This document shows positions 1 to 64,000 of a stretch of 64,000 bases of DNA, piece by piece. The DNA comes from Paenibacillus sp. KS-LC4 (lineage in GTDB: Bacteria; Bacillota; Bacilli; Paenibacillales; Paenibacillaceae), in NCBI RefSeq assembly GCF_036894955.1, contig NZ_CP145905.1:2746501-2810500 (forward strand). Reading direction: 5' to 3'. Under the pieces are notes generated by a model. It had not been told where the DNA came from, did no database searches, and saw only the letters and a program-made list of their open reading frames with translations. Position numbers and translations under genes: made by a program. Numbering within the stretch: the first letter of the stretch is position 1; every line of letters starts with the position of its first letter.

Positions 1-1
1 A

Positions 2-94
2 GTGCTGATCTTCAAATTCGACAGCAGCATTGAGTATGGAAGCCGGATTGAAGGTATCCTCGAGGAAATTAACGGGGAGAACAAACGATCATGA
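2..94 (+). CDS. rbfA: Ribosome-binding factor A, C-terminal end (partial)
   Basis: Only the last 30 codons are present, reading in the frame that begins at base 2 and ending in TGA at 92-94. The residues (VLIFKFDSSIEYGSRIEGIL and a short charged tail) match the end of RbfA, a small KH-like factor for 16S rRNA/30S maturation. The stop overlaps the ATG of the next gene as ATGA, so the two are translationally coupled. The identification rests on this short tail and on the conserved rbfA-nrnA-truB-ribF order; the start lies outside the window. Confidence 0.8.
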   Translation: MLIFKFDSSIEYGSRIEGILEEINGENKRS

Positions 95-1080
95 CAGCTG
101 CTGCGTCCTATTTGCAGCAGTTGGATGATGCACTTGCTTTTATGCGCGGTGGGGACGACTTTCTGGTCGTCTCCCACGTGCAGCCCGATGGCGATGCCAT
201 TAGTTCGACGGTTGTCGTCGGTTGGCTGCTGGAGAAGCTTGGGAAAAAATCTACGTTGATTAACGAAAGTGAGCTGCCTTCAAGGCTTGCTCATTTGCGT
301 TCATTCGATACGATTATTCATTATGCAAAAGCCCAGCCAACACAATCGTATACTCGTGTTATTGCGGTCGATTGCGCTGATTATCGCCGGATGGGCAAAG
401 TGGAGAGCTTGTTTGCTCCGGGAGTGGAGCTGCTCAATATTGATCATCATCCAACTAATGACGGCTTTGGTACGGTTCAATTGATTCGTCCGAATGCAGC
501 AGCTACGGTTGAAATTTTATATGATTTAATCGAACGTGCGGGCATTTCCTTTGATTTGGAATGTGCGACGGCTATATATACCGGGCTTATTACAGATACT
601 GGCGGATTTCGCTACTCCAATACGACACCACATGTAATGAATATTGCTTCCCGCATGCTGGCGATTGGTGTACCGGGTCACAAATTGGCCGATCTGCTGC
701 TCGAAAAAATGTCGATGTCCAAGCTCAAGCTTCTGCAGCGTTGCCTTAGCAGACTTACGTTTAGCGACAATCAGCAAATTGGCTGGCTATATGTCAATAA
801 GGATGATTTTGCTGAGACAGGTGCGATATCGGAAGATATGGAGGGCATCGTCAATTATGCACTGAACATTGACGGTGTAGAAGTCGGCATTATGTTTAAA
901 GAGACGGAAGATGGCGGAGTGAAAGCCAGCTTGAGATCAGCAGGGACGGCGGATGTTGCTGCGATTGCCCAATCTTTTGGCGGTGGCGGACATGTCCGTG
1001 CTGCTGGCTGTCGTATTGATGCGCCGCTTCAAGAAGCAATCACCCAGTTGGTCGATGCGGTCAGAAAGGCGTTGAGCTAA
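91..1080 (+). CDS. nrnA: Bifunctional oligoribonuclease / pAp phosphatase NrnA (DHH-DHHA1 family)
   Basis: A 329-residue DHH phosphoesterase. NrnA degrades short RNA oligomers and converts 3',5'-pAp to AMP in the cytoplasm. Visible motifs are the metal-binding HVQPDGDA (residues 29-36), VDCAD (93-97), the DHH triad (118-120) and the C-terminal DHHA1 substrate loop GGGGHVRAAGC (297-307). Length is normal for the family. The ATG overlaps the rbfA stop and is followed three bases after its own stop by truB, so it sits in a tight translation/RNA-processing operon. Confidence 0.95.
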   Translation: MTAAASYLQQLDDALAFMRGGDDFLVVSHVQPDGDAISSTVVVGWLLEKLGKKSTLINESELPSRLAHLRSFDTIIHYAKAQPTQSYTRVIAVDCADYRRMGKVESLFAPGVELLNIDHHPTNDGFGTVQLIRPNAAATVEILYDLIERAGISFDLECATAIYTGLITDTGGFRYSNTTPHVMNIASRMLAIGVPGHKLADLLLEKMSMSKLKLLQRCLSRLTFSDNQQIGWLYVNKDDFAETGAISEDMEGIVNYALNIDGVEVGIMFKETEDGGVKASLRSAGTADVAAIAQSFGGGGHVRAAGCRIDAPLQEAITQLVDAVRKALS

Positions 1081-1083
1081 CAG

Positions 1084-1983
1084 ATGGACGGTATTATCGC
1101 AGTATGGAAGCCTGCCGGCTGGACCTCGCATGATGTTGTAGCCAAGGTGAGAAGACTGCTGAAGATGAAGCGTATCGGCCATACGGGAACGCTAGACCCT
1201 ATGGTGACAGGTGTTTTGCCGCTATGTCTTGGCCGAGCTACTCGTGTAGTCGAATATGTGCAGGAGCGCCCCAAGGCGTATGAAGCGGTTATCCAGCTGG
1301 GCCTTGCAACGGATACAGAGGATTTGACAGGTACAGTCACGGAGCAGCAAACAGGTGTGCAGGTAACGCGTGAAGATATTATTCGCGTGCTGCGCCGTTT
1401 CGTGGGCGAAATTGAGCAAGTTCCTCCGATGTTCTCCGCTGTAAAGGTAGACGGAAAACGTTTATATGAATTGGCGCGTGAAGGCAAGACAGTAGAGCGC
1501 AAAGCGCGGAAAGTAACGATTCATCAAATTGAGCTGCTTGACCTAGAGCTTGATTTGGAATTTCCACGCTTCTCGTTTTCTGTTGTTTGTTCAAAAGGGA
1601 CGTATATTCGCACGTTATGTGTAGATGTCGGTCATGCGCTAGGAGTTCCAGCAGCGATGGCAGAGCTTACCCGGACGATGTCTGGCGGTTTTACGAAGGA
1701 GCAATGTGTAAGTCTGGAGCAGATTGAAGCTCTTGGCACGGAGGGTATAGCGCCGTTTATATTGCCTGCTGAGCTGGGTATCCAGCATTTGCCAAGGATT
1801 CAGGTCGATGCTCGTTTGACTTCGCTTGCTCTTAAAGGACAGAAGCTTCCGCTTCGCTTGCTTAACGAGGAACCTGAAGCAGGGAAGCCAGTACGTCTTT
1901 TTGGTGAAAATGATTTGTTTATTGGTATTTTTGAGGCCGATCATGCTTTAGCGGTACTCACGCCTATCAAGGTGTTCTCGTAA
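1084..1983 (+). CDS. truB: tRNA pseudouridine(55) synthase TruB
   Basis: Isomerises U55 in the T-loop of tRNAs. The protein (299 residues) begins with the typical MDGIIAVWKPAGWTSHDVV stretch and carries the catalytic Asp in GHTGTLDP (D38), plus the KGTYIRTL motif of the TruB fold and a C-terminal PUA-like region. It follows nrnA by three bases and precedes ribF, the usual Bacillota order. Nothing abnormal is seen. Confidence 0.97.
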   Translation: MDGIIAVWKPAGWTSHDVVAKVRRLLKMKRIGHTGTLDPMVTGVLPLCLGRATRVVEYVQERPKAYEAVIQLGLATDTEDLTGTVTEQQTGVQVTREDIIRVLRRFVGEIEQVPPMFSAVKVDGKRLYELAREGKTVERKARKVTIHQIELLDLELDLEFPRFSFSVVCSKGTYIRTLCVDVGHALGVPAAMAELTRTMSGGFTKEQCVSLEQIEALGTEGIAPFILPAELGIQHLPRIQVDARLTSLALKGQKLPLRLLNEEPEAGKPVRLFGENDLFIGIFEADHALAVLTPIKVFS

Positions 1984-2038
1984 CCTAACGTATACTTGGT
2001 TATCGGAAAGTCATATAGGAATTGCAGGTGCATCAGCG

Positions 2039-2986
2039 TTGGAAATGATCTCATTGGAATATCCGGTAATTGAGCTGCCAAAACAGCTGCGAAATAAATC
2101 GCTTTCTATTGCAATTGGACATTTTGACGGAGTACATCGCGGCCACCGCAATGTGATTGAGCAAGTTGTTGCTGCAGCCAAGAGAACCGGAGGATTGTCG
2201 GCGGTTATGACGTTTAACCCGCATCCGAAGGAAGTGCTTGGCCGTGGCGATCAATATTACAACTGCTTGACGCCGCTTGCTGTCAAACAGTCGCTATTTG
2301 CTGAATTAGGTGTCGATTTGGTGCTAGTCGTCAAATTTGATCATGATTTTGCAGCGATTATGCCGGAGCAGTTTGTTGACGAGGTACTTCGCCGATTAGG
2401 AGCTACACAAATTGTAGTTGGTTTTGATTTTAATTTTGGCTACAAGGGCCAAGGAAATGCCGCCGCAATGAAGGCGTTATGCGAGCCGGACATTCAGGTC
2501 GAAATTGTTGAGCCGCTATACGATAATGGCTTAAAGGTGAGCAGCACATATATTCGACAGGCGCTTGGCGACGGTGATATAGAGCTTGCGACAAAGCTGC
2601 TCGGGCGTCCCTTTGAGATAGCAGGAACGGTTGTGCACGGTGACGGCAGAGGCAGCAGCATTGGCTTCCCGACGGCTAATGTGGATGTTTCCTTGCCTTA
2701 TGTCATGCCGCGCCTCGGCGTTTTTGGCATTTCAGCGGTCGTACTCGGCAAGTCGTATTATGGCGTATTAAATCATGGGATGAAACCGACCTTTAATAAA
2801 GAAGATATTCGTCCGGTGCTGGAAGCCCATTTATTCGACTTTCATCAAGTTATTTATGATGAGCCCATTAAACTGCAATTTCATACTTTTATCCGTCCTG
2901 AGCAGCGTTTTAGCAGTGTAGATGAGCTTATCCGGCAAATCCATGCGGATGCTGAGCAAGCGAAGCGTCAGTTTGGTGTGGAATAG
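2039..2986 (+). CDS. ribF: Bifunctional riboflavin kinase / FAD synthetase RibF
   Basis: Phosphorylates riboflavin to FMN and adenylates FMN to FAD. The N-terminal nucleotidyltransferase half shows GHFDGVHRGHR (27-37) and VGFDFNFGYKG; the C-terminal kinase half shows GRGSSIGFPTAN (about 204-215) and a family-typical tail. TTG at 2039 is chosen as start because AGGTG lies 8 bases upstream, whereas the in-frame ATG two codons later has no suitable ribosome site. Length (315) is normal. It is the last gene of the rbfA-nrnA-truB-ribF run before the rpsO promoter. Confidence 0.95.
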   Translation: MEMISLEYPVIELPKQLRNKSLSIAIGHFDGVHRGHRNVIEQVVAAAKRTGGLSAVMTFNPHPKEVLGRGDQYYNCLTPLAVKQSLFAELGVDLVLVVKFDHDFAAIMPEQFVDEVLRRLGATQIVVGFDFNFGYKGQGNAAAMKALCEPDIQVEIVEPLYDNGLKVSSTYIRQALGDGDIELATKLLGRPFEIAGTVVHGDGRGSSIGFPTANVDVSLPYVMPRLGVFGISAVVLGKSYYGVLNHGMKPTFNKEDIRPVLEAHLFDFHQVIYDEPIKLQFHTFIRPEQRFSSVDELIRQIHADAEQAKRQFGVE

Positions 2987-2999
2987 CTGCCTAATGGCA

Positions 3000-3029
3000 T
3001 TTACTTTTACTATAGGCTTGTGATATACT
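3000..3029 (+). promoter_or_regulatory. Sigma-A-type promoter of rpsO
   Basis: TTTACT (3000-3005), an 18-base spacer and TATACT (3024-3029), with an extended -10 TG at 3021-3022. Transcription would start near 3036, leaving a leader of about 130 bases before rpsO. Confidence 0.6.
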
Positions 3030-3035
3030 AAAACA

Positions 3036-3164
3036 CGTTGCGATTCTACTTTTTTGTCAGAATACGCAGCTGCAATTGGAACCTTAGCTTGGATGTCCGC
3101 TCTCACCGACGGCGCCTGGGCTAATGGCGATTATTGAATATAAGTTCAAGGAGGTGACTTTAGG
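3036..3164 (+). promoter_or_regulatory. rpsO 5' leader, possible S15 autoregulatory RNA
   Basis: The leader between the rpsO promoter and start codon is long for a 270-base gene and GC-rich in its middle (about 3090-3130), including CGACGGCGCC. S15 is known to bind structured rpsO leaders in several phyla, including a Geobacillus example. I could not fold the segment, so the regulatory role is an inference. The segment ends with the strong ribosome site AAGGAGGTGA. Confidence 0.35.
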
Positions 3165-3434
3165 ATGGCAATTACACAAGAGCGTAAACAAGAATTGATT
3201 GATACGCACAAAACGCATGCGAGCGATACGGGTTCACCGGAGGTTCAAGTAGCTATCCTAACGGAAAACATCGTTAACTTGACGCAACATTTTCGGGAGC
3301 ACAAGAAAGACCACCACTCCCGTCGTGGTTTGCTCAAGATGGTAGGTCAACGTCGTAAGCTGTTGAGATACCTTAAAAACAAAGATGTTAACCGTTATAG
3401 CGCATTGATCGAAAAACTCGGCCTTCGCCGCTAA
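3165..3434 (+). CDS. rpsO: 30S ribosomal protein S15
   Basis: The 89-residue product is full-length S15 ([20 protein letters not shown] to the GLRR end), a primary 16S rRNA binder in the small-subunit platform. AAGGAGGTGA sits just upstream of the ATG. It has its own promoter and a strong terminator, and is followed by pnp as in most bacteria. Confidence 0.99.
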
Positions 3435-3450
3435 AACATGTTTCATGAGA

Positions 3451-3510
3451 AGCAACCTGGTTGTTTTGCTGTCCGGCATTACGGACTTGGCAAAATCGGG
3501 TTGCTTTTTG
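3451..3510 (+). terminator. Intrinsic terminator after rpsO
   Basis: A long hairpin: AGCAACC (3451-3457) pairs with GGGTTGCT (3498-3505), with an inner helix GTCCG/CGGAC around a GCATTA loop. It is followed by a T tract (TTTTTG). Confidence 0.85.
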
Positions 3511-3606
3511 TAATATGCGAGAGTTAAGCAGGATATAGAGGTCTTGCTGGCGAATGTTATGTTTGTCAATCGTTAAAATTATATTTGAAACATAGGAGGG
3601 ATACGT

Positions 3607-5703
3607 TTGCAACAGGTTGAAATGATTTTGGGTGGACGCAAGCTTGTTCTGGAAACAGGCAGACTTGCGAAGCAAGCGAATGCTGCTGTAACCGTACGTT
3701 ATGGCGACACCGTTGTACTCTGTACAGTGACCGCTTCCAAAGGGCCAAAAGATTTAGATTTTTTCCCGCTTACGGTGAACTATGAAGAGCGTCTGTATGC
3801 AGTTGGTAAAATCCCTGGTGGATTTATTAAACGTGAAGGACGTCCGAGTGAGAAAGCGATTTTGTCAAGCCGTCTGACGGACCGTCCAATTCGTCCATTG
3901 TTCCCTGAGGGCTTCCGTAATGATGTTCAAATCGCGAACATCGTAATGAGTGTGGATCAGGATTGCTCGCCTGAAATGGCGGCAATGATTGGTACCTCCG
4001 CAGCACTGGCGATTTCTGATGTTCCATTTAACGGACCAATCGGCGGCGTGAGCGTCGGTCGTGTTGACGGCGAATTCGTAATTATTCCAACCGTTGAGCA
4101 AGAGCAGAAAAGCGATGTTTTCGTTGTCGTTGCTGGTACGAAAGATGCCATCATGATGGTGGAAGCAGAAGCAAATGAAGTTCCTGAGGACGTTATGCTG
4201 GAAGCGATTATGTTCGGGCATGATGAAATTAAGAAAATCGTTGCTACAATTGAGCAATTGCAGGCAGTTGCCAGCAAAGAAAAAATGGAAGTTACGCTTC
4301 ATGCAGTCAACGAAGAAGTAAATGCTGCTGTACGCGCATTTGCATCTGCTCGTTTGGTTGAAGCGATTCGCATTCCCGAGAAGCATGAGCGTCAAGATGC
4401 TATTGATGCGGTTAATGCGGACACGGTTGCACATTTCGATGAAGTATATGCAGAGACGCCTGAGCTGCTTGGCGATGTCAAAGAAGTGCTTTATGATATC
4501 GTTAAAGAAGAAGTTCGTCGCCTGATTACACATGAGAAAATTCGTCCTGATGGCCGTGCGCCAGAAGAAATTCGTCCAATCGAATGTGATGTGGCGATAT
4601 TGCCGCGTACACACGGATCTGGACTGTTTACACGTGGACAAACGCAAGCACTCAGCATTTGTACGCTTGGACCGCTTGGCGATGTGCAAATTCTTGATGG
4701 CATCAGCCCGGAAGAAACGAAACGTTTTATGCATCACTATAATTTCCCGCCATTCAGCGTAGGTGAAGCAAGACCGCTTCGTCCTCCAGGTCGTCGTGAA
4801 ATTGGGCATGGTGCACTCGGCGAGCGCGCTTTGTCGAAGGTTATTCCGTCTGAGGCTGATTTCCCGTATACGATTCGTCTTGTATCCGAGGTGCTTGAAT
4901 CGAATGGATCAACTTCGCAAGCTAGTATTTGTGCAAGCACACTTGCTATGCTGGACGCTGGCGTTCCGATTAAAGCTCCGGTTGCAGGTATCGCGATGGG
5001 TCTAATTAAAGATGGTGAGCATTTCTCCATTTTGTCTGACATTCAAGGGATGGAAGATCATCTCGGCGATATGGACTTTAAAGTTGCGGGTACAGCTGAG
5101 GGTGTAACGGCTATTCAAATGGATATCAAAATTGACGGTATTGATCGTTCGATTTTGGAGCAGGCGCTTGAGCAAGCACGTGAAGGACGCATGCATATTC
5201 TAGGTAAAATGACGGAGATTATATCGGTTGCTCGTCCAAATCTTTCTAAATATGCGCCTAAAATTCTCACGCTTCGCATTAATCCGGACAAAATCCGTGA
5301 TGTTATCGGCTCTGGCGGTAAAATCATCAATAAGATTATTGAAGAAACTGGCGTGAAAATTGATATCGAGCAAGACGGCATGGTTTATATTGCTTCTTCT
5401 AATGAAGAGATGAACCAAAAAGCCAAAGCGATCATCGAAGGCATTGTGAAGGAAGTTGTAATTGGCGAAATTTATTTAGGTACGGTTAAGCGAATCGAGA
5501 AGTTCGGCGCATTCGTTGAAATTTTACCGAACAAAGACGGTTTAGTGCACATTTCCCAGCTTGCGAACGAGCGTGTCGCTAAAGTGGAAGATGTCATAGC
5601 GATCGGCGACCAAATTACAGTTAAAGTAACGGAAATTGATCAGCAGGGTCGCATTAACTTGTCCCGTAAAGCTGTATTGACGCCAACTGTACCAGCACAA
5701 TAA
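3607..5703 (+). CDS. pnp: Polyribonucleotide nucleotidyltransferase (PNPase)
   Basis: Phosphorolytic 3'-5' exoribonuclease of mRNA decay. The 698 residues show two RNase PH domains (about 1-210 and 300-545, with [11 protein letters not shown] and FTRGQTQAL), a KH domain around [19 protein letters not shown] and a C-terminal S1 domain ([20 protein letters not shown]). TTG at 3607 is the start, with AGGAGGG 6 bases upstream. The gene is separated from rpsO by a terminator, but I did not find a convincing promoter for it. RNase J and RNase Y, its partners in RNA turnover, are also in this window. Confidence 0.97.
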
Positions 5704-5726
5704 CGGCTGCAACGTTACAAGGCAGG

Positions 5727-5745
5727 GGCACCGTAAGGTGCTTTC
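5727..5745 (+). terminator. Weak terminator after pnp
   Basis: A short GCACC-GTAA-GGTGC hairpin followed by TTTCT. Stronger hairpins lie further downstream, so this may be only part of the termination signal. Confidence 0.4.
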
Positions 5746-5811
5746 TCAAAATATTAGCGTGCAGAGGTTTTCTCTTGTTTGGTAGGAGTCTATTTCTGCG
5801 TCAAACGGATT

Positions 5812-5858
5812 GTTGCCGCAAAAAAACGGCAACCCCGTTTATACTTTTTTTATAAACG
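5812..5858 (+). repeat. Two adjacent palindromic hairpins
   Basis: GTTGCCG (5812-5818) pairs with CGGCAAC (5827-5833) around an A-rich loop. Three bases on, CGTTTATA (5836-5843) pairs with TATAAACG (5851-5858) around CTTTTTT. Both helices are perfect. They lie between pnp and ylxY and their role is unknown. Confidence 0.6.
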
Positions 5859-5862
5859 AAGC

Positions 5863-5897
5863 AAAGAGCCAGATTCCATCTGTCTCTTTTTATTTTG
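5863..5897 (+). terminator. Terminator upstream of ylxY
   Basis: AAAGAG and CAGAT (5863-5874) pair with ATCTG and CTCTTT (5878-5889) with a single mismatch, followed by a T-rich tail. It probably ends readthrough from pnp. Confidence 0.7.
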
Positions 5898-5994
5898 CTG
5901 TCAAAAATTCCTTCTCAATAAAAGTTGGCCCATTTCTCTCTAACATAATCTCGTCCTATAATTCATACATATGGAGCAATGAGGGACGAGGTGA

Positions 5995-6999
5995 ATGAAG
6001 GTGCTGAGAAAAATAGGAGCAGCCATAGGCTGCATGCTGATTATGGTCGTATTCATTCGCGCGAATGCGGGAGGGACTGCTGATTATATCAGCGCAATTA
6101 AACGGGAAAGCGGCATAACGACGCAGACGGATGAGTCGATTCTAGATGATAATAAAGCGAAGCTTCGTGCTGCTGTCACAGCAGAAGCAGCGAGCCGCTC
6201 CATTAAGCCGGTCGATGCCCGTATTGACCGCGTATGGAAGGCAATTCCCGGTTATAATGGGCTGGAGGTAGACGTAGAGAGCACGGTCGAGAAGACGATA
6301 GCGTCGGGTTCAATCTCGCCGATTTTATATGTGTACAGGGAGACGGCCCCGCGCATTAAGCTAACAGATTTAGGCCCGCATCCGGTTTACAAAGGCAATC
6401 CAAACAAAAAAATGATTTCGCTAATGATCAATGTTGCTTGGGGCAATGAATACATAACGCCGATCCTTCAAACCTTGAACAAGGAAGAGGTAAAGGCGAC
6501 TTTTTTTCTCGATGGCTCGTGGCTAAAGAAATATCCGGAAATCGCCAAGCAGATTCAGGCGGAGGGGCATGAAATGTCCAATCATGCGTATACGCATCCG
6601 AAGATGAGCGAGCTCAGCCGAAATGCTGCCTATTTGCAAATTTCCCGCACGGAGGAGCTGCTCAAGTCAACGCTTGGCGTGACGAATAAATGGTTTGCCC
6701 CGCCTTCGGGCGATTTTAACCAAATGACGGTGCAGGTGGCGGCGGAGCAGAGGCTTCGCACGGTGTTATGGACGATAGATACTGTCGATTGGACGAAGCC
6801 GACAGCAGACTGGATCATTCGGCGAATTTCATCGCGGCTGGAGCCAGGCGCACTTATTCTGATGCATCCAACAGCGTCCTCGCGCGATGCTTTAACCGGA
6901 ATGATTCGTGAAATCAAACGTCAAGGCTATGTGCTTGGCACCGTGAGCGAGACACTGTCGGAGGCGCGGATTCCCGTTGATGTTGAGCAGCAACCATAA
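5995..6999 (+). CDS. ylxY: Polysaccharide deacetylase-like protein YlxY
   Basis: A 334-residue NodB-fold protein with an N-terminal membrane anchor or signal (hydrophobic residues about 7-25). The deacetylase region starts near residue 135. The family's usual TFDD metal/catalytic motif is replaced by MINVAWGNEY, while the second motif SNHAYTHP with the paired His and the later FAPPSGDF and LMHP motifs are kept. It matches B. subtilis YlxY in sequence style and in its pnp-ylxY-mlpA position. ATG at 5995 has GAGGGA 9 bases upstream. With the first Asp pair absent, deacetylase activity is uncertain; a role at the cell wall or spore is inferred only. Confidence 0.85.
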   Translation: MKVLRKIGAAIGCMLIMVVFIRANAGGTADYISAIKRESGITTQTDESILDDNKAKLRAAVTAEAASRSIKPVDARIDRVWKAIPGYNGLEVDVESTVEKTIASGSISPILYVYRETAPRIKLTDLGPHPVYKGNPNKKMISLMINVAWGNEYITPILQTLNKEEVKATFFLDGSWLKKYPEIAKQIQAEGHEMSNHAYTHPKMSELSRNAAYLQISRTEELLKSTLGVTNKWFAPPSGDFNQMTVQVAAEQRLRTVLWTIDTVDWTKPTADWIIRRISSRLEPGALILMHPTASSRDALTGMIREIKRQGYVLGTVSETLSEARIPVDVEQQP

Positions 7000-7042
7000 T
7001 TTTGATATAGTGTTTACATTCATGCTTACAGGAGGACCCTTC

Positions 7043-8308
7043 GTGAAAAAATATACGCTTAGCAACGGTTTAAGAGTCGTAGTCGAATATATTCCCACCT
7101 GCCGCTCGGTTTCATTTGGCATTTGGGTCAAAACAGGCTCCCGGAATGAGACGCCTGAAAATAACGGGATCTCGCATTTTATCGAACATATGCTTTTCAA
7201 AGGGACTGATCAGCGCAGTGCCAAAGACATAGCCGACCTGTTCGATGGAATTGGGGGCAATGTCAATGCGTTTACCTCCAAAGAGTATACCTGCTATTAT
7301 GCCAAGGTGCTCGATGAGCATTTGCCGCTGGCTGTAGATGCGCTTTCGGATATGTTTTTCAATTCCAAGCTGGATGAGGCGGATTTGGCAAAAGAGCGCA
7401 ATGTTATTTTGGAAGAAATTTCGATGTATGAGGACACGCCAGATGACAAGGTGCATGATGAAGCATCGCGTGCCGCATATGGCGATCACCCCCTCGCTTA
7501 TTCGATTTTGGGCCTAGAGGAGCGTCTTGCTGAAATGACGCCTGATACACTGCGCGCTTATATGAACGATTATTATACGATTGACAACACCGTTGTCAGT
7601 GTCGCAGGTAATGTGGAAGAAGGCAAGCTGCTGGAGCTGCTGGAGCAGCATTTTGGCAAGTTTGATCGAAAAGGTATGCCTCAGCTAGTGAAGGCGCCTG
7701 AATTCCGTGGAGACTATATTTTCTATAAGAAGAAAACTGAGCAAAACCATCTTTGCCTGTCCTTTCAGGGCTGTTCGATTTCGGATGAGAAGCTGTATGC
7801 GATGGTGCTGCTCAACAATGCGCTGGGCGGCGGCATGAGCTCGCGTCTGTTCCAAGAAATCCGTGAAAAGCGCGGTCTCGCCTATTCGGTTTATTCTTAT
7901 CACTCCTCTTATGCGGACAGCGGCTTGTTCACCCTATATGCAGGTACAGCGCCGAAGCAAACGAAGGAAGTGCTCGATTTGACGATGGAGCAGCTTGAGG
8001 AGCTTGCTTCCAGGGGGCTTGAGGATGCGGAGCTTCATCGGGGCAAAGAGCAGCTTAAGGGCAGTCTGATTCTTAGTCTGGAGAGCACAAGCAGCCGAAT
8101 GACCCGTCTTGGGAAAAATGAGCTGATGCTGGGCCGGCATTACACGCTTGATGAGCTGCTTCAGCGTATTGATTCCGTGACGATGGACGATGTGAGAAGC
8201 GTAACGGAGCGAATGCTTGCGGCACCGTTTGCGGTGGCAATGGTAGGTTCAAGCGACAGGGCAGCATCTAAACTTGGGAGGGATCGTTTTGTATCGCGTA
8301 CTGTTTAA
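7043..8308 (+). CDS. mlpA: M16 family zinc metallopeptidase MlpA (YmxG)
   Basis: A 421-residue pitrilysin/processing-peptidase-like zinc protease. The inverted zinc motif HFIEH is at residues 45-49, with the downstream acidic ligand region [21 protein letters not shown] at 7043 is the start, as GGAGGA lies 6 bases upstream; the reading frame extends 22 codons further up but has no ribosome site there. It sits in the conserved ylxY-mlpA-(dut)-spoVF block and overlaps the 5' end of dut, so the two are co-translated. Confidence 0.93.
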
Positions 8309-8732
8309 AAGAGTAGAGGGCAATGAAGACATTAAGCTTCCTTGCAAAATGTCCGAATGGGCTGCGGGCTTCGACCTGCAGGCTGCTGTATCAGAGCCTG
8401 TAGAGCTTGCGCCAGGTGAGCGCAAGCTCATTCCAACAGGCTTTGCGATGGCAATGCCGGCTGAGCTGGAGGCGCAAATTCGTCCGCGCAGCGGTCTGGC
8501 TTACAAGTATGGTATTACATGCTTGAACTCACCAGGTACGATTGACGCCGATTATCGCGGAGAAGTGAAGGTGCTGCTCGTTAATTTGGGGCAGGAGCCG
8601 TTCACGATTGCACGAGGCGAGCGCATCGCCCAAATGGTGTTCCAGAGGGTGCCGGTTGTTACTATTGAAGAGGCAGCCGAATTGCCGGATACGGTGCGTG
8701 GCAGCGGCGGTTTCGGACATACTGGCGTTTAA
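8289..8732 (+). CDS. dut: Deoxyuridine 5'-triphosphate nucleotidohydrolase (dUTPase)
   Basis: Trimeric dUTPase (147 residues) that hydrolyses dUTP to dUMP and keeps uracil out of DNA. All five motifs are visible: [38 protein letters not shown] and the C-terminal [13 protein letters not shown] at 8289 is preferred over the in-frame TTG at 8274 because GGGAGGG at 8276-8282 serves it at normal spacing. The start overlaps the end of mlpA by 20 bases. It is followed directly by a strong terminator. Confidence 0.95.
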
Positions 8733-8739
8733 TAATTGA

Positions 8740-8769
8740 GACCGGAGCAGCTGCTCCGGTCTTTTTTTT
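8740..8769 (+). terminator. Strong terminator after dut
   Basis: A perfect 22-base palindrome (8740-8761; arms GACCGGAGCAG and CTGCTCCGGTC) followed by eight T residues. It isolates the following spoVF promoter. Confidence 0.93.
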
Positions 8770-8770
8770 C

Positions 8771-8797
8771 ACCCATTCTGGGCCCAGGCATAAGATA
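8771..8797 (+). promoter_or_regulatory. Sigma-K-type promoter of the dipicolinate synthase genes
   Basis: AC at 8771-8772, a 16-base gap, then CATAAGATA (8789-8797), which fits the sigma-K pattern AC-N16/17-CATANNNTA. The expected transcription start near 8804 is just upstream of the dpaA ribosome site. In B. subtilis spoVF is known to be sigma-K dependent in the mother cell, which supports the match. Confidence 0.7.
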
Positions 8798-8833
8798 GTC
8801 TATATCTACATGCGCGAGAGAGGAGTGAAGCCG

Positions 8834-9733
8834 ATGCTAACAGGCGTTCAGGTGCTGCTGATCGGCGGCGACGCCAGGCAGCTCGAGGTGATTCGCAAGC
8901 TGACGGAGCTGGATGCGACCGTGGTCCTATCAGGCTTTGATGGCCTGCAGTCAACGCCCGAGGGAGCCGTTCAAGCTGAATATGATGAACGGTTGTTTGA
9001 TGGGGTAGACGCCTTAGTGCTGCCTGCTGTCGGAACCGATGACCAAGGCGTCATTAGCGCTGTATTCAGCGATAGCGAGATCAGGCTGGAGGAGCGCCAT
9101 ATGGCTCGCTTGCCTAAGCACTGCAAAGTATACGCGGGTATGGCCAAACCATATTTGAGCGACCTCTGCAAGCAGCATCAGCTGGAATTGGTAGAGTTGT
9201 TTGAGCGCGACGATGTTGCGATTTACAACTCTATTCCAACAGCAGAAGGTGCGGTGATGATGGCAATTCAACATACCGATATTACGATTCATGGCTCCAC
9301 CTGCATGGTGCTCGGATTCGGGAGAACGGGGTTTACATTGGCGCGGACGTTAAAGGGATTAGGAGCGAATGTACTTGTCGGGGTGCGCCGGGGAGAGCAT
9401 TTTGCAAGAGCGCTCGAAATGGGCTTCGAGCCTTTCTACACCAGCAATTTGCGGCAATATACGGGCAATATTGACTTGCTTTTTAACACAATTCCGACTA
9501 TGATAGTCACAGCGCAAATTATAGCAAATCTTCCTTCGCGAAGCGTCATTATTGATCTGGCTTCGAGGCCTGGCGGAACGGATTTCCGCTTTGCTGAGAA
9601 ACGGGCCATTAAGGCGATGCTCGCGCCCGGACTCCCCGGTATTGTCGCACCCAGAACTGCTGGACGAATCATAGCCGATTGTTTAACACAATTGATTATG
9701 GACGACTTGATAAATCGGGGGAATGGGGAATGA
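8834..9733 (+). CDS. dpaA: Dipicolinate synthase subunit A (SpoVFA/DpaA)
   Basis: Makes pyridine-2,6-dicarboxylate from dihydrodipicolinate together with DpaB, in the mother cell late in sporulation; DPA with calcium gives spores heat resistance. The product (299 residues) starts MLTGVQVLLIGGDARQLEVI, with an N-terminal domain like the known protein, and has a second nucleotide-binding glycine loop VLGFGRTGFTLA. ATG at 8834 is chosen over 8810 because GAGGAG is 9 bases upstream and the N-terminus then matches SpoVFA. Its stop overlaps the start of dpaB as ATGA. Confidence 0.96.
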   Translation: MLTGVQVLLIGGDARQLEVIRKLTELDATVVLSGFDGLQSTPEGAVQAEYDERLFDGVDALVLPAVGTDDQGVISAVFSDSEIRLEERHMARLPKHCKVYAGMAKPYLSDLCKQHQLELVELFERDDVAIYNSIPTAEGAVMMAIQHTDITIHGSTCMVLGFGRTGFTLARTLKGLGANVLVGVRRGEHFARALEMGFEPFYTSNLRQYTGNIDLLFNTIPTMIVTAQIIANLPSRSVIIDLASRPGGTDFRFAEKRAIKAMLAPGLPGIVAPRTAGRIIADCLTQLIMDDLINRGNGE

Positions 9734-10323
9734 ATTGGTCCGGGCTTACAGTAGGGTATGCATTGTCAGGGTCACACTGCACTTTTGCCGAGGTTATGCC
9801 GCAAATCCAGCGGTTTGTAGACGCCGGCGCGAACGTTGTACCTATAGTATCGCAGACTATAATGACGACAGATACGAGATTCGGAACGTCGGAGCAGTGG
9901 CAGACACAGCTCAAAGCGATTACGGGCAATGAAATTATTTCGACGATTGTGCAAGCGGAGCCGCTTGGTCCATCGAAGCTTATTGATGTGCTGCTTATTG
10001 CTCCATGCACAGGCAACACAACGAGCAGGCTGGCTAATGCGCAGACTGACAGTGCGGTGCTTATGGCATCTAAATCACAGATGCGCAATGGAAGGCCTAT
10101 CGTCATTGCTATTTCTACGAATGATGGCCTTGGTCTAAATTTGGCGAATATTGCGAAGCTGATCGTAACGAAAAATATTTATTTTGTGCCGTTTGGCCAA
10201 GATAATCCAGTTCAGAAGCCCAATTCGCTAGTTGCGAGAATGGATTTGGCACTGGAAACATGCGAGGCGGCGCTGCAAGGCAAACAGTTACAACCGCTCA
10301 TTATAGAGCGTTTTAATTATTAA
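9730..10323 (+). CDS. dpaB: Dipicolinate synthase subunit B (SpoVFB/DpaB)
   Basis: A 197-residue flavoprotein-fold subunit beginning MNWSGLTVGYALSGSHCTFAEVMP, typical of SpoVFB, with the LIAPCTGNTTSRLA motif of the family. It acts with DpaA to make dipicolinic acid. ATG at 9730 overlaps the dpaA stop; the open frame extends upstream but lacks a reason to start there. The downstream genes asd, dapG and dapA supply its precursor, so biosynthetic flux and spore DPA are genetically linked. Confidence 0.96.
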   Translation: MNWSGLTVGYALSGSHCTFAEVMPQIQRFVDAGANVVPIVSQTIMTTDTRFGTSEQWQTQLKAITGNEIISTIVQAEPLGPSKLIDVLLIAPCTGNTTSRLANAQTDSAVLMASKSQMRNGRPIVIAISTNDGLGLNLANIAKLIVTKNIYFVPFGQDNPVQKPNSLVARMDLALETCEAALQGKQLQPLIIERFNY

Positions 10324-10370
10324 GCTTTTTATTCTGAGTTTTTATAAGACCGAGGGGAGCATTACCGCAA

Positions 10371-11405
10371 ATGTCAAATCAAAAATTGTTTAACGTTGCA
10401 GTAGTTGGCGCAACAGGCGCAGTAGGGGAACAAATACTAAACTTGCTCGATAAGAGAAACTTCCCCATCAAGGAACTGAAGCTTCTGTCTTCAGCGAGGT
10501 CTGCCGGTACGAAAATCACATTCAAAGGCCAGGAAGTGACGGTGGAGGAAGCGAAGCCGGAGAGCTTTAAGGGCATTGATATAGCATTATTCAGCGCTGG
10601 CGGAGACGTTACGAAGGCGCTCGCGCCGCATGCTGTTGAATATGGAACGGTATGTATTGACAATACGAATGCGTACCGTATGGATCCAAATACGCCGCTT
10701 GTTGTGCCTGAAGTGAATATTGACAAGGTAAGCGAGCATAAAGGTATTATTGCCAATCCGAATTGCTCGACGATTCAGATGGTAGCTGCGCTGAAGCCGC
10801 TTCAGGATAAATACGGCATTAACCGCATTATCGTATCGACTTATCAGGCGGTATCTGGAGCAGGTGCGAAGGCGATTGAGGAAATGCTGCGTCAGACGCG
10901 TGCATCCCTAGATGGCGAAGCGGTCAACCCTGCAATTTTGCCAGTAGGCTCATTGCCTGTTAAGCATCAAATCGCCTTTAATGCGATTCCGCAAATCGAC
11001 AAGTTCCAAGAGAATGGCTATACGCTTGAAGAGATGAAGATGGTCAATGAAACGAAGAAAATTTTGGGTGACCAATCAATTGACGTTACAGCTACTTGCG
11101 TTCGTATTCCAGTCGTTTATGGTCATTCAGAATCGGTTTATGTTGAGCTGAAAAATAACTACGATCTGGAAGATGTCAAGCAGCTGTTGTCTGACGCCCC
11201 GGGTGTCGTGCTGGTTGATGATCCGGCGAATCAGCTTTACCCGCTCGCAACGGAAGCAGCCGGCAAGCCGGAAGTTTTTGTCGGACGTTTGAGACGCGAT
11301 CTTGGCCATGAAAATGGGCTTAACCTATGGATCGTATCGGATAACCTGCTTAAAGGTGCCGCATGGAACGCGGTTCAAATCGCCGAGCACATCGCACAGG
11401 CGTAA
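10371..11405 (+). CDS. asd: Aspartate-semialdehyde dehydrogenase
   Basis: Reduces aspartyl phosphate to aspartate semialdehyde with NADPH, the branch metabolite for lysine, DPA, threonine and methionine. The 344 residues show the N-terminal VVGATGAVGEQIL dinucleotide loop and the catalytic Cys in NPNCSTIQM (C132). GAGGGGAG lies upstream of the ATG. It is in the spoVF-asd-dapG run known from B. subtilis. Nothing unusual. Confidence 0.97.
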   Translation: MSNQKLFNVAVVGATGAVGEQILNLLDKRNFPIKELKLLSSARSAGTKITFKGQEVTVEEAKPESFKGIDIALFSAGGDVTKALAPHAVEYGTVCIDNTNAYRMDPNTPLVVPEVNIDKVSEHKGIIANPNCSTIQMVAALKPLQDKYGINRIIVSTYQAVSGAGAKAIEEMLRQTRASLDGEAVNPAILPVGSLPVKHQIAFNAIPQIDKFQENGYTLEEMKMVNETKKILGDQSIDVTATCVRIPVVYGHSESVYVELKNNYDLEDVKQLLSDAPGVVLVDDPANQLYPLATEAAGKPEVFVGRLRRDLGHENGLNLWIVSDNLLKGAAWNAVQIAEHIAQA

Positions 11406-11473
11406 CGAATAGACGGTGCAAGGACATGGTAGCTGGCGGCATCTTGCCTTTTTCGTGATGGGGGAAGAGGTTT

Positions 11474-12685
11474 ATGCGCACTCTCGTTCAGAAGTTTGGG
11501 GGAACCTCAGTATCATCCGATTTTGCCAGAAATCATTGCTTGGAGCATATTAAGCGTGAACGCGAAAATGGTTTTCAGCTCGTCGTTGTCGTATCAGCTA
11601 TGGGTCGCCTCGGCGACCCCTATGCTACAGATTCGCTGCTGGATTTAGTTAGAAGCAATGGAGATGCGCTTCCGCTGCGTGAGCGGGATATGCTGCTGGG
11701 CTGTGGTGAGATGATTTCTGCCGCAGTCTTATGCAGCTTGCTTTGTTCCGAGGGCATTCCAGCTACCATTTTGAGCGGCTATCAGGCAGGCATTATAACG
11801 GACGGGCATTTCGGCCAAGCGAGAATTAATGATTTGCGTCCGGAGCTGCTTTTAAAAAATCTTGGTGAAAATAAGGTCGTTATTGTTACCGGTTTTCAAG
11901 GCGGCACCGAAGGTGGAGAGCTGACTACGCTCGGCCGCGGCGGGAGCGATACGTCGGCGACTGCACTCGGTGCTTCGCTGCGCGCAGAGCGGGTAGATAT
12001 TTATACCGATGTCAATGGTATTCTGACAGCTGATCCGCGAATTGTGAATGATGCAAAACCGCTTCTTGTCGTCAGCTATGCAGAAATTTGCAATATGGCT
12101 CGTCAAGGGGCTAAGGTCATTCATCCTCGTGCTGTTGAAATTGCCCAGCAAGCGAGAATACCGATTCGCGTACGCTCCACTTTTTCGCCGGATGAAGGTA
12201 CATTAGTAACGGACAGTCCGCTCTATGCTGCCGGAATGGTAAGTGACCGACATGTAACAGGCATTGCGCATGTAGCGGGCATTACTCAAATTTCGGTGCA
12301 GACGGTGGAGGGCAAGACGGACGTCCAGTTGCAGGTTTTTCAAACGATGGCTCGACATCATATTAGCGTAGATTTTATAAATGTAACACCGAGCGGAGTC
12401 GTTTACACCGTATTTGACTACGATGCAGCGAAGGCTGTAGCCGTGCTGACGGACTGTGGTTATGCTCCGGCAGCAATTAGCGGCTGTGCAAAGGTATCGG
12501 TCATTGGCGGTGGAATGAACGGTGTTCCAGGCATTATGGCACGTATTGTAGAGGCGCTTACGTTGCAGGGGATTGCAATTATGCAGGCAGCGGACTCCAA
12601 TACGACCATCTGGGTACTGGTCAAGGATGTGGACATGGCATCCGCGCTTCGCGCGCTTCATGCCAAGTTCGAGCTTCATTTGTAG
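11474..12685 (+). CDS. dapG: Aspartate kinase I (DapG type)
   Basis: First enzyme of the aspartate pathway; phosphorylates aspartate. The 403-residue protein has the N-terminal KFGGTS motif (7-12), the kinase core including GFQGGT and GRGGSDTSATALGASL, and two C-terminal ACT domains (about 270-403) for feedback control. Position after asd and before dapA matches dapG, the diaminopimelate-controlled isozyme of B. subtilis; the effector here is inferred. A weak hairpin (GCAAG/CTTGC, about 11418-11447, then TTTTT) lies between asd and this gene and could attenuate readthrough. Confidence 0.95.
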   Translation: MRTLVQKFGGTSVSSDFARNHCLEHIKRERENGFQLVVVVSAMGRLGDPYATDSLLDLVRSNGDALPLRERDMLLGCGEMISAAVLCSLLCSEGIPATILSGYQAGIITDGHFGQARINDLRPELLLKNLGENKVVIVTGFQGGTEGGELTTLGRGGSDTSATALGASLRAERVDIYTDVNGILTADPRIVNDAKPLLVVSYAEICNMARQGAKVIHPRAVEIAQQARIPIRVRSTFSPDEGTLVTDSPLYAAGMVSDRHVTGIAHVAGITQISVQTVEGKTDVQLQVFQTMARHHISVDFINVTPSGVVYTVFDYDAAKAVAVLTDCGYAPAAISGCAKVSVIGGGMNGVPGIMARIVEALTLQGIAIMQAADSNTTIWVLVKDVDMASALRALHAKFELHL

Positions 12686-12708
12686 CAGGAAATAAATGAA
12701 ATAGACCT

Positions 12709-12850
12709 GTTTTGCGAAGCGGCACTTTGACCTCGGACTTTCGGAGCAGCTTCTGCTTCGCAAAACTTAGATTTAGAGGCTTAGGAAGTTAGTTTTGCTT
12801 CGCAAAACTTTAAAGTGGATGCTTACGAAATTCGTTTTGTTTCGTAATAC
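12709..12850 (+). repeat. Cluster of short palindromic repeats before dapA
   Basis: GTTTTGCGAAGC (12709-12720) is the exact inverse complement of GCTTCGCAAAAC (12755-12766). A third copy forms the self-palindrome AGTTTTGC-TTC-GCAAAACT (12791-12809). A fourth, degenerate copy (GTTTTGTTTCGTAATAC, about 12834-12850) lies just before the dapA ribosome site. The run takes up most of the 182-base dapG-dapA gap. Confidence 0.75.
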
Positions 12851-12867
12851 TTGAAGGAGGAGTCAGA

Positions 12868-13758
12868 ATGGATTTTGGAAGATTAGTTACGGCGATGGTC
12901 AGCCCATTCGATGCTGCTGGTGAAATTGATTGGGAAGCAACGGGACGATTAATCGATTACTTAATTGAAGAACAGCATAGTGATAGTCTTGTTGTATCTG
13001 GAACGACGGGCGAGTCTCCTACGCTTACGGATGAGGAGAAAGAAGCACTATTTCGTTTTTCCGTAGAGCGTGCTGCTGGACGGGCTAAAATTATTGCAGG
13101 CACAGGAAGCAATAATACGGCTCATTCCATCCATTTGACGAAGGTGGCTGAGGCGAGCGGAGTTGACGGTGTGCTGCTAGTAGCACCTTATTACAATAAG
13201 CCGAGCCAAGAAGGCCTTTATCAGCATTTTAAAGCGATTGCAGAGTCGACGAAGCTTCCGGTTGTATTGTACAACGTTCCAAGCCGGACAGTCGTGAATA
13301 TTTCGGTTGAAACGACGCTGCGTCTAGCGGCAATTAGCAACATCGTAGCTACCAAAGATTGTGCGTCATCCGATCAGATTATTCAGCTTGTAGCAGGCGC
13401 GCCTGAGGGCTTTAAAGTATATAGCGGCGACGATGCGGCGACCCTTCCGACTTTAGCTGTGGGCGGTTATGGCATTATTAGTGTAGCTAGCCATGTTATC
13501 GGCAAAAAAATGAAGCAGCTTATCGAAGCATATGTGAGTGGAGATGTGGCATTGGCGGCCAAGCTAAACGCAGAATGCTTCCCGGTATTTAAAGGCTTGT
13601 TCGATTGTCCGAATCCCGTACCGAACCCTGTTGCTTTGAAGCATGTACTGGGACTGCGCGGCTTCCCGGTTGGCGGGGTTAGACTTCCTTTGGTAGGCGT
13701 TAGCGAATCGGAAGCTAAATTTTTGCAGAACCTTGTCGATTCCTCAACCGCATTTTAA
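12868..13758 (+). CDS. dapA: 4-hydroxy-tetrahydrodipicolinate synthase
   Basis: Condenses aspartate semialdehyde with pyruvate in the lysine/DPA/cell-wall pathway. The 296-residue TIM-barrel enzyme shows the Schiff-base Lys in ATKDCASS (K163), the catalytic Tyr in VLYNVPSR (Y135) and the GTTGES loop (45-50). GAAGGAGGAG precedes the ATG. Unlike asd and dapG it is separated by a palindrome-rich spacer, so it may be partly independent of the upstream operon. Confidence 0.98.
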   Translation: MDFGRLVTAMVSPFDAAGEIDWEATGRLIDYLIEEQHSDSLVVSGTTGESPTLTDEEKEALFRFSVERAAGRAKIIAGTGSNNTAHSIHLTKVAEASGVDGVLLVAPYYNKPSQEGLYQHFKAIAESTKLPVVLYNVPSRTVVNISVETTLRLAAISNIVATKDCASSDQIIQLVAGAPEGFKVYSGDDAATLPTLAVGGYGIISVASHVIGKKMKQLIEAYVSGDVALAAKLNAECFPVFKGLFDCPNPVPNPVALKHVLGLRGFPVGGVRLPLVGVSESEAKFLQNLVDSSTAF

Positions 13759-13780
13759 TTTAACCTCTTAACAAATCATG

Positions 13781-13807
13781 AAGCTGTTGCCTTGGCAACA
13801 GCTTTTT
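13781..13807 (+). terminator. Terminator after dapA
   Basis: A perfect ten-base stem (AGCTGTTGCC, TT loop, GGCAACAGCT) followed by TTTT. Confidence 0.9.
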
Positions 13808-13908
13808 CAATTCGGTGAAATCACAGGGGAATGGCGATCGACCCCCAAGCCTTTCACGCAGCGCTCCAACCTCACACCATGCTTTTACTACGGCCAAAGC
13901 CCCCAGCC

Positions 13909-13938
13909 TTGTATTCGATCTTTTTCATCATGTATAAT
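13909..13938 (+). promoter_or_regulatory. Candidate sigma-A promoter of the RNase J gene
   Basis: TTGTAT (13909-13914), an 18-base spacer and a consensus TATAAT (13933-13938), between the dapA terminator and the rnj start. Confidence 0.6.
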
Positions 13939-14003
13939 GAGTTCAAGTGATCGGGTGCGGAAAAACATGACCTCATCAGGTTGGAAAAGAGGAGGGGTAT
14001 TCA

Positions 14004-15683
14004 TTGTCCAAAAAAAATGTACAGGATAAACTTTTGATTTTTGCATTAGGCGGTATTGGAGAAATTGGGAAAAATATGTACGTCATTCAATATGACAATG
14101 ATATTGTGATTGTAGATGCGGGGCTTAAATTTCCGGAGGAGGATATGCTCGGCATAGATATTGTTATTCCGGACATTTCGTATTTGAAGGAAAATCGCGA
14201 GAAGGTACGCGGCATCGTCATTACGCATGGACATGAGGATCATATCGGCGGGCTTTCCTACATGCTGCGCAGCCTTAACGTTCCGGTATATGCCACGAAG
14301 CTAACGCTGGGACTCATTGAAGGCAAGCTGAGGGAGGCAGGACTGCTGGGCGAAACGAAGCGAATACTCATTAATGCGGATTCGGAGATAGAGCTGGGCA
14401 GCATGAATGTTTCCTTTTTCAAGACGAACCACAGCATTCCTGATTCCGTAGGCGTATGCTTGGAGACGCCCGAGGGTGTCGTCGTACATACAGGGGACTT
14501 CAAGTTTGACCATACGCCAGTCAATGGGCAATATGCTGATATTAAGCGCATGGCGGAAATTGGGCAGAAGGGCGTGCTTGCACTGCTGTCCGATAGTACG
14601 AATGCGGAACGTCCAGGCTACACGCCTTCGGAGAAAAATGTAGGAGAAGAGCTCAAAGATATATTCCGCAAATCGCCGCAGCGGGTCGTAGTAGCAACGT
14701 TTGCCTCAAACGTTCACCGTATTCAGCAGGTCATAAACGCAGCTATTGCTACCGATCGCTATATTGCTGTCGTTGGACGCAGTATGGTTAATGTGGTGGG
14801 CATCGCTGGAGATTTAGGCTATTTGAATATTCCAGATGGCATGATTGTAGAACCGGAGGCTGTGAATAAGCTGGCCGCTGATCGCGTCGTTATTTTATGT
14901 ACGGGCAGCCAAGGCGAGCCTATGTCAGCTTTGACGCGTATGGCGCGTTCAACGCATCGTAAAGTCGATATTTTGCCGGGGGATACGGTCATTATTGCAG
15001 CGACGCCAATTCCGGGCAACGAGCGATATGTAGGGAGGACAGTGGACGAGTTGTTCCGACTTGGAGCGAACGTCATCTATGGACCGGGCTCGGTATCCGG
15101 TGTCCATGTTTCAGGTCACGGCAGCCAGGAAGAGCTGAAGCTGATGCTTAATCTGATTAAGCCTAAATATTTTATCCCCATACATGGTGAATACCGGATG
15201 CTGCGACAGCATGCTTTGCTGGCCGAGGCAGTTGGGATTGAGAAATCGAATATTTTTGTTATGGAAAATGGCGATACGGTAGAGGTGCAGGGCGGCAAGG
15301 CGCGCAGAGGCTCAAAGGTTCCGGCGGGCAATGTGCTGATTGATGGCCTTGGCGTTGGCGACGTTGGCAATATTGTGCTTAGAGATCGCAAGCTGCTTTC
15401 GCAGGACGGCATTCTCGTCGTGGTGGTGACGCTGCGCAAGCAGGAGGGCACCATTGTGTCTGGCCCTGATATTATTTCGCGCGGCTTCGTTTATGTGCGT
15501 GAATCGGAAGGGCTGCTCGACGAAGCGAACAAAATTGTATCGACGACACTGCTGAGGCTGATGAACGATAAAGTGAACGAGTGGGCTTCGCTGAAGACGA
15601 ATGTGAAGGACGCGCTCGGTCGTTTCCTCTATGAGAAGACGCGCCGCCGGCCGATGATTTTGCCAATCATTATGGAAGTATAG
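14004..15683 (+). CDS. rnj: Ribonuclease J
   Basis: A metallo-beta-lactamase/beta-CASP ribonuclease with endonuclease and 5'-3' exonuclease roles in mRNA and rRNA processing. The 559 residues show the metal site HGHEDHIGG (75-83), a second His/Asp set around HTGDFKFDHTP, beta-CASP motifs (DSTNAERPG, GSQGEP, HVSGHG) and PKYFIPIHGEYRML. TTG at 14004 has GGAGGGG about 6 bases upstream. In B. subtilis the gene after dapA is rnjB (J2), but this copy has the intact J1-style HxHxDH motif, so I leave the paralogue open. Confidence 0.93.
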   Translation: MSKKNVQDKLLIFALGGIGEIGKNMYVIQYDNDIVIVDAGLKFPEEDMLGIDIVIPDISYLKENREKVRGIVITHGHEDHIGGLSYMLRSLNVPVYATKLTLGLIEGKLREAGLLGETKRILINADSEIELGSMNVSFFKTNHSIPDSVGVCLETPEGVVVHTGDFKFDHTPVNGQYADIKRMAEIGQKGVLALLSDSTNAERPGYTPSEKNVGEELKDIFRKSPQRVVVATFASNVHRIQQVINAAIATDRYIAVVGRSMVNVVGIAGDLGYLNIPDGMIVEPEAVNKLAADRVVILCTGSQGEPMSALTRMARSTHRKVDILPGDTVIIAATPIPGNERYVGRTVDELFRLGANVIYGPGSVSGVHVSGHGSQEELKLMLNLIKPKYFIPIHGEYRMLRQHALLAEAVGIEKSNIFVMENGDTVEVQGGKARRGSKVPAGNVLIDGLGVGDVGNIVLRDRKLLSQDGILVVVVTLRKQEGTIVSGPDIISRGFVYVRESEGLLDEANKIVSTTLLRLMNDKVNEWASLKTNVKDALGRFLYEKTRRRPMILPIIMEV

Positions 15684-15695
15684 TTGAACGAAAAT

Positions 15696-15747
15696 AAAAA
15701 AAGAGTGATGATCGCCCGGATAACCGGACGATTCGTCGCTCTTTTTT
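15696..15747. terminator. Bidirectional terminator between rnj and narK
   Basis: A long hairpin with A-run/T-run flanks: AAAAAAGAG...CCGG on the left pairs with CCGG...CTCTTTTTT on the right. It lies between convergent genes and can act in both directions. Confidence 0.9.
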
Positions 15748-15777
15748 GCTTGCAGCTTTTCTAGCACTATGAAGGGG

Positions 15778-17013
15778 TTAGCTGCCGACTGGCTGGCCGC
15801 CTTCTATTTTGGCTTTGCCGCCGCTGCCAATCCAAGTGCGCTTCCACTCCCTTTGAATGAAAGCCAGCAAGAGCATGCTGAGCAGGGCAATGCTGCTTAG
15901 AATGAGGAAGCCCGGTGTATAGGAGCCTGTCGTTTGATAAAGGCTGCCGAGAATAAGCGGCAGGAAGTATCCGCCAACACCGCCTGCTGCACCGACAATT
16001 CCAGTCATAATGCCGATTTCCTTGCCAAAGCGCTGCGGTACGAGCTGGAATACAGCGCCATTGCCAGCGCCGAGGCACATCATGCCAAGGAACAGCAAGG
16101 TGCAGACTACGTACAGAGAAGGCAGCAGGGAAACGGAAGCTAACATAACACCAGCCCCGATATACAACGTCATCAGGACGCGAATACCTCCAAGCTTATC
16201 AGAGAGCCAGCCGCCTACAGGACGGAAGAAGCTTCCGGCGATAACGCAAATGGTCGTAAAATCTGCCGCCTGAATTGCGGAAAGTCCATATTGCGTGTTG
16301 AAGAAAATGGTCAAATAGTTGGACATGCCGACGAAGCCGCCGAACGTAACGCTGTATAAAAGACAGAACAGCCATGCATCCTTTTGCTTCAGCACTTGCC
16401 CATATTCGGACAGCTTTTTCGGAGCGGGCTGATTGGGGCTTTCCTTGGCAAAGATCGTAAAGATGACAAATACGATTGCAATGGGAATAAGCGCTAGTCC
16501 AAAAACCGCTTCCCAGCCACCAAAATGCTGTGCCAGCCGATTAGCAAACAGCGTCGTCAGTACGGTACCGCTGTTACCTGCTCCAGCGATCCCCATGGCA
16601 AGCCCTTGATATTGCGGGGGATACCATCTGCTTGCAAGCGGCAGTGCTGCTGCGAAGGAGGCTCCAGCCACCCCGAGCAATAGAGCAACGAAATGCAGCT
16701 CTGTTAAGGAATCAACAAATTTCCAGCCCCAAATGAGCGGAATCATTGTAACGAGCATACCGATTTGACCCGTTTTCTTCGGTCCAATATGGTCTGTCAT
16801 AAAACCTAGCACAAGTCTAAGGATTGATCCGCCTAAAATAGGTAGGGCGACCAGTTTGGCCTTCTGAGCAGCATCCATCGGAAAATCGCTGGCGATAACC
16901 ACGATGAGCGGTCCCATTAAAATCCAAATCATAAAGCTGATATCGAAATATAAGAAAGAACTGAACAAGGATGGTTTGTGTCCACTTTTCCAAAACGCTT
17001 TTTTATCTACCAT
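15778..17013 (-). CDS. narK: NNP-family nitrate/nitrite transporter (NarK/NasA)
   Basis: A 12-TM major facilitator of 411 residues that imports nitrate or exchanges nitrate and nitrite at the plasma membrane. The two family glycine signatures are visible, [15 protein letters not shown] and [20 protein letters not shown] at 17013 is chosen because GAGGAG is 8 bases upstream; the frame stays open further but into the leader RNA. It is divergent from moeA-nasB-nasC and is clearly the uptake part of nitrate assimilation. Its transcript starts at a consensus promoter and runs through an ANTAR-type attenuator (separate entries). Confidence 0.94.
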
Positions 17014-17120
17014 GTCTCTATCTCCTCTATAATTGGTTTTCTCGTGCTCAGTCAGCGTGGGTGATGGCGGTTTTCGCATTCCCGGGGTGCATGGCGCACC
17101 GCAATTCCAGCTGTACATAT

Positions 17121-17171
17121 AAAGAAAAGGCCGCAGTCTGCCCCAAGCTAAAGCTCGGACGGATTGCGGCC
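17121..17171 (-). terminator. Attenuator terminator in the narK leader
   Basis: On the minus strand GGCCGCA (17171-17165) pairs with TGCGGCC (17135-17129), with inner pairing around an AGCT-rich loop, then TTTTCTTT (17128-17121). It lies about 110 bases before the narK start codon, inside the transcribed leader. Its 5' arm contains the 3' arm of hairpin P2 (17167-17170), so the two structures exclude each other. Confidence 0.9.
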
Positions 17172-17204
17172 TCATTGCCGAACGCCAGCACGACTCTGTG
17201 CAGA
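17167..17204 (-). promoter_or_regulatory. ANTAR-type dual-hexaloop antitermination element of narK
   Basis: Read on the minus strand: P1 is GCAC-AGAGTC-GTGC (17201-17188), extended by a 1x1 mismatch and three more pairs; P2 is CGGC-AATGAG-GCCG (17180-17167). Both loops are six bases with A1 and G4 and a C-G closing pair, as known for RNA targets of ANTAR regulators such as NasR and EutV. P2 overlaps the terminator 5' arm, so protein binding should block termination. Confidence 0.85.
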
Positions 17205-17239
17205 CGATAATTGCTCACCTCATTGTGAACTCAAGCTGA

Positions 17240-17268
17240 ATTATAGAATAACCTCCTCTTAGTGTCAA
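17240..17268 (-). promoter_or_regulatory. Consensus sigma-A promoter of narK
   Basis: On the minus strand TTGACA (17268-17263), a 17-base spacer and TATAAT (17245-17240): a perfect match to consensus. Transcription should start near 17233, about 30 bases before hairpin P1. Confidence 0.92.
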
Positions 17269-17279
17269 TAAATATTACA
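17263..17279 (-). promoter_or_regulatory. GlnR/TnrA-type box overlapping the narK -35
   Basis: TGTAATATTTATTGACA on the minus strand fits the TGTNA-N7-TNACA consensus of GlnR/TnrA. Its last six bases are the -35 element, and its centre is near -38. Repression by GlnR under nitrogen excess is the natural reading, but activation cannot be excluded. Confidence 0.75.
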
Positions 17280-17312
17280 TAAAACAACTGAGCGATCTCG
17301 AAGTCTAAATAA

Positions 17313-17329
17313 TGTTACGTATGTTGACA
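17313..17329 (+). promoter_or_regulatory. GlnR/TnrA-type box overlapping the moeA -35
   Basis: TGTTACGTATGTTGACA fits TGTNA-N7-TNACA. As on the narK side, the box ends exactly at the last base of the -35 element, giving the same geometry in mirror image. Confidence 0.7.
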
Positions 17330-17352
17330 TGTGTAGCAATTTCATTTATGCT
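17324..17352 (+). promoter_or_regulatory. Candidate sigma-A promoter of moeA-nasB-nasC
   Basis: TTGACA (17324-17329), a 17-base spacer and TATGCT (17347-17352). The -10 is weaker than on the narK side. Transcription would start near 17359, some 12 bases before hairpin P1. Confidence 0.7.
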
Positions 17353-17370
17353 CATAATAATCCATATAAA

Positions 17371-17413
17371 GGCCGCACAATGGTGTGCCGCCGCCCACTG
17401 GCAATGAAGCCCG
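17371..17413 (+). promoter_or_regulatory. ANTAR-type dual-hexaloop antitermination element of moeA-nasB-nasC
   Basis: P1 is GCAC-AATGGT-GTGC (17375-17388), extended across a C-C mismatch by GGC/GCC. P2 is GGC-AATGAA-GCC (17400-17411). Both loops are hexamers with A1 and G4 and a C-G closing pair. The 3' arm of P2 is part of the 5' arm of the following terminator. The P1 stem is the same GCAC/GTGC with a 1x1 mismatch as in the narK leader. Confidence 0.85.
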
Positions 17414-17442
17414 CTCCCTGCTGACAGGGAACGGGCTTTTAT
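17407..17442 (+). terminator. Attenuator terminator in the moeA leader
   Basis: AAGCCCG and TCCCTG (17407-17420) pair with CAGGGA and CGGGCTT (17425-17438) around a CTGA loop, with one internal mismatch, followed by TTTTAT. It is within the leader, about 35 bases before the moeA start, so it must be bypassed for expression. Confidence 0.9.
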
Positions 17443-17475
17443 GCTTATTTTCAGCAATATGAAGGAGGAGTCCCC

Positions 17476-18780
17476 ATGGCGATTGCCCGTGTAGATCGTG
17501 TAGATATAAAAAGAGGTTTAAACGTAGACGAGGCTGTTCATTGTCTAATTGAACGTGCGCTGCCGGGCAAGGTAGAGCAAGTGCTTTTACAGAAAGCCGC
17601 TCAGCGAGTGCTTGCCGAGGATTTTTACTCCCCATTTCCTATGCCTCCCTTTCGCCGGGCGGCAATGGATGGTTATGCACTCCATTCAGCTTATACCGAG
17701 ACGGCCTCACCTGCTCATCCGATACGCCTTATCGTAACTGGCGAGGTGCAGGCGGGGGCGGTAGCTTGGTTTGCAGGCTCTGGCGGTCATCCCCTCATTA
17801 ATGAACAACTGACAGCCGTGCGTATTTTTACAGGAGCTCCTGTGCCTGACTGCTTTGATGCAGTCATTAGACAGGAGGAAATTCAGCTCCCTAGCTTGCA
17901 AGGTCGGCAAACGGACGCAGTGAGCTGGGGAATGCCGCAAATTCAAATCAATCAGCCTATACAGCCGGGAAAAAATATTGCCGAGGCAGGTGAAGATATC
18001 GCTGAGAACAGCCTCGTCATTAATAAAGGCACCAGACTTGGTTCGAAGGAAATTGCCATTCTTGCCTCTTATGGGCAGGAGCGGGCTTCTGTAGTCGCAA
18101 AACCAAAGGTCGCCATCCTTCCTGTTGGAGATGAGCTGCTGCTTCCGGGCCAGCTCTTGCAGCCAAATCGAATTTACGATGCCAATGGCTTCGTTGTGGA
18201 AGCATTTTTACAAGAGCTGGGTGCCTCGGTAATTCGTTCCTTGCCAATTAAGGATGAAGCGGAGGTCATTGCTTCGGCGATTAAGCAAGCTGCGGAGCAT
18301 GCGGATTTGGTTATTACGACGGGAGGTATTTCGGTAGGCGATTATGATTGTGTGGCCCGCGCGGCTGATTGCCTCGGCTTTGAGCCATTGTTCACTAAAG
18401 TGAGGATGCGCCCTGGGCCGCATTCGTCGGCTTTTATACATCGAGGAAAGCTGTTGATCAGCTTGTCTGGCAATCCAGCAGCGTGCTACACAGGGCTTGT
18501 ACTGCTAGTGAAGCCAATCGTACAGCATTGGATAGGTCTCAATGGAAGCAAGGCGGAGTGGAAGCAAGCTGTGCTCATGGACGATGTGGATAAGACTTCG
18601 CCCTATCCCCGTTATATCCGCGCTTTTGTATGGATGGAGGCGGGAGAATGGCGAGTTAAGCCGCTGCCGAACGATAAATCGGGCAATATTGCTGCTTTTG
18701 CGGGTGCGAATGCACTGGCGGCAATTCCGAGTGAAGGTCTTCGGGCAGGAAGTCATGCCGCGTTTCTTAGTTTGACTTAA
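17476..18780 (+). CDS. moeA: Molybdopterin molybdenumtransferase MoeA
   Basis: Inserts molybdenum into adenylated molybdopterin to form the cofactor needed by NasC. The 434-residue protein has the MoeA N-terminal domains (PFRRAAMDGYALH) and the MoCF-binding core with TTGGISVGDYDCVA and the GNPAACYTG loop, then a C-terminal beta domain. GAAGGAGGAG precedes the ATG. It is the first gene of the nitrate reductase operon, so cofactor supply is co-regulated with the apoenzyme. Confidence 0.95.
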   Translation: MAIARVDRVDIKRGLNVDEAVHCLIERALPGKVEQVLLQKAAQRVLAEDFYSPFPMPPFRRAAMDGYALHSAYTETASPAHPIRLIVTGEVQAGAVAWFAGSGGHPLINEQLTAVRIFTGAPVPDCFDAVIRQEEIQLPSLQGRQTDAVSWGMPQIQINQPIQPGKNIAEAGEDIAENSLVINKGTRLGSKEIAILASYGQERASVVAKPKVAILPVGDELLLPGQLLQPNRIYDANGFVVEAFLQELGASVIRSLPIKDEAEVIASAIKQAAEHADLVITTGGISVGDYDCVARAADCLGFEPLFTKVRMRPGPHSSAFIHRGKLLISLSGNPAACYTGLVLLVKPIVQHWIGLNGSKAEWKQAVLMDDVDKTSPYPRYIRAFVWMEAGEWRVKPLPNDKSGNIAAFAGANALAAIPSEGLRAGSHAAFLSLT

Positions 18781-18829
18781 CAAGCGAAAACCATTTTGGC
18801 CATTTTACGAAAGAACGGAGGTAACGGCT

Positions 18830-20977
18830 TTGATGAAGCAAAAGCTTGTCGTTATCGGCAACGGGATGGCTGGCGTAAAATGCGTAGAGGAAATATACGA
18901 GCTGGCTCCTGAAGCATACGACATTACCATTATAGGCGCAGAGCCGCATCCTAATTATAATCGTGTTCTTCTCTCCAAAGTGCTGCAAGGGAACACCGCA
19001 CTCGCTGATATTACGTTGAATGATTGGAATTGGTACAGTGAGCGGGGCATTATTCTGTTAACTGGCGAGAGGGTTGAGCGTATTCATGTGGAGGAGAAAA
19101 GGGTGCTGACAGCATCAGGGAAAAAGATAGCCTATGATCGCCTGATTATTGCAACCGGCTCATCGGCATTCATGCCCGTGCTCCCAGGCATTCAAAAGCC
19201 TGGCGTAACGGCGTTCCGCAATATGGAGGATTGCCAGGCGATGATGGAGGCTTCCCAGCGCTTTAAGCGCGCTGCCGTTATAGGTGGCGGACTGCTCGGG
19301 CTTGAGGCGGCGAGAGGGCTGCTGAATCTCGGGATGGAGGTTGATGTCGTTCACAACGCCGGTTATTTAATGAATCGCCAGCTTGATCGGATGTCAGCAG
19401 ACCTGCTTAAAAATGAGCTGATGAAGCAGGGCATGCGTTTTTGGCTTAATAAGCGGACGGAAAAAATAACAGGCGTCCGCAGGGCGAATGGCCTGCTGTT
19501 CTCGGATGGAACAACGCTTGCTGCGGATCTCATCGTCGTAGCGATCGGGATTAGCCCGAATTTAGCCGTTACAGCGGATAGCGGCATTCGGACGAACCGT
19601 GCAATCATCGTTAACGATTATATGGAAACGAATATAGCGAATATATACGCAGTCGGGGAGTGCGCTGAGCACCAAGAAACCGTATATGGACTAGTTGCTC
19701 CGCTTTATGAACAGGCTAAGGTGCTTGCGCGACATTTGTGCGAGGTAGAAACGGAGGGCTATCACGGCTCCATTCCGTATGCACAATTAAAGGTTTCAGG
19801 TGTGGAGGTGTTTTCCGCGGGCGTTATCCGCGATGAAGAAGCCGAAACCGCGCTGCAGCATTATGATGCGATGAAGGGCACTTATAAAAAAGTTACGATG
19901 CAGGGCGGTATTGTAGCTGGAGCTGTATTATTCGGAGACAGCTCCGAAGGCAGCAAGCTGCTAGGGTATTTGAAACGCCGTGCTGGAATAGGCGTGCTCA
20001 AGGACAGCGATTCAGGCGCCAAAACAGGCGGAGCTGCTTCTGTTGCAGCTGCCATGCCGGACGGTGAGACGGTCTGTGCCTGTAACGGGGTAAGCAAAGC
20101 AGCTATTGTAGCGGCGATACAGAGTGAGGGGCTTGAATCGGCTGATCAAGTACGCGACAAGACGAAGGCTTCCGGCTCCTGCGGCGGATGCCGTCCAATG
20201 GTGGAGTCGCTCGTAGCCTATGCTTTATCGGGAGTTGGGGGAGCGGTTAAAGCGGCGCCCATTTGCGGCTGTACGGAGCTTGACCCGGCAGAGCTTAAAG
20301 AAGCTATGCTTGGGGATACGTTTAGCGATGCTGCTTCCGCAAGAATGATTCTCGCATGGAACAAGCCCGAGGGCTGTCTCATTTGCCGGACTGCTATGGG
20401 CTACTATTTGCGGCTGGCTGAAACAAATGATGCAGGCGATATTCAAGGTCAGGGACAGCTTCCTTACCCGTCGCTGCAGTCCGTGCTTCTATCTGCTTCT
20501 AAGCAAGAAGAAGCGCCCTCCAGTTGTCCGATTTCGCATGCCGACCGTCTCGAAGATGACGGGCCGGGTTATATTGCAGCAGAGCTGGTGAAGGCACTAG
20601 GTAATCTGGCATTTCCAACCATGCTGAAAGCTTCTATATCTGCGGGTGCCTTGTATCCTGCTGGTGTGCTGGTTCATGATGTCGGCATTGCGGCATCGCC
20701 AGCTGGGTGGGAGCTTTATATTGGCGGTCATATGGAAAGCCCGGTCAAGCAAGCTCAACTGCTTATGATAGAGGCAACGGAGCAGCGAGCGGCTGAAACG
20801 GCGATAGCCTGCATGCAGTGGTACCGTCAAACCGCCTATTATGGGGAAGCGGTATGGAAGTGGCTAGAGCGAGTAGGGCTTATTGCGGTAAGAGAGAAGC
20901 TGCTTGACCCTGATTTTCGCGAGGAGCTTCTCGGCAGCTGGCAAATGGAACGTAAACAAGAGAAGTGCGCCGTTTGA
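18830..20977 (+). CDS. nasB: Assimilatory nitrate reductase electron-transfer subunit NasB
   Basis: FAD/NAD(P)H-dependent subunit that feeds electrons to NasC. The 715 residues contain an N-terminal FAD-binding GNGMAG loop, an NAD-binding GGGLLGLEAA loop, and a BFD-type [2Fe-2S] site with cysteines near 416, 418, 451 and 454. A second BFD-like set (CGC and CLIC) follows at about 475-525. The last 150 residues resemble the sirohaem domain of NirB-type enzymes but lack its iron-sulfur cysteines. TTG at 18830 or ATG at 18833 could be the start; GGAGGT fits either. B. subtilis NasB has a similar plan. Confidence 0.9.
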   Translation: MMKQKLVVIGNGMAGVKCVEEIYELAPEAYDITIIGAEPHPNYNRVLLSKVLQGNTALADITLNDWNWYSERGIILLTGERVERIHVEEKRVLTASGKKIAYDRLIIATGSSAFMPVLPGIQKPGVTAFRNMEDCQAMMEASQRFKRAAVIGGGLLGLEAARGLLNLGMEVDVVHNAGYLMNRQLDRMSADLLKNELMKQGMRFWLNKRTEKITGVRRANGLLFSDGTTLAADLIVVAIGISPNLAVTADSGIRTNRAIIVNDYMETNIANIYAVGECAEHQETVYGLVAPLYEQAKVLARHLCEVETEGYHGSIPYAQLKVSGVEVFSAGVIRDEEAETALQHYDAMKGTYKKVTMQGGIVAGAVLFGDSSEGSKLLGYLKRRAGIGVLKDSDSGAKTGGAASVAAAMPDGETVCACNGVSKAAIVAAIQSEGLESADQVRDKTKASGSCGGCRPMVESLVAYALSGVGGAVKAAPICGCTELDPAELKEAMLGDTFSDAASARMILAWNKPEGCLICRTAMGYYLRLAETNDAGDIQGQGQLPYPSLQSVLLSASKQEEAPSSCPISHADRLEDDGPGYIAAELVKALGNLAFPTMLKASISAGALYPAGVLVHDVGIAASPAGWELYIGGHMESPVKQAQLLMIEATEQRAAETAIACMQWYRQTAYYGEAVWKWLERVGLIAVREKLLDPDFREELLGSWQMERKQEKCAV

Positions 20978-20993
20978 GTAGGGAGGAAAAATA

Positions 20994-23135
20994 ATGATGG
21001 AGCTAAAAGTAGATGAGCCGAAAGCCCAAATCACGGCAGTTATGGATACACAGTGTCCTTTTTGCAGTGTGCAATGCAAAATGCGCGTCGAAGAGGAGCG
21101 CTCGGCGGCCTGGCGTTTGGCCTATAAGGTGACAGCGATTCCGAATGCCGCATCGGAAGGACGGTTATGTGTGAAAGGGATGAATGCGCATCAGCATGCG
21201 CTGCATCGCGAGCGCCTTGTTCATCCGCTTATTAGAAGGGAAGGGGAGCTTGTGCAGGCGACATGGGAGGAGGCGCTCGAACTGGTTTCCAGTCGTTTCC
21301 GGTCCTTGCAGGCCGAGCATGGTGTGGATTCCGTCGCTTTATATGGCGGTGGCTCGTTGACGAATGAAACGTCTTATTTACTTGGCAAATTCGCTCGTGT
21401 TGGTTTGCGTACACGCTACATTGATTATAACGGACGCTTCTGTATGTCGGCGGCCGCTTCCGCAGGAAGCAAGACGTTTGGTGTGGATCGCGGATTAACG
21501 AATCAGCTGAAGGAAATCGAACGGTCGGAATGTCTGATTCTTGCCGGAACGAATATAGCGGAGTGCCAGCCGACGCTAATGCCTTATTTTTCAAAGGCAA
21601 AGGAAAACGGGGCGACCATTATTGTGATTGATCCTCGAATGACGGGAACGGCCGAGCTTGCGGACATTCATTTGCAGGTGAAGCCAGGCATGGACGCTGC
21701 GCTTGTGAATGGTATGCTAAAAGTTATTTTTGACGAGGGACTCATTGATCGGGGGTTTATTCGCAGCCGTACGAAGGGCTTCGCAGAGCTGGAGCAGCAT
21801 GTAAAATCGCAGAATTTGGCTGAAATTGCAGCAAGCACGGGTGTGTCTGAGTCGCTCATACGCCTCGCTGGGCTCGCATTTGGTGAAGCGAGGACGGGGA
21901 TGGTTTTTACTGCGCGTGGGGTTGAGCAGCATGCCGATGGTCATTTGGCGGTGCGGAATTTTCTTAATATGGTGCTGGCAACGGGGAAAATCGGTCGTGA
22001 GGGCTGCGGCTACGGGGCGGTCACCGGTCAAGCCAATGGACAGGGTGGACGAGAGCATGGACAAAAGGCAGATCAGCTTCCAGGCTATCGACTGATTGAA
22101 AATGAGCATGATCGGGCTTATGTGGCGAGCGTCTGGGGCATTCGCCCGGAGGAGCTCCCCGGCAAAGGGGTGTCGGCTTATGAAATGATGGAAATGGTGC
22201 ACCGTGAGGAGATTAAAGCTTTACTTGTCATGGGCTCGAATCCAGTCGTCTCGAATCCGAATGCAACACTTGTGGAGGAAGGCATCGCCAAGCTTGATTT
22301 TACCGTCGTAGCAGATATGTTTTTATCCGAAACGGCGCTGCTCGCTGATGTGGTGCTGCCAATATCCGCTTATTTGGAAAATACGGGAACGATGACTAAT
22401 TTGGAAGGACGCGTTTTACTTAGAGAAGCGGGTCGTCTTGCGCCTGGAGAGGCCCGTCATGACTGGGAAGTGCTATGCGAGCTGGCCAAGAGGCTTGGGC
22501 GCGGCGAATATTTTGCCTTTGAAAATTCGGAGCAAATTTTTAATGAGCTGCGTTTGGCAAGCAAGGGCGGACTTGCCGATTATTACGGCATTACGTATGA
22601 TCGGCTGCGCAAGGAGGAGGGCATTTATTGGCCATGCCCATCGCTTGATCATCCAGGCACGAAACGGCTGTTCGAGAAGTCGTTTGCCCATGAGGATGGT
22701 TTGGCAGTTTTTCAAACGGTTGCGAGCGATTCCCCGGCTGAAAAGACTGACCGTAAGTTTCCGCTGCTTATGACCAATGGACGGCAGCTTTCTCATTACT
22801 TGACGGGCGTGCAGACGCACCGCAGTCCTGCGCTGGAAGCGAGAAATGTGGAAAATCATGTGGAGATTCATCCTCATACTGCAAAGAAATACCGCATTGA
22901 GGATGCCTCGCTGGTAGCTGTGCAATCGAAGCGGGGAGTGGTCATTTTACGCTGCAAGGTGGCAGAAAGCATTCGTGAAGACACCGTATTTATTCCCATG
23001 CATTGGGGCGGCGTACAAAATGTAAACCGGGCTACCAGTCCACAACTGGACCCTTTTTGCAAAATGCCTGACTTTAAGACAAGCGCGGTAAGCATCCGGC
23101 CATACCTTGAATATTTACAAGAGCAGCAAGCATAA
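20994..23135 (+). CDS. nasC: Assimilatory nitrate reductase catalytic subunit NasC
   Basis: Molybdopterin-guanine-dinucleotide oxidoreductase that reduces nitrate to nitrite in the cytoplasm. The 713 residues begin with a [4Fe-4S] site (C21, C24, C28, C59 in QCPFCSVQCKM and GRLCVKG). They continue with the molybdopterin oxidoreductase domains (EHGQKADQLPGYR, VMGSNPVVSNPN, LENTGTMTNLEGR) and a C-terminal dinucleotide-binding domain (MTNGRQLSHYLTG, MHWGG). No Tat signal, as expected for an assimilatory enzyme. It starts 16 bases after nasB. No nitrite reductase gene is in the window. Confidence 0.95.
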   Translation: MMELKVDEPKAQITAVMDTQCPFCSVQCKMRVEEERSAAWRLAYKVTAIPNAASEGRLCVKGMNAHQHALHRERLVHPLIRREGELVQATWEEALELVSSRFRSLQAEHGVDSVALYGGGSLTNETSYLLGKFARVGLRTRYIDYNGRFCMSAAASAGSKTFGVDRGLTNQLKEIERSECLILAGTNIAECQPTLMPYFSKAKENGATIIVIDPRMTGTAELADIHLQVKPGMDAALVNGMLKVIFDEGLIDRGFIRSRTKGFAELEQHVKSQNLAEIAASTGVSESLIRLAGLAFGEARTGMVFTARGVEQHADGHLAVRNFLNMVLATGKIGREGCGYGAVTGQANGQGGREHGQKADQLPGYRLIENEHDRAYVASVWGIRPEELPGKGVSAYEMMEMVHREEIKALLVMGSNPVVSNPNATLVEEGIAKLDFTVVADMFLSETALLADVVLPISAYLENTGTMTNLEGRVLLREAGRLAPGEARHDWEVLCELAKRLGRGEYFAFENSEQIFNELRLASKGGLADYYGITYDRLRKEEGIYWPCPSLDHPGTKRLFEKSFAHEDGLAVFQTVASDSPAEKTDRKFPLLMTNGRQLSHYLTGVQTHRSPALEARNVENHVEIHPHTAKKYRIEDASLVAVQSKRGVVILRCKVAESIREDTVFIPMHWGGVQNVNRATSPQLDPFCKMPDFKTSAVSIRPYLEYLQEQQA

Positions 23136-23158
23136 ATAAATGCGACATTCCCATACTA
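23130..23158 (+). promoter_or_regulatory. Sigma-G-type promoter of tepA
   Basis: GCATA (23130-23134), a 17-base spacer and CATACTA (23152-23158). It overlaps the end of nasC. B. subtilis tepA is reported to act in spore outgrowth and to be made in the forespore, so a sigma-G-like signal makes sense. The match is by eye only. Confidence 0.55.
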
Positions 23159-23219
23159 TGATGAGCCGTAGGTTCAGCCAAAAACGGTAATAGCCTTGTT
23201 CAAGAGGGGGATTTCGCCG

Positions 23220-23966
23220 ATGTGGCCGTATTCAATGAGTTTAACAGGAGAGCAGCCTGAGCCCTATGATGAAGAGAAGAAAAAGGCGACTGGGGCGCTT
23301 GACGCTTTGCAGCAGCTAGGCCAAGTGAGCATTCCGCAGGCCGAGTCCAATATTTTTTGTATGACGATTATTGGACAGATTGAAGGGCATATGGTGCTGC
23401 CACCGCAAAACAAAACAACAAAATACGAGCATTTGATTCCGCAGCTGGTCGCAGCTGAGCAAAATCAGAAGATCGAAGGCGTGCTGATCGTTCTCAATAC
23501 AGTTGGCGGAGATGTGGAAGCAGGACTCGCTATTGCCGAAATGATTTCTTCCTTGTCTAAGCCGGCCGTTACGCTTGTACTCGGAGGCGGGCATTCAATC
23601 GGCGTGCCGATAGCAGTTGCTGGCGACATGTCGTTCATTGCTGCGACGGCAACGATGACAATTCATCCCATTCGCTTAAATGGCACCGTGATCGGTGTTC
23701 CCCAAACGTTCGAATATTTGGATAAAATGCAGGAGCGCGTCGTTCGCTTCGTTACGATGCATTCCAAAATTCCGGAAGCGACTTTTAAGGAGCTAATGTT
23801 TAAAACGGGCGAGCTGACGCGCGATATCGGGACAACTGTCGTCGGCGGAGACGCGGTGAGCCATGGCTTGATTGATGCGGTAGGAGGTCTTGGAGACGCT
23901 CTTCGGGAGCTTAGGCGGCTGGTAGAGCAGCGCAGGGCGGCCGGTGTTCCGGGGGTGTTTAACTAA
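23220..23966 (+). CDS. tepA: ClpP-like serine protease TepA (spore/translocation-related)
   Basis: A 248-residue ClpP-fold protein. The [11 protein letters not shown] segment carries the likely nucleophile Ser, and the oxyanion region [19 protein letters not shown] precedes it. In B. subtilis TepA (YmfB) has been linked to protein translocation and to degradation of small acid-soluble spore proteins at outgrowth. ATG at 23220 is preferred to TTG 23196 because GAGGGGG lies 9 bases upstream. It overlaps ylzJ by TAATG, as in relatives. Confidence 0.9.
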
Positions 23967-24184
23967 TGTCTGTTCTGTATACGATAGTTCCGCTGGAAGA
24001 GGTGCTTGCAGGCTGGCAGGCGGAGGAGAAAATCAATCAGGGACGCGAAGTTTGGGTGGATGGCGTTTATATGCAGGTAGAGCCTATTGCGCCAGGGATG
24101 GGCAAAGTCATTCGGCTCATTCATTGCGGCTTGAATGATTATTTAAATCCGCAGCTTTCGCCAGGAGCTGTTGTCAAATTTTGA
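23966..24184 (+). CDS. ylzJ: YlzJ-like protein
   Basis: A 72-residue protein with no known function. The start [14 protein letters not shown] and the central WVDGVYMQVEP match the YlzJ family found directly after tepA in Bacillales. Its ATG overlaps the tepA stop, so the two are co-translated and probably act in the same process. Confidence 0.85.
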   Translation: MSVLYTIVPLEEVLAGWQAEEKINQGREVWVDGVYMQVEPIAPGMGKVIRLIHCGLNDYLNPQLSPGAVVKF

Positions 24185-24240
24185 AAAGCAATTAATGGTT
24201 TTAAGGGACTAACGAACGAATAGGAACATTTGTCCACCTA

Positions 24241-24249
24241 TGGTATAAT
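24241..24249 (+). promoter_or_regulatory. Extended -10 promoter of spoIIIE
   Basis: TGGTATAAT (24241-24249) is a perfect extended -10 (TG-N-TATAAT) about 25 bases upstream of the start. No good -35 is seen. Confidence 0.5.
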
Positions 24250-24271
24250 GTTTTACCGGGGGTGACAATCG

Positions 24272-27085
24272 TTGGCTAAGAAGAGAAGGGGCAAGAAATC
24301 GCTCGCAGCAAATTTGAAATATGAGGTTTACGGTATTTTACTCATTACGGTATCGATTATTGCTTTATCGGGAGAGGCGACGGTTGGACGTTCATTGTCC
24401 AAACTGTTTGGCCTCTTTCTGGGTAAATTTTACTTTGTGATTGCACTGATTGGCATATATGTGGGGCTGGTCGTGATGGTCAAACGAATGTGGCCGAAAG
24501 GTTGGTCAAACCGGAAAACAGGCATGCTTGTGCTCGTGTTAGCCTTTACGCTGTGGAGCTCCATTGCGGAAATTGACCGCAAGCTGGGGGATACGACATT
24601 GTTGTCCGGCAAGGTGATATTGAATCAACTGGACAGCGACTTAAGGGGAGAGCTGCTTGCTTCCAATCCGCAGGATTTGCGCCCGCTTAAGGAGAAGGCC
24701 ATTAGCGGGGGCTACGTTGGAGCGCTGCAATATTCCGTGCTTTTCACCTTATTTGGGAAAATTGGCGCCCAACTGCTCATGCTCGTCATGATAGCAATTT
24801 CCGTTATGCTCATTACAGGGAAGTCCTACGTGGAGCTGTTCAAGACGCTGCGTACCCGCTTTGTTCGTATGCTGAAGCTGCTCGCGGCAAAATGGTCGAA
24901 TTATTCCGCCGAGCGTGCTGCGGCGCAAGCAACTAGAAATGCAAGCGTAGCATCGGGAGCAAGCAGCGTGCTCACTTCGGACGATACGATTGATGATGAT
25001 GAAGATTTTGCACCACGCCTTGCCAAAACTAAAAAGTCGCTGTTTTTCTCTTGGCGTCAATCCGATAAGACGAAAGCTGCTGCCGCGAGCCATGACGAGT
25101 GGGAGCTTGAGGATGAGCCGCTTCATAGTGAGGCTGGTCGTGGCGAAGAGGGCGCAGCAGTACCGCATTGGGCGGAAGATTGGGATCAGGATTGGGACAA
25201 TGAGCAGAACGAATTTGCTGCCGAAACATCGACCGGTACTATTGCTTCATCAGCCGCAGCTCCGATGCCGGAGACAAGCGCTAGCTTATGGCCCAGCGAG
25301 CAGGAGGCTTTGGCTTCCCATGCTGTTCAGTCATACGCTCATACCGACATAACGGATGAACCGGAATGGTCAGAGCCGTGGAGACCGCAAGAAACGCAGG
25401 AGCAGCAAGAGCTGGTACATATAGAAGAAAACGAAGTAGAAGAAATGGACAGTCATGTCGTTGAGCAGATGAATGAGGAATTTGAGCATGCTGTTGAGCA
25501 GGATAGCGATGAATATGAGGAACCTTTATTGGATGGCGTGAGAGGGGCAGACAGCCAACAGGTTGCTGCTGTATCTGGTACTAATGCTGGCAGTGTTGAA
25601 GCGGGCAATCAAGAGGCGGAAGGCAAGGCGGCGCTAGCATCATCAAGCGTCCCAGTGGTCAAGCCGTATGTTTTACCGCCGTTTACTTTGCTATCCAAGC
25701 CTAGCCATATGGTCAGAGGCGGCATTGGCTCAAGTTCTATGGAGGCAAAGCTCAAGCTGGAGCGGACGCTTGAAAGCTTTGGCGTGAAGGCGAAGGTGCT
25801 TGATCCCGTTATCGGCCCGGCCGTTACCCGTTTTGAGGTTGAACCGGCATCGGGCGTCAAGGTGAGTAAAATTGTCAGCTTGACCGATGACATCGCACTT
25901 GCGCTTGCAGCCAAGGATATTCGGATGGAAGCGCCTATTCCAGGAAGGTCGGCTATCGGAATTGAAGTGCCGAATATGGAAATATCCATCGTTACAATGC
26001 GTGAAGTGATGGAAACAAAGGAATTTTATGATTCGCCTTCCAAGCTGTCGATTGCCTTTGGGCGTGATATTGCGGGTAAGCCAATTGTGGGCAATTTGGC
26101 GAAAATGCCCCATTTGCTTGTTGCGGGAGCGACAGGCTCCGGTAAATCAGTCTGTATAAACGGTATTATTACTAGTATTTTGTACAAAGCAACGCCAGAT
26201 GAAGTGAAGTTTCTCATGGTTGACCCGAAAATGGTGGAGCTAAACGTATATAACGGTATACCGCATTTGCTGGCTCCTGTTGTAACAGATCCGCGTCGTG
26301 CATCGCTTGCACTTAAGAAAATCGTTGTCGAGATGGAAAAACGCTATGAGCTGTTTTCAAAATCGGGAACTCGTAATATTGAGGGCTACAACACTTTAAT
26401 GGCAGATAATCCGAAAGCGGTTCTGCCTTACATTGTCGTCATTGTCGATGAGCTTGCGGATTTAATGATTGTAGCGGCTAACGATGTTGAGGACGCTATT
26501 GCCAGACTTGCGCAGATGGCTCGCGCGGCGGGCATTCACCTTATTATTGCAACGCAGCGTCCGTCTGTTGATGTCATTACCGGTGTCATTAAAGCGAATA
26601 TTCCATCGCGAATTGCTTTTGGTGTGTCCTCTCAGGTCGATTCACGAACGATACTCGACATGGTGGGAGCGGAAAAACTGCTTGGCCGCGGCGACATGCT
26701 TTACTTGCCAATGGGTACCTCCAAGCCAACGCGGGTACAAGGGGCATTCCTTTCCGATCAGGAGGTCGAGGCGCTCGTTGGTTACGCTAGAGGACAGGCA
26801 GAAGCGGAATATAAGGAAGATCTTGTACCGGAAATTGAGGAGGAGACGGCTAGTTCTGAAGAGGTCATGGACGAGTTGTTTGACCAGGCCGTTCAAATTG
26901 TCGTCGAAGCAAAGCAGGCATCGGTTTCCCTGCTTCAGCGCCGTATGCGGATAGGCTACACCAGAGCTGCAAGGCTCATTGACGAGATGGAAGCCCGTCA
27001 TATTGTGGGGCCATACGAAGGGAGCAAGCCGCGTGAGGTGCTGCTTACAATCGATCAGCTCGAAGCGGGACGAATTAGCTCTTAA
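24272..27085 (+). CDS. spoIIIE: DNA translocase SpoIIIE/FtsK
   Basis: ATP-driven septal DNA pump that moves the chromosome into the forespore and clears trapped DNA. The 937 residues have four N-terminal membrane segments (about 15-180) and a very long acidic linker (about 230-480, rich in E, D and Q). The motor follows with Walker A GATGSGKS, Walker [11 protein letters not shown] and [13 protein letters not shown], and a C-terminal gamma winged helix ([19 protein letters not shown]). The TTG start follows a GGGGGTGA site. It is about 150 residues longer than B. subtilis SpoIIIE, mostly because of the linker. Confidence 0.95.
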
Positions 27086-27105
27086 TTGCGACAACGAAAA
27101 ATTTT

Positions 27106-27135
27106 GCATAGAAGCTGGACTGATTTCTCATACTA
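27106..27135 (+). promoter_or_regulatory. Sigma-G-type promoter of the SleB-like gene
   Basis: GCATA (27106-27110), an 18-base spacer and CATACTA (27129-27135). sleB of B. subtilis is known to be forespore-expressed under sigma-G, so pattern and gene agree. Confidence 0.6.
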
Positions 27136-27193
27136 GACTTAGGCAACGCTGTTAATTAGCGTACTATCTTGTAAGAGAAAGGCAGATCCTTTT

Positions 27194-27985
27194 ATGAAAA
27201 AAAGACTAATGGTCATAACCGCAGTGCTCGTTATCGCCTTGTTCGGCTCCTATTCGCTCCGGCATATGAATCAAGTTAAAACATCGGAGACATTCAGCAA
27301 TGCAACGCTCAAGGTTGGTTCCTCGGGCAAGGATGTGTATGAGCTGCAAGGAAGGCTGAAACATCTGGGATATTTCAGCGGGAAAGTAGATGGGCAGTTT
27401 GGAGCAAGCACGAAAAATGCCGTTACCTGGTTCCAATGGAAATTCGGAATGAAGGCAGATGGGGTGGTCGGGGCCTCGACAAAGCTTAAGCTTTGGGAGG
27501 CGACCAAGGCATGGAAGCCGACAGCAGCAGATTCATCTTCCGGAGGACAAGCCGGCTCAGGGAATACAGCTGCTTCTAGCAATGGCGGCGGAGGTGGAAG
27601 CTCGCTTTCTAAGTCTAACAAGCTGGGCCTCAGCGCCAATGATTTGAAGCTGATGGCAAACGCCGTATACGGGGAATCTAGGGGCGAGCCCTATGTAGGA
27701 CAAATAGCCGTTGCAGCGGTCATTCTCAATCGACTGCAATCAACAAGCTTTCCGAATTCGATTTCAGGCGTTATTTTTCAGCCGGGTGCCTTTACCGCGG
27801 TAGCAGATGGCCAAATTTGGCTGACGCCAAATGAAACAGCTAGCCGCGCGGTTATGGATGCAATAAACGGACAAGATCCATCAAATGGCTGCTTGTACTA
27901 TTTTAATCCCGAAACAGCGACCTCGAAGTGGATATGGACAAGGCCGCAGGTAAAAACGATAGGCAAGCACATTTTTTGCATGTAG
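27194..27985 (+). CDS. SleB-family spore cortex-lytic / cell wall hydrolase
   Basis: A 263-residue secreted protein: N-terminal membrane or signal segment (about 6-20), a peptidoglycan-binding repeat domain (about 38-98, VGSSGKDVYELQGRLKHLGYF), a Gly/Ser linker, and a SleB-type hydrolase domain from about 152 (LMANAVYGESRGEPYVGQIAVAAVILNR) with the catalytic Glu in YGESRGEP. SleB is a lytic transglycosylase for cortex at germination. The layout suits SleB or a close paralogue such as CwlJ/YkvT; I do not assign a symbol. No ypeB follows, so partner dependence is unclear. Confidence 0.85.
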   Translation: MKKRLMVITAVLVIALFGSYSLRHMNQVKTSETFSNATLKVGSSGKDVYELQGRLKHLGYFSGKVDGQFGASTKNAVTWFQWKFGMKADGVVGASTKLKLWEATKAWKPTAADSSSGGQAGSGNTAASSNGGGGGSSLSKSNKLGLSANDLKLMANAVYGESRGEPYVGQIAVAAVILNRLQSTSFPNSISGVIFQPGAFTAVADGQIWLTPNETASRAVMDAINGQDPSNGCLYYFNPETATSKWIWTRPQVKTIGKHIFCM

Positions 27986-27995
27986 CGCCTTTACA

Positions 27996-28040
27996 GAAGC
28001 AACCGTTCTGCCTTAAAGCAGCTCTGGTTGCTTCTTCCTT
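27996..28040 (+). terminator. Terminator after the SleB-like gene
   Basis: GAAGCAACC (27996-28004) pairs with GGTTGCTTC (28026-28034), with inner pairing, followed by TTCCTTTT. Confidence 0.85.
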
Positions 28041-28154
28041 TTCGCTTCGGTTAGAATGGTATAGGATACTTGAAATTGGAATACATTTACTTGAAGCATA
28101 GAAAGTTATGCTTTTCGTATGCATAAAAACTTAGTTTGGAAGGAGCTAGCGAAG

Positions 28155-29429
28155 GTGACACTTTTCGAAAGAGGACAATATGGTCGAATACGGCTGCATG
28201 TGCTGCCTACTAAGCGTTTTAAAACGTTCGCGATTTCCTTGTTTGCCGGGCGCGTGCTTGCAGAAGATACGGTTACAGAGACAGCTCTTATTCCTTTTGT
28301 GCTGCGCAGAGGGACGGCGGCGACGCCGGAGACGAAAGCATTTCGCGAGCGACTCGATGATTTGTACGGAGCCGGCTTCGGCTTTGATGTATATAAGCGT
28401 GGAGATTCTCAAATCGTCCAATTCCGCTTGGATGTCATTAACGATCAGTTTGTATCCTCGGACACGCCGCTGCTTGCTGCATCATTGGGACTGCTTGGCG
28501 AGGTGCTGACTGAGCCTTTGCTCGAAAATGGCGCATTCAGCCGTAAATATGTCGATGCAGAAAAAGTGACGCTCACGAAACGGCTGGAATCAATCGTCAA
28601 TGATAAAATCCGTTATGCCGCTGAGCGATGCGTTGAAGAAATGTGTGCAAATGAGCCTTATCGGCTGCATCCGCTTGGCAAGCTTGCTGCGATTGAAGGG
28701 ATAACCCCGGAATCACTCCATAAGCAATACAAGACATGGCTTGGGGAAGCGGCGCTCGATTTGTACGTAGTTGGCGATACTACGCTTGAGGAAGTGACAG
28801 CTTACGTACGTGATGCGTTTAAGCTGGCTGACGGAGCAGCGGCGAGCTATCCAGCGGCAGACGTTACTCATCAGGTGCGCGAGGTTCATACGGTTGTAGA
28901 GCGAATGGATGTGACTCAAGGGAAACTGAACTTGGGCCTGCGTACGGGTGTCGCTTATGGGGATGATGATTATGCGGCAGCTCTTATGTATAATGGTGTG
29001 CTAGGCGGATATCCACACTCCAAGCTCTTTTTGAATGTGCGCGAGAAGGAAAGTCTGGCTTATTATGCGGCTTCCCGTCTGGATGGACATAAAGGCATAT
29101 GCACGGTGCAGTCAGGCATCGAAATCGAGAACTATGAGAAAGCGGTCAAAATTATTCGCGAGCAGCTCGAGAGCATGCGTCAAGGCGTGCTGTCCGAGCT
29201 CGAAATGAGCCAGACTAAAGCTATGATAGCGAACCATCTGCGCGAGCTTCAGGATTCTGCTTATGAAATGATCGCTTACGATTTTAATGCGGTGCTGTCC
29301 GGCAAGGAAAGAAGTGCCGAGAAGCTGCTTGAGCAGGTGCAGGCTGTTACCGCTGCCGATATTGTCAGAGTTGCACAAAATGTGCAGCTCGATACGATTT
29401 ATTATTTGCGTGATCGGAAGGAGGCGTAA
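28155..29429 (+). CDS. ymfF: M16-like peptidase subunit YmfF (EF-P modification-associated)
   Basis: A 424-residue M16-fold protein without the HxxEH zinc motif, so probably a non-catalytic partner of YmfH next door, as in two-subunit processing peptidases. Databases call the pair EF-P 5-aminopentanol modification-associated, from links to the ymf locus in B. subtilis. GTG at 28155 is chosen because AAGGAG is 9 bases upstream; the frame extends 12 codons further to an ATG at 28119 without a ribosome site. It is the first gene of ymfF-ymfH-ymfI. Confidence 0.88.
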   Translation: MTLFERGQYGRIRLHVLPTKRFKTFAISLFAGRVLAEDTVTETALIPFVLRRGTAATPETKAFRERLDDLYGAGFGFDVYKRGDSQIVQFRLDVINDQFVSSDTPLLAASLGLLGEVLTEPLLENGAFSRKYVDAEKVTLTKRLESIVNDKIRYAAERCVEEMCANEPYRLHPLGKLAAIEGITPESLHKQYKTWLGEAALDLYVVGDTTLEEVTAYVRDAFKLADGAAASYPAADVTHQVREVHTVVERMDVTQGKLNLGLRTGVAYGDDDYAAALMYNGVLGGYPHSKLFLNVREKESLAYYAASRLDGHKGICTVQSGIEIENYEKAVKIIREQLESMRQGVLSELEMSQTKAMIANHLRELQDSAYEMIAYDFNAVLSGKERSAEKLLEQVQAVTAADIVRVAQNVQLDTIYYLRDRKEA

Positions 29430-29434
29430 CCACC

Positions 29435-30721
29435 GTGCAACCATTGGAATATAAGGGCGTACAGGAGACGCTTTATCGTGAAGTGCTAGATAATGGACTT
29501 GAAGTCATCGTGCTGCCTAAAGAGGGCTTTCATAAAACATACGCTACATTTTCCACGAAATACGGCTCAGTTGATAATTGGTTTGCAGTCGGCGAAGGGG
29601 AAGCGGTCAAAGTGCCGGACGGGATTGCTCACTTTTTGGAGCACAAAATGTTCGAGGAGCCGACAGGCGATATTTTTGCTACGTTTGCGTCCCAAGGTGC
29701 ATCCGCGAACGCTTTCACAAGCTTCGACCGCACGGTATATTTGTTTTCGGCGACGGAGCAAATTCCTGCCAACCTGGAGACGCTCATTAATTTTGTGCAA
29801 AATCCTTATTTCACCGACAAGAATGTGGACAAGGAAAAAGGCATTATTGAGCAGGAAATCAATATGTACAAGGATAATGCCGACTGGCGCGTTTATTTTG
29901 GGCTTATTGATGCGCTGTACCACACCCATCCGGTGCATATTGATATTGCCGGCACTGTGGAGTCGATTTATCAAATTGATAAGGAGACGCTGTATAAGTG
30001 CTATGAAACGTTTTACCATCCCTCCAATATGCTGCTGTTCGTCGTTGGCGGCGTAGATGCGAAGGAAGTATTTGAGCTTGTAAGAAGCAATCAAGCAGCC
30101 AAAAACTTCAAGCCGCAGGGCGAAATTCGCCGACTGTTTGAGGAAGAGCCGACTTCGGTTAAAACACCGCATAAAGTGACGAAGCTTCCGGTCTCGCTGC
30201 CGAAATGCATGTTTGGCTTTAAGGAAAAAAATACGAGTTTATCCAGCGAGCAATTGCTGCGTCAGGAAGTTACCTCCAAGCTGATGCTCGATGTTTTGTT
30301 TGGACCGAGCTCGGCTTTGTATGAAGAGCTCTACGAAAGCCAGCTCATTTCCGATTCCTTTGGAACCGAATATAATGCCAATCCGGGCTATGCGTTCTCT
30401 GTACTTGGCGGAGATACTCCTGATCCAAAGCAACTGCTGGCTCGTGTAAAGGCTGCTATTGAGCAAGCGCTTGAGAGCGGACTCGATGAAATCGCCTTTG
30501 AACGCTCAAAAAAGAAAAAAATCGGCGGTTATTTGCGGATGCTGAATTCCCCTGAATCCATCGCTGGCGAATTTACGCGCTACCGCTTCCGCGACAGTGA
30601 TATGTTTGATGTGCTGCCATTGTACGAGAGCTGCACGCTTGAACAGGCGAATGAGCGGCTGCGTGAGCATTTTGATTTTAATCAGCTGGCTGTATCAATA
30701 GTGGAGAAGCCTGACGCGTGA
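29435..30721 (+). CDS. ymfH: M16 family zinc peptidase YmfH
   Basis: A 428-residue zinc protease of the insulinase family with the inverted motif HFLEH (66-70) and the downstream acidic ligand segment KGIIEQEINMYKDN. GTG at 29435 has AAGGAGGCG 9 bases upstream. It likely pairs with the inactive YmfF. The natural substrate is not known; association with EF-P modification comes from the B. subtilis locus. It overlaps ymfI by four bases. Confidence 0.9.
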   Translation: MQPLEYKGVQETLYREVLDNGLEVIVLPKEGFHKTYATFSTKYGSVDNWFAVGEGEAVKVPDGIAHFLEHKMFEEPTGDIFATFASQGASANAFTSFDRTVYLFSATEQIPANLETLINFVQNPYFTDKNVDKEKGIIEQEINMYKDNADWRVYFGLIDALYHTHPVHIDIAGTVESIYQIDKETLYKCYETFYHPSNMLLFVVGGVDAKEVFELVRSNQAAKNFKPQGEIRRLFEEEPTSVKTPHKVTKLPVSLPKCMFGFKEKNTSLSSEQLLRQEVTSKLMLDVLFGPSSALYEELYESQLISDSFGTEYNANPGYAFSVLGGDTPDPKQLLARVKAAIEQALESGLDEIAFERSKKKKIGGYLRMLNSPESIAGEFTRYRFRDSDMFDVLPLYESCTLEQANERLREHFDFNQLAVSIVEKPDA

Positions 30722-31464
30722 AGACGCTAGGGGAGATGACTGTGCTTATTACAGGGGGAAGCCGTGGCATCGGCGCCGCAATTGCGCGGCGCTTCGCGGC
30801 AGAAGGCATGAATGTCGTCATCCATTACTTGAATGCCCATGAGGCGGCAAATGAAACGGCGAGGGAATGCTTGCAGCTTGGCGGAGATGCAATGACTATT
30901 TCCGCTGATTTGCGCTCTAAGGAGCAGCTGCTGCGTATGCGAGACAAGCTAGAGGCGCATAACCGAATGCCTGATATCCTCGTTAATAATGGCGGTGTCG
31001 CGCATTACGGCATGCTGATGGACGTATCGGAGGAAGAATGGGACGACCTGATGGCCGTTAATCTTAAGGGAATGTTTTTATGCAGCCAAATTTTTATGCC
31101 GCACATGATCGAAAATCGTTTTGGCCGTATCATTAATGTTTCTTCCGTTTGGGGGATATCGGGCGCCTCCTGTGAAGTGCTGTATTCCACCTCCAAGGGG
31201 GGAATGAACGCTTTTACGAAAGCTTTGGCTAAGGAACTGGCTCCGTCGGGCGTTACGGTCAACGCGGTTGCTCCAGGTGCGGTCAACACGGAAATGATGG
31301 ATGGGTTTAATGAGGATGAGAAGACAGCGCTGGAGCAGGAAATTCCGCTGGGCCGCCTTGGCCAGCCGGATGAAGTTGCCTCGCTCGTTTATTTTCTTTC
31401 CCTTCCGGAATCCTCTTACATTACAGGCCAAGTCATTAGCCCGAATGGCGGTTGGCATACGTAA
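30718..31464 (+). CDS. ymfI: SDR-family reductase YmfI
   Basis: A short-chain dehydrogenase of 248 residues with the TGGSRGIG nucleotide loop, the NNGG motif, the catalytic Ser region SSVWG and YSTSK. In B. subtilis YmfI takes part in converting the EF-P lysine modification to 5-aminopentanol. The GTG start overlaps the ymfH stop; ATG 30736 or GTG 30742, just after an AGGGGAG run, are alternatives that would shorten the N-terminus by 6-8 residues. Confidence 0.9.
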   Translation: MKTLGEMTVLITGGSRGIGAAIARRFAAEGMNVVIHYLNAHEAANETARECLQLGGDAMTISADLRSKEQLLRMRDKLEAHNRMPDILVNNGGVAHYGMLMDVSEEEWDDLMAVNLKGMFLCSQIFMPHMIENRFGRIINVSSVWGISGASCEVLYSTSKGGMNAFTKALAKELAPSGVTVNAVAPGAVNTEMMDGFNEDEKTALEQEIPLGRLGQPDEVASLVYFLSLPESSYITGQVISPNGGWHT

Positions 31465-31570
31465 GGGGAAATGCTGTTTATTGACGTTGCAACCTCCGCA
31501 TAATCTGCCTCTTATCGAAGCAGAATAATGATTGTTGATGATTGTTCACAACACAAGGAGGCGAAGGAAA

Positions 31571-31822
31571 ATGTCAACCGTTCTTACAAACTTCGATACG
31601 TGGAAGCAATTTTTGGCTGACAAGGTCCAGCATGCGAAGGAAATCGGGATGGACGATGAGTCCATAGCCAGCCTTGCCTTCGAAATCGGATCTTTTCTTG
31701 ATGAAAAGGTCGATCCGAAAAATGAGGAGCAGCGCGTATTAAAGGAGCTGTGGGATGCAGGCGACGATTCCGAGCGCAAGGTTCTAGCTCGTCTCATGCT
31801 TAAGCTTGTACAAAAGGCGTAA
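31571..31822 (+). CDS. ymfJ: DUF3243 protein YmfJ
   Basis: An 83-residue cytoplasmic protein of unknown function that matches the DUF3243 family in length and in its FDTWKQFLADKV and SFLDEKVDPKN stretches. ATG at 31571 follows AAGGAGG. It lies at the YmfJ position of the conserved operon and ends in a strong hairpin. Confidence 0.88.
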   Translation: MSTVLTNFDTWKQFLADKVQHAKEIGMDDESIASLAFEIGSFLDEKVDPKNEEQRVLKELWDAGDDSERKVLARLMLKLVQKA

Positions 31823-31835
31823 TTCGCTACATGTT

Positions 31836-31876
31836 ATTCGCAGAAAAGCCTCCAGCACGGAGGCTTTTCTGCGAAT
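31836..31876 (+). terminator. Perfect 18-base inverted repeat, terminator after ymfJ
   Basis: 31836-31853 and 31859-31876 are exact inverse complements around an AGCAC loop. The inner stem GCCTCC/GGAGGC is followed by TTTTCT, which suits a terminator, but the outer arms extend the symmetry. Confidence 0.8.
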
Positions 31877-31930
31877 ATGCCTAATAAATGCCGGCAATGG
31901 CCGCAGCCTTTCAATAGTTTTGATGTAAGG

Positions 31931-31959
31931 TTGCAGGAATGTGGCGAAAATTGTAGAAT
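31931..31959 (+). promoter_or_regulatory. Sigma-A promoter of ymfK
   Basis: TTGCAG (31931-31936), a 17-base spacer and TAGAAT (31954-31959), directly after the ymfJ terminator. Confidence 0.6.
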
Positions 31960-31982
31960 AGGATTTTGACGGACAACTGGAT

Positions 31983-32786
31983 ATGTATGGTCAACAATGT
32001 GCTGGGATGGTGATTAGGCTGGAATCAAAACAATGGTATATGGAATATAAGATACATAAGAACAGGCCAGGCTTGCTCGGTGATATCGCTTCTTTGCTCG
32101 GTATGCTGGAAGTAAATATAATGACGATTAACGGTGTGGAAGACCGAACGCGTGGCATGCTGCTGCAAACCGATGATGAAGAAAAAATCGTGCTGCTCGG
32201 CAAAATGCTCAAAAAGGTTGATAACATTACCGTGAACAAGCTGCGTACGCCAACTATTGTAGACATTTTGGCTGTGCGTCATGGAAGATATATCGAACGT
32301 GATTCTGACGATCGCAAAACATTCCGTTTCACACGTGATGAGCTTGGAATTCTCGTTGATTTTCTAGGCGAGGTGTTTAAACGCGAAGGCAATCAGGTAA
32401 TAGGTTTACGTGGTATGCCGCGCGTAGGAAAAACGGAATCCATTATCGCTGGCAGCGTATGCTCAAATAAACGATGGGCGTTTGTTTCTTCTACGCTTCT
32501 CCGCCAAACGGTAAGAAGCCAGCTTTCGGAAGAAGAAATGAATGAAAATAATATTTTTATCATTGACGGCATTGTAAGCACGATTCGTTCCAATGAGCGC
32601 CATCATGCCTTGCTGCAAGAAATTATGGCTATGCCTTCGACGAAGGTCATTGAGCATCCCGATATTTTCATTAAAGAATCCCAATACGATCACAGCCATT
32701 TTGATATTATAATAGAGCTGCGCAATACGCCGGATGAGGAAATAACGTACGAATCGTTCACTGCAAATTACTCGGATGATTTTTAA
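31983..32786 (+). CDS. ymfK: DUF3388 protein YmfK (ACT-like and P-loop)
   Basis: A protein of about 260 residues with an ACT-like N-terminus (YKIHKNRPGLLGDIASLLGML) and a P-loop-like GLRGMPRVGKTES in the middle. Function is unknown; it is conserved in the ymf block of Bacillales. The start is uncertain: ATG 31983, ATG 32007 and ATG 32040 are in frame, none with a strong ribosome site. The promoter above allows all three. Confidence 0.82.
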   Translation: MYGQQCAGMVIRLESKQWYMEYKIHKNRPGLLGDIASLLGMLEVNIMTINGVEDRTRGMLLQTDDEEKIVLLGKMLKKVDNITVNKLRTPTIVDILAVRHGRYIERDSDDRKTFRFTRDELGILVDFLGEVFKREGNQVIGLRGMPRVGKTESIIAGSVCSNKRWAFVSSTLLRQTVRSQLSEEEMNENNIFIIDGIVSTIRSNERHHALLQEIMAMPSTKVIEHPDIFIKESQYDHSHFDIIIELRNTPDEEITYESFTANYSDDF

Positions 32787-32806
32787 GCTGAAAGGAGGAA
32801 GCAGGC

Positions 32807-33706
32807 ATGTCTAATCTTGGAGCGCTGCTCCGCAAGGCGCGTGAAGAACGCGGGCTGACGCTTGACGATATTCAGGAAACGACGAAAATTCGCAAGCGCT
32901 ACCTCGAGGCCATAGAAACCGGCGATCACAGCGTGCTGCCGGGAAGCTTCTATTTACGAGCCTTCGTGAAAAATTATTGCGAGGCTGTAGGACTTGATAC
33001 CGAAGAGGTGCTGCGCCTGCACGAGAAGGAAGTACCGAATACGATTACGGAGACGTTTACGGAGCCTGTAACGACAAGACCGCCCAGACGCGTACAGTCT
33101 GTCGGCTCTGACCGTATTGGCAAGCTAGGCTTCAATGTGATGATGTGGTCATTTTTGATTTTGATTGTGGCTGTCGTATGGATTTTTGTCATCAATCAAA
33201 AAGACAAACCGTCCGATATGATCGATCAAGGAACAAAAATTACCGATGAATCTGCGCCGCCTACGCCGACACCTGAGACTGGAGCGACAACGGGCGCTGT
33301 TGCGCCTACGGTTACGCCAACTCCTACACCGACGCTTCAGGAGGACGTGACGGTTACTTTTTCATCGAAAATCGGCAAGGTTGATCATTATGATGTAGGT
33401 CCAGGAACAGCCGTTCATAAGCTTGAAATCAAGGTAGCTGGCGGCAAAAGCTGGATGGAAGTTCGCGAAGGTGGATCTAAGGGCAGCGCGCTGCTATCGG
33501 AAAATGCTAACGACGGCTCTACGCTGCAATTTGAATTAAAGCAGCCGTTATATATTAATGTAGGCCGTGCAGATCTAGTCACGATTTCAGTTGATGGCGT
33601 GCTTGTTCCAGATGGGGATCGGGCAGGCTCGAAAAAAATTCAGCTGAATCCGGCAGCATCAGCGAATGCAGGCAGTCCAGAAGCGACTGTTTCGGCTACG
33701 CCGTAA
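32807..33706 (+). CDS. ymfM: RodZ-like helix-turn-helix membrane protein YmfM
   Basis: A 299-residue bitopic protein: N-terminal HTH_25 domain (about 4-70, [19 protein letters not shown]), a basic stretch, one membrane span (about 108-128) and an extracellular Thr/Pro linker followed by a DUF4115 beta domain (about 180-280). RodZ proteins link MreB to the cell-elongation machinery. AAGGAGGAAG precedes the ATG. It is followed by yajQ and pgsA, the usual neighbours. Confidence 0.9.
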
Positions 33707-33743
33707 CAGTTATGAAAGCTATTTTATAGGGGAGTGGAGCTAC

Positions 33744-34235
33744 ATGTCTTCAGAAAGTTCATTTGATATTGTGTCCAAGGTGGATATGCAGGAGCTAAAC
33801 AATGCGATTCAGCAGGCGGAGCGTGAAATTGAGACGCGCTTTGATTTTAAAGGAAGCAAGAGCAGCATTAAGCTTGAAAATGAAGAGCTGGTTCTCGTTT
33901 CTGACGATGAATATAAACTCAACAGCGTTATTGATATTTTGCAATCGAAAATGATTAAACGCGGCGTGCCGATCAAAAATATGGATTACGGCAAAATCCA
34001 GTCAGCTTCGGCGAATACCGTTCGCCAGCATGTTAAGCTCAAGCAGGGCATTGATCAGGAGCATTCAAAAAAAATTAATATTTTGATTCGCGATTCGAAG
34101 CTGAAGGTGAAAAGCCTGATACAAGGAGACCAAATTCGCGTAAGCGGCAAGAGTCGTGATGATTTGCAAGCCGTTATGAATTTACTTCGCGGTGCTAATT
34201 TGCCGATTGAGCTGCAATTCACAAATTATCGCTAA
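33744..34235 (+). CDS. yajQ: YajQ-family nucleotide-binding protein
   Basis: A 163-residue double ferredoxin-like protein starting [20 protein letters not shown] and including [11 protein letters not shown], both typical of YajQ (UPF0234). Members bind nucleotides and some bind cyclic di-GMP. ATG at 33744 follows GGGGAG; the open frame upstream overlaps ymfM and is not used. Its role in this organism is unknown. Confidence 0.93.
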
Positions 34236-34316
34236 CCGCAAGTGGCGGTTTAGAGGTCCTCTTTTTTCGCTGCTTGGCGAGAGAAGGGGGCTTTGTTAAA
34301 CCTTCTTTTCTTCATT

Positions 34317-34346
34317 TTGACACCAGATTATGCAATGTATTATACT
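34317..34346 (+). promoter_or_regulatory. Sigma-A promoter of the pgsA transcript
   Basis: TTGACA (34317-34322), an 18-base spacer and TATACT (34341-34346). A weak hairpin with T tail (34234-34267) after yajQ separates it from the ymf operon. Confidence 0.7.
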
Positions 34347-34386
34347 TGGTAGGATAGTTTCGCGGAAGGGATCTGGGGAGACGCAG

Positions 34387-34461
34387 ATGACAGAACTGGT
34401 GAGTGAAATGACGCGCAATGACTGGGCAGATTTTGTTTTATTCGGGGAGGAAAAGGTATGA
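34387..34461 (+). CDS. Small 24-codon ORF coupled to pgsA
   Basis: ATG at 34387 follows GGGGAG at normal distance and the frame ends in TGA at 34459-34461, overlapping the pgsA ATG as ATGA. The 24-residue product (MTELVSEMTRNDWADFVLFG, then EEKV) is acidic and has no membrane segment. The pgsA ribosome site lies inside it. It may be a leader peptide that sets pgsA translation, or an undescribed small protein; I do not recognise it. Confidence 0.5.
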   Translation: MTELVSEMTRNDWADFVLFGEEKV

Positions 34462-35033
34462 ATCTCGCCAATAAAATTACGCTTGTTAGAATTATTTTAG
34501 TGCCAATTATTATGGTTTTCCTGCTCGTTAATATGAATGTGGGCTCAGTTGTATTTGATGACTATTCCATTACATATAACCAGATAATTGCAGCAATTAT
34601 TTTCATTGTGGCAGCGAGTACGGACGGGTTAGACGGGTATATCGCCCGTAAGAACAAAATTGTAACCAATTTGGGCAAGCTTCTTGATCCACTTGCTGAT
34701 AAGCTGCTTGTTGCGGCTGTGCTAATTTCACTGGTGGAGATGGATAAGCTGGCTGGCTGGATTGCAATTCTGATTATTAGCCGTGAATTCGCTGTTACTG
34801 GACTTCGCCAAATTGCGCTGCTTGAGGGCAGTGTTATGGCAGCTAGCAAATGGGGCAAGTGGAAAACAGCTGTACAAATTACGATGATCATATCGCTTTT
34901 GCTTAACAACTTCCCGTTCGCTTTCATCTCGGTTCCATTTGATTTGATTGCAAGCTGGGTCGCAGTTGCAATTACGCTCTATTCCGGAATTGATTATTTT
35001 GTGAAAAATAAACATTTAATTCCGGTAGAATAA
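34458..35033 (+). CDS. pgsA: CDP-diacylglycerol-glycerol-3-phosphate 3-phosphatidyltransferase
   Basis: Integral membrane enzyme (191 residues, several TM segments) that makes phosphatidylglycerol phosphate, the committed step to PG and cardiolipin. The CDP-alcohol phosphotransferase motif is intact in DGLDGYIARKNKIVTNLGKLLDPLADK (three key Asp and the Arg). GGGGAGGAAAAGG gives a ribosome site. It overlaps the small ORF upstream by four bases. Confidence 0.97.
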   Translation: MNLANKITLVRIILVPIIMVFLLVNMNVGSVVFDDYSITYNQIIAAIIFIVAASTDGLDGYIARKNKIVTNLGKLLDPLADKLLVAAVLISLVEMDKLAGWIAILIISREFAVTGLRQIALLEGSVMAASKWGKWKTAVQITMIISLLLNNFPFAFISVPFDLIASWVAVAITLYSGIDYFVKNKHLIPVE

Positions 35034-35060
35034 CGATGAAACGCACTTTGCCGTTTTTTG

Positions 35061-35096
35061 AAAAGCATCTTTCCTGTTTCAGGGAGGATGCTTTTG
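35061..35096 (+). terminator. Terminator after pgsA
   Basis: AAAAGCATC (35061-35069) pairs with GATGCTTTT (35087-35095), with inner CCTG/CAGG pairing, and ends in the T run of the stem. Confidence 0.75.
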
Positions 35097-35142
35097 CTTA
35101 CCGAATTATAGCGCGGCCATTACCTGAAGGAGGATGAATAGG

Positions 35143-36390
35143 ATGAAAGCAGAGATTATCGCAGTAGGTACAGAATTGCTGCTCGGACAGATTGTTAATA
35201 CAAATGCACAGTATTTGTCCCAAGAGCTCGCTGGACTTGGCATAGATGTATATTTTCAAACGGTGGTTGGAGACAACCCGGAGCGTATTCGCAAAGCGAT
35301 TGTAACAGCGAAAGAGCGCGCCGACTTGCTTGTGTTTACCGGAGGCTTAGGACCTACGCTTGATGATTTGACGAAGGATGTGCTGGCTGCTTATTTAAAT
35401 CGCGGTTTGTTCTTGCACAAGCCTTCCATGGATAAAATCGAGGAGCTGTTCAGCTCAAGAGGCATGCATATGGTGGAAAGCAATCGCAGACAGGCACTGT
35501 CTATTGATGGCAGCGTGGCGCTGCATAATGCGGCGGGCCTTGCCGTAGGCAACGCCCTGACAGAGGATGGTACGCATTATATGCTGCTGCCGGGGCCTCC
35601 GAGGGAAATGAAGCCGATGATCGACGGGCCGGGCAAGGAATGGCTGCGGACGCTTCTCGGACACGAGCAGCCGCTTTATTCGCGTCTGCTTAAGTTCGCA
35701 GGCATTGGGGAGTCCAACTTGGAGGCTAGGCTGCTCGATTTAATTGAAGCCCAGGTTGATCCTACCATTGCTCCTTATGCGAAGGAAGGCGAGGTAGCTA
35801 TTCGTGTTTCCACGAAAGCGGCTACGCAGGCAGAGGCTGACAGCAAAATAGATGCCACAGTGGAACAGATTGTTGAACGCATTGGAGAGCATCTGTACGC
35901 CCAAGAAGACATTCCACTGGAGGAGGCGGTCATTAGGCTGCTTCGTGCAAGCAGACGCAAGCTGGCCAGTGCTGAGAGCTGCAGCGGCGGTCTGCTAGCT
36001 GAGCTGATTACGAGCGTCCCAGGAAGCAGTGGGGAATATACGGGCGGCGTTGTAACGTATACGAATGAGATGAAGCATGCGCTGCTCGGCATACCTTTGG
36101 CACAGCTAGAGGGCGAAGGGGCTCCTGGCGCGATCAGCGAATCGACAGCTGCGTTAATGGCTGAACGGATACAGCAGCTTGCAGACAGCGACTTCGGCGT
36201 GTCTATAACAGGTGTGGCAGGGCCCGCGGAAAGCGAAGGGAAGCCTGTAGGACTTGTTTATATAGCTATTGCCGAGCGTGGCAAGGAAACGGCGGTTTAT
36301 CCGCTGCAATTAAGCGGCAGCCGGACGATTATTCGCGTACGTGCTGTAAAAACGCTGCTGTATCGTTTGTGGCTAGCTATCCAGAACTAA
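35143..36390 (+). CDS. cinA: Competence/damage-inducible protein CinA
   Basis: A 415-residue protein with an N-terminal MoaB/Mog-like domain (EIIAVGTELLLGQIVNTNAQ, FTGGLGPTLDD) and a C-terminal nicotinamide-nucleotide amidase-like domain from about 260 (LASAESCSGGLLAELITSVPGSS). It recycles pyridine nucleotides and in some species is linked to competence and RecA. ATG at 35143 is chosen over 35134 since AAGGAGG directly abuts the latter. It precedes recA but is separated by a terminator and an SOS promoter. Confidence 0.95.
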   Translation: MKAEIIAVGTELLLGQIVNTNAQYLSQELAGLGIDVYFQTVVGDNPERIRKAIVTAKERADLLVFTGGLGPTLDDLTKDVLAAYLNRGLFLHKPSMDKIEELFSSRGMHMVESNRRQALSIDGSVALHNAAGLAVGNALTEDGTHYMLLPGPPREMKPMIDGPGKEWLRTLLGHEQPLYSRLLKFAGIGESNLEARLLDLIEAQVDPTIAPYAKEGEVAIRVSTKAATQAEADSKIDATVEQIVERIGEHLYAQEDIPLEEAVIRLLRASRRKLASAESCSGGLLAELITSVPGSSGEYTGGVVTYTNEMKHALLGIPLAQLEGEGAPGAISESTAALMAERIQQLADSDFGVSITGVAGPAESEGKPVGLVYIAIAERGKETAVYPLQLSGSRTIIRVRAVKTLLYRLWLAIQN

Positions 36391-36474
36391 AGAGCAGAAG
36401 TTCGATGTCAAAAACAGGCGAAAGATGTTGCTTTTTGCCGGAATCGGGCGTATACTGAACACAACTTACGGAAG

Positions 36475-36511
36475 AACCGTGGCGAAGCTAACTTTGCTGC
36501 GGTTTTTTTTG
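36475..36511 (+). terminator. Terminator after cinA
   Basis: AACCG, then GCGAAG-CTAA-CTTTGC, then CGGTT, followed by a run of eight T. It lies about 100 bases into the 367-base cinA-recA gap; the rest of that gap holds the SOS box and promoter, and I see nothing in 36515-36660. Confidence 0.85.
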
Positions 36512-36674
36512 TTTGGTTCATGGTGAAACATCTGTTGCCGCCCTGCCGCCCTCTGGCGAAACATCGTGTTTCTGTCCGAGAAATATAAGTCTAATTTATA
36601 CGCGAAAAGCTTATAAATGCTTATATTTTTAGAAATCTCAAAGCTGCATGTCCATCGTCGTCTTCATAAAAAAA

Positions 36675-36688
36675 CGAATGTATGTTCG
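36675..36688 (+). promoter_or_regulatory. LexA (SOS) box upstream of recA
   Basis: CGAATGTATGTTCG matches the Bacillota consensus CGAAC-N4-GTTCG in nine of ten fixed positions. It is ten bases upstream of the -35 of recA. Confidence 0.85.
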
Positions 36689-36697
36689 AAAAAATGC

Positions 36698-36726
36698 TTG
36701 GCAAAGGGTCGGAAAAAGGTTATCAT
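36698..36726 (+). promoter_or_regulatory. Sigma-A promoter of recA
   Basis: TTGGCA (36698-36703), a 17-base spacer and TATCAT (36721-36726), just downstream of the SOS box. Confidence 0.7.
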
Positions 36727-36757
36727 AATATTATAAATAACGAAGGATGTGAGTGGA

Positions 36758-37819
36758 TTGGCTGATCGTCGTGCTGCGTTAGATATGGCTATGCGTCAAA
36801 TTGAGAAACAATTCGGCAAGGGCTCTATTATGAAACTAGGGGAATCAACACATATGCAAGTGGAGGTCGTGCCGAGCGGCTCGCTTGCTTTAGATATCGC
36901 ACTTGGAATCGGGGGTTTCCCGAGAGGACGTATTATTGAAGTATATGGACCTGAATCTTCTGGTAAAACGACTGTTGCGCTTCATGCGATTGCAGAAGTT
37001 CAACGTGCAGGTGGACAAGCTGCCTTTATCGATGCAGAGCATGCACTTGATCCGTTATATGCAAGCAAGCTCGGTGTCAATATTGATGAATTGCTGCTTT
37101 CCCAGCCAGATACAGGGGAGCAAGGGCTGGAAATCGCAGAAGCGCTCGTTCGCAGTGGCGCAGTTGATATTGTTGTTATTGACTCCGTCGCGGCACTTGT
37201 ACCTAAGGCTGAGATTGAAGGCGACATGGGGGACTCGCATGTTGGTTTACAAGCTCGCTTAATGTCTCAGGCGCTTCGCAAGCTGTCCGGTGCCATCAGT
37301 AAATCAAAGACGATTACGATCTTTATTAACCAACTGCGTGAGAAGGTTGGCGTTATGTTCGGTAACCCTGAGACGACACCAGGTGGACGCGCATTGAAGT
37401 TTTATTCTAGCATACGTCTCGATGTCCGCCGGATTGAGACACTTAAGCAAGGCAATGATATGATTGGTAACCGTACACGTATTAAAGTTGTCAAAAACAA
37501 AGTGGCTCCGCCGTTTAAGCAAGCCGAGGTTGACATTATGTATGGTGAGGGCATTTCCAAAGAGGGCACGCTTGTTGATATGGGTGTTGAGCTTGATATT
37601 GTACAAAAAAGCGGCGCATGGTTTTCCTACAATGGCGAGCGCCTCGGTCAAGGCCGGGAAAATGCTAAGCAGTTTTTGAAAGATCATGCAGATATTGCAG
37701 AAGTCATTGATAAGCAGATTCGGGATGCCAGCAATTTGGTAGCGACTGCTACTCAGGCGACAGGTCTTGGTCAAGAAGAAGAGGACGAGGACGATTTCGA
37801 CGAGTCTGAATTGGATTAA
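36758..37819 (+). CDS. recA: Recombinase RecA
   Basis: ATP-dependent strand-exchange protein and SOS co-protease. The 353 residues show Walker [10 protein letters not shown], Walker [13 protein letters not shown], loop 2 [16 protein letters not shown] and the acidic C-terminus. TTG at 36758 gives [22 protein letters not shown], matching the usual RecA N-terminus, with AAGGA about 10 bases upstream; the GTG at 36749 would add three residues and overlap that site. Controlled by the LexA box above and followed by recX. Confidence 0.98.
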
Positions 37820-37860
37820 TATATTAAATTAGTAACGAAATGGATAAATGACAATGACGA

Positions 37861-37884
37861 CGCCGTTCCTCTTTAGGGACGGCG
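37861..37884 (+). terminator. Hairpin between recA and recX
   Basis: CGCCGTTCC (37861-37869) pairs fully, with one G-T, with GGGACGGCG (37876-37884). The tail is poor in T, so it may be a partial terminator that lowers recX relative to recA. Confidence 0.5.
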
Positions 37885-37938
37885 AACTTGTTTTGGGAAA
37901 CATATATAACTATTTGAAAAACGTAATTTGGAGGGTTT

Positions 37939-38568
37939 ATGATTGAAATCAGAGCGGTCGAGAAAGACAGCAAGCATCGAAGCCGCTATCTTATATTCGC
38001 GGGAGGCGAGGAGCCGATTTTATCGGTTCACGAGGATCTGCTGATCCGTCATACGCTGTTTAAAGGGCAGCTTTTAACAGAGTCGCAAATAGAGGAAATT
38101 CGCAGCGAGGATGAGCGTTATCGCGCTTATGCGATGGCTGTTTATTATTTGGGCTTCAAGCCGCGGACAGGCAAGCAGATAGAGCAGTATCTGCAACGGA
38201 AGCTAATTGCTCAGGATCATATTAATTACACCATAGAGCGTTTAGAAAAGGAGCATATTGTGGATGATGAACAGTATGCGATGCAATTTGCCGCTCAGCG
38301 AATGAAAAGCAGCCATAAAGGCAGGCGTTACATTCAGCAGGAGCTTATGCAGCGGGGCGTGTCGAAAACAGCAGCGCTTGCTGCTACTTCGGCAATTGAC
38401 AGTGAAATGGAGCTGAATGCAGCAATTTCTAAGGCAACCAAAAAATGGCGCACAATAAAAGGAGAGCCTTTTGAGCGCAGACGCAAGCTGGCGGCATTTT
38501 TAATACGAAGGGGCTTTCCTGTAGACATTATTAAAGCCGCAGTAAAATCAGCGGAAGAGAATGCATAA
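37939..38568 (+). CDS. recX: Regulatory protein RecX
   Basis: Modulates RecA filaments by binding inside the groove. The 209-residue, helix-rich protein has the three-repeat RecX pattern (AMAVYYLGFKPRTGKQIEQYL, IEEIRSEDERYRAY, AFLIRRGFPVDIIKAAV). TTGGAGGG lies upstream of the ATG. It follows recA by about 120 bases with only a weak hairpin between, so SOS induction probably reaches it. Confidence 0.92.
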   Translation: MIEIRAVEKDSKHRSRYLIFAGGEEPILSVHEDLLIRHTLFKGQLLTESQIEEIRSEDERYRAYAMAVYYLGFKPRTGKQIEQYLQRKLIAQDHINYTIERLEKEHIVDDEQYAMQFAAQRMKSSHKGRRYIQQELMQRGVSKTAALAATSAIDSEMELNAAISKATKKWRTIKGEPFERRRKLAAFLIRRGFPVDIIKAAVKSAEENA

Positions 38569-38602
38569 TCTATGAAGCAAAAAGATCAACTTGGGCTTTT
38601 GC

Positions 38603-38632
38603 TTGACAAGTGATTTTACCAAAAGATAAAAT
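38603..38632 (+). promoter_or_regulatory. Sigma-A promoter of rny
   Basis: TTGACA (38603-38608), an 18-base spacer and TAAAAT (38627-38632). The leader to the rny start would be about 160 bases; no other feature is seen in it. Confidence 0.6.
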
Positions 38633-38799
38633 GAGTTTGTATTCCTTCCACATCAAATCTATTTTCCTTCCAAAAATTGATTTGAGAAGATTATTTTCGG
38701 CAAGTTGTTAGAAGATGAAAACGGTATGGAAACCGACTAAAATCAAATATCATTCCAAGCGTTTGCTTTTGTGAATGCAACGAGGAGGTGAACAAGAGG

Positions 38800-40341
38800 A
38801 TGGATCCTATTTGGACGATCTTGATCAGTCTCGTTGTTGGCGTTATTTTCTTTGGAGTTGGTTATTTTATTCGAAAGTCGATTGCCGAAGCTAAAATTTC
38901 CAGTGCTGAGCAGGCTGCTATCCAAATCGTAGAAAATGCGAAAAAAGAAGCAGAAGCCCAGAAGAAGGAAACGGTGCTGGAAGCGAAAGATGAAGTCCAC
39001 AAACTTCGTACCGAAGCTGAAAAAGACATTCGTGAACGTCGTAATGAGGTTCAGCGTCAGGACAGACGTTTACTCCAGAAAGAGGAGTCGTTGGATAAAA
39101 AATTAGAAGCGCTAGAACGCAAAGAAGAATTAGTTGCCAACAAAGAGAAACGGATCGATGAAACCCAAGAACAGATTGATACCATCTATAAGCAGCAGCT
39201 TAGCGAGCTGGAGCGAATTTCCGGCTTGACGATGGAAGGCGCGAAATCGATTATTTTGTCTAATGTTGAACAGGAAGTACGACATGAGACAGCACAGATG
39301 ATCAAGGAAATTGAGCAGCAGGCTAAAGAAGAAGCAGATAAAAAGGCACGTGATATTATATCGCTCGCTATCCAACGTTGTGCGGCTGATCACGTAGCAG
39401 AAACGACTGTATCAGTCGTCTCCTTACCGAATGAGGAAATGAAAGGCCGCATTATCGGACGCGAAGGTCGTAATATCCGCGCTCTGGAAACATTGACCGG
39501 TATCGATCTTATTATCGACGATACACCGGAAGCGGTCATCCTGTCTGGCTTCGATCCTATCCGGCGTGAAATTGCCCGCACTTCCCTTGAGAAGCTTGTC
39601 GCTGACGGACGTATCCATCCTGCTCGTATTGAAGAGATGGTTGAGAAATCACGCAAGGAAGTGGATGAGCGTATCCGTGAATACGGGGAGCAAGCTACTT
39701 TTGAGGTGGGTGTACATGGCTTGCATCCTGACTTGATTAAGATTTTGGGAAGACTCAAGTATCGGACAAGCTACGGTCAAAATGTGCTCAAGCACTCCAT
39801 GGAGGTTGCTTACTTGACTGGACTTATGGCTGCCGAGCTGGGCGAGGATATTACACTCGCAAAGCGCGCAGGCTTGCTGCATGACATCGGTAAAGCACTT
39901 GACCATGAGGTTGAGGGCTCGCACGTTGAGATTGGCGTTGAACTTGCCAAGAAATACAAAGAGCATCCTGTTGTTATTAACAGTATTGCTTCCCACCATG
40001 GCGATTGTGAAGCGACCTCGGTTATCGCAATGCTGGTTGGTGCAGCTGACGCTTTGTCGGCAGCACGTCCAGGCGCACGCCGTGAGACGCTCGAAACGTA
40101 TATCAAGCGTCTGGAGAAGCTGGAGAATATTTCGGAGTCATTCGAAGGTGTTGAGAAATCGTATGCCATTCAGGCCGGCCGTGAAGTACGTGTTATGGTA
40201 CAGCCTGAGAAGATTGACGATACAGAAGCATTCCGACTCGCTCGCGACATTACGAAGAAAATTGAAAGTGAGCTTGATTATCCAGGCCACATCAAAGTCA
40301 CCGTTATTCGTGAGACACGGGCTGTGGAATACGCGAAGTAA
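38800..40341 (+). CDS. rny: Ribonuclease Y
   Basis: Membrane-anchored endoribonuclease that starts decay of many mRNAs. The 513 residues comprise an N-terminal membrane span (about 4-22), a long charged coiled coil (about 30-200), a KH domain ([23 protein letters not shown]) and an HD domain with [10 protein letters not shown] and [10 protein letters not shown] at 38800 is chosen because AGGAGGTGA is 8 bases upstream; the GTG at 38788 is part of that site. Length is close to the B. subtilis enzyme. Confidence 0.97.
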
Positions 40342-40356
40342 ACAGTATAGCAACGC

Positions 40357-40388
40357 GGAAAAGTGGCTGCCCTGCAGCCACTTTTCCT
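40357..40388 (+). terminator. Hairpin after rny
   Basis: A perfect 14-base stem, GGAAAAGTGGCTGC and GCAGCCACTTTTCC, around CCT. The T run is inside the stem, so termination may be partial and ymdB may be co-transcribed. Confidence 0.7.
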
Positions 40389-40418
40389 GTCTGAATAGGT
40401 AAAAGGAAGTGAGCAGCA

Positions 40419-41213
40419 ATGAACGTATTATTTATTGGGGATATTGTTGGAAGTGTGGGGCGCGCAGCCGTAAAGCAAGTGCTTCCAGCGCTTAAATCGA
40501 AATACAATCCGCATATTATTATCGTAAACGGTGAAAATGCAGCAGCAGGCCGGGGCATTACTAAAAATATTGTCAATGAGCTGTTTGAATGCGGCGTTCA
40601 TGGCATTACGATGGGCAATCATACTTGGGATAACAAAGATATTTTTGATTGGATTGATGATGAGCCTCGTATCGTAAGACCTGCAAACTTTGCGGAAGGA
40701 ACGCCTGGACAAGGTATGGCGATTATTAAGGCGAACGGCAAGCAGCTGGCGATTATCAATTTGCAGGGGAGAACGTTTTTACCGCCGATTGATTGTCCAT
40801 TCCGCAAAGCGGATGAGCTAATCGAGGTGGCGCATGAAACGACAAAAAATATTTTGGTCGATTTTCATGCGGAAGCAACCTCGGAAAAAATTGCAATGGG
40901 CTGGCATCTGGCTGGTCATGCATCTGTGGTTGTAGGAACGCATACGCATGTTCAGACGAATGATGACACGATTTTACCAGGCGGCACAGCTTACTTGACG
41001 GATGTGGGTATGACAGGTCCGAAGGACGGGGTGCTCGGGATGGAGCGCAATGCAGTGCTGCACCGGTTTATGACACAAATGCCTACACGTTTTGTCGTGG
41101 ATGAGGGCAAGTGGCATTTGCATGGCGTGTCGATCCAAATTGATGATGCGACAGGTGAAACGACCAAATTCCAAAAAATTAGACTGGTTGAAGAAGATTG
41201 GCTGCTCATGTAG
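40419..41213 (+). CDS. ymdB: Metallophosphodiesterase YmdB
   Basis: A 264-residue calcineurin-like phosphodiesterase of the TIGR00282 family, known to hydrolyse 2',3'-cyclic nucleotides and to affect biofilm and motility choice in B. subtilis. Metal ligands are visible in FIGDIVGSVGR, VNGENAAAGRG, GNHTWDNK, VDFHAEATSEK and GTHTHVQTND. It follows rny in the conserved order; the association with RNase Y fits a role in RNA-linked signalling. Confidence 0.93.
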   Translation: MNVLFIGDIVGSVGRAAVKQVLPALKSKYNPHIIIVNGENAAAGRGITKNIVNELFECGVHGITMGNHTWDNKDIFDWIDDEPRIVRPANFAEGTPGQGMAIIKANGKQLAIINLQGRTFLPPIDCPFRKADELIEVAHETTKNILVDFHAEATSEKIAMGWHLAGHASVVVGTHTHVQTNDDTILPGGTAYLTDVGMTGPKDGVLGMERNAVLHRFMTQMPTRFVVDEGKWHLHGVSIQIDDATGETTKFQKIRLVEEDWLLM

Positions 41214-41227
41214 CAGTCTTTTTTTGT
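41202..41227 (+). terminator. Terminator overlapping the ymdB stop
   Basis: CTGCT/AGCAG with a short loop spanning the stop codon, followed by TCTTTTTTT. Confidence 0.75.
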
Positions 41228-41274
41228 TTAAAATTTAGATAATTCAGAACAGTCCGTTAATTTCGGCGATAAAA

Positions 41275-41303
41275 GCAGGAATTTTTCTACCTCTCTCGAA
41301 TAT
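41275..41303 (+). promoter_or_regulatory. Sigma-H-type promoter of spoVS
   Basis: GCAGGAATT (41275-41283) and a GAAT core (41298-41301) separated as in the sigma-H pattern RNAGGAWWW-N11/12-RNNGAATWW. B. subtilis spoVS is sigma-H dependent. Confidence 0.65.
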
Positions 41304-41352
41304 TATTGCTAGTAGTGGAATCCATCCATCATTCCCGAGGAGGTACATTTTT

Positions 41353-41613
41353 ATGGATGTATTAAAAGTTTCAGCAAAGTCCAATCCAAATTCCGTTGCA
41401 GGTGCGCTGGCCGGAGTTTTACGTGAACGCGGCGCCGCTGAATTACAAGCTATCGGGGCGGGTGCACTAAATCAAGCCATTAAGGCAGTTGCGATTGCGC
41501 GAGGATTTGTTGCTCCCAGCGGGGTGGATTTAATTTGTATACCGGCATTTACAGACATTGTGATTGATGGCGAGGATCGGACGGCGATCAAGCTCATTGT
41601 TGAGCCTAGATAA
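41353..41613 (+). CDS. spoVS: Stage V sporulation protein S
   Basis: An 86-residue Alba-like protein, almost invariant in spore-formers (MDVLKVSAKSNPNSVAGALAGVLRERG). It affects septation and coat/cortex steps and probably binds nucleic acid. GAGGAGG precedes the ATG. Flanked by its own sigma-H-like promoter and a terminator. Confidence 0.98.
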   Translation: MDVLKVSAKSNPNSVAGALAGVLRERGAAELQAIGAGALNQAIKAVAIARGFVAPSGVDLICIPAFTDIVIDGEDRTAIKLIVEPR

Positions 41614-41671
41614 GCGCTTAAACGAACGCCTTAGCTCGTTAGAGAAATGTAGAAAAAAGTTCATATGTAAC

Positions 41672-41706
41672 GCCTGCCTACACTCGCGTAAGCAGGTTTT
41701 TTGCTT
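41672..41706 (+). terminator. Terminator after spoVS
   Basis: CCTGC and TAC (41674-41681) pair with GTA and GCAGG (41688-41696), followed by TTTTTT. Confidence 0.8.
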
Positions 41707-41784
41707 TATAGTGACATATGTTGTTGTGGGTTAAAACAAATAAATGTTATGATTGCTTAGCGCGTTGCAGATTAAGGCGCATGG

Positions 41785-41799
41785 TCCTTGTGACAAGGA
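41785..41799 (+). promoter_or_regulatory. Hairpin in the pduL leader
   Basis: TCCTTG-TGA-CAAGGA, a perfect six-base stem 34 bases upstream of the pduL start, flanked by two GCAGAT copies (about 41767 and 41802). No known riboswitch is recognised. Confidence 0.35.
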
Positions 41800-41832
41800 T
41801 AGCAGATCAATAAGCGAAGGGAAGTAAATGCA

Positions 41833-42408
41833 ATGACACAAAAACTAGTACCTGTAGGGGTATCGGCACGCCATATTCATTTATCTGAGGAGCATGTCGC
41901 GATTTTATTTGGAGAAGGCTACGAGCTGACGGAGGCGAAAGCACTCTCTCAGCCAGGACAATATGCAGCAAATGAAACGGTTGCCGTAATCGGACCGAAA
42001 TCTTCTTTTCCTAAAGTAAGAATTCTTGGGCCTGTCCGCAAGGCGACACAGCTTGAAGTTTCACGCACGGATGCTTTCTCGATTGGCGTAAACCCGCCGG
42101 TTCGCGAATCCGGTGATATTAGCGGCTCGGCTGGCATTACGCTGAAGGGGCCTGCTGGTGAAGTGACCATTGAGGAAGGCGTTATCGTTGCAGCGCGCCA
42201 CATTCATTTTCATACGAGCGATGCTGAGAAATGGGGCATTGCCGATAAGCAAAAGCTGAAGGTGCGTTTTGGCGGAGAGCGCGGCGTTGTATTTGAGGAA
42301 GTGATTGCCCGTGTATCCCCAGACTTTGCACTCGACATGCATATTGATACGGACGAAGCGAATGCGGCCGGCATCAAAAATGGCGATACAGCTGAAATTG
42401 TAGGCTAA
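41833..42408 (+). CDS. pduL: PduL-type phosphate acyltransferase (phosphotransacylase)
   Basis: Transfers an acyl group between CoA and phosphate (acetyl- or propanoyl-phosphate). The 191 residues show the two zinc-binding HIH motifs ARHIHLS and ARHIHFH, the hallmark of PduL. No microcompartment shell genes are nearby and the N-terminus lacks an obvious encapsulation extension, so this is probably a housekeeping, Pta-like enzyme of acetate/acetyl-phosphate metabolism. The nearest genes (spoVS, miaB) are not metabolic partners. Confidence 0.92.
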   Translation: MTQKLVPVGVSARHIHLSEEHVAILFGEGYELTEAKALSQPGQYAANETVAVIGPKSSFPKVRILGPVRKATQLEVSRTDAFSIGVNPPVRESGDISGSAGITLKGPAGEVTIEEGVIVAARHIHFHTSDAEKWGIADKQKLKVRFGGERGVVFEEVIARVSPDFALDMHIDTDEANAAGIKNGDTAEIVG

Positions 42409-42443
42409 TCATTATTTTGTATTAGGCCTTACTTATTATTGAA

Positions 42444-42480
42444 ACGGATAGCGGCAAATAAGCTGCTGTCTGTTTTTTTA
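42444..42480 (+). terminator. Terminator after pduL
   Basis: A 12-pair stem (ACGGATAGCGGC with GCTGCTGTCTGT, including G-T pairs) followed by seven T. Confidence 0.85.
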
Positions 42481-42571
42481 TTTTTTAAGTAAAATAGGCA
42501 GGCGCTTTCAAGATTTGTTGGAAAAAATGGAGCATTAGCAGCATCTATAATGGATTCGATGGAGTTATATG

Positions 42572-42580
42572 TGTTATAAT
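42572..42580 (+). promoter_or_regulatory. Extended -10 promoter of miaB
   Basis: TGTTATAAT (42572-42580), a perfect extended -10 without a recognisable -35. Confidence 0.45.
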
Positions 42581-42636
42581 TTCTTATTGATGTTTAAACA
42601 CGGGTGAGCACAAGGATATAAGGATGTGACTAAAGC

Positions 42637-44226
42637 ATGACAAAGGGGAACTCGGCGGACTTGAAAGCCGCTAATAAAGATAGGGATTACTCGAAATATT
42701 TTGATTTCTCTGATGCGAAGGTGCTTAGCGAGGAAGATGGCAAAATCACCTATCGAATCAAAGGGCGCAATATTCAAATCAATGCTGCTCCGAACCACAA
42801 GGAAGAGAAAAAACGGGGCAAAGAGGATATAGAGGTTCATTATGATTTTTCCATACCGGAGGAATTCCGGACGCTAGGCAAGGGCAAATTTTATTTGATT
42901 CAAACGTACGGCTGCCAAATGAACGAGCATGACACGGAAGTTATGAAGGGCATGTTCGAGGAAATGGGCTATACGGCGACGGACGATCGGACTGAGGCGG
43001 ATGTGGTGCTGCTAAATACATGTGCGATTCGGGAAAATGCCGAGGATAAAGTATTCGGGGAGCTAGGACATCTGAAGGTGCTGAAGCAGCAGAAGCCGGG
43101 CTTGCTGCTTGGCGTATGCGGCTGCATGTCTCAGGAGGAATCGGTTGTCGGACGTATTTTACAAAAGCATTCCTTCGTCGATATGATTTTCGGCACGCAT
43201 AACATTCACCGCTTGCCCTTCCTGCTGCAAAATGCCTATTTCAGCAAAGAGATGGTTGTCGAGGTTTGGTCCAAGGAAGGCGATATTATCGAAAACATGC
43301 CGAAGAAACGCGAAGGCATGCGGGCTTGGGTTAACATTATGTATGGCTGCGATAAATTTTGCACGTACTGTATTGTGCCTTACACTAGGGGCAAGGAGCG
43401 GAGCCGCAGGCCAGAGGATGTCATTGCCGAGGTAAGGGAGCTGGCAAGACAGGGCTTCAAGGAAGTGACGCTGCTAGGGCAGAACGTAAACGCTTATGGC
43501 AAGGATTTTGAAGATATCGCCTATCGCTTTGGCGATCTCATGAACGATATGTCTAAAATCGACATTCCGCGCGTTCGTTTTACAACGAGTCATCCAAGAG
43601 ATTTTGATGATCATCTCATTGAGGTGCTGGCGCAGCGGGGCAATTTGGTCGAGCATATTCATCTGCCTGTTCAATCGGGCAGCACGGAAGTGCTTAAACG
43701 GATGAGCCGCAAATACTCGCGTGAAATGTATTTAGAGCTTGTAGGTAAAATTAAGGCGGCTATCCCGGATGCGATGCTGACCTCAGATATTATCGTCGGG
43801 TTCCCTGGCGAAACGGATGAGCAGTTCGAGGACACGCTCTCGCTCGTTCGCGAGGTGGGCTTTGACTCCGCCTATACCTTCCTTTACTCGCCGCGTGAAG
43901 GTACGCCTGCTGCCGGTATGGAGGATAATGTTCCACTTGATGTCAAGAAGCGTCGGCTGCAGCGTCTGAATGATTTACTTAAACAGATGAGCCTGGAAAG
44001 CCATGAGCGGATGATCGGCACGACAGTCGAGGTGCTGATTGAAGGTGAGAGCAAAAATAATGCTAATGTGCTGGCGGGACGTACTCGTACGAACAAGCTC
44101 GTGCATTTGGAAGGCCCGCAGGAATGGATTGGGCAGCTTATTGAAGCGAAAGTGACGGAAGCGAAAACCTGGTATATTAAAGCAGAGCCTACAGAAACGC
44201 AATTGCGTGAAGCGGTTGTGCTCTAA
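42637..44226 (+). CDS. miaB: tRNA-2-methylthio-N6-dimethylallyladenosine synthase MiaB
   Basis: Radical-SAM methylthiotransferase that modifies A37 of tRNAs reading UNN codons. The 529 residues include the N-terminal cluster cysteines ([22 protein letters not shown]), the radical SAM motif CDKFCTYC, and a C-terminal TRAM domain (about 455-520). The first about 70 residues are a charged extension typical of Bacillota MiaB. It is followed by the RicA/YmcA gene as in B. subtilis, where these proteins are functionally connected. Confidence 0.96.
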
Positions 44227-44278
44227 ACGATAAAAGGTTAACAGCAAAACTTGATACCACTAACAGGAGAGATGATAA

Positions 44279-44770
44279 ATGTCTGAGCAACAAACGGTCC
44301 AAGGAAATACGGAGCATGGCCATCACCATCATGAGCATGGCGAAGGATGCGGGATTCCAAAGTTTGATACGCGTGATTTGCTAATTCGCGAGGACATTAT
44401 GAAGAAGGCGAAGGAGCTTGCTGACCTGATTTATACTTCTGAGGAAGTACAGCAGTATCGCCGCGCAGAAAGCCAAATTCAAGGAAATAAGAAAGTTCAG
44501 GAATTGATTGCGACTGTGAAGAAAAAGCAAAAGGAGCTTGTCGCCTTCGAAACGACTTTCAAGAACGAGACGATGGTCAAAAAGATTGAGCAGGAAATGG
44601 AAGTGCTCCAGGATGAGCTGGACGGCATTCCGATCGTAACGGAATTCCAGCAAAGCCAGTCCGACATCAACTATTTGCTGCAGCTCGTTATTTCGATTGT
44701 TCGAGATACCGTTTCTGAGAAAATCAACGTTGAGGCAGGCTCTGAGGAAGCGCCTGCTGAATGCGACTAA
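44279..44770 (+). CDS. ymcA: RicA/YmcA-like regulatory protein with His-rich N-terminus
   Basis: A 163-residue helical protein of the YlbF/YmcA family (LADLIYTSEEVQQYRRAESQIQGN). YmcA (RicA) works with YlbF and YaaT in a complex that affects RNase Y, biofilm, competence and sporulation; rny lies 4 kb upstream. The first 30 residues are unusual: HGHHHHEHGEGCG looks metal-binding. Only two Cys are present (about 24 and 162), at opposite ends. The position directly after miaB supports the assignment. Confidence 0.87.
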   Translation: MSEQQTVQGNTEHGHHHHEHGEGCGIPKFDTRDLLIREDIMKKAKELADLIYTSEEVQQYRRAESQIQGNKKVQELIATVKKKQKELVAFETTFKNETMVKKIEQEMEVLQDELDGIPIVTEFQQSQSDINYLLQLVISIVRDTVSEKINVEAGSEEAPAECD

Positions 44771-44790
44771 CGAAAGCAAATGCAACAGGA

Positions 44791-44837
44791 AAGGGGCTGC
44801 ACAATGGCGAAATACCATTGCATGCAGCCCCTTTTTT
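44791..44837. terminator. Bidirectional terminator between ymcA and bioY
   Basis: AAGGGGCTGC and CAATGG pair with CCATTG and GCAGCCCCTT, with an A run on one side and a T run on the other. Confidence 0.93.
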
Positions 44838-44878
44838 ATAAAGAAAGTAAGTTAGAGTGCTTTAGAAATGCGAACACA

Positions 44879-45508
44879 TTAAACGGTTGTCGGGAATGAA
44901 GCAGCGGCTTCTGTATTTTGCTTACCAGTTGAAGCTTGAATCCTTAAAATATATGGCTTTAACGCCAGCGTTATAATGACCGCTAATACGGACTTGGCAG
45001 CATCGCCTGGCAGGAAGGGGTAGCAGCCATTAATCATTGCTTTTTGAAAGGAGAGGCCTGTTACTTGCATTAACCAAGGGATTCCAACGACATAAGCGAA
45101 AAAAGAACTAAACAGCTCGAAAATGACAAACAGCAAAATAGCGGTTGCGATGCGGTTTTTTGCTGCAAAGGAGCTATGAAGCAGCTTGGATGAGAAGAAG
45201 CCTACAAGCAGCGCGCAAAAGGGGAAGGCTACTAGAAAACCGCCAGTAGGTCCGGCAATCATACCGAGGCCGCCATTTCCGTTAATAAGCGGAAGACCAA
45301 TCGTTGCCAGTACAACGACAATCAATATGGATAAAAATCCATTGCGTGCACCGAGGAATAGTCCGGCGAGCGCAACGGCGAGCGTTTGCAGCGTTATCGG
45401 TACTGGCGAGGCGGCAAACTTGAATTGAAGGCTGCTCATGACAATAAATAAGGCAGCGAATAAGGCTATGTACACCAGGCTGCGAATATTCGTACTGCGT
45501 TTGATCAA
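44879..45508 (-). CDS. bioY: Biotin transporter substrate-binding (S) component BioY
   Basis: A 209-residue, six-TM ECF S component that binds biotin. BioY features are seen in ALFAALFIVMSSLQFKF, PVPITLQTLAVALAGLFLGARNG and NGNGGLGMIAGPTGGFL. TTG at 45508 is the start, with AAAGGAG 9-10 bases upstream; the open frame continues 16 codons into the promoter. It is divergent from the ATPase genes ecfA and ecfA-ecfT, with a BirA-type operator between, giving a complete ECF biotin transporter. Confidence 0.93.
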   Translation of the reverse strand: MIKRSTNIRSLVYIALFAALFIVMSSLQFKFAASPVPITLQTLAVALAGLFLGARNGFLSILIVVVLATIGLPLINGNGGLGMIAGPTGGFLVAFPFCALLVGFFSSKLLHSSFAAKNRIATAILLFVIFELFSSFFAYVVGIPWLMQVTGLSFQKAMINGCYPFLPGDAAKSVLAVIITLALKPYILRIQASTGKQNTEAAASFPTTV

Positions 45509-45546
45509 TGAAATCGTCTCCTTTAAAATGATGATTGCTTTTATAA

Positions 45547-45579
45547 TGTTAACCATATATCATTCACTTATGGTTAACA
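45547..45579. promoter_or_regulatory. BirA-type operator between bioY and the ECF ATPase genes
   Basis: A perfect 11-base inverted repeat, TGTTAACCATA (45547-45557) and TATGGTTAACA (45569-45579), 11 bases apart. It matches the GTTAAC half-sites of Bacillota BirA. On the minus strand it covers a bioY promoter (TTGTTA, 17 bases, TATGGT). On the plus strand it directly follows a TATAAT (45542-45547) that could serve ecfA. Confidence 0.8.
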
Positions 45580-45633
45580 AAATGGATTGTAGCACAGAGC
45601 GGCGCTTTGGGGAAGAGGGCAGGTGAAATTTTT

Positions 45634-46494
45634 TTGCGCGAATATATGATACAGTTCGAAGGTCTGACGGTCAGGCCACGTGTTTTTGACATGACAAGTG
45701 AGCAGCTTCCCATTATTAGAGATGTTTGCTTCACTCTAAACGAGGGAGATTGGCTGACACTGCTAGGAAGCAATGGGAGCGGGAAAAGCACGCTCGCTAA
45801 GGTTATTGCCGGGTTACCTGTAGGCGAAAAAAGCGGCACTTATTTGCTTGGAGCGAAGCTTGCTGCCTACAATAAACCGATTCCAATTGTTATGCAGCAG
45901 CCCGAGGCGTCCATGCTTGGCGCAACGCCTTGGGAGGATATTGTATTGATGCTGGAGCAGCACGGGATTAATAGTGAGGCGATAGCTGCGCTTACGGAGG
46001 AGTCGCTTGGTTTAACCGGCTTGCTGGAACGGAAGGATCAAGCGGTTGGAACCTTGTCTGGCGGGCAGAAGCAGCTGACAGCCATCGCTGGTTGTCTGGC
46101 GGTAAAAGCACCTGTGCTTGTGCTTGATGAAGCGACTGCAATGCTGGACCCTGAAGCAAGTCGAGCCACCTGCGAGCAAGTGCGCGAGCTTCATGCTGCG
46201 GGGAGCACGATAATATGGATTACGCAAAAGCTGGATGAGCTGCGACATGGTGATCGAGTCGTCGTGATGGAGCGGGGCCAGCTCGTTTTTGACGGGACGA
46301 CGGAGATGTTTTATGAGCGCAGTGGTGTTGAAGAGGGTTCAGGGAATGAAGAAGGGGGGCAGAGCTGGTGCGAGCTGCTCGGCTTTGAGGCTCCCTATGC
46401 CGTACAGACAGCTTGGGAGCTGGACAAGCTGGGCATCGCTTTAAAGCCTCTGCCTTTGACCGTAGACGGGCTCGCGGAGGCGCTGCAAAGATGA
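45634..46494 (+). CDS. ECF transporter ATPase (EcfA1/BioM-like)
   Basis: A 286-residue ABC ATPase with Walker A GSNGSGKST, Q-loop VMQQPEASML, signature LSGGQKQ, Walker B VLVLDEATAML and a C-terminal extension typical of EcfA/CbiO. The Q-loop QQPE and the absence of a membrane domain fit the energy-coupling type. TTG at 45634 is chosen (AGGTGA 8 bases upstream). It overlaps the next gene as ATGA. It likely pairs with the ATPase half of the downstream fusion and with BioY. Confidence 0.88.
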   Translation: MREYMIQFEGLTVRPRVFDMTSEQLPIIRDVCFTLNEGDWLTLLGSNGSGKSTLAKVIAGLPVGEKSGTYLLGAKLAAYNKPIPIVMQQPEASMLGATPWEDIVLMLEQHGINSEAIAALTEESLGLTGLLERKDQAVGTLSGGQKQLTAIAGCLAVKAPVLVLDEATAMLDPEASRATCEQVRELHAAGSTIIWITQKLDELRHGDRVVVMERGQLVFDGTTEMFYERSGVEEGSGNEEGGQSWCELLGFEAPYAVQTAWELDKLGIALKPLPLTVDGLAEALQR

Positions 46495-48281
46495 ACGATT
46501 TTAGCTGGAGGCTGGAAGCCGTACGCGTCTGTGCAGCAGGAGAACGAGACAAAACGCTTCTGGCTATAAAAGAAAAGCTCGTAATTAAAGAAGGCACGAT
46601 TACGCTGCTTATCGGCAGCAATGGTGCAGGAAAATCCACGCTGCTGGAAGCAATGGCAGGGCTCCGCAAGCTAAGCGGGGGCCACATAACGCTCGGCGCT
46701 AATTGGCTTTGGGTGAACAAGGGCAGACGCAGACGTCTAAGCCGCAGCGTCGTGCTGAATACGGGCATAGCGCTCCAGCAATCGGAGTCGCAATGGTTTG
46801 CGGCGACCGTGAAGGAGGAGCTCCTCTATTCACTGAAGCCGTATAAGCTGGAGCCGCTGGAGAAGGAGCGGCGGCTGCAAGATGCGCTGCAAGCAGCAGG
46901 CTTGCCTGCCGAGCTGCTTGCCCGTGATCCTTGGTCGCTCAGCGGCGGACAGCAGCGGCGGCTCGCACTGGCTTGTCTGCTGGCATGCAAGCCGCAATGG
47001 CTGCTGCTCGATGAGCCGACGGCGGGGCTGGACGCCGAGGGCATCAGCCGCTTGTGCGCCGTATTAGCAGCGCACAAGGCGGCTGGGCGCGGAGCGGTCG
47101 TGGCAACGCACGATCCGGGCGCGCTGCTGCCGCTCGCGGACGAGGTCGTCGTGGTCGTGGACGGCTCGGTCCGCGAAGCGGTCGCTGCATCGGCATGGGC
47201 GAATGCCCATGCTGCAGATGCAGCCGCGCCGCAGGCGCTGCGCGCGCTGGCGATGCTGCGCGGCTTCGCGGCGCAGCCGCCGGGCGGCGGCGCCGCCGTA
47301 TGGCCGGCGCCGCAGGCACTTGCGGCGGCGATACATGCCGCCGCCGCGCAGCCGCAGAGCGGCCGGGCGGACGCCCCGGCCGCAGCGGCGCTGCCTGGCG
47401 CGGCGGCTATGCCGCTCGCCGCGCCGCAGGCGCCTCCGGCGATGGAGCTGCGCCCATCGCCGGGCGCAGAGCCCACAGCGGCGAGCGCTTCGCCGCCGCT
47501 GCCTAAACCGAAGCGCCGGCCACTCCCGCCGGCGCAGCCCGAAGCGCAGCGCCTAGAGGTGCGCTTCGATCCAAGAGCGCTCATCGCCGCCTATATGCTG
47601 CTGGCGGCGACCATCATCATGCAGCATAGCTGGAGCGGCTTGCTGCTTGCAGGAGCGCTTGCAGCCGCGATATGGCTGCCGCTGCGCACTCAAATGCGGC
47701 CGTGGCTCGGTTTTATCCGAGCCTACGCCTTAATCACTCTGCTCTTCGGTGTTGTAGCTGGAGCGCACCTACAGCCATTATCGTTTGATTGGGAGCAATC
47801 GGCACGAACGATGCTCCGCTTGGCGACGCTTTTTTGCGCCATGCTGCTTGGCCTGCCGCTGCTGCTGCTTATGACGCCGCTGCGGATACAGCGGGCGCTG
47901 GAGCAAACATTCGGCTGGCTGAGCCGATTTAAAGTTCCGATCTCAGCGATTACGTTGACCGTCACTTTAATTTTCCGATTTATCCCGCTGCTGCTCAACG
48001 AATGGGAGCGCTTTGCGAAAATCGCCCATGCGCGGGGGAAAGCAACTACGCCAGTCGGTGTTTTGCCGCCCTCCATGCTGGCATCGGCGATTATCCCCTA
48101 CATTCGTTCCATTTTGCGATTAGCCGAGCAAATGGCGGAGGCGTTGGAGGCGAGAGGGATTGGAAGCAATGAAATTCGTTCGACCCAAGGCTTCCGCTTG
48201 CGATTTGGCCGTCAGGATGTACTGCTGCTCGGAGCAGCGGTAATCGGCTCGGTCGTATTATACTTATGGGCTGCCCTTTAA
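46491..48281 (+). CDS. Fused ECF ATPase and T component (EcfA2-EcfT)
   Basis: A 596-residue fusion. Residues 1-245 are a second ABC ATPase (GSNGAGKST, LSGGQQRR, LLLDEPTAGLD). Residues 360-596 are an EcfT/CbiQ-like membrane protein with several TM spans and the coupling segments EWERFAKIAHARG and EQMAEALEARG. Between them lies a 110-residue Ala/Pro/Gly linker encoded by extremely GC-rich DNA (about 47200-47560). ATG 46491 overlaps the upstream stop; the frame extends 26 codons further but inside ecfA. Normally these are two polypeptides, so fusion fixes their ratio. Transport of biotin is inferred from the neighbouring bioY. Confidence 0.88.
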   Translation: MNDFSWRLEAVRVCAAGERDKTLLAIKEKLVIKEGTITLLIGSNGAGKSTLLEAMAGLRKLSGGHITLGANWLWVNKGRRRRLSRSVVLNTGIALQQSESQWFAATVKEELLYSLKPYKLEPLEKERRLQDALQAAGLPAELLARDPWSLSGGQQRRLALACLLACKPQWLLLDEPTAGLDAEGISRLCAVLAAHKAAGRGAVVATHDPGALLPLADEVVVVVDGSVREAVAASAWANAHAADAAAPQALRALAMLRGFAAQPPGGGAAVWPAPQALAAAIHAAAAQPQSGRADAPAAAALPGAAAMPLAAPQAPPAMELRPSPGAEPTAASASPPLPKPKRRPLPPAQPEAQRLEVRFDPRALIAAYMLLAATIIMQHSWSGLLLAGALAAAIWLPLRTQMRPWLGFIRAYALITLLFGVVAGAHLQPLSFDWEQSARTMLRLATLFCAMLLGLPLLLLMTPLRIQRALEQTFGWLSRFKVPISAITLTVTLIFRFIPLLLNEWERFAKIAHARGKATTPVGVLPPSMLASAIIPYIRSILRLAEQMAEALEARGIGSNEIRSTQGFRLRFGRQDVLLLGAAVIGSVVLYLWAAL

Positions 48282-48399
48282 AGCCTTTATGATCACAATC
48301 CTTAACGCTATCTATAACATAGTGGGGCTGAAGAACGGTTAAACTACAGGCTATCATTTATAATCAAAAGATGTCATATTAAAATATAAGGAGCAGAAG

Positions 48400-48858
48400 A
48401 TGAATATTAGAAAACGCGGTTCAAACGAAAATGATATCATGGATCTTTTGCTGTTAGCAGATCCTTCTCGCAAAATTGTTGAGGAATACGTGAAACGAGG
48501 AGAGTGCTTTGTAGCGGAGGAAAACAATCAAATAGTAGGCGTTTATGTGCTTTTGCCTACAAGGCCTGAAACGGTCGAATTGGTGAATGTAGCCGTTGTG
48601 GAATCGATGCATGGAAGAGGAATAGGAAAAACGCTAGTTTTGCATGCCGTTCAAACAGCACAGGAGAGAGGATATCATACAATTGAAATCGGTACTGGAA
48701 ATTCAAGTATAGGACAATTGGCTCTATATCAAAAATGCGGTTTTAGAATAGTTGGTGTTGACCCAGACTTTTTTATCAGGCATTACTCAGAAGAAATTTA
48801 TGAAAATGGGATTCAATGCAGAGATATGATTCGATTATCTAGATATTTGGATATGTAA
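48400..48858 (+). CDS. GNAT family N-acetyltransferase
   Basis: A 152-residue acetyltransferase with the acetyl-CoA loop ESMHGRGIGKTLV and the QKCGF segment near the end. Substrate is unknown. AAGGAGC precedes the ATG, and a TATAAT (48359-48364) is a possible -10. Its DNA is clearly more AT-rich than its neighbours, which may mark a recent arrival. It stands alone between the ECF cluster and an MFS gene. Confidence 0.85.
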   Translation: MNIRKRGSNENDIMDLLLLADPSRKIVEEYVKRGECFVAEENNQIVGVYVLLPTRPETVELVNVAVVESMHGRGIGKTLVLHAVQTAQERGYHTIEIGTGNSSIGQLALYQKCGFRIVGVDPDFFIRHYSEEIYENGIQCRDMIRLSRYLDM

Positions 48859-48921
48859 GCTAGAGTTATATGATTAGCTTTAAATCTGTTGTTAAGCAAA
48901 GGGAGCAATAATTGTTTAATC

Positions 48922-48974
48922 AAAAAAACAGCGGCAGTTGCCTAAATTAACATAATCACTCAGGCCTGCCGCTG
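48922..48974 (-). terminator. Terminator of the MFS gene
   Basis: On the minus strand CAGCGGCAG (48974-48966) pairs with CTGCCGCTG (48937-48929), followed by seven T (48928-48922). Confidence 0.85.
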
Positions 48975-49019
48975 CATCTATGATTTGGACGAGTCAACCT
49001 ATTGAAATCAAAGGAAGGA

Positions 49020-50207
49020 TCAGTTATTCCCCGCAACCGTTCTACGCATAGTCCGCTCCTTCATATACCACCACGTACTAAGCAGTGCAGCGGCAGTTCC
49101 AAGCATACCGCCGAACCAGAAGCCGCTGCTCATGCCCCAGCTGTCATTGAGCCAGCCGGCTAGAAAAGGGCCGGAGAACATCCCGATTGAATATACTGCC
49201 TGATAAAGGCCCATGGCAGTAGCTCTTCCAGCTGGCTGGACATCACGAATGGCAAGTCCAAGCAGCAGCGGCAAATGCAAGCCTTGGGCAAAGCCGTTAA
49301 TCGCTTGTGTCAGTGCCAGCATAGCGAAAGAATCTGTATAGGCAATGGAAACCGTACATATAGTGCTTAGCACAAAGCCCATTCCAATGGTGACCCAATT
49401 GCCGAAGCGCGGGGCGAACCATTTGGCCGTAAACATGGAAGCGAGCGCATGCGGCAGCATAAAGGCGAAAACAATTAAAGTCAGCCCATATCCCGTAATG
49501 CCCAGCGTCTCTGCCTTGAGTGGCGTAAAGCCAAACATCGTGATGAACAGCACGCCATGTGCGAGAATGGAGAGCAGCGATACCTTGAGCAGCAGCTTCG
49601 TGCCGATAATGCTGCGTGCCATCGCGAGTGTCATGCCGACGCGCTCATGCGGCTGCTTCGGCGGTTCTTTTAAAAGCAGGCCTAGCACTAGCCCCACTCC
49701 AGCGATGACCGCACCAGTAATGAAGGGGGCGGCATCTCCCCACATATCCGTCACCGTTCCGCTCATCAGCATGCCGAGCATTTGGCCGCTCACGATCATC
49801 ACGCTAATGCTGCCCATTGCCCTTGCAGCATCTTCTGCGGCAAAATAATTGGCGTACATGACTGTAAAGGCAACCCATGTCGAGGCGCATATGCCAGCCA
49901 TTGCCCGGCCTCCGAGCGGCCATAGCCAGTGCCCTGGAACTAGAAACAGCAAGCAGCTTAAGAGAGCGGTCACCATACCCAGTATAATAAATGGCTTGCG
50001 CTTGCCAAAGCGGTCAGAGGCAACGCCAACGGGGAAGCGTATGAGCATTTGAACAAAGCCATAGCTGCCAAGCACAATGCCGATCAATTGCATCGACAAG
50101 CCGCGGCCGCTCAAAAAAGGCGATAACGTTGGCACATAAACGTACATTGACGTCCAGTATAGCAGCGTAACTACCGTAAATATCAAGCGTTGTGAAGCGG
50201 TAGACAT
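49020..50207 (-). CDS. MFS transporter
   Basis: A 395-residue, 12-TM major facilitator of the drug/sugar efflux type, with the loop 2-3 motif GVASDRFGKRKPFIILG. Substrate cannot be told from sequence. ATG at 50207 is preceded by AAAGGGG; the frame extends eight codons further up. It is divergent from the large ABC/MoxR/VWA operon and does not seem to belong to it. Confidence 0.87.
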   Translation of the reverse strand: MSTASQRLIFTVVTLLYWTSMYVYVPTLSPFLSGRGLSMQLIGIVLGSYGFVQMLIRFPVGVASDRFGKRKPFIILGMVTALLSCLLFLVPGHWLWPLGGRAMAGICASTWVAFTVMYANYFAAEDAARAMGSISVMIVSGQMLGMLMSGTVTDMWGDAAPFITGAVIAGVGLVLGLLLKEPPKQPHERVGMTLAMARSIIGTKLLLKVSLLSILAHGVLFITMFGFTPLKAETLGITGYGLTLIVFAFMLPHALASMFTAKWFAPRFGNWVTIGMGFVLSTICTVSIAYTDSFAMLALTQAINGFAQGLHLPLLLGLAIRDVQPAGRATAMGLYQAVYSIGMFSGPFLAGWLNDSWGMSSGFWFGGMLGTAAALLSTWWYMKERTMRRTVAGNN

Positions 50208-50420
50208 AGTTATAAAAACCCCTTTCATCACTACTTTAGCCTACGATCACGCACTTTGTCACCTGTAAATACGTTTTGCTTAAGCTGGGGTTTGCTTTAC
50301 GCGAACTAGGCTTGGTTTTTTTCTTCATTAGACGAATTATGTAAAATTATGAAACATTTTCGACGTTTTTTGCGTCAGGTAATAGGATCAGTACATATAA
50401 AAATAGGGAGGGGTCTGTCT

Positions 50421-52811
50421 GTGAATCGAATAGGTGTTAAATTCAGGCTTTTTGTAATGATGATTGTGATCGCTAGTTTATGTGCAGGCCTTGGGACAAC
50501 GGACTCGAGAGCATATGCCGAAACGGCAGGCATTGAGCTGAATGCGGAAGCAGGCTATCAGGGCACTGTGAAGGTGGATAAAAGAATGCCTGCCCATCTT
50601 ACGCTGACGAATCGAACGAATGCCGACTTAAAGGGCGAGGTTCTTATTTCCATTATTACGCCTTATGGCAGTACGACAACCGACTTCGTCGTGCCGGTCG
50701 AGCTGCCGAAAGAAACGCCAGTCGAGCTGACGGTTTCATTGCCAGGCATGCATCTGGACAAAAATAATAACAAAATCCGCTTTTTTGAAGGCGTTTCATC
50801 CAAAGGGAAGGAAGTAGCGCTCATTGGAAAAGATTTTTTGGATAGCATTGGCACATCCGATTACACATTTGGGGTGCTTGCCAGCGATCCTGATACTTTA
50901 AATTTCATGCCTTCGCTGAATGTGCGGGGCTATCAAATTTCCGTGCTGCCGCTGACGCGGGACCAACTGCCGGAGGAAGCTTCGCTGCTGGATTATTTCG
51001 ATGTCCTTGCCATAAATGATGTAGCGACTTCGGATTGGAGCGAGCAGCAGGTGGCGGCTATTGCAGGCTGGATCAGCAAGGGAGGCACGCTTATTTTGTC
51101 GGGAGGCGCCGGCTACAGCAAAACAGCGAAAGCTTTTACAGCTATTGCACCGCTTGAGCCGGATGGCGGTACGGTGTCACAGCCGATTTCTTCTGAAATG
51201 GTGGGCGCAGCCGAAGCGAAAAGCGCAAGCGCAGGTGATATGACGTTGTCAACAGGCAAGCTTACCGCTGGGTCAACAAAGCTGCTAGGCGGGGAAACGC
51301 CGATTGCTGCCGAGCGTAAGCTGGGACTTGGCAAGGTGCTGTACGTGGCTTTTGATCCTGCCTTGGAGCCCATTGCTTCTTGGTCGGGAAGTGCTACGTT
51401 ATATACGAGCTGGCTGCAAAACTCGCTGCTTCCCATGCAGCAGGGCTATACGAACGGCAATAATACGTTTTGGAGCTTTCAGCAGATCGTAGATGAGTTT
51501 CCATCCATTTCACCGCCTAATTTTGGTCTATTGCTCGTTATGTTTATCATTTATATGATCGTTGTAGCACCCGTGCTATATTTGGTGCTGCGAAGGGCAG
51601 ACAAGCGGGAATGGTCGTGGTGGCTCATTCCGCTCATCTCCATCATTTGCGGTACCGCTATATTTTTCTTCGGTGCTGAAAATAAACGTTTTATGTCTAC
51701 TCATTCGGTCCAAGTGGTACAGCTATCTGGCAAAGGCGAAGGGGTTAAGTCCGGTGCGTTTTCGATTTTTGTTCCGAATGGCGGAGAAGTAGCTGCCCGT
51801 TTCGATGAAACGCTCCCCCTAACACCTTATGCATCAGGCAGCAGCACGGGCGACTTGAATTTGCGCAGCGACAGCAGAGTCGTAAGTGTAGAAGGACAAA
51901 CGACAGCTGAGTGGAAAAATGTCGAATATTGGTCGACACGCAAAGCCATCTTTGAAAATGTTCCGATGCAGGAGCAGGTCGGACAATTCAAGGTGTCCTA
52001 CAAGAACAGCAACGGACAATTAGGTTATAAAATTAAAAATGAAACGTTGAAGGATTTAAAGCATGTCGTTGTCGTGATGAACGGCAGCAGCTATGCAATC
52101 GGTGATTTAAAGCAAGGCCAAGAAGAATCTGTGCTCATTTCGGCTGGTCCGAACACTAACAAGGGATATTTCGACTATGGAAATCAAATATTCCCATACC
52201 AAGGCGGCAATCAGGATATGTTCAACAGACATCGTACGCTGGTGGATGCTTATTTTCATACGAAAAACTACAGCTCCTCGGCTATTCCGATGATTTACGG
52301 TCCGCTTGTGCTCGGATTCAGCGAAGATGAAGAGGCGTTGTTCACCGTCAATAACAACAAGGTGAAGGCCGACAATCTAACAATGTGGGTGCAAAGCTTG
52401 GGTGAGCTGGAGCCGGACGAAAATGGCCGCTTTATCGTGCCGGCAGGCTTCGTAAATCCCGTTATTATTGAGAATGGTGTCAATCGATTAGAAAATTATG
52501 AAAACTCTTTATATTCGATTGGCCAAGGCGAGCTCGTCATTGAATACAGCTTTCCTGAGCGTGAGGGGCTGAAATACAATCAAATGGACATTCACCTTGA
52601 CCCTTACCCATCCCCATCTGGGCAAAATTTGAAGTGGCTCATTTGGAATAAAACGCAAGAAAAATGGCAGAGCGCAGCAGCGGAAATGGAAGAGCCTTCA
52701 AACTATCTCATTAACGGCTTCAAATTGCAGATGAAGCTGATCGCAAACACAGATATAGAAACGAATATGCCGCAGGTGGCATTAGAAGGCGAGGTGGCAA
52801 AGCATGAATAA
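50421..52811 (+). CDS. Secreted/membrane protein with GATase-like domain, first gene of the ABC/MoxR/VWA operon
   Basis: A 796-residue protein of unknown function. An N-terminal signal (hydrophobic to about residue 35) is followed by an extracellular beta-rich region and a class-I GATase/ThuA-like segment (VLAINDVATSDWSEQQ, WISKGGTLILSGG). Two membrane spans follow (about 367-389 and 396-417), then a C-terminal extracellular domain. The plan matches predicted membrane proteins found beside DUF58/VWA genes. GTG at 50421 has GGGAGGGG 7 bases upstream; the upstream ATG at 50349 has none. Its stop lies 8 bases into the next gene, so translation is coupled. Confidence 0.75.
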   Translation: MNRIGVKFRLFVMMIVIASLCAGLGTTDSRAYAETAGIELNAEAGYQGTVKVDKRMPAHLTLTNRTNADLKGEVLISIITPYGSTTTDFVVPVELPKETPVELTVSLPGMHLDKNNNKIRFFEGVSSKGKEVALIGKDFLDSIGTSDYTFGVLASDPDTLNFMPSLNVRGYQISVLPLTRDQLPEEASLLDYFDVLAINDVATSDWSEQQVAAIAGWISKGGTLILSGGAGYSKTAKAFTAIAPLEPDGGTVSQPISSEMVGAAEAKSASAGDMTLSTGKLTAGSTKLLGGETPIAAERKLGLGKVLYVAFDPALEPIASWSGSATLYTSWLQNSLLPMQQGYTNGNNTFWSFQQIVDEFPSISPPNFGLLLVMFIIYMIVVAPVLYLVLRRADKREWSWWLIPLISIICGTAIFFFGAENKRFMSTHSVQVVQLSGKGEGVKSGAFSIFVPNGGEVAARFDETLPLTPYASGSSTGDLNLRSDSRVVSVEGQTTAEWKNVEYWSTRKAIFENVPMQEQVGQFKVSYKNSNGQLGYKIKNETLKDLKHVVVVMNGSSYAIGDLKQGQEESVLISAGPNTNKGYFDYGNQIFPYQGGNQDMFNRHRTLVDAYFHTKNYSSSAIPMIYGPLVLGFSEDEEALFTVNNNKVKADNLTMWVQSLGELEPDENGRFIVPAGFVNPVIIENGVNRLENYENSLYSIGQGELVIEYSFPEREGLKYNQMDIHLDPYPSPSGQNLKWLIWNKTQEKWQSAAAEMEEPSNYLINGFKLQMKLIANTDIETNMPQVALEGEVAKHE

Positions 52812-53817
52812 GGAAGAGCAGGCGCAAGAAAATGTGGAGCATGAAGCGGGAGTTTCGCCCGAGCAGGATCATGCAGCTGTTCCCATGATAGAGATTAAAG
52901 GACTCAGCAAGTCCTTCGGCTCGTTCCATGCGCTGAAATCGCTTGATTTGACGATTGCCAGGGGCAGGGTGTTCGGTTTTGTAGGGCCGAATGGCGCGGG
53001 AAAATCAACGACGATGTCCATTTTGGCTACACTGCTTTCGCCTTCGTCGGGTTATGCAAAGGTAGATGGCTTTGATGTGACGAAGCACCCGGCAGAAGTG
53101 AGAAAGCGAATTGGATATATGCCGGATTTCTTCGGTGTGTATGACCAGTTTAAAGCGGTCGAATATTTACATTTTTATGGTGCCAGCTATGGCATACCCA
53201 AGAGGGAACGGGAAGAGCTCATTCCGCAGCTGCTTGAGCTGGTCAATCTCAGTGACAAGCGGGATGCTTATGTCGATACGCTGTCGCGCGGCATGAAGCA
53301 GCGGCTGTGCTTGGCGCGTTGCCTTGTCCATGATCCCGATTTGCTCATACTCGATGAGCCGGCCTCCGGGCTTGACCCGCGGGCGAGAATCGAAATGCGG
53401 GAAATTTTGCTTGAGCTTAAGGCAATGGGTAAAACAATCATTATTTCCTCGCATATTTTGCCTGAGCTTGCGGAGATGGTTGACGAAATTGGCGTTATCG
53501 AGCATGGCCAGATGATTGCCCAAGGCAATGTATCGGAAATCCAGAACCGGCTGCGGGTGAAGCGGATTTTATATATTCGGCTGCTGGAGCGGCTGGAGGA
53601 GGCTGAGCAGTTTTTGCAGGAGCAGCCGCATGTGACGCGTCTGATGCGCGATGAGCGGGGCATACATGTTCATTTTAGCGGACAGGATCTCGAACAGGCT
53701 GAGCTGATCGGCGAATTGCTAGCTGCGGGTTACCGCATCGTTTCGTTTAGCGAAGGGCAGACGAATTTGGAAGATGTCTTTTTGGAAATTACGAGAGGAG
53801 GGGACGGCTTCGAATGA
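52804..53817 (+). CDS. ABC transporter ATP-binding protein (ABC-2 type)
   Basis: A 337-residue ATPase of the CcmA/NatA class with Walker A GPNGAGKST, signature LSRGMKQR, Walker B LLILDEPASGLD and H-loop SSHIL. A 27-residue acidic N-terminal extension precedes the core, and a C-terminal domain of about 100 residues follows. It pairs with the permease next to it (overlap of four bases). The exported or organised substrate is unknown; the context suggests extracytoplasmic envelope work with the VWA proteins. Confidence 0.92.
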   Translation: MNKEEQAQENVEHEAGVSPEQDHAAVPMIEIKGLSKSFGSFHALKSLDLTIARGRVFGFVGPNGAGKSTTMSILATLLSPSSGYAKVDGFDVTKHPAEVRKRIGYMPDFFGVYDQFKAVEYLHFYGASYGIPKREREELIPQLLELVNLSDKRDAYVDTLSRGMKQRLCLARCLVHDPDLLILDEPASGLDPRARIEMREILLELKAMGKTIIISSHILPELAEMVDEIGVIEHGQMIAQGNVSEIQNRLRVKRILYIRLLERLEEAEQFLQEQPHVTRLMRDERGIHVHFSGQDLEQAELIGELLAAGYRIVSFSEGQTNLEDVFLEITRGGDGFE

Positions 53818-54707
53818 GAAACGATACTGTAAGCAAAGATTGGCGCAGCAAGCTGATCAATCCGGTGCTGGACAAGGAATTCCGCTTGCGGATGCGGACG
53901 CCGCGCACGATGTGGACGCTGCTTGCCTATTTATTCGCCATTGGGCTGTTTGCCCTAAGCTCTATTTATTTGCTTAATATGAGCTCGGGCAACGGCACCT
54001 CTTTTAATCCGAGCGAAAGCCGCATGCTGTTTTATTTTCTCAGCTTCGTGCAGCTCGGTCTTATTTCCTTTATGGCTCCTGGCCTTACAGCTGGTGTTAT
54101 AAGCGGTGAGCGTGAACGGCAGACCCTTAATCTGCTGCTTACGACACAGCAAAGCTCGACCACGATTATTTTAAGCAAGCTGCTATCTTCTCTGAGCTTT
54201 ATGATTTTAATCGTCATTAGTACGCTTCCCATATACAGTATGGTGTTTCTATTCGGCGGCATATCGCCAACGCAGCTGCTGCTCGTCTTTTTCTTTTATT
54301 TATTTTTGATGATCGTTATAGGAGCATTCGGCATTTTGTTCTCCACCATCGTCAAGCGTACGATGATTGCTGTTATTTTGACCTATGGCGTCACCTTATT
54401 TTTGTACGCGGGCACAGCGCTCATCGGTTATGTAGCGTTAATGGTATCTATGCAGATTTCAGGCTACAGCGGTTCTAACGAATGGATCGCTCATATTTTT
54501 GCATGGAACCCAGGGGTGGCGATGTACAGCATTTTAGACCCTAACATAACGAGAGAAATCGTTTATACGGGCTCTGGTTCCACCGCATCTGAACCGTTTT
54601 TGCAGCTCTGGCAGGAGTTTATGCTCATCTATCTCGTATTGGCCTCTTTAGCCATTTGGTTAAGCATTCGCTACCTGCGTCCTCGTATGAAGCAGAGCAG
54701 GAAGTAG
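53814..54707 (+). CDS. ABC-2 type permease
   Basis: A 297-residue membrane protein with six hydrophobic spans and the permease signature region GLTAGVISGERERQTLNLLLTT. It starts inside the ATPase stop as ATGA, so the two form one transporter. Arrangement with a GATase-like membrane protein upstream is reminiscent of GldF/GldG-type loci, but no gliding genes are seen and I make no such claim. Confidence 0.9.
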   Translation: MRNDTVSKDWRSKLINPVLDKEFRLRMRTPRTMWTLLAYLFAIGLFALSSIYLLNMSSGNGTSFNPSESRMLFYFLSFVQLGLISFMAPGLTAGVISGERERQTLNLLLTTQQSSTTIILSKLLSSLSFMILIVISTLPIYSMVFLFGGISPTQLLLVFFFYLFLMIVIGAFGILFSTIVKRTMIAVILTYGVTLFLYAGTALIGYVALMVSMQISGYSGSNEWIAHIFAWNPGVAMYSILDPNITREIVYTGSGSTASEPFLQLWQEFMLIYLVLASLAIWLSIRYLRPRMKQSRK

Positions 54708-54746
54708 CCTATAAGAAGTCGGTTTTAAATGAGGAGGGAGCGCAAA

Positions 54747-56528
54747 ATGGCGCCAAGCGGAAGCAGTCAGGCTAAACAACAGCAGCAGCTTCCTGAGCTG
54801 CTATTGCCGGTGCGACTGAGATTGACCATGTTTACGATGTGCAAGCATGGGCTGAAAGGCTTGCTTATAGGCAGCTCGGCAGGCTTGCTGCTGCTAGTCG
54901 CAAGCAGGCTGTGGCCGCTGCTTCATGCGCGGCCAGCGGCTATGGCTTTGGCGGCAGCAGGCCTGCTGGCGGGGCTGCTGTACGGTCTGTGGCGGCGCGC
55001 CTCGCTGCGCGATGCGGCGAGAGCGATGGATCGCAGCGACACGGATGATGCCGTGTCGACTGCGCTGGATGGATGGCTGCGCCCGGCTGGGCAGCCATCC
55101 GCTATTGTGCTGCTGCAGCGGCAGGAAGCCATTGCCGCAGCGAAAGCTTATGCCGCTATGCTGAGCAAGCGGCTGCCTTGGCCCGCATGGCCGGCGTGGA
55201 GGCGGGCCGTGCTGGGGGTTAGCGCGGTATGGGCCATATCCGCGCTTTTGCTCGTATGGGCGAATCCGCTGGATCATTTGGCGGAGGAGCGGGCCGCCGA
55301 GCGGCAGCAGCTTGAAGAGCTGCGGGAAGAGGCGGCTGCGCTCGCGGAGGAAGCGGAGCGGGCAGCTGTGCCCGAGGAGGCGAAGCGGCAGCTTGCTGAG
55401 CCGCTTGAGAAGCTGCGCAGCAAGCTGGAGGAAAACGACAGCGACATAGAAGCGGCGCTGACGGAGCTAGCCGAGGCGATGCGCGAGCTTGAGCAGACGG
55501 CGGAGCAGGCGAAGCAAACGGCGATGCAGCTTGATGAGGCAGCGGAAGCGATGCAGCGCGAGCCCGCACTGAAGCAGCTGGGAGCTGCGCTGCAAGACCG
55601 GCTGGAATCGGGGATAAGCGAAGCGATTAGCGATATGCGCTCCCAGCTGCACAAGCTGACGCCTGAGCAGAAGGAGCAGCTGGCACAGGCGCTGGAGCAG
55701 CTTGCCGGGCAGCTGCCGAAAGACAAGGAGGCGCTCGCCTCCGCATTGGCAGAAGCCGCAGAGCAGGCGCGCAATTCCGAAGCGGAAGGTGACGCTTCGA
55801 GCGAGACGGAGGGCGGCGATGGCCTCGCCGCCCTTGAAGAAGCGCTGGCCGGCGAATTGTCGCAGGCTCAGCTGGAGCAGCTGGCTAGCGCAATGGCGAG
55901 CCAGCTTGGGCAAAGCGGACAGCCGCTTGCGGGCCAATTGGCTGCAAGCGGCGGCTCCGTGCCGCCGAGTTGGGCAGCGGCGGCCTCCGGCAATGGCTCG
56001 CCGAGCGGCAGCAGCGCTGGCGGTGCATCGGGCTCGCCGGGCTCGCCGGGCGAGCCCGGGTCGGGCGCGGCGCCGAGAAGCTCCGGCGCCTCTGGCAGCG
56101 GAGAGCCTTCATCCAGCGGTGCTGGTCAAGGCGTCGGTGCTGGAACCGGAGCAGGTGCTGGTCAAGGAGCCGGAGCAGGTGCAGGGGCCGGGGCCGGATC
56201 TGGTCAAGGTCAGGGCGCTGGCAACGGCTCGGGCGGCGGGCAAGGCGGCTTGCAAGGAGGTACCGGAGCGGGCGGACGCACGCTAGTAACGACGCCGCGC
56301 ACGATGGCAGGCGAGGGCAATGTTCAGGAGGATGGCGGACCATCGACTGGCGGCCAGGAGCAAACAGGGGGCAAGTCGCCGATGATTGACGGAACGACAC
56401 GTCCTTACGAGGAAGTATACAGCGAGTATGCAACCGAGGCGAAGAAAGCGCTTGGACGCTCGCAGCTGCCGCAGGCGATGCAGGATAAAGTAAAGCAATA
56501 TTTCGACAACATACAGCCGAATGGATAA
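54747..56528 (+). CDS. Membrane protein with coiled coil and Gly/Ala-rich repeat region
   Basis: A 593-residue protein not assigned to a characterised family. N-terminal membrane spans (about 40-80 and 150-170) are followed by a long Glu/Ala/Gln-rich coiled coil (about 175-340), then a low-complexity segment (about 400-520) of Gly, Ala, Ser and Gln with collagen-like SPGSPGEPGSG and GAGAG runs, and a short folded tail (YEEVYSEYATEAKKALG). ATG 54747 has AGGAGGGA 7 bases upstream. The coiled coil resembles DUF4175-type proteins near MoxR/VWA genes. DNA of the repeat part is GC-rich and repetitive. Confidence 0.72.
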   Translation: MAPSGSSQAKQQQQLPELLLPVRLRLTMFTMCKHGLKGLLIGSSAGLLLLVASRLWPLLHARPAAMALAAAGLLAGLLYGLWRRASLRDAARAMDRSDTDDAVSTALDGWLRPAGQPSAIVLLQRQEAIAAAKAYAAMLSKRLPWPAWPAWRRAVLGVSAVWAISALLLVWANPLDHLAEERAAERQQLEELREEAAALAEEAERAAVPEEAKRQLAEPLEKLRSKLEENDSDIEAALTELAEAMRELEQTAEQAKQTAMQLDEAAEAMQREPALKQLGAALQDRLESGISEAISDMRSQLHKLTPEQKEQLAQALEQLAGQLPKDKEALASALAEAAEQARNSEAEGDASSETEGGDGLAALEEALAGELSQAQLEQLASAMASQLGQSGQPLAGQLAASGGSVPPSWAAAASGNGSPSGSSAGGASGSPGSPGEPGSGAAPRSSGASGSGEPSSSGAGQGVGAGTGAGAGQGAGAGAGAGAGSGQGQGAGNGSGGGQGGLQGGTGAGGRTLVTTPRTMAGEGNVQEDGGPSTGGQEQTGGKSPMIDGTTRPYEEVYSEYATEAKKALGRSQLPQAMQDKVKQYFDNIQPNG

Positions 56529-56544
56529 GGAGCGAGGTGGACAA

Positions 56545-57534
56545 ATGATTGAATCCAAGGAACAGATTACACAGGCGGCTGAGCGTATAGCTGCTCTGAA
56601 AGAGGAAATTGGAAGCGTCATTGTAGGGCAAAAAACGGTAGTAGAGCAGCTATTGTGGTGCTTGCTGGCAGGCGGACATGCGCTGCTGGAAGGCATCCCC
56701 GGTCTCGGAAAAACAATGCTTGTCCGCACAGTCGCGGAAACGATTTCCTTGCAATATTCAAGGATTCAATTTACACCCGATCTAATGCCCGCCGACATTA
56801 CGGGAACGACGCTGATCGACTTTACCGAGCAGGGCGCGGCGGGACGCAGCTTCCAGCCTGGACCGATCTTCGGTAATTTAGTGCTGGCCGATGAAATTAA
56901 CCGTGCTACGCCAAAGACACAAAGCGCGCTGCTTGAAGCGATGCAGGAAGGCACAGTGACAGCTGGCGGAGAAACTCGCCAGCTGCCGCGTCCTTTTTTT
57001 GTATTGGCGACGCAAAATCCAATCGAGCAGGAGGGAACATACCCGCTGCCGGAAGCGCAGCTTGACCGTTTCCTGCTCAAAATCGGCGTCAGCTATCCGA
57101 CACGTGAGGAGCTTAAAGAAATTGTGCTGCGGACAACAGCGGCGACGCAAGCCCGCGCTGAGGTCAAAATGACTGCGGATGAGCTGACCGAGCTGCAATT
57201 GTATGCCAAGCATATTCTGGTTGCAGAAGATGTGCTGGACATGGCGGTTCGGCTAGTGATGATGACGCATCCAGCAGAGGCGGATGCTCCTGACGATGTG
57301 AAGCGTTATGTCAGATTTGGCGCTGGACCGCGGGCGCTGCAAGCAATTGTGGCGGTCAGTAAGGTTAGGGCGCTTTGCAGCGGCAAGCTGCATGTATCGT
57401 GGAGCGATATTCGCGAGGTAGCGGTGCCAGCGCTTCGACATCGGGTTGTGCTCGGTTATGAGGCACAGGCAGCAGGCATAACGACGGATCAGATGACCGA
57501 ATCCATATTAAACGCATTGGAGCTGACAAGATGA
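56545..57534 (+). CDS. MoxR-family AAA+ ATPase
   Basis: A 329-residue AAA+ ATPase with Walker A GIPGLGKTM, Walker B LVLADEINRATPKTQ, and sensor motifs (ATQNPIEQEGTYPLPEAQLDRF). MoxR proteins act as chaperones for assembly or cofactor insertion, usually with DUF58 and VWA partners, exactly the genes that follow. ATG 56545 is preferred over 56521, where the frame begins inside the previous gene. It overlaps the DUF58 gene by four bases. Confidence 0.93.
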   Translation: MIESKEQITQAAERIAALKEEIGSVIVGQKTVVEQLLWCLLAGGHALLEGIPGLGKTMLVRTVAETISLQYSRIQFTPDLMPADITGTTLIDFTEQGAAGRSFQPGPIFGNLVLADEINRATPKTQSALLEAMQEGTVTAGGETRQLPRPFFVLATQNPIEQEGTYPLPEAQLDRFLLKIGVSYPTREELKEIVLRTTAATQARAEVKMTADELTELQLYAKHILVAEDVLDMAVRLVMMTHPAEADAPDDVKRYVRFGAGPRALQAIVAVSKVRALCSGKLHVSWSDIREVAVPALRHRVVLGYEAQAAGITTDQMTESILNALELTR

Positions 57535-58574
57535 ATGGGCAAGGCAGCGGCTCAGGGAGCGGAGCCCGGGATTCAGCGTTCAGCGGCGCTTTAGCCAAGC
57601 TTTTCCCCGATACGTCCTTGCTGAATCGACTAGAGCGCATGAAGGTGGCAGCGGGCAGCCGCGTAAAGGGCACGATGGCAGGCAAGCGCCGCTCCAGCAC
57701 GCTCGGCGGCTCTCAGGAATTTGCTGACTATCGCCCTTATGCGCCCGGCGACGACATTCGCCGTCTGGATTGGAATGTGTATGGGCGGACGGGGCGAGCC
57801 TACATGCGGCAATATTGGGATGAGCAGGAGCTTACCCTGCATGTGTACGTTGACATATCTCCCTCGATGAACTTTGGCGGCGAACAGGCGAGTAAGCTGC
57901 GGTGCGCCTTGCAGCTCGCAGCTTGCGGCGGATACGCTGCGCTGTCAGGCGAGGACCGCATTTCGGTCAAGCTGTTTGGCGGCGCAGCTCCGGCAGAGCT
58001 TCCAGCACTTCGCGGAAGGGGCTCCGCAACGCGATTGTTTCATTTTTTGGCGGCGGCACTAGAGCAGGCAGCGGAGCAGCGGTCTTTTCACCCAGACGAT
58101 GGGTTGAAGTCTTCTGCGATAGGTGAGGGGAGGGCAGCTATGCAGCAGCATGCGGCAGCTTTGTCCATGCGGGAAGCTATTGCACAGGCTGGGCAGCTCC
58201 CGCATCGAACGGGCGTTACTTGGATAGTGTCCGATGCGATGTTTGAAGCGGGCATTGAGCATACGCTGCTCAGCCTGCTTGCTGCTCGGCAGCAGGTTGT
58301 TTTTCTCCATTTATTGAGCCCAGAGGAGTTAAATCCTTCTTTGACAGGCGAGCTGAATTTGCTTGACAGTGAACTCGGAACGGGCAAAGAGGTTGCCTTA
58401 GGCAGTCGTCTGCTGGAACAATATCGCGACACAGTGAACGAATATTGCAATGAGCTCAAGAAGCTGTGTGCGGAGCACGGAGCCCTTTATATTTTTATTG
58501 ATACAAGCAAGCCAATGGAACAAATAGTTCAGCATACGCTGCTTCGCGCTGGTGTGCTGCACAGCCATAGTTAA
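57531..58574 (+). CDS. DUF58 domain protein
   Basis: A 347-residue soluble protein with the DUF58 core EFADYRPYAPGDDIRRLDWNVYGRTG followed by a VWA-like fold (VYVDISPSMNFGG). DUF58 proteins are near-constant partners of MoxR ATPases. The first 20 residues are Gly/Ser-rich. The ATG overlaps the moxR stop as ATGA. Confidence 0.92.
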   Translation: MNGQGSGSGSGARDSAFSGALAKLFPDTSLLNRLERMKVAAGSRVKGTMAGKRRSSTLGGSQEFADYRPYAPGDDIRRLDWNVYGRTGRAYMRQYWDEQELTLHVYVDISPSMNFGGEQASKLRCALQLAACGGYAALSGEDRISVKLFGGAAPAELPALRGRGSATRLFHFLAAALEQAAEQRSFHPDDGLKSSAIGEGRAAMQQHAAALSMREAIAQAGQLPHRTGVTWIVSDAMFEAGIEHTLLSLLAARQQVVFLHLLSPEELNPSLTGELNLLDSELGTGKEVALGSRLLEQYRDTVNEYCNELKKLCAEHGALYIFIDTSKPMEQIVQHTLLRAGVLHSHS

Positions 58575-58635
58575 GCTTGAATTGGAGCTAATTATAAGAA
58601 GCAGCCTTAAGACGCAGGTGAAAGGAGGAGAAAAA

Positions 58636-60612
58636 ATGCAGCTGCTATCGCCGCTATCCGCATTATTCGGCTTGGCGCTCCCAGCCATCGTACTCATGTA
58701 TTTATTAAAGCGCACGTATATAGACACCGAAATCGCGAGTCATATGCTGTGGAATCGTATGCTGCGCGAGCAAGAGGCGAATCGTCCATGGCAAAAGCTT
58801 CGTACACGTCCGCTTCTGCTTTTGCAGCTACTCGCAGCTGCTATACTAGTGCTGGCGCTCATGCAGCCTTATCTCGTGGCAGATAGCCGCAGCGGAAGTC
58901 ATACCGTTATCGTGCTTGACCGCTCGGCAAGCATGACCGCGGCTATGCCTGGCGGAAGCTCGCAAGGCAGCATGCTGGCCGCCGCTGTAAAGCAGGCGGA
59001 GCTGTGGCTGAACGAGCAGCCGAAAGGGGAGCTTATCACCTTGCTTGTAACGGGCGAGCAGCCCCGGATTATTTTGTCCAAGGAAACGGATCATGAGCTC
59101 GCGGTGCAGCAGTTGAAAACCATTACGCCAGATTTCGGTACCCAGGACAACGTAGCCGCTTTATCGTTAGCCGACTCCCTGCTTGCCAATGAGCAAGGCG
59201 GCCGGATATTGCTGCTGACCGATGGCAGGTGGCAGGACGCAGATTCCGTAAACCAGCTGACCCTTCATGCGAAGCTTGAGCAGTTCAAGCCTAATGCCCC
59301 GCAAGCTGGCAGCAACAATAGCGCTATTTTGTATTTTGGCATTCATGCAGCAGCTGGAGAAGATGGCAAACGTGCAGGCGTAGTGACGCTGCGAAATGAC
59401 AGCTCTGCATCTAAGCAGCTTGAGCTTGCCATCTATGCGGACAAGGAATCCGAGCCTGCGGTGAAGAGGTCGGTCAAGCTTGAGGCTGGGGGCTGGACGA
59501 GCGTAAATATTAACGGTCTGCCGGAAGAAGCGAGCTATTACACAGCCAAAATCAGCGGAGCGACCGATGATTATGCCGCTGACAATATCGCCTACCAGTT
59601 TCCGATCGTCACTAAAGCGCAGCAGGTGCTTTTGGCTACATCAGGCAACTTGTTTTTGGAAAAAGCGCTCCAGCTCGCTGGCGTAAAAACGATAAAGGTT
59701 GATCCAGCGCAGTATGTTCCTTCCGATGAACATGTTAAGGACATCGACTGGGTTATTATGGATGGCGACACAGCAAAGCTTCGAACGGACAAAAGCTGGC
59801 AGGAGCTGTTTTCCTCCAAGCCTGTCTGGTATATCGACCATCCGGAAGCGACCGCGGAGGATACGGCTTTGCCTGCGAATAGCAGAGTGGCGCTGGCTGA
59901 GCATCCCGTTACTGCCTATCTTTCATTTGAAGATACCCACATTGGACGTATGGTGAAGGCGAAGGATGCCGGGACATGGGGGGAAGCAATCGTTACTTAT
60001 GGAGGCTTGCCTGCCATATATGCTGGCTCGGTGCAAGGAAGGCCGCAGCTGCGCTTTACCTTTGACCTGCAAAGCAGCGATTTGCCGCTGCGGCCAGAGT
60101 TTCCCGTGTTAATCGTGCAGGCGGCGGATTGGATGAGCGGAGGGAGTCAGGCTCAGCTTGGGACGGCCGATGCCGGAAGCACGCTCCAGCTTGCTTTTCT
60201 AAATGAGACAGTTAGTGCCAAGTGGGAAATGATCGAAGCACTAGGCGGTTATAGCGAAAAATCATTGCCCGACAGCAAGCTGGCTGCCGCGCTTGCAGCG
60301 CAGGAGCCAGCTGTCGCCCCGGCGATTCCGGGCTTGTACCGTTTAATCGAGCAGGATGCACAAGCGGAAACGATCGGTCAGAGGATGCTTGCTGTAACAG
60401 CGGCTCCCTCCGAAAGCGCATCGTTGTCCGCAGCTTCGGAAATCAAGCCGCTTGCCGCAGCTTCAAAGGAGACAGGTCAACAGCAGGCTGATGCGGGCGT
60501 GGCAGCGGGAAGTGTGGAGGCGGCAAACGCTTTTGTCGTATGGCTCGCGCTGGCATTGTTTATGCTGATGCTTGTGGAATGGGAGGTGTATAGGCGTGGG
60601 AATGCAGGCTAA
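58636..60612 (+). CDS. BatA/VWA domain membrane protein
   Basis: A 658-residue protein with an N-terminal BatA-type anchor (two membrane spans: about 5-20 and 56-75), a von Willebrand A domain with MIDAS VIVLDRSASMTAAM, a long extracytoplasmic beta region, and a C-terminal span (about 630-650). VWA domains bind metal and mediate protein contacts. ATG 58636 has AAAGGAGGAG upstream. It overlaps the final gene by 17 bases. Confidence 0.87.
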   Translation: MQLLSPLSALFGLALPAIVLMYLLKRTYIDTEIASHMLWNRMLREQEANRPWQKLRTRPLLLLQLLAAAILVLALMQPYLVADSRSGSHTVIVLDRSASMTAAMPGGSSQGSMLAAAVKQAELWLNEQPKGELITLLVTGEQPRIILSKETDHELAVQQLKTITPDFGTQDNVAALSLADSLLANEQGGRILLLTDGRWQDADSVNQLTLHAKLEQFKPNAPQAGSNNSAILYFGIHAAAGEDGKRAGVVTLRNDSSASKQLELAIYADKESEPAVKRSVKLEAGGWTSVNINGLPEEASYYTAKISGATDDYAADNIAYQFPIVTKAQQVLLATSGNLFLEKALQLAGVKTIKVDPAQYVPSDEHVKDIDWVIMDGDTAKLRTDKSWQELFSSKPVWYIDHPEATAEDTALPANSRVALAEHPVTAYLSFEDTHIGRMVKAKDAGTWGEAIVTYGGLPAIYAGSVQGRPQLRFTFDLQSSDLPLRPEFPVLIVQAADWMSGGSQAQLGTADAGSTLQLAFLNETVSAKWEMIEALGGYSEKSLPDSKLAAALAAQEPAVAPAIPGLYRLIEQDAQAETIGQRMLAVTAAPSESASLSAASEIKPLAAASKETGQQQADAGVAAGSVEAANAFVVWLALALFMLMLVEWEVYRRGNAG

Positions 60613-63600
60613 TTCGCCCTGGGCGCTCCTACTTCTCCTTCCGTGGGCAGTGGCGGTTTGGTGGATGATTCAAGGTACGCTGCGGCTGCAAGGCAATCGT
60701 AAAAAGATAGCCATAACGCTGCGTGCATTTATTTTGCTGCTAATCATTGCGATTGCAGCAGGTGTGCAGCCTTATTTGCGAATTGAGCAGCGAAACGTTA
60801 TTTTTGTGGCAGATCGTTCCGCATCCGTCAATGCCGATGCCGCTTTAGGCGAGTGGATTGCTAAAGCCTCGGCGGCAAAAGACGAAGCCGATCAAAGCGG
60901 AATTGTATCCATCGGACTAGATGCCGCCGTCGATAAAGTGCTTTCGCCTGATCAGCTTCCGAGTGCGCAGCGATATACGTTTCGATCAGGCGTGAATGAA
61001 AAATTCACGGATTTGTCTCAGGCGCTGCGCCTTGCGTCAGGCATGCTGCATGAAGCCGGAGGCGGCAAAATCGTGCTGCTCTCCGATGGCGCAGAAAATG
61101 CCGGAAGCATGCTGCGCCAAGCGGAGCTATTGAGGCATGCAGGCATTGAGGTGGATGTCGTTCCGGTAGCTGCCCCGCAGCGGGTGGACGCCTCGCTCGA
61201 GGCGATGGACGTTCCGCAAACGCTGCGTCAAGGTGAGAAATTTACGTTTGAATTTACGATTAACAGTACAGCATCGGGAACGGCCAAGCTGCGGCTCTAT
61301 GAAGACAACCGTGAGCTGTCAACAAGCGATATTGTGCTGGAGCCGGGTGAAAATCGCTTTGCGCTGCAAAGTGCGGCGCTGGAGCCGGGCTTTCACCGTT
61401 TTCGAGCGGAGCTGTATGCGGAAGGGGATGAACAGGGGCAGAACAATACGGCGTATGCGTTCAGCAGAGTCAGCGGCCCGCCCGCTGTGCTCATTGTTGA
61501 AGGTGTGCCGGGCTCATCAGGCAATGTGGAGGCAGCTTTGAAAGCTTCGCTCATTCGTTATGAGACGATACCGCCTGAGCGGTTGTCCGTACAGCTTGCC
61601 TCATATGCCGCCTATGACAGTATTATTTTAAACAATGTTTCGGCAACCCGCATTGCGGCTAAACCGATGGAGTGGCTCGGCAAGGCGGTCAGCGATTATG
61701 GCATTGGCCTTGTCATGCTGGGTGGCGACAACAGCTTTGGCTTGGGCGGCTATTTCCAAACGCCTATTGAGAAGGCGCTGCCGGTCTATATGGATTTGAA
61801 GGGCAAGCGTCAGCTGCCCTCGCTCGGCTTGATTTTGGTCATTGACCGTTCCGGCAGTATGGTCGGCGGCAAGCTGGAGCTGGCGAAGGAAGCGGCAATG
61901 CGGACGATTGAGCTGATGCGACCAGAGGATTCAGTAGGCGTAGTCGCCTTCGACTCGACGCCTTGGTGGATTGTGGAGCCGACCAAGCTGACGGATCGCG
62001 AGGCGGTTTTGGATAAAATCCAGGGCATTCAGGCCGATGGGGGCACGGAAATTTTTCCGGCGCTAGATACCGCGTATAACAAGCTGCTGGAAATGGATGC
62101 ACAGCGCAAGCATATTATTTTGCTCACCGACGGCCAGTCGGCTTCTAATCCGGGCTATGCTGCGCTGACAAAGGGCATGGTCGACCATAAAATGACGATG
62201 TCTACCGTTGCAGTCGGCGACGGTGCCGATCAGGCGATGCTGGAGCAGCTTGCGAAGCAGGCGAAGGGACGGTTTTATTTTACAAATGATGAAAGCACGC
62301 TTCCAGCTATTTTCAGCCGCGAGACGGTGTTAATGTCACGAACCTATATTGTGGAGCAAAATGCTCCGCCGCTTATCGGGCAAGCCGGAAGCTGGTCGTC
62401 GATGTGGCAAAATGGCGTGCCAAACTTGCAGGCTTACATCGCAACGACAGCAAAGGAAACGGCAGAGGTCGCTTTGCTATCGCCCCAAGGTGATCCAATT
62501 TTGGCGCGCTGGGCTTACGGTTCAGGACGAACGGTAGCTTGGACGAGTGACTTGACGGGGAAATGGTCGCGAGACTGGGTGCAGTGGGCCGCTTTGCCGA
62601 ATGTGCTCGCCGAGTGGATAAAGTGGACTTTTCCTCAGTTTGAGAGCACGCCTTATTCCGCAACAGCTGAGCTGGATGGTCGAGAGGCTATGCTGCGCTT
62701 ACGTACAGAGGGTAATGATACAGCTGCTAAGCTGTCGGCTGTCGTCACCGATGAAACTGGGAAAAGCACGACGCTTTCGCCGCTTCCGGCAGCTCCGGGT
62801 GAATATGCGGCAAGCCTTCCGATCTCGGAGCCAGGCGTATATTTAATGCAAGTGAATGAACAGAGCGGCGGAGCGGATGAGCCGAAGACGGGCGGCGGCA
62901 CGACAACGGGGTTTGTCATTCCCTATTCGCCTGAGTATCGTTTAACGGGTGAAAATGGAACAGAAGCGCTGCAGCAGCTTGCTGCCGCTACGGGTGGGCG
63001 TTTGCTGTCGCTGGAAGCGCCGGGGGAGGCTTACCGCTTCAATCCAGTAGTGTCCCGGCAGCCTTATGATTGGACGCGTGAGCTCATAATATTGATTTTG
63101 GCGCTGTGGCTGGTCGACATCCTATTGCGCCGACTGTCGCTGCCTTGGCAGCGGATCGGGCGGATGCTGTTGACGAGACTTAGGCTCGTAGGTGGACGTT
63201 TGCAGAGGAATGAGCCAGCCGCCGCTCCGTCAGGTGCGATGAGCAGGCTGCAGCAGCGGAAAAGTCGCACGGCAGGCTTTTATGGTGAGCGAGCGAATAC
63301 AAGCGACGTGGATCGAGCATCAACCTCGCCAGCATCTGGTCAGGTAAGGGGAGGGAATGGAGCGCTTAATGGCGTTCAGGGGGCTTCGGCCAATACGTCG
63401 CAAACGGCTAGCCGTCCGTCTCGATCACAGGCTCCGAAGCCAGAGGATCGTGACCAGGCGAGCAAGCAGCAGCGAGAAGCGCTAGCTTCACAGGCTAACG
63501 CTTTAGGTGTCGTCAGCCAGCCGTCAGTCCCTCCTTCAAGCCCAGAGTCCAAGCAGGCTGATGCTCAGACAGCGGTCAATCGTCTGCTTGCGGCTAAGAA

Positions 63601-63616
63601 GCGCGGCAAGCGGTAG
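60596..63616 (+). CDS. Large VWA/GATase-like membrane protein
   Basis: A 1006-residue protein. Two N-terminal spans (about 6-25 and 34-58) precede a VWA-like domain with FVADRSASVNAD. A GATase-like segment follows (VLIVEGVPG, VMLGGDNSFGLGGYF), then a second VWA domain with the full MIDAS LVIDRSGSMVGGK and a carbohydrate-binding-like beta region. A last span lies near residue 830-845 and the tail is about 150 polar, low-complexity residues ending in basic KKRGKR. GTG 60596 has GGGAGGTG 7 bases upstream. It closes the operon; the cytoplasmic tail may contact MoxR or DUF58. Confidence 0.85.
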   Translation: MGMQANSPWALLLLLPWAVAVWWMIQGTLRLQGNRKKIAITLRAFILLLIIAIAAGVQPYLRIEQRNVIFVADRSASVNADAALGEWIAKASAAKDEADQSGIVSIGLDAAVDKVLSPDQLPSAQRYTFRSGVNEKFTDLSQALRLASGMLHEAGGGKIVLLSDGAENAGSMLRQAELLRHAGIEVDVVPVAAPQRVDASLEAMDVPQTLRQGEKFTFEFTINSTASGTAKLRLYEDNRELSTSDIVLEPGENRFALQSAALEPGFHRFRAELYAEGDEQGQNNTAYAFSRVSGPPAVLIVEGVPGSSGNVEAALKASLIRYETIPPERLSVQLASYAAYDSIILNNVSATRIAAKPMEWLGKAVSDYGIGLVMLGGDNSFGLGGYFQTPIEKALPVYMDLKGKRQLPSLGLILVIDRSGSMVGGKLELAKEAAMRTIELMRPEDSVGVVAFDSTPWWIVEPTKLTDREAVLDKIQGIQADGGTEIFPALDTAYNKLLEMDAQRKHIILLTDGQSASNPGYAALTKGMVDHKMTMSTVAVGDGADQAMLEQLAKQAKGRFYFTNDESTLPAIFSRETVLMSRTYIVEQNAPPLIGQAGSWSSMWQNGVPNLQAYIATTAKETAEVALLSPQGDPILARWAYGSGRTVAWTSDLTGKWSRDWVQWAALPNVLAEWIKWTFPQFESTPYSATAELDGREAMLRLRTEGNDTAAKLSAVVTDETGKSTTLSPLPAAPGEYAASLPISEPGVYLMQVNEQSGGADEPKTGGGTTTGFVIPYSPEYRLTGENGTEALQQLAAATGGRLLSLEAPGEAYRFNPVVSRQPYDWTRELIILILALWLVDILLRRLSLPWQRIGRMLLTRLRLVGGRLQRNEPAAAPSGAMSRLQQRKSRTAGFYGERANTSDVDRASTSPASGQVRGGNGALNGVQGASANTSQTASRPSRSQAPKPEDRDQASKQQREALASQANALGVVSQPSVPPSSPESKQADAQTAVNRLLAAKKRGKR

Positions 63617-63729
63617 CATTTTTGAAAGGATGCGGGGTTTGAAGGTTAGCATGGTTTAGAGGGATGGACAACGGCGGCGTCGAAAGTTACAATGCACATA
63701 AACGATTTTTCTGAGGAGCTGACGAAACG

Positions 63730-64000
63730 ATGTATAACGAAATCACGCCGGAGCAGGTTGAAGCGCGTCTGAATAATAAGGAAAAGTTTCATTTAATTGA
63801 TGTTCGTGAGCTTGATGAGTGGGAAGAGGGACATATTGCCGAAGCAGCTCATTTGCCCTTGTCTGAAATTCAGGAGCGTTTGGATGAGCTGCCTAAGGAT
63901 GAAAATATTATTTTCGTATGCCGCAGCGGCGGACGAAGTGGCAAAGTATGCAGCTTCCTCGCGCCACAGGGCTACTCCGTGACCAATATGACGGGCGGCA
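63730..64000 (+). CDS. Rhodanese-like domain protein (partial, 3' end outside)
   Basis: The first 90 codons of a small rhodanese: VRELDEWEEGHIAEAAHLPL and the active-site loop CRSGGRS with the catalytic Cys (about residue 70). Such single-domain proteins transfer sulfur or act as thiol carriers. GAGGAG lies about 12 bases upstream of the ATG. The gene runs off the window, so its end and partners are unknown. Confidence 0.88.
   Translation, partial: MYNEITPEQVEARLNNKEKFHLIDVRELDEWEEGHIAEAAHLPLSEIQERLDELPKDENIIFVCRSGGRSGKVCSFLAPQGYSVTNMTGG

Follow-up and report, generated by a model that had tools for sequence, protein, structure and literature searches.

The window analysed here, a 64,000-nucleotide stretch of the genome of the soil bacterium Paenibacillus sp. 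KS-LC4 to which all coordinates refer unless stated otherwise, contains two divergent sets of genes for nitrate use. On the plus strand lie moeA, encoding molybdopterin molybdotransferase (17476..18780; Pfam MoeA_N, MoCF_biosynth and MoeA_C over cut-off), a nasB-like gene for a NirB-related electron-transfer subunit (18830..20977; Pfam and TIGR02374 over cut-off) and nasC, encoding the catalytic subunit of assimilatory nitrate reductase (20994..23135; NF047855 above its cut-off). The minus strand carries narK, the gene of a nitrate/nitrite transporter (15778..17013), which matches Pfam MFS_1 and has the NarK family TIGR00886 as its best NCBIfam model, with 305.7 bits, slightly below the cut-off of 311.7. 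The narK promoter agrees with the consensus at 12 of 12 positions (TTGACA-N17-TATAAT, 17240..17268, minus strand). On the moeA side we predict a sigma-A promoter with 10 of 12 consensus matches (TTGACA-N17-TATGCT, 17324..17352, plus strand), which is the sole promoter-like site found on the plus strand between 17000 and 17500; it recurs in the related loci L003-L008, while the -10 elements of the other 11 moeA/nasB-side leaders failed the filter of our script. Both -35 elements are overlapped by a GlnR/TnrA-type box with an exact TGTNAN7TNACA motif, TGTTACGTATGTTGACA at 17313..17329 for moeA and TGTCAATAAATATTACA at 17263..17279 for narK.

Within the moeA leader, direct reading of the sequence and the MFE fold bear out the two hairpins and the overlapping terminator that the original prediction had placed there. 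Hairpin P1 (GGC-C-GCAC AATGGT GTGC-C-GCC, 17371..17392, plus strand) is supported by sequence, fold and a covariance model match, and comprises an outer GGC (17371-17373), a C.C mismatch (17374/17389), GCAC (17375-17378), the loop AATGGT (17379-17384), GTGC (17385-17388) and an outer GCC (17390-17392), giving a stem of 4 bp plus 3 outer bp. Hairpin P2 (GGC AATGAA GCC, 17400..17411, plus strand), with the same three kinds of support, has a 3-bp stem of GGC (17400-17402) and GCC (17409-17411) around the loop AATGAA (17403-17408). In each hexaloop the first base is A and the fourth is G, and the linker is 11 nt from GTGC to GGC, or 7 nt when counted from the outer stem of P1. An intrinsic terminator follows (17406..17439, plus strand), a GC-rich hairpin and then TTTT, whose 5' arm takes in the 3' half of P2, namely its final three loop bases and its 3' arm; it was found in the MFE fold, and a simple terminator scan did not list it. 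The MFE of the leader is -39.7 kcal/mol with the terminator and -31.2 kcal/mol with P2 enforced, a penalty of 8.5 kcal/mol, from which we take P2 and the terminator to be mutually exclusive and the terminator to be the predicted default. Because the moeA promoter ends at 17352, transcription is predicted to start near 17359, which would put about 12 nt of RNA ahead of P1; the original prediction depended on a start no later than 17388, and the start predicted from the promoter sequence lies before P1.

The narK leader, on the minus strand, has a P1 with a GCAC AGAGTC GTGC core, a U.U mismatch and an outer stem (17183..17206; scan, fold and model), a P2 of CGGC AATGAG GCCG (17167..17180; scan and covariance model) and a terminator that overlaps this P2 (17127..17173; scan and fold). 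The two P1 hairpins thus share the GCAC/GTGC stem and the 1x1 mismatch, as originally noted. We considered the mismatch as a defining trait and rejected it: it is absent from relatives and lineage-specific, the P1 stem on the moeA side of L005-L008 being an unbroken CAGCAC/GTGCTG, and it is therefore not a conserved feature. Some variation is also found in P2, whose loop on the moeA/nasB side of L017, L018 and L020 is GACGAT, with A1 changed to G and G4 kept. The narK leader has, in addition, a third hexaloop hairpin at its 5' end, P0 (GTTCAC AATGAG GTGAGC, 17213..17230, minus strand; sequence scan and fold). An ANNGNN P0 is present in 10 of the 23 narK leaders listed (L002-L008, L016, L022 and L023), a count for which the promoter may have been misplaced in L019 and L024; in L009, L014 and L020 there is a hairpin at this place whose fourth loop base is other than G. 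We conjecture that P0 is a further recruitment site for a dimer of an ANTAR-domain protein. Two relatives (L030 and L031) have two tandem dual-hexaloop motifs upstream of narK, the second of them weaker (E 0.014 and 0.019).

A scan of both strands of the window for two ANNGNN loops with a linker of at most 12 nt and an overlapping terminator returned two matches, which are the two leaders; 100 dinucleotide shuffles gave a mean of 0.07 and a maximum of 1. This agrees with the earlier argument that the same motif is unlikely to occur by chance twice on opposite strands. Without the terminator requirement, the window contains seven matches, and the shuffle figure applies to the terminator-requiring scan. 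The identity of the two fixed loop letters was examined over 106 related loci, which are interrelated and were fetched by similarity of the NarK or ANTAR protein rather than of the RNA, with our own genome, L003, L004 and L033 excluded: 95 loci were positive for the rule A..G.., as against 1 to 9 for any one of the 15 remaining letter pairs.

The original prediction had also proposed a covariance search with a dual-hexaloop model in this genome and in relatives. We built such a model, R1, from an alignment, A1, of 47 leaders chosen by hand from the 113 listed for relatives, excluding our genome and its near-identical relatives L003, L004 and L033; as all seeds had passed the motif filter, the loci that supplied them match by construction. 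Searched against the 6.25-Mb genome, where 150 of 3666 first-look candidates were scored, R1 gave three matches at E<=0.01, situated before nirB (45.8 bits), moeA (37.9 bits, spanning 17373-17412) and narK (28.6 bits). The next two (E 0.076 and 0.105) lie inside coding sequences, by eye those of two permeases, one MFS-type and one ArsB/NhaD-like, and we discarded them as chance matches; ten weaker ones have E-values from 0.26 to 9.3. The nine pairs of A1 are standard in 92.4% of cells, compared with at most 47.8% in slid controls, and 57 cells are changed on both sides, compared with 24.5 in shuffles. Two other measures do not go beyond the shuffles: pairs with a two-sided change number 4 (3.6 in shuffles), and further pair types number 14 (12.3 in shuffles). 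All of the covariation support in A1 comes from P1, P2 being without any two-sided change, and since the filter behind A1 asked for CAC/TAC, GGC and a P1 stem of 4 bp or more, the conservation of the inner pairs is partly due to the way the sequences were selected.

The third leader lies outside the window (at 8037 on the minus strand of L032; C1:1513996-1514035 in genome coordinates), before an operon that comprises nirB, a formate/nitrite-transporter-like gene and cobA; 'nirC' would be a label only for the second of these, which is below the NirC and FNT cut-offs. Divergent to this operon is the gene of a 206-residue protein that is the single ANTAR match in the genome (PF03861, E 3.5e-19). 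ANTAR is its only Pfam match, so it is not a NIT-ANTAR fusion of the NasR kind. A profile of 32 orthologues (alignment A2, drawn from 80 named regulator loci) finds EutV as its best match, over most of the length (E 1.4e-15), followed by NasR, Rv1626 and AmiR. The nearest named relative by regulator, among the best 80 of 159 relatives retained, is Paenibacillus algorifonticola (L033), whose orthologue is 92% identical to the protein of our genome, and its AlphaFold2 model (mean pLDDT 86.7) again has EutV (PDB 6wsh, 6ww6) as the best Foldseek match (E 1.1e-7). Eleven EutV residues are named as RNA contacts in the relevant part of a 2022 study (PMC8934654). By our reading of the profile alignment, 10 of the 11 do not vary across the 32 orthologues, among them the Tyr stacked on G4; only the position of Lys147 departs from EutV (Met in 30, Ile in 1 and Gln in 1).

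Among 60 genomes, 39 contain both the RNA (R1 at E<=0.01) and an ANTAR domain that passes the Pfam cut-off (42 of 60), three the domain only (G037, G041 and G052) and none the RNA only; the remaining 18 lack both, G002 among them with a sub-cut-off ANTAR match. Fisher's test on these counts gives p 1.4e-12, calculated without correction for kinship. This search used stricter filters, with 111 candidates scored per genome, and some of the positive genomes supplied seeds; the 18 empty ones are free of that construction effect. The narK leader of G037 (L022) has weaker R1 matches (E 0.018 and 0.074) and is the exception among the 23 closest narK loci (L002-L024), the other 22 of which have a narK-side match at E<=0.01. 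Nine of the 23 gave no narK-side seed, and eight of these nine match. The original prediction would have been in difficulty if the motif were missing upstream of orthologous moeA/nas operons; a leader is present on the moeA/nasB side in all 18 examined loci in which moeA or nasB is divergent to narK, 11 of these leaders having served as R1 seeds and 7 not. In L016, L022, L023 and L024 it is the ANTAR gene itself that is divergent to narK, and no leader was found on the ANTAR-gene side, while L019 has an ANTAR gene close by, on the same strand as narK, and a second leader at a greater distance. Among the more distant narK loci, to which L030 and L031 with their tandem motifs belong, L025 gave only weak matches (E 0.12 and 0.63) and L026-L029 none at E<=1. 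At the regulator, a terminator-requiring scan of the 450 bp upstream of the ANTAR gene finds a leader in 76 of the 80 named loci; three more (L059, L102 and L103) have one in a looser scan only, and L108 in neither.

ANTAR-responsive antiterminators with two hexaloop hairpins have been characterised in Enterococcus eut, Klebsiella nasF and Pseudomonas amiE, and elements of this kind were already reported before nitrate/nitrite transporter and nitrite reductase genes of diverse bacteria (Ramesh et al. 2012, PMC3369931). At the sequence level, the moeA leader carries every feature of this class, as the consulted text describes it, that we tested: two A1/G4 hexaloop hairpins with stems of no fewer than 3 bp, a short linker, a terminator that overlaps P2, a position upstream of nitrogen genes and an ANTAR gene in the same genome. 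Given these features, and the known occurrence of such elements before nitrate/nitrite genes, it appears to be a known kind of switch. What differs from eut, nasF and amiE is that one ANTAR gene is accompanied by three leaders, that the narK leader has a third hexaloop hairpin, and that the lineage is another. No paper in the open-licence collection searched mentions both the ANTAR domain and Paenibacillus, although a listing in the supplementary tables of Ramesh et al. is possible; open-licence papers that combine antitermination, nitrite reductase and Paenibacillus are, by title, on other subjects, and none of the titles or abstract openings among the literature matches listed concerns ANTAR control in Paenibacillus.

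We therefore hypothesize, with a probability of about 0.92, that the leader at 17371-17439 as a whole is best explained as an antiterminator responsive to an ANTAR protein. The reading first put forward is strengthened by the presence of an ANTAR protein in the genome, by the retention of 10 of the 11 EutV RNA-contact residues in its family and by the confinement of the RNA to genomes with an ANTAR domain. Several points run against it: the P2 loops of L017, L018 and L020 break the A1 rule, P2 shows no two-sided change, three genomes with an ANTAR domain gave no RNA match at E<=0.01, and, when folded in isolation, the P1 loop closes an A-U pair, which leaves a tetraloop. A second layer of control may lie at the promoters. 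GlnR-type boxes overlap both of them, and exact boxes are more frequent than expected in the window (3 against 0.54, a number reached in 2 of 100 shuffles). The third of these boxes lies at 31572-31588. On the moeA/nasB side of the 18 divergent loci the box is exact in 11 and has one mismatch in 7, and it is exact in all 81 of the 340-bp stretches upstream of the ANTAR gene (our genome and 80 loci); the corresponding figures for control 340-bp windows are 27 of 3861 and, for AT-rich controls, 16 of 401. In P. polymyxa WLY78, nasA and nasDC are reported targets of direct repression by GlnR through sites of this type, the sites being listed for nasA and nasD and expression being lowered under N-limited and N-excess conditions alike, while narK1K2 and nirABD are given without a GlnR site in the part of that report used here (PMC9948412). 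From sequence, GlnR may act at the moeA and narK promoters, and the direction in which it would respond to nitrogen supply is likewise putative. The leader could instead be a plain attenuator, in which the terminator is real, the two small hairpins merely reflect the GC-richness of the sequence, and GlnR at the promoter is the sole control. The boxes at both promoters and the report on P. polymyxa speak for this; against it stand the prominence of the A1/G4 letters among the loop pairs (95 of 106 loci) and the restriction of the motif to ANTAR genomes, and we consider a plain attenuator improbable.

Slightly less probable than this attenuator is a motif that is bound by the ANTAR protein but has its main effect on RNA stability or translation rather than on termination, as has been proposed, for translation, of some ANTAR targets that lack a terminator (PMC3369931). 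Here a strong terminator overlaps P2, as it does in the relatives that passed terminator-requiring scans, and the ribosome-binding sequence at 17463-17468 lies outside the hairpins, both of which speak against such a mode of action. Least probable, to the point of being negligible, is another class of leader such as an amino-acid attenuator. In 18 kb surrounding the site, Rfam gave two matches at E<=5, both far under their gathering scores, and the sole one over the leader is Thr_leader, whose 21.8 bits are far below the gathering score of 55 and whose E-value of 3.2 is at chance level.

For the preferred reading, an ANTAR-dependent antiterminator, we propose the following course of events. 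GlnR would gate the moeA promoter according to nitrogen supply, and RNA polymerase would then produce P1 at the extreme 5' end of the transcript and P2 next. With the regulator inactive, the terminator would capture the 3' half of P2 and transcription would end before moeA. Judging from the genes involved, nitrate or nitrite would render the single ANTAR protein, encoded beside nirB, active as a dimer, which, by analogy with characterised ANTAR systems, would grip both ANNGNN loops, hold P2 and block the terminator, so that moeA-nasB-nasC is made; for EutV, the dimer has been proposed to meet the hexaloops sequentially (PMC8934654). The narK and nirB leaders would be further targets of this protein, and this type of switch probably controls all three related nitrate-use operons, with one protein on three leaders implying joint induction of uptake, molybdenum cofactor, nitrate reductase, nitrite reductase and siroheme synthesis.

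Nitrate assimilation is also under the control of an ANTAR protein in NasS-NasT of Paracoccus (PMC3795266), whose NasT likewise has a receiver-like N-terminus according to the text drawn on here, and in NasR of Klebsiella (PDB 4akk). The Paenibacillus regulator resembles EutV in sequence, fold and RNA-contact residues; however, the position of the phospho-acceptor Asp is occupied by another residue in 29 of the 32 orthologues (H in 19, N in 5, A in 3 and Q in 2, with D in 3), and by N in our genome according to our alignment, so that phosphorylation there is unlikely in most members. The receiver-like domain contains an invariant WWC (88-90) and a second invariant Cys (C90 and C102 in the numbering of the first sequence of A2), a possible sensing site. 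Unlike NasR, the regulator has no NIT match, and a search of our own genome for NIT domains returned none; the control genomes were silent as well, and the search is thus by itself no proof of absence. Unlike the situation in NasS-NasT, the gene beside the regulator, directly after it (L032 8828-9895), is TrpD2/YbiB-like, and the PF13379 proteins over cut-off appear unlike the cytoplasmic NasS: there are three, with a fourth match below cut-off, and we set the three aside as NasS candidates on account of N-termini that by eye are lipoprotein-like.

A TrpD2/YbiB-like gene follows the ANTAR gene within 145 bp in all 80 named loci, with a median gap of 19 bp. At E<=1e-60 such a gene is found in 37 of the 60 genomes, 36 of them with an ANTAR domain (the other being G047), and by coordinates it adjoins the ANTAR gene in 35 of the 37. 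The match is absent from six ANTAR genomes (G019, G029, G041, G043, G051 and G055), which speaks against an obligatory partnership; in Paenibacillus the pairing is strong, but it is not universal. E. coli YbiB is described as binding nucleic acids (PMC10123104), and we conjecture that the TrpD2/YbiB-like protein is a sensor or a brake. It is possible, though in our view doubtful, that the regulator represents a novel type of ANTAR unit for sensing nitrate, in which a mostly unphosphorylatable receiver-like domain with WWC and a second Cys is governed by a TrpD2/YbiB-like protein in place of NasS or AmiC; if true, this would be a third design for the control of ANTAR antitermination by nitrate. 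The degenerate receiver and the TrpD2-like neighbour, in a genome whose searches gave no NIT or NasS candidate, raise the question of how nitrate is sensed.

For Paenibacillus and its kin, these observations outline a compact and testable nitrate-assimilation regulon, in which two proposed inputs, GlnR at initiation and an ANTAR protein at termination, would converge on three operons.
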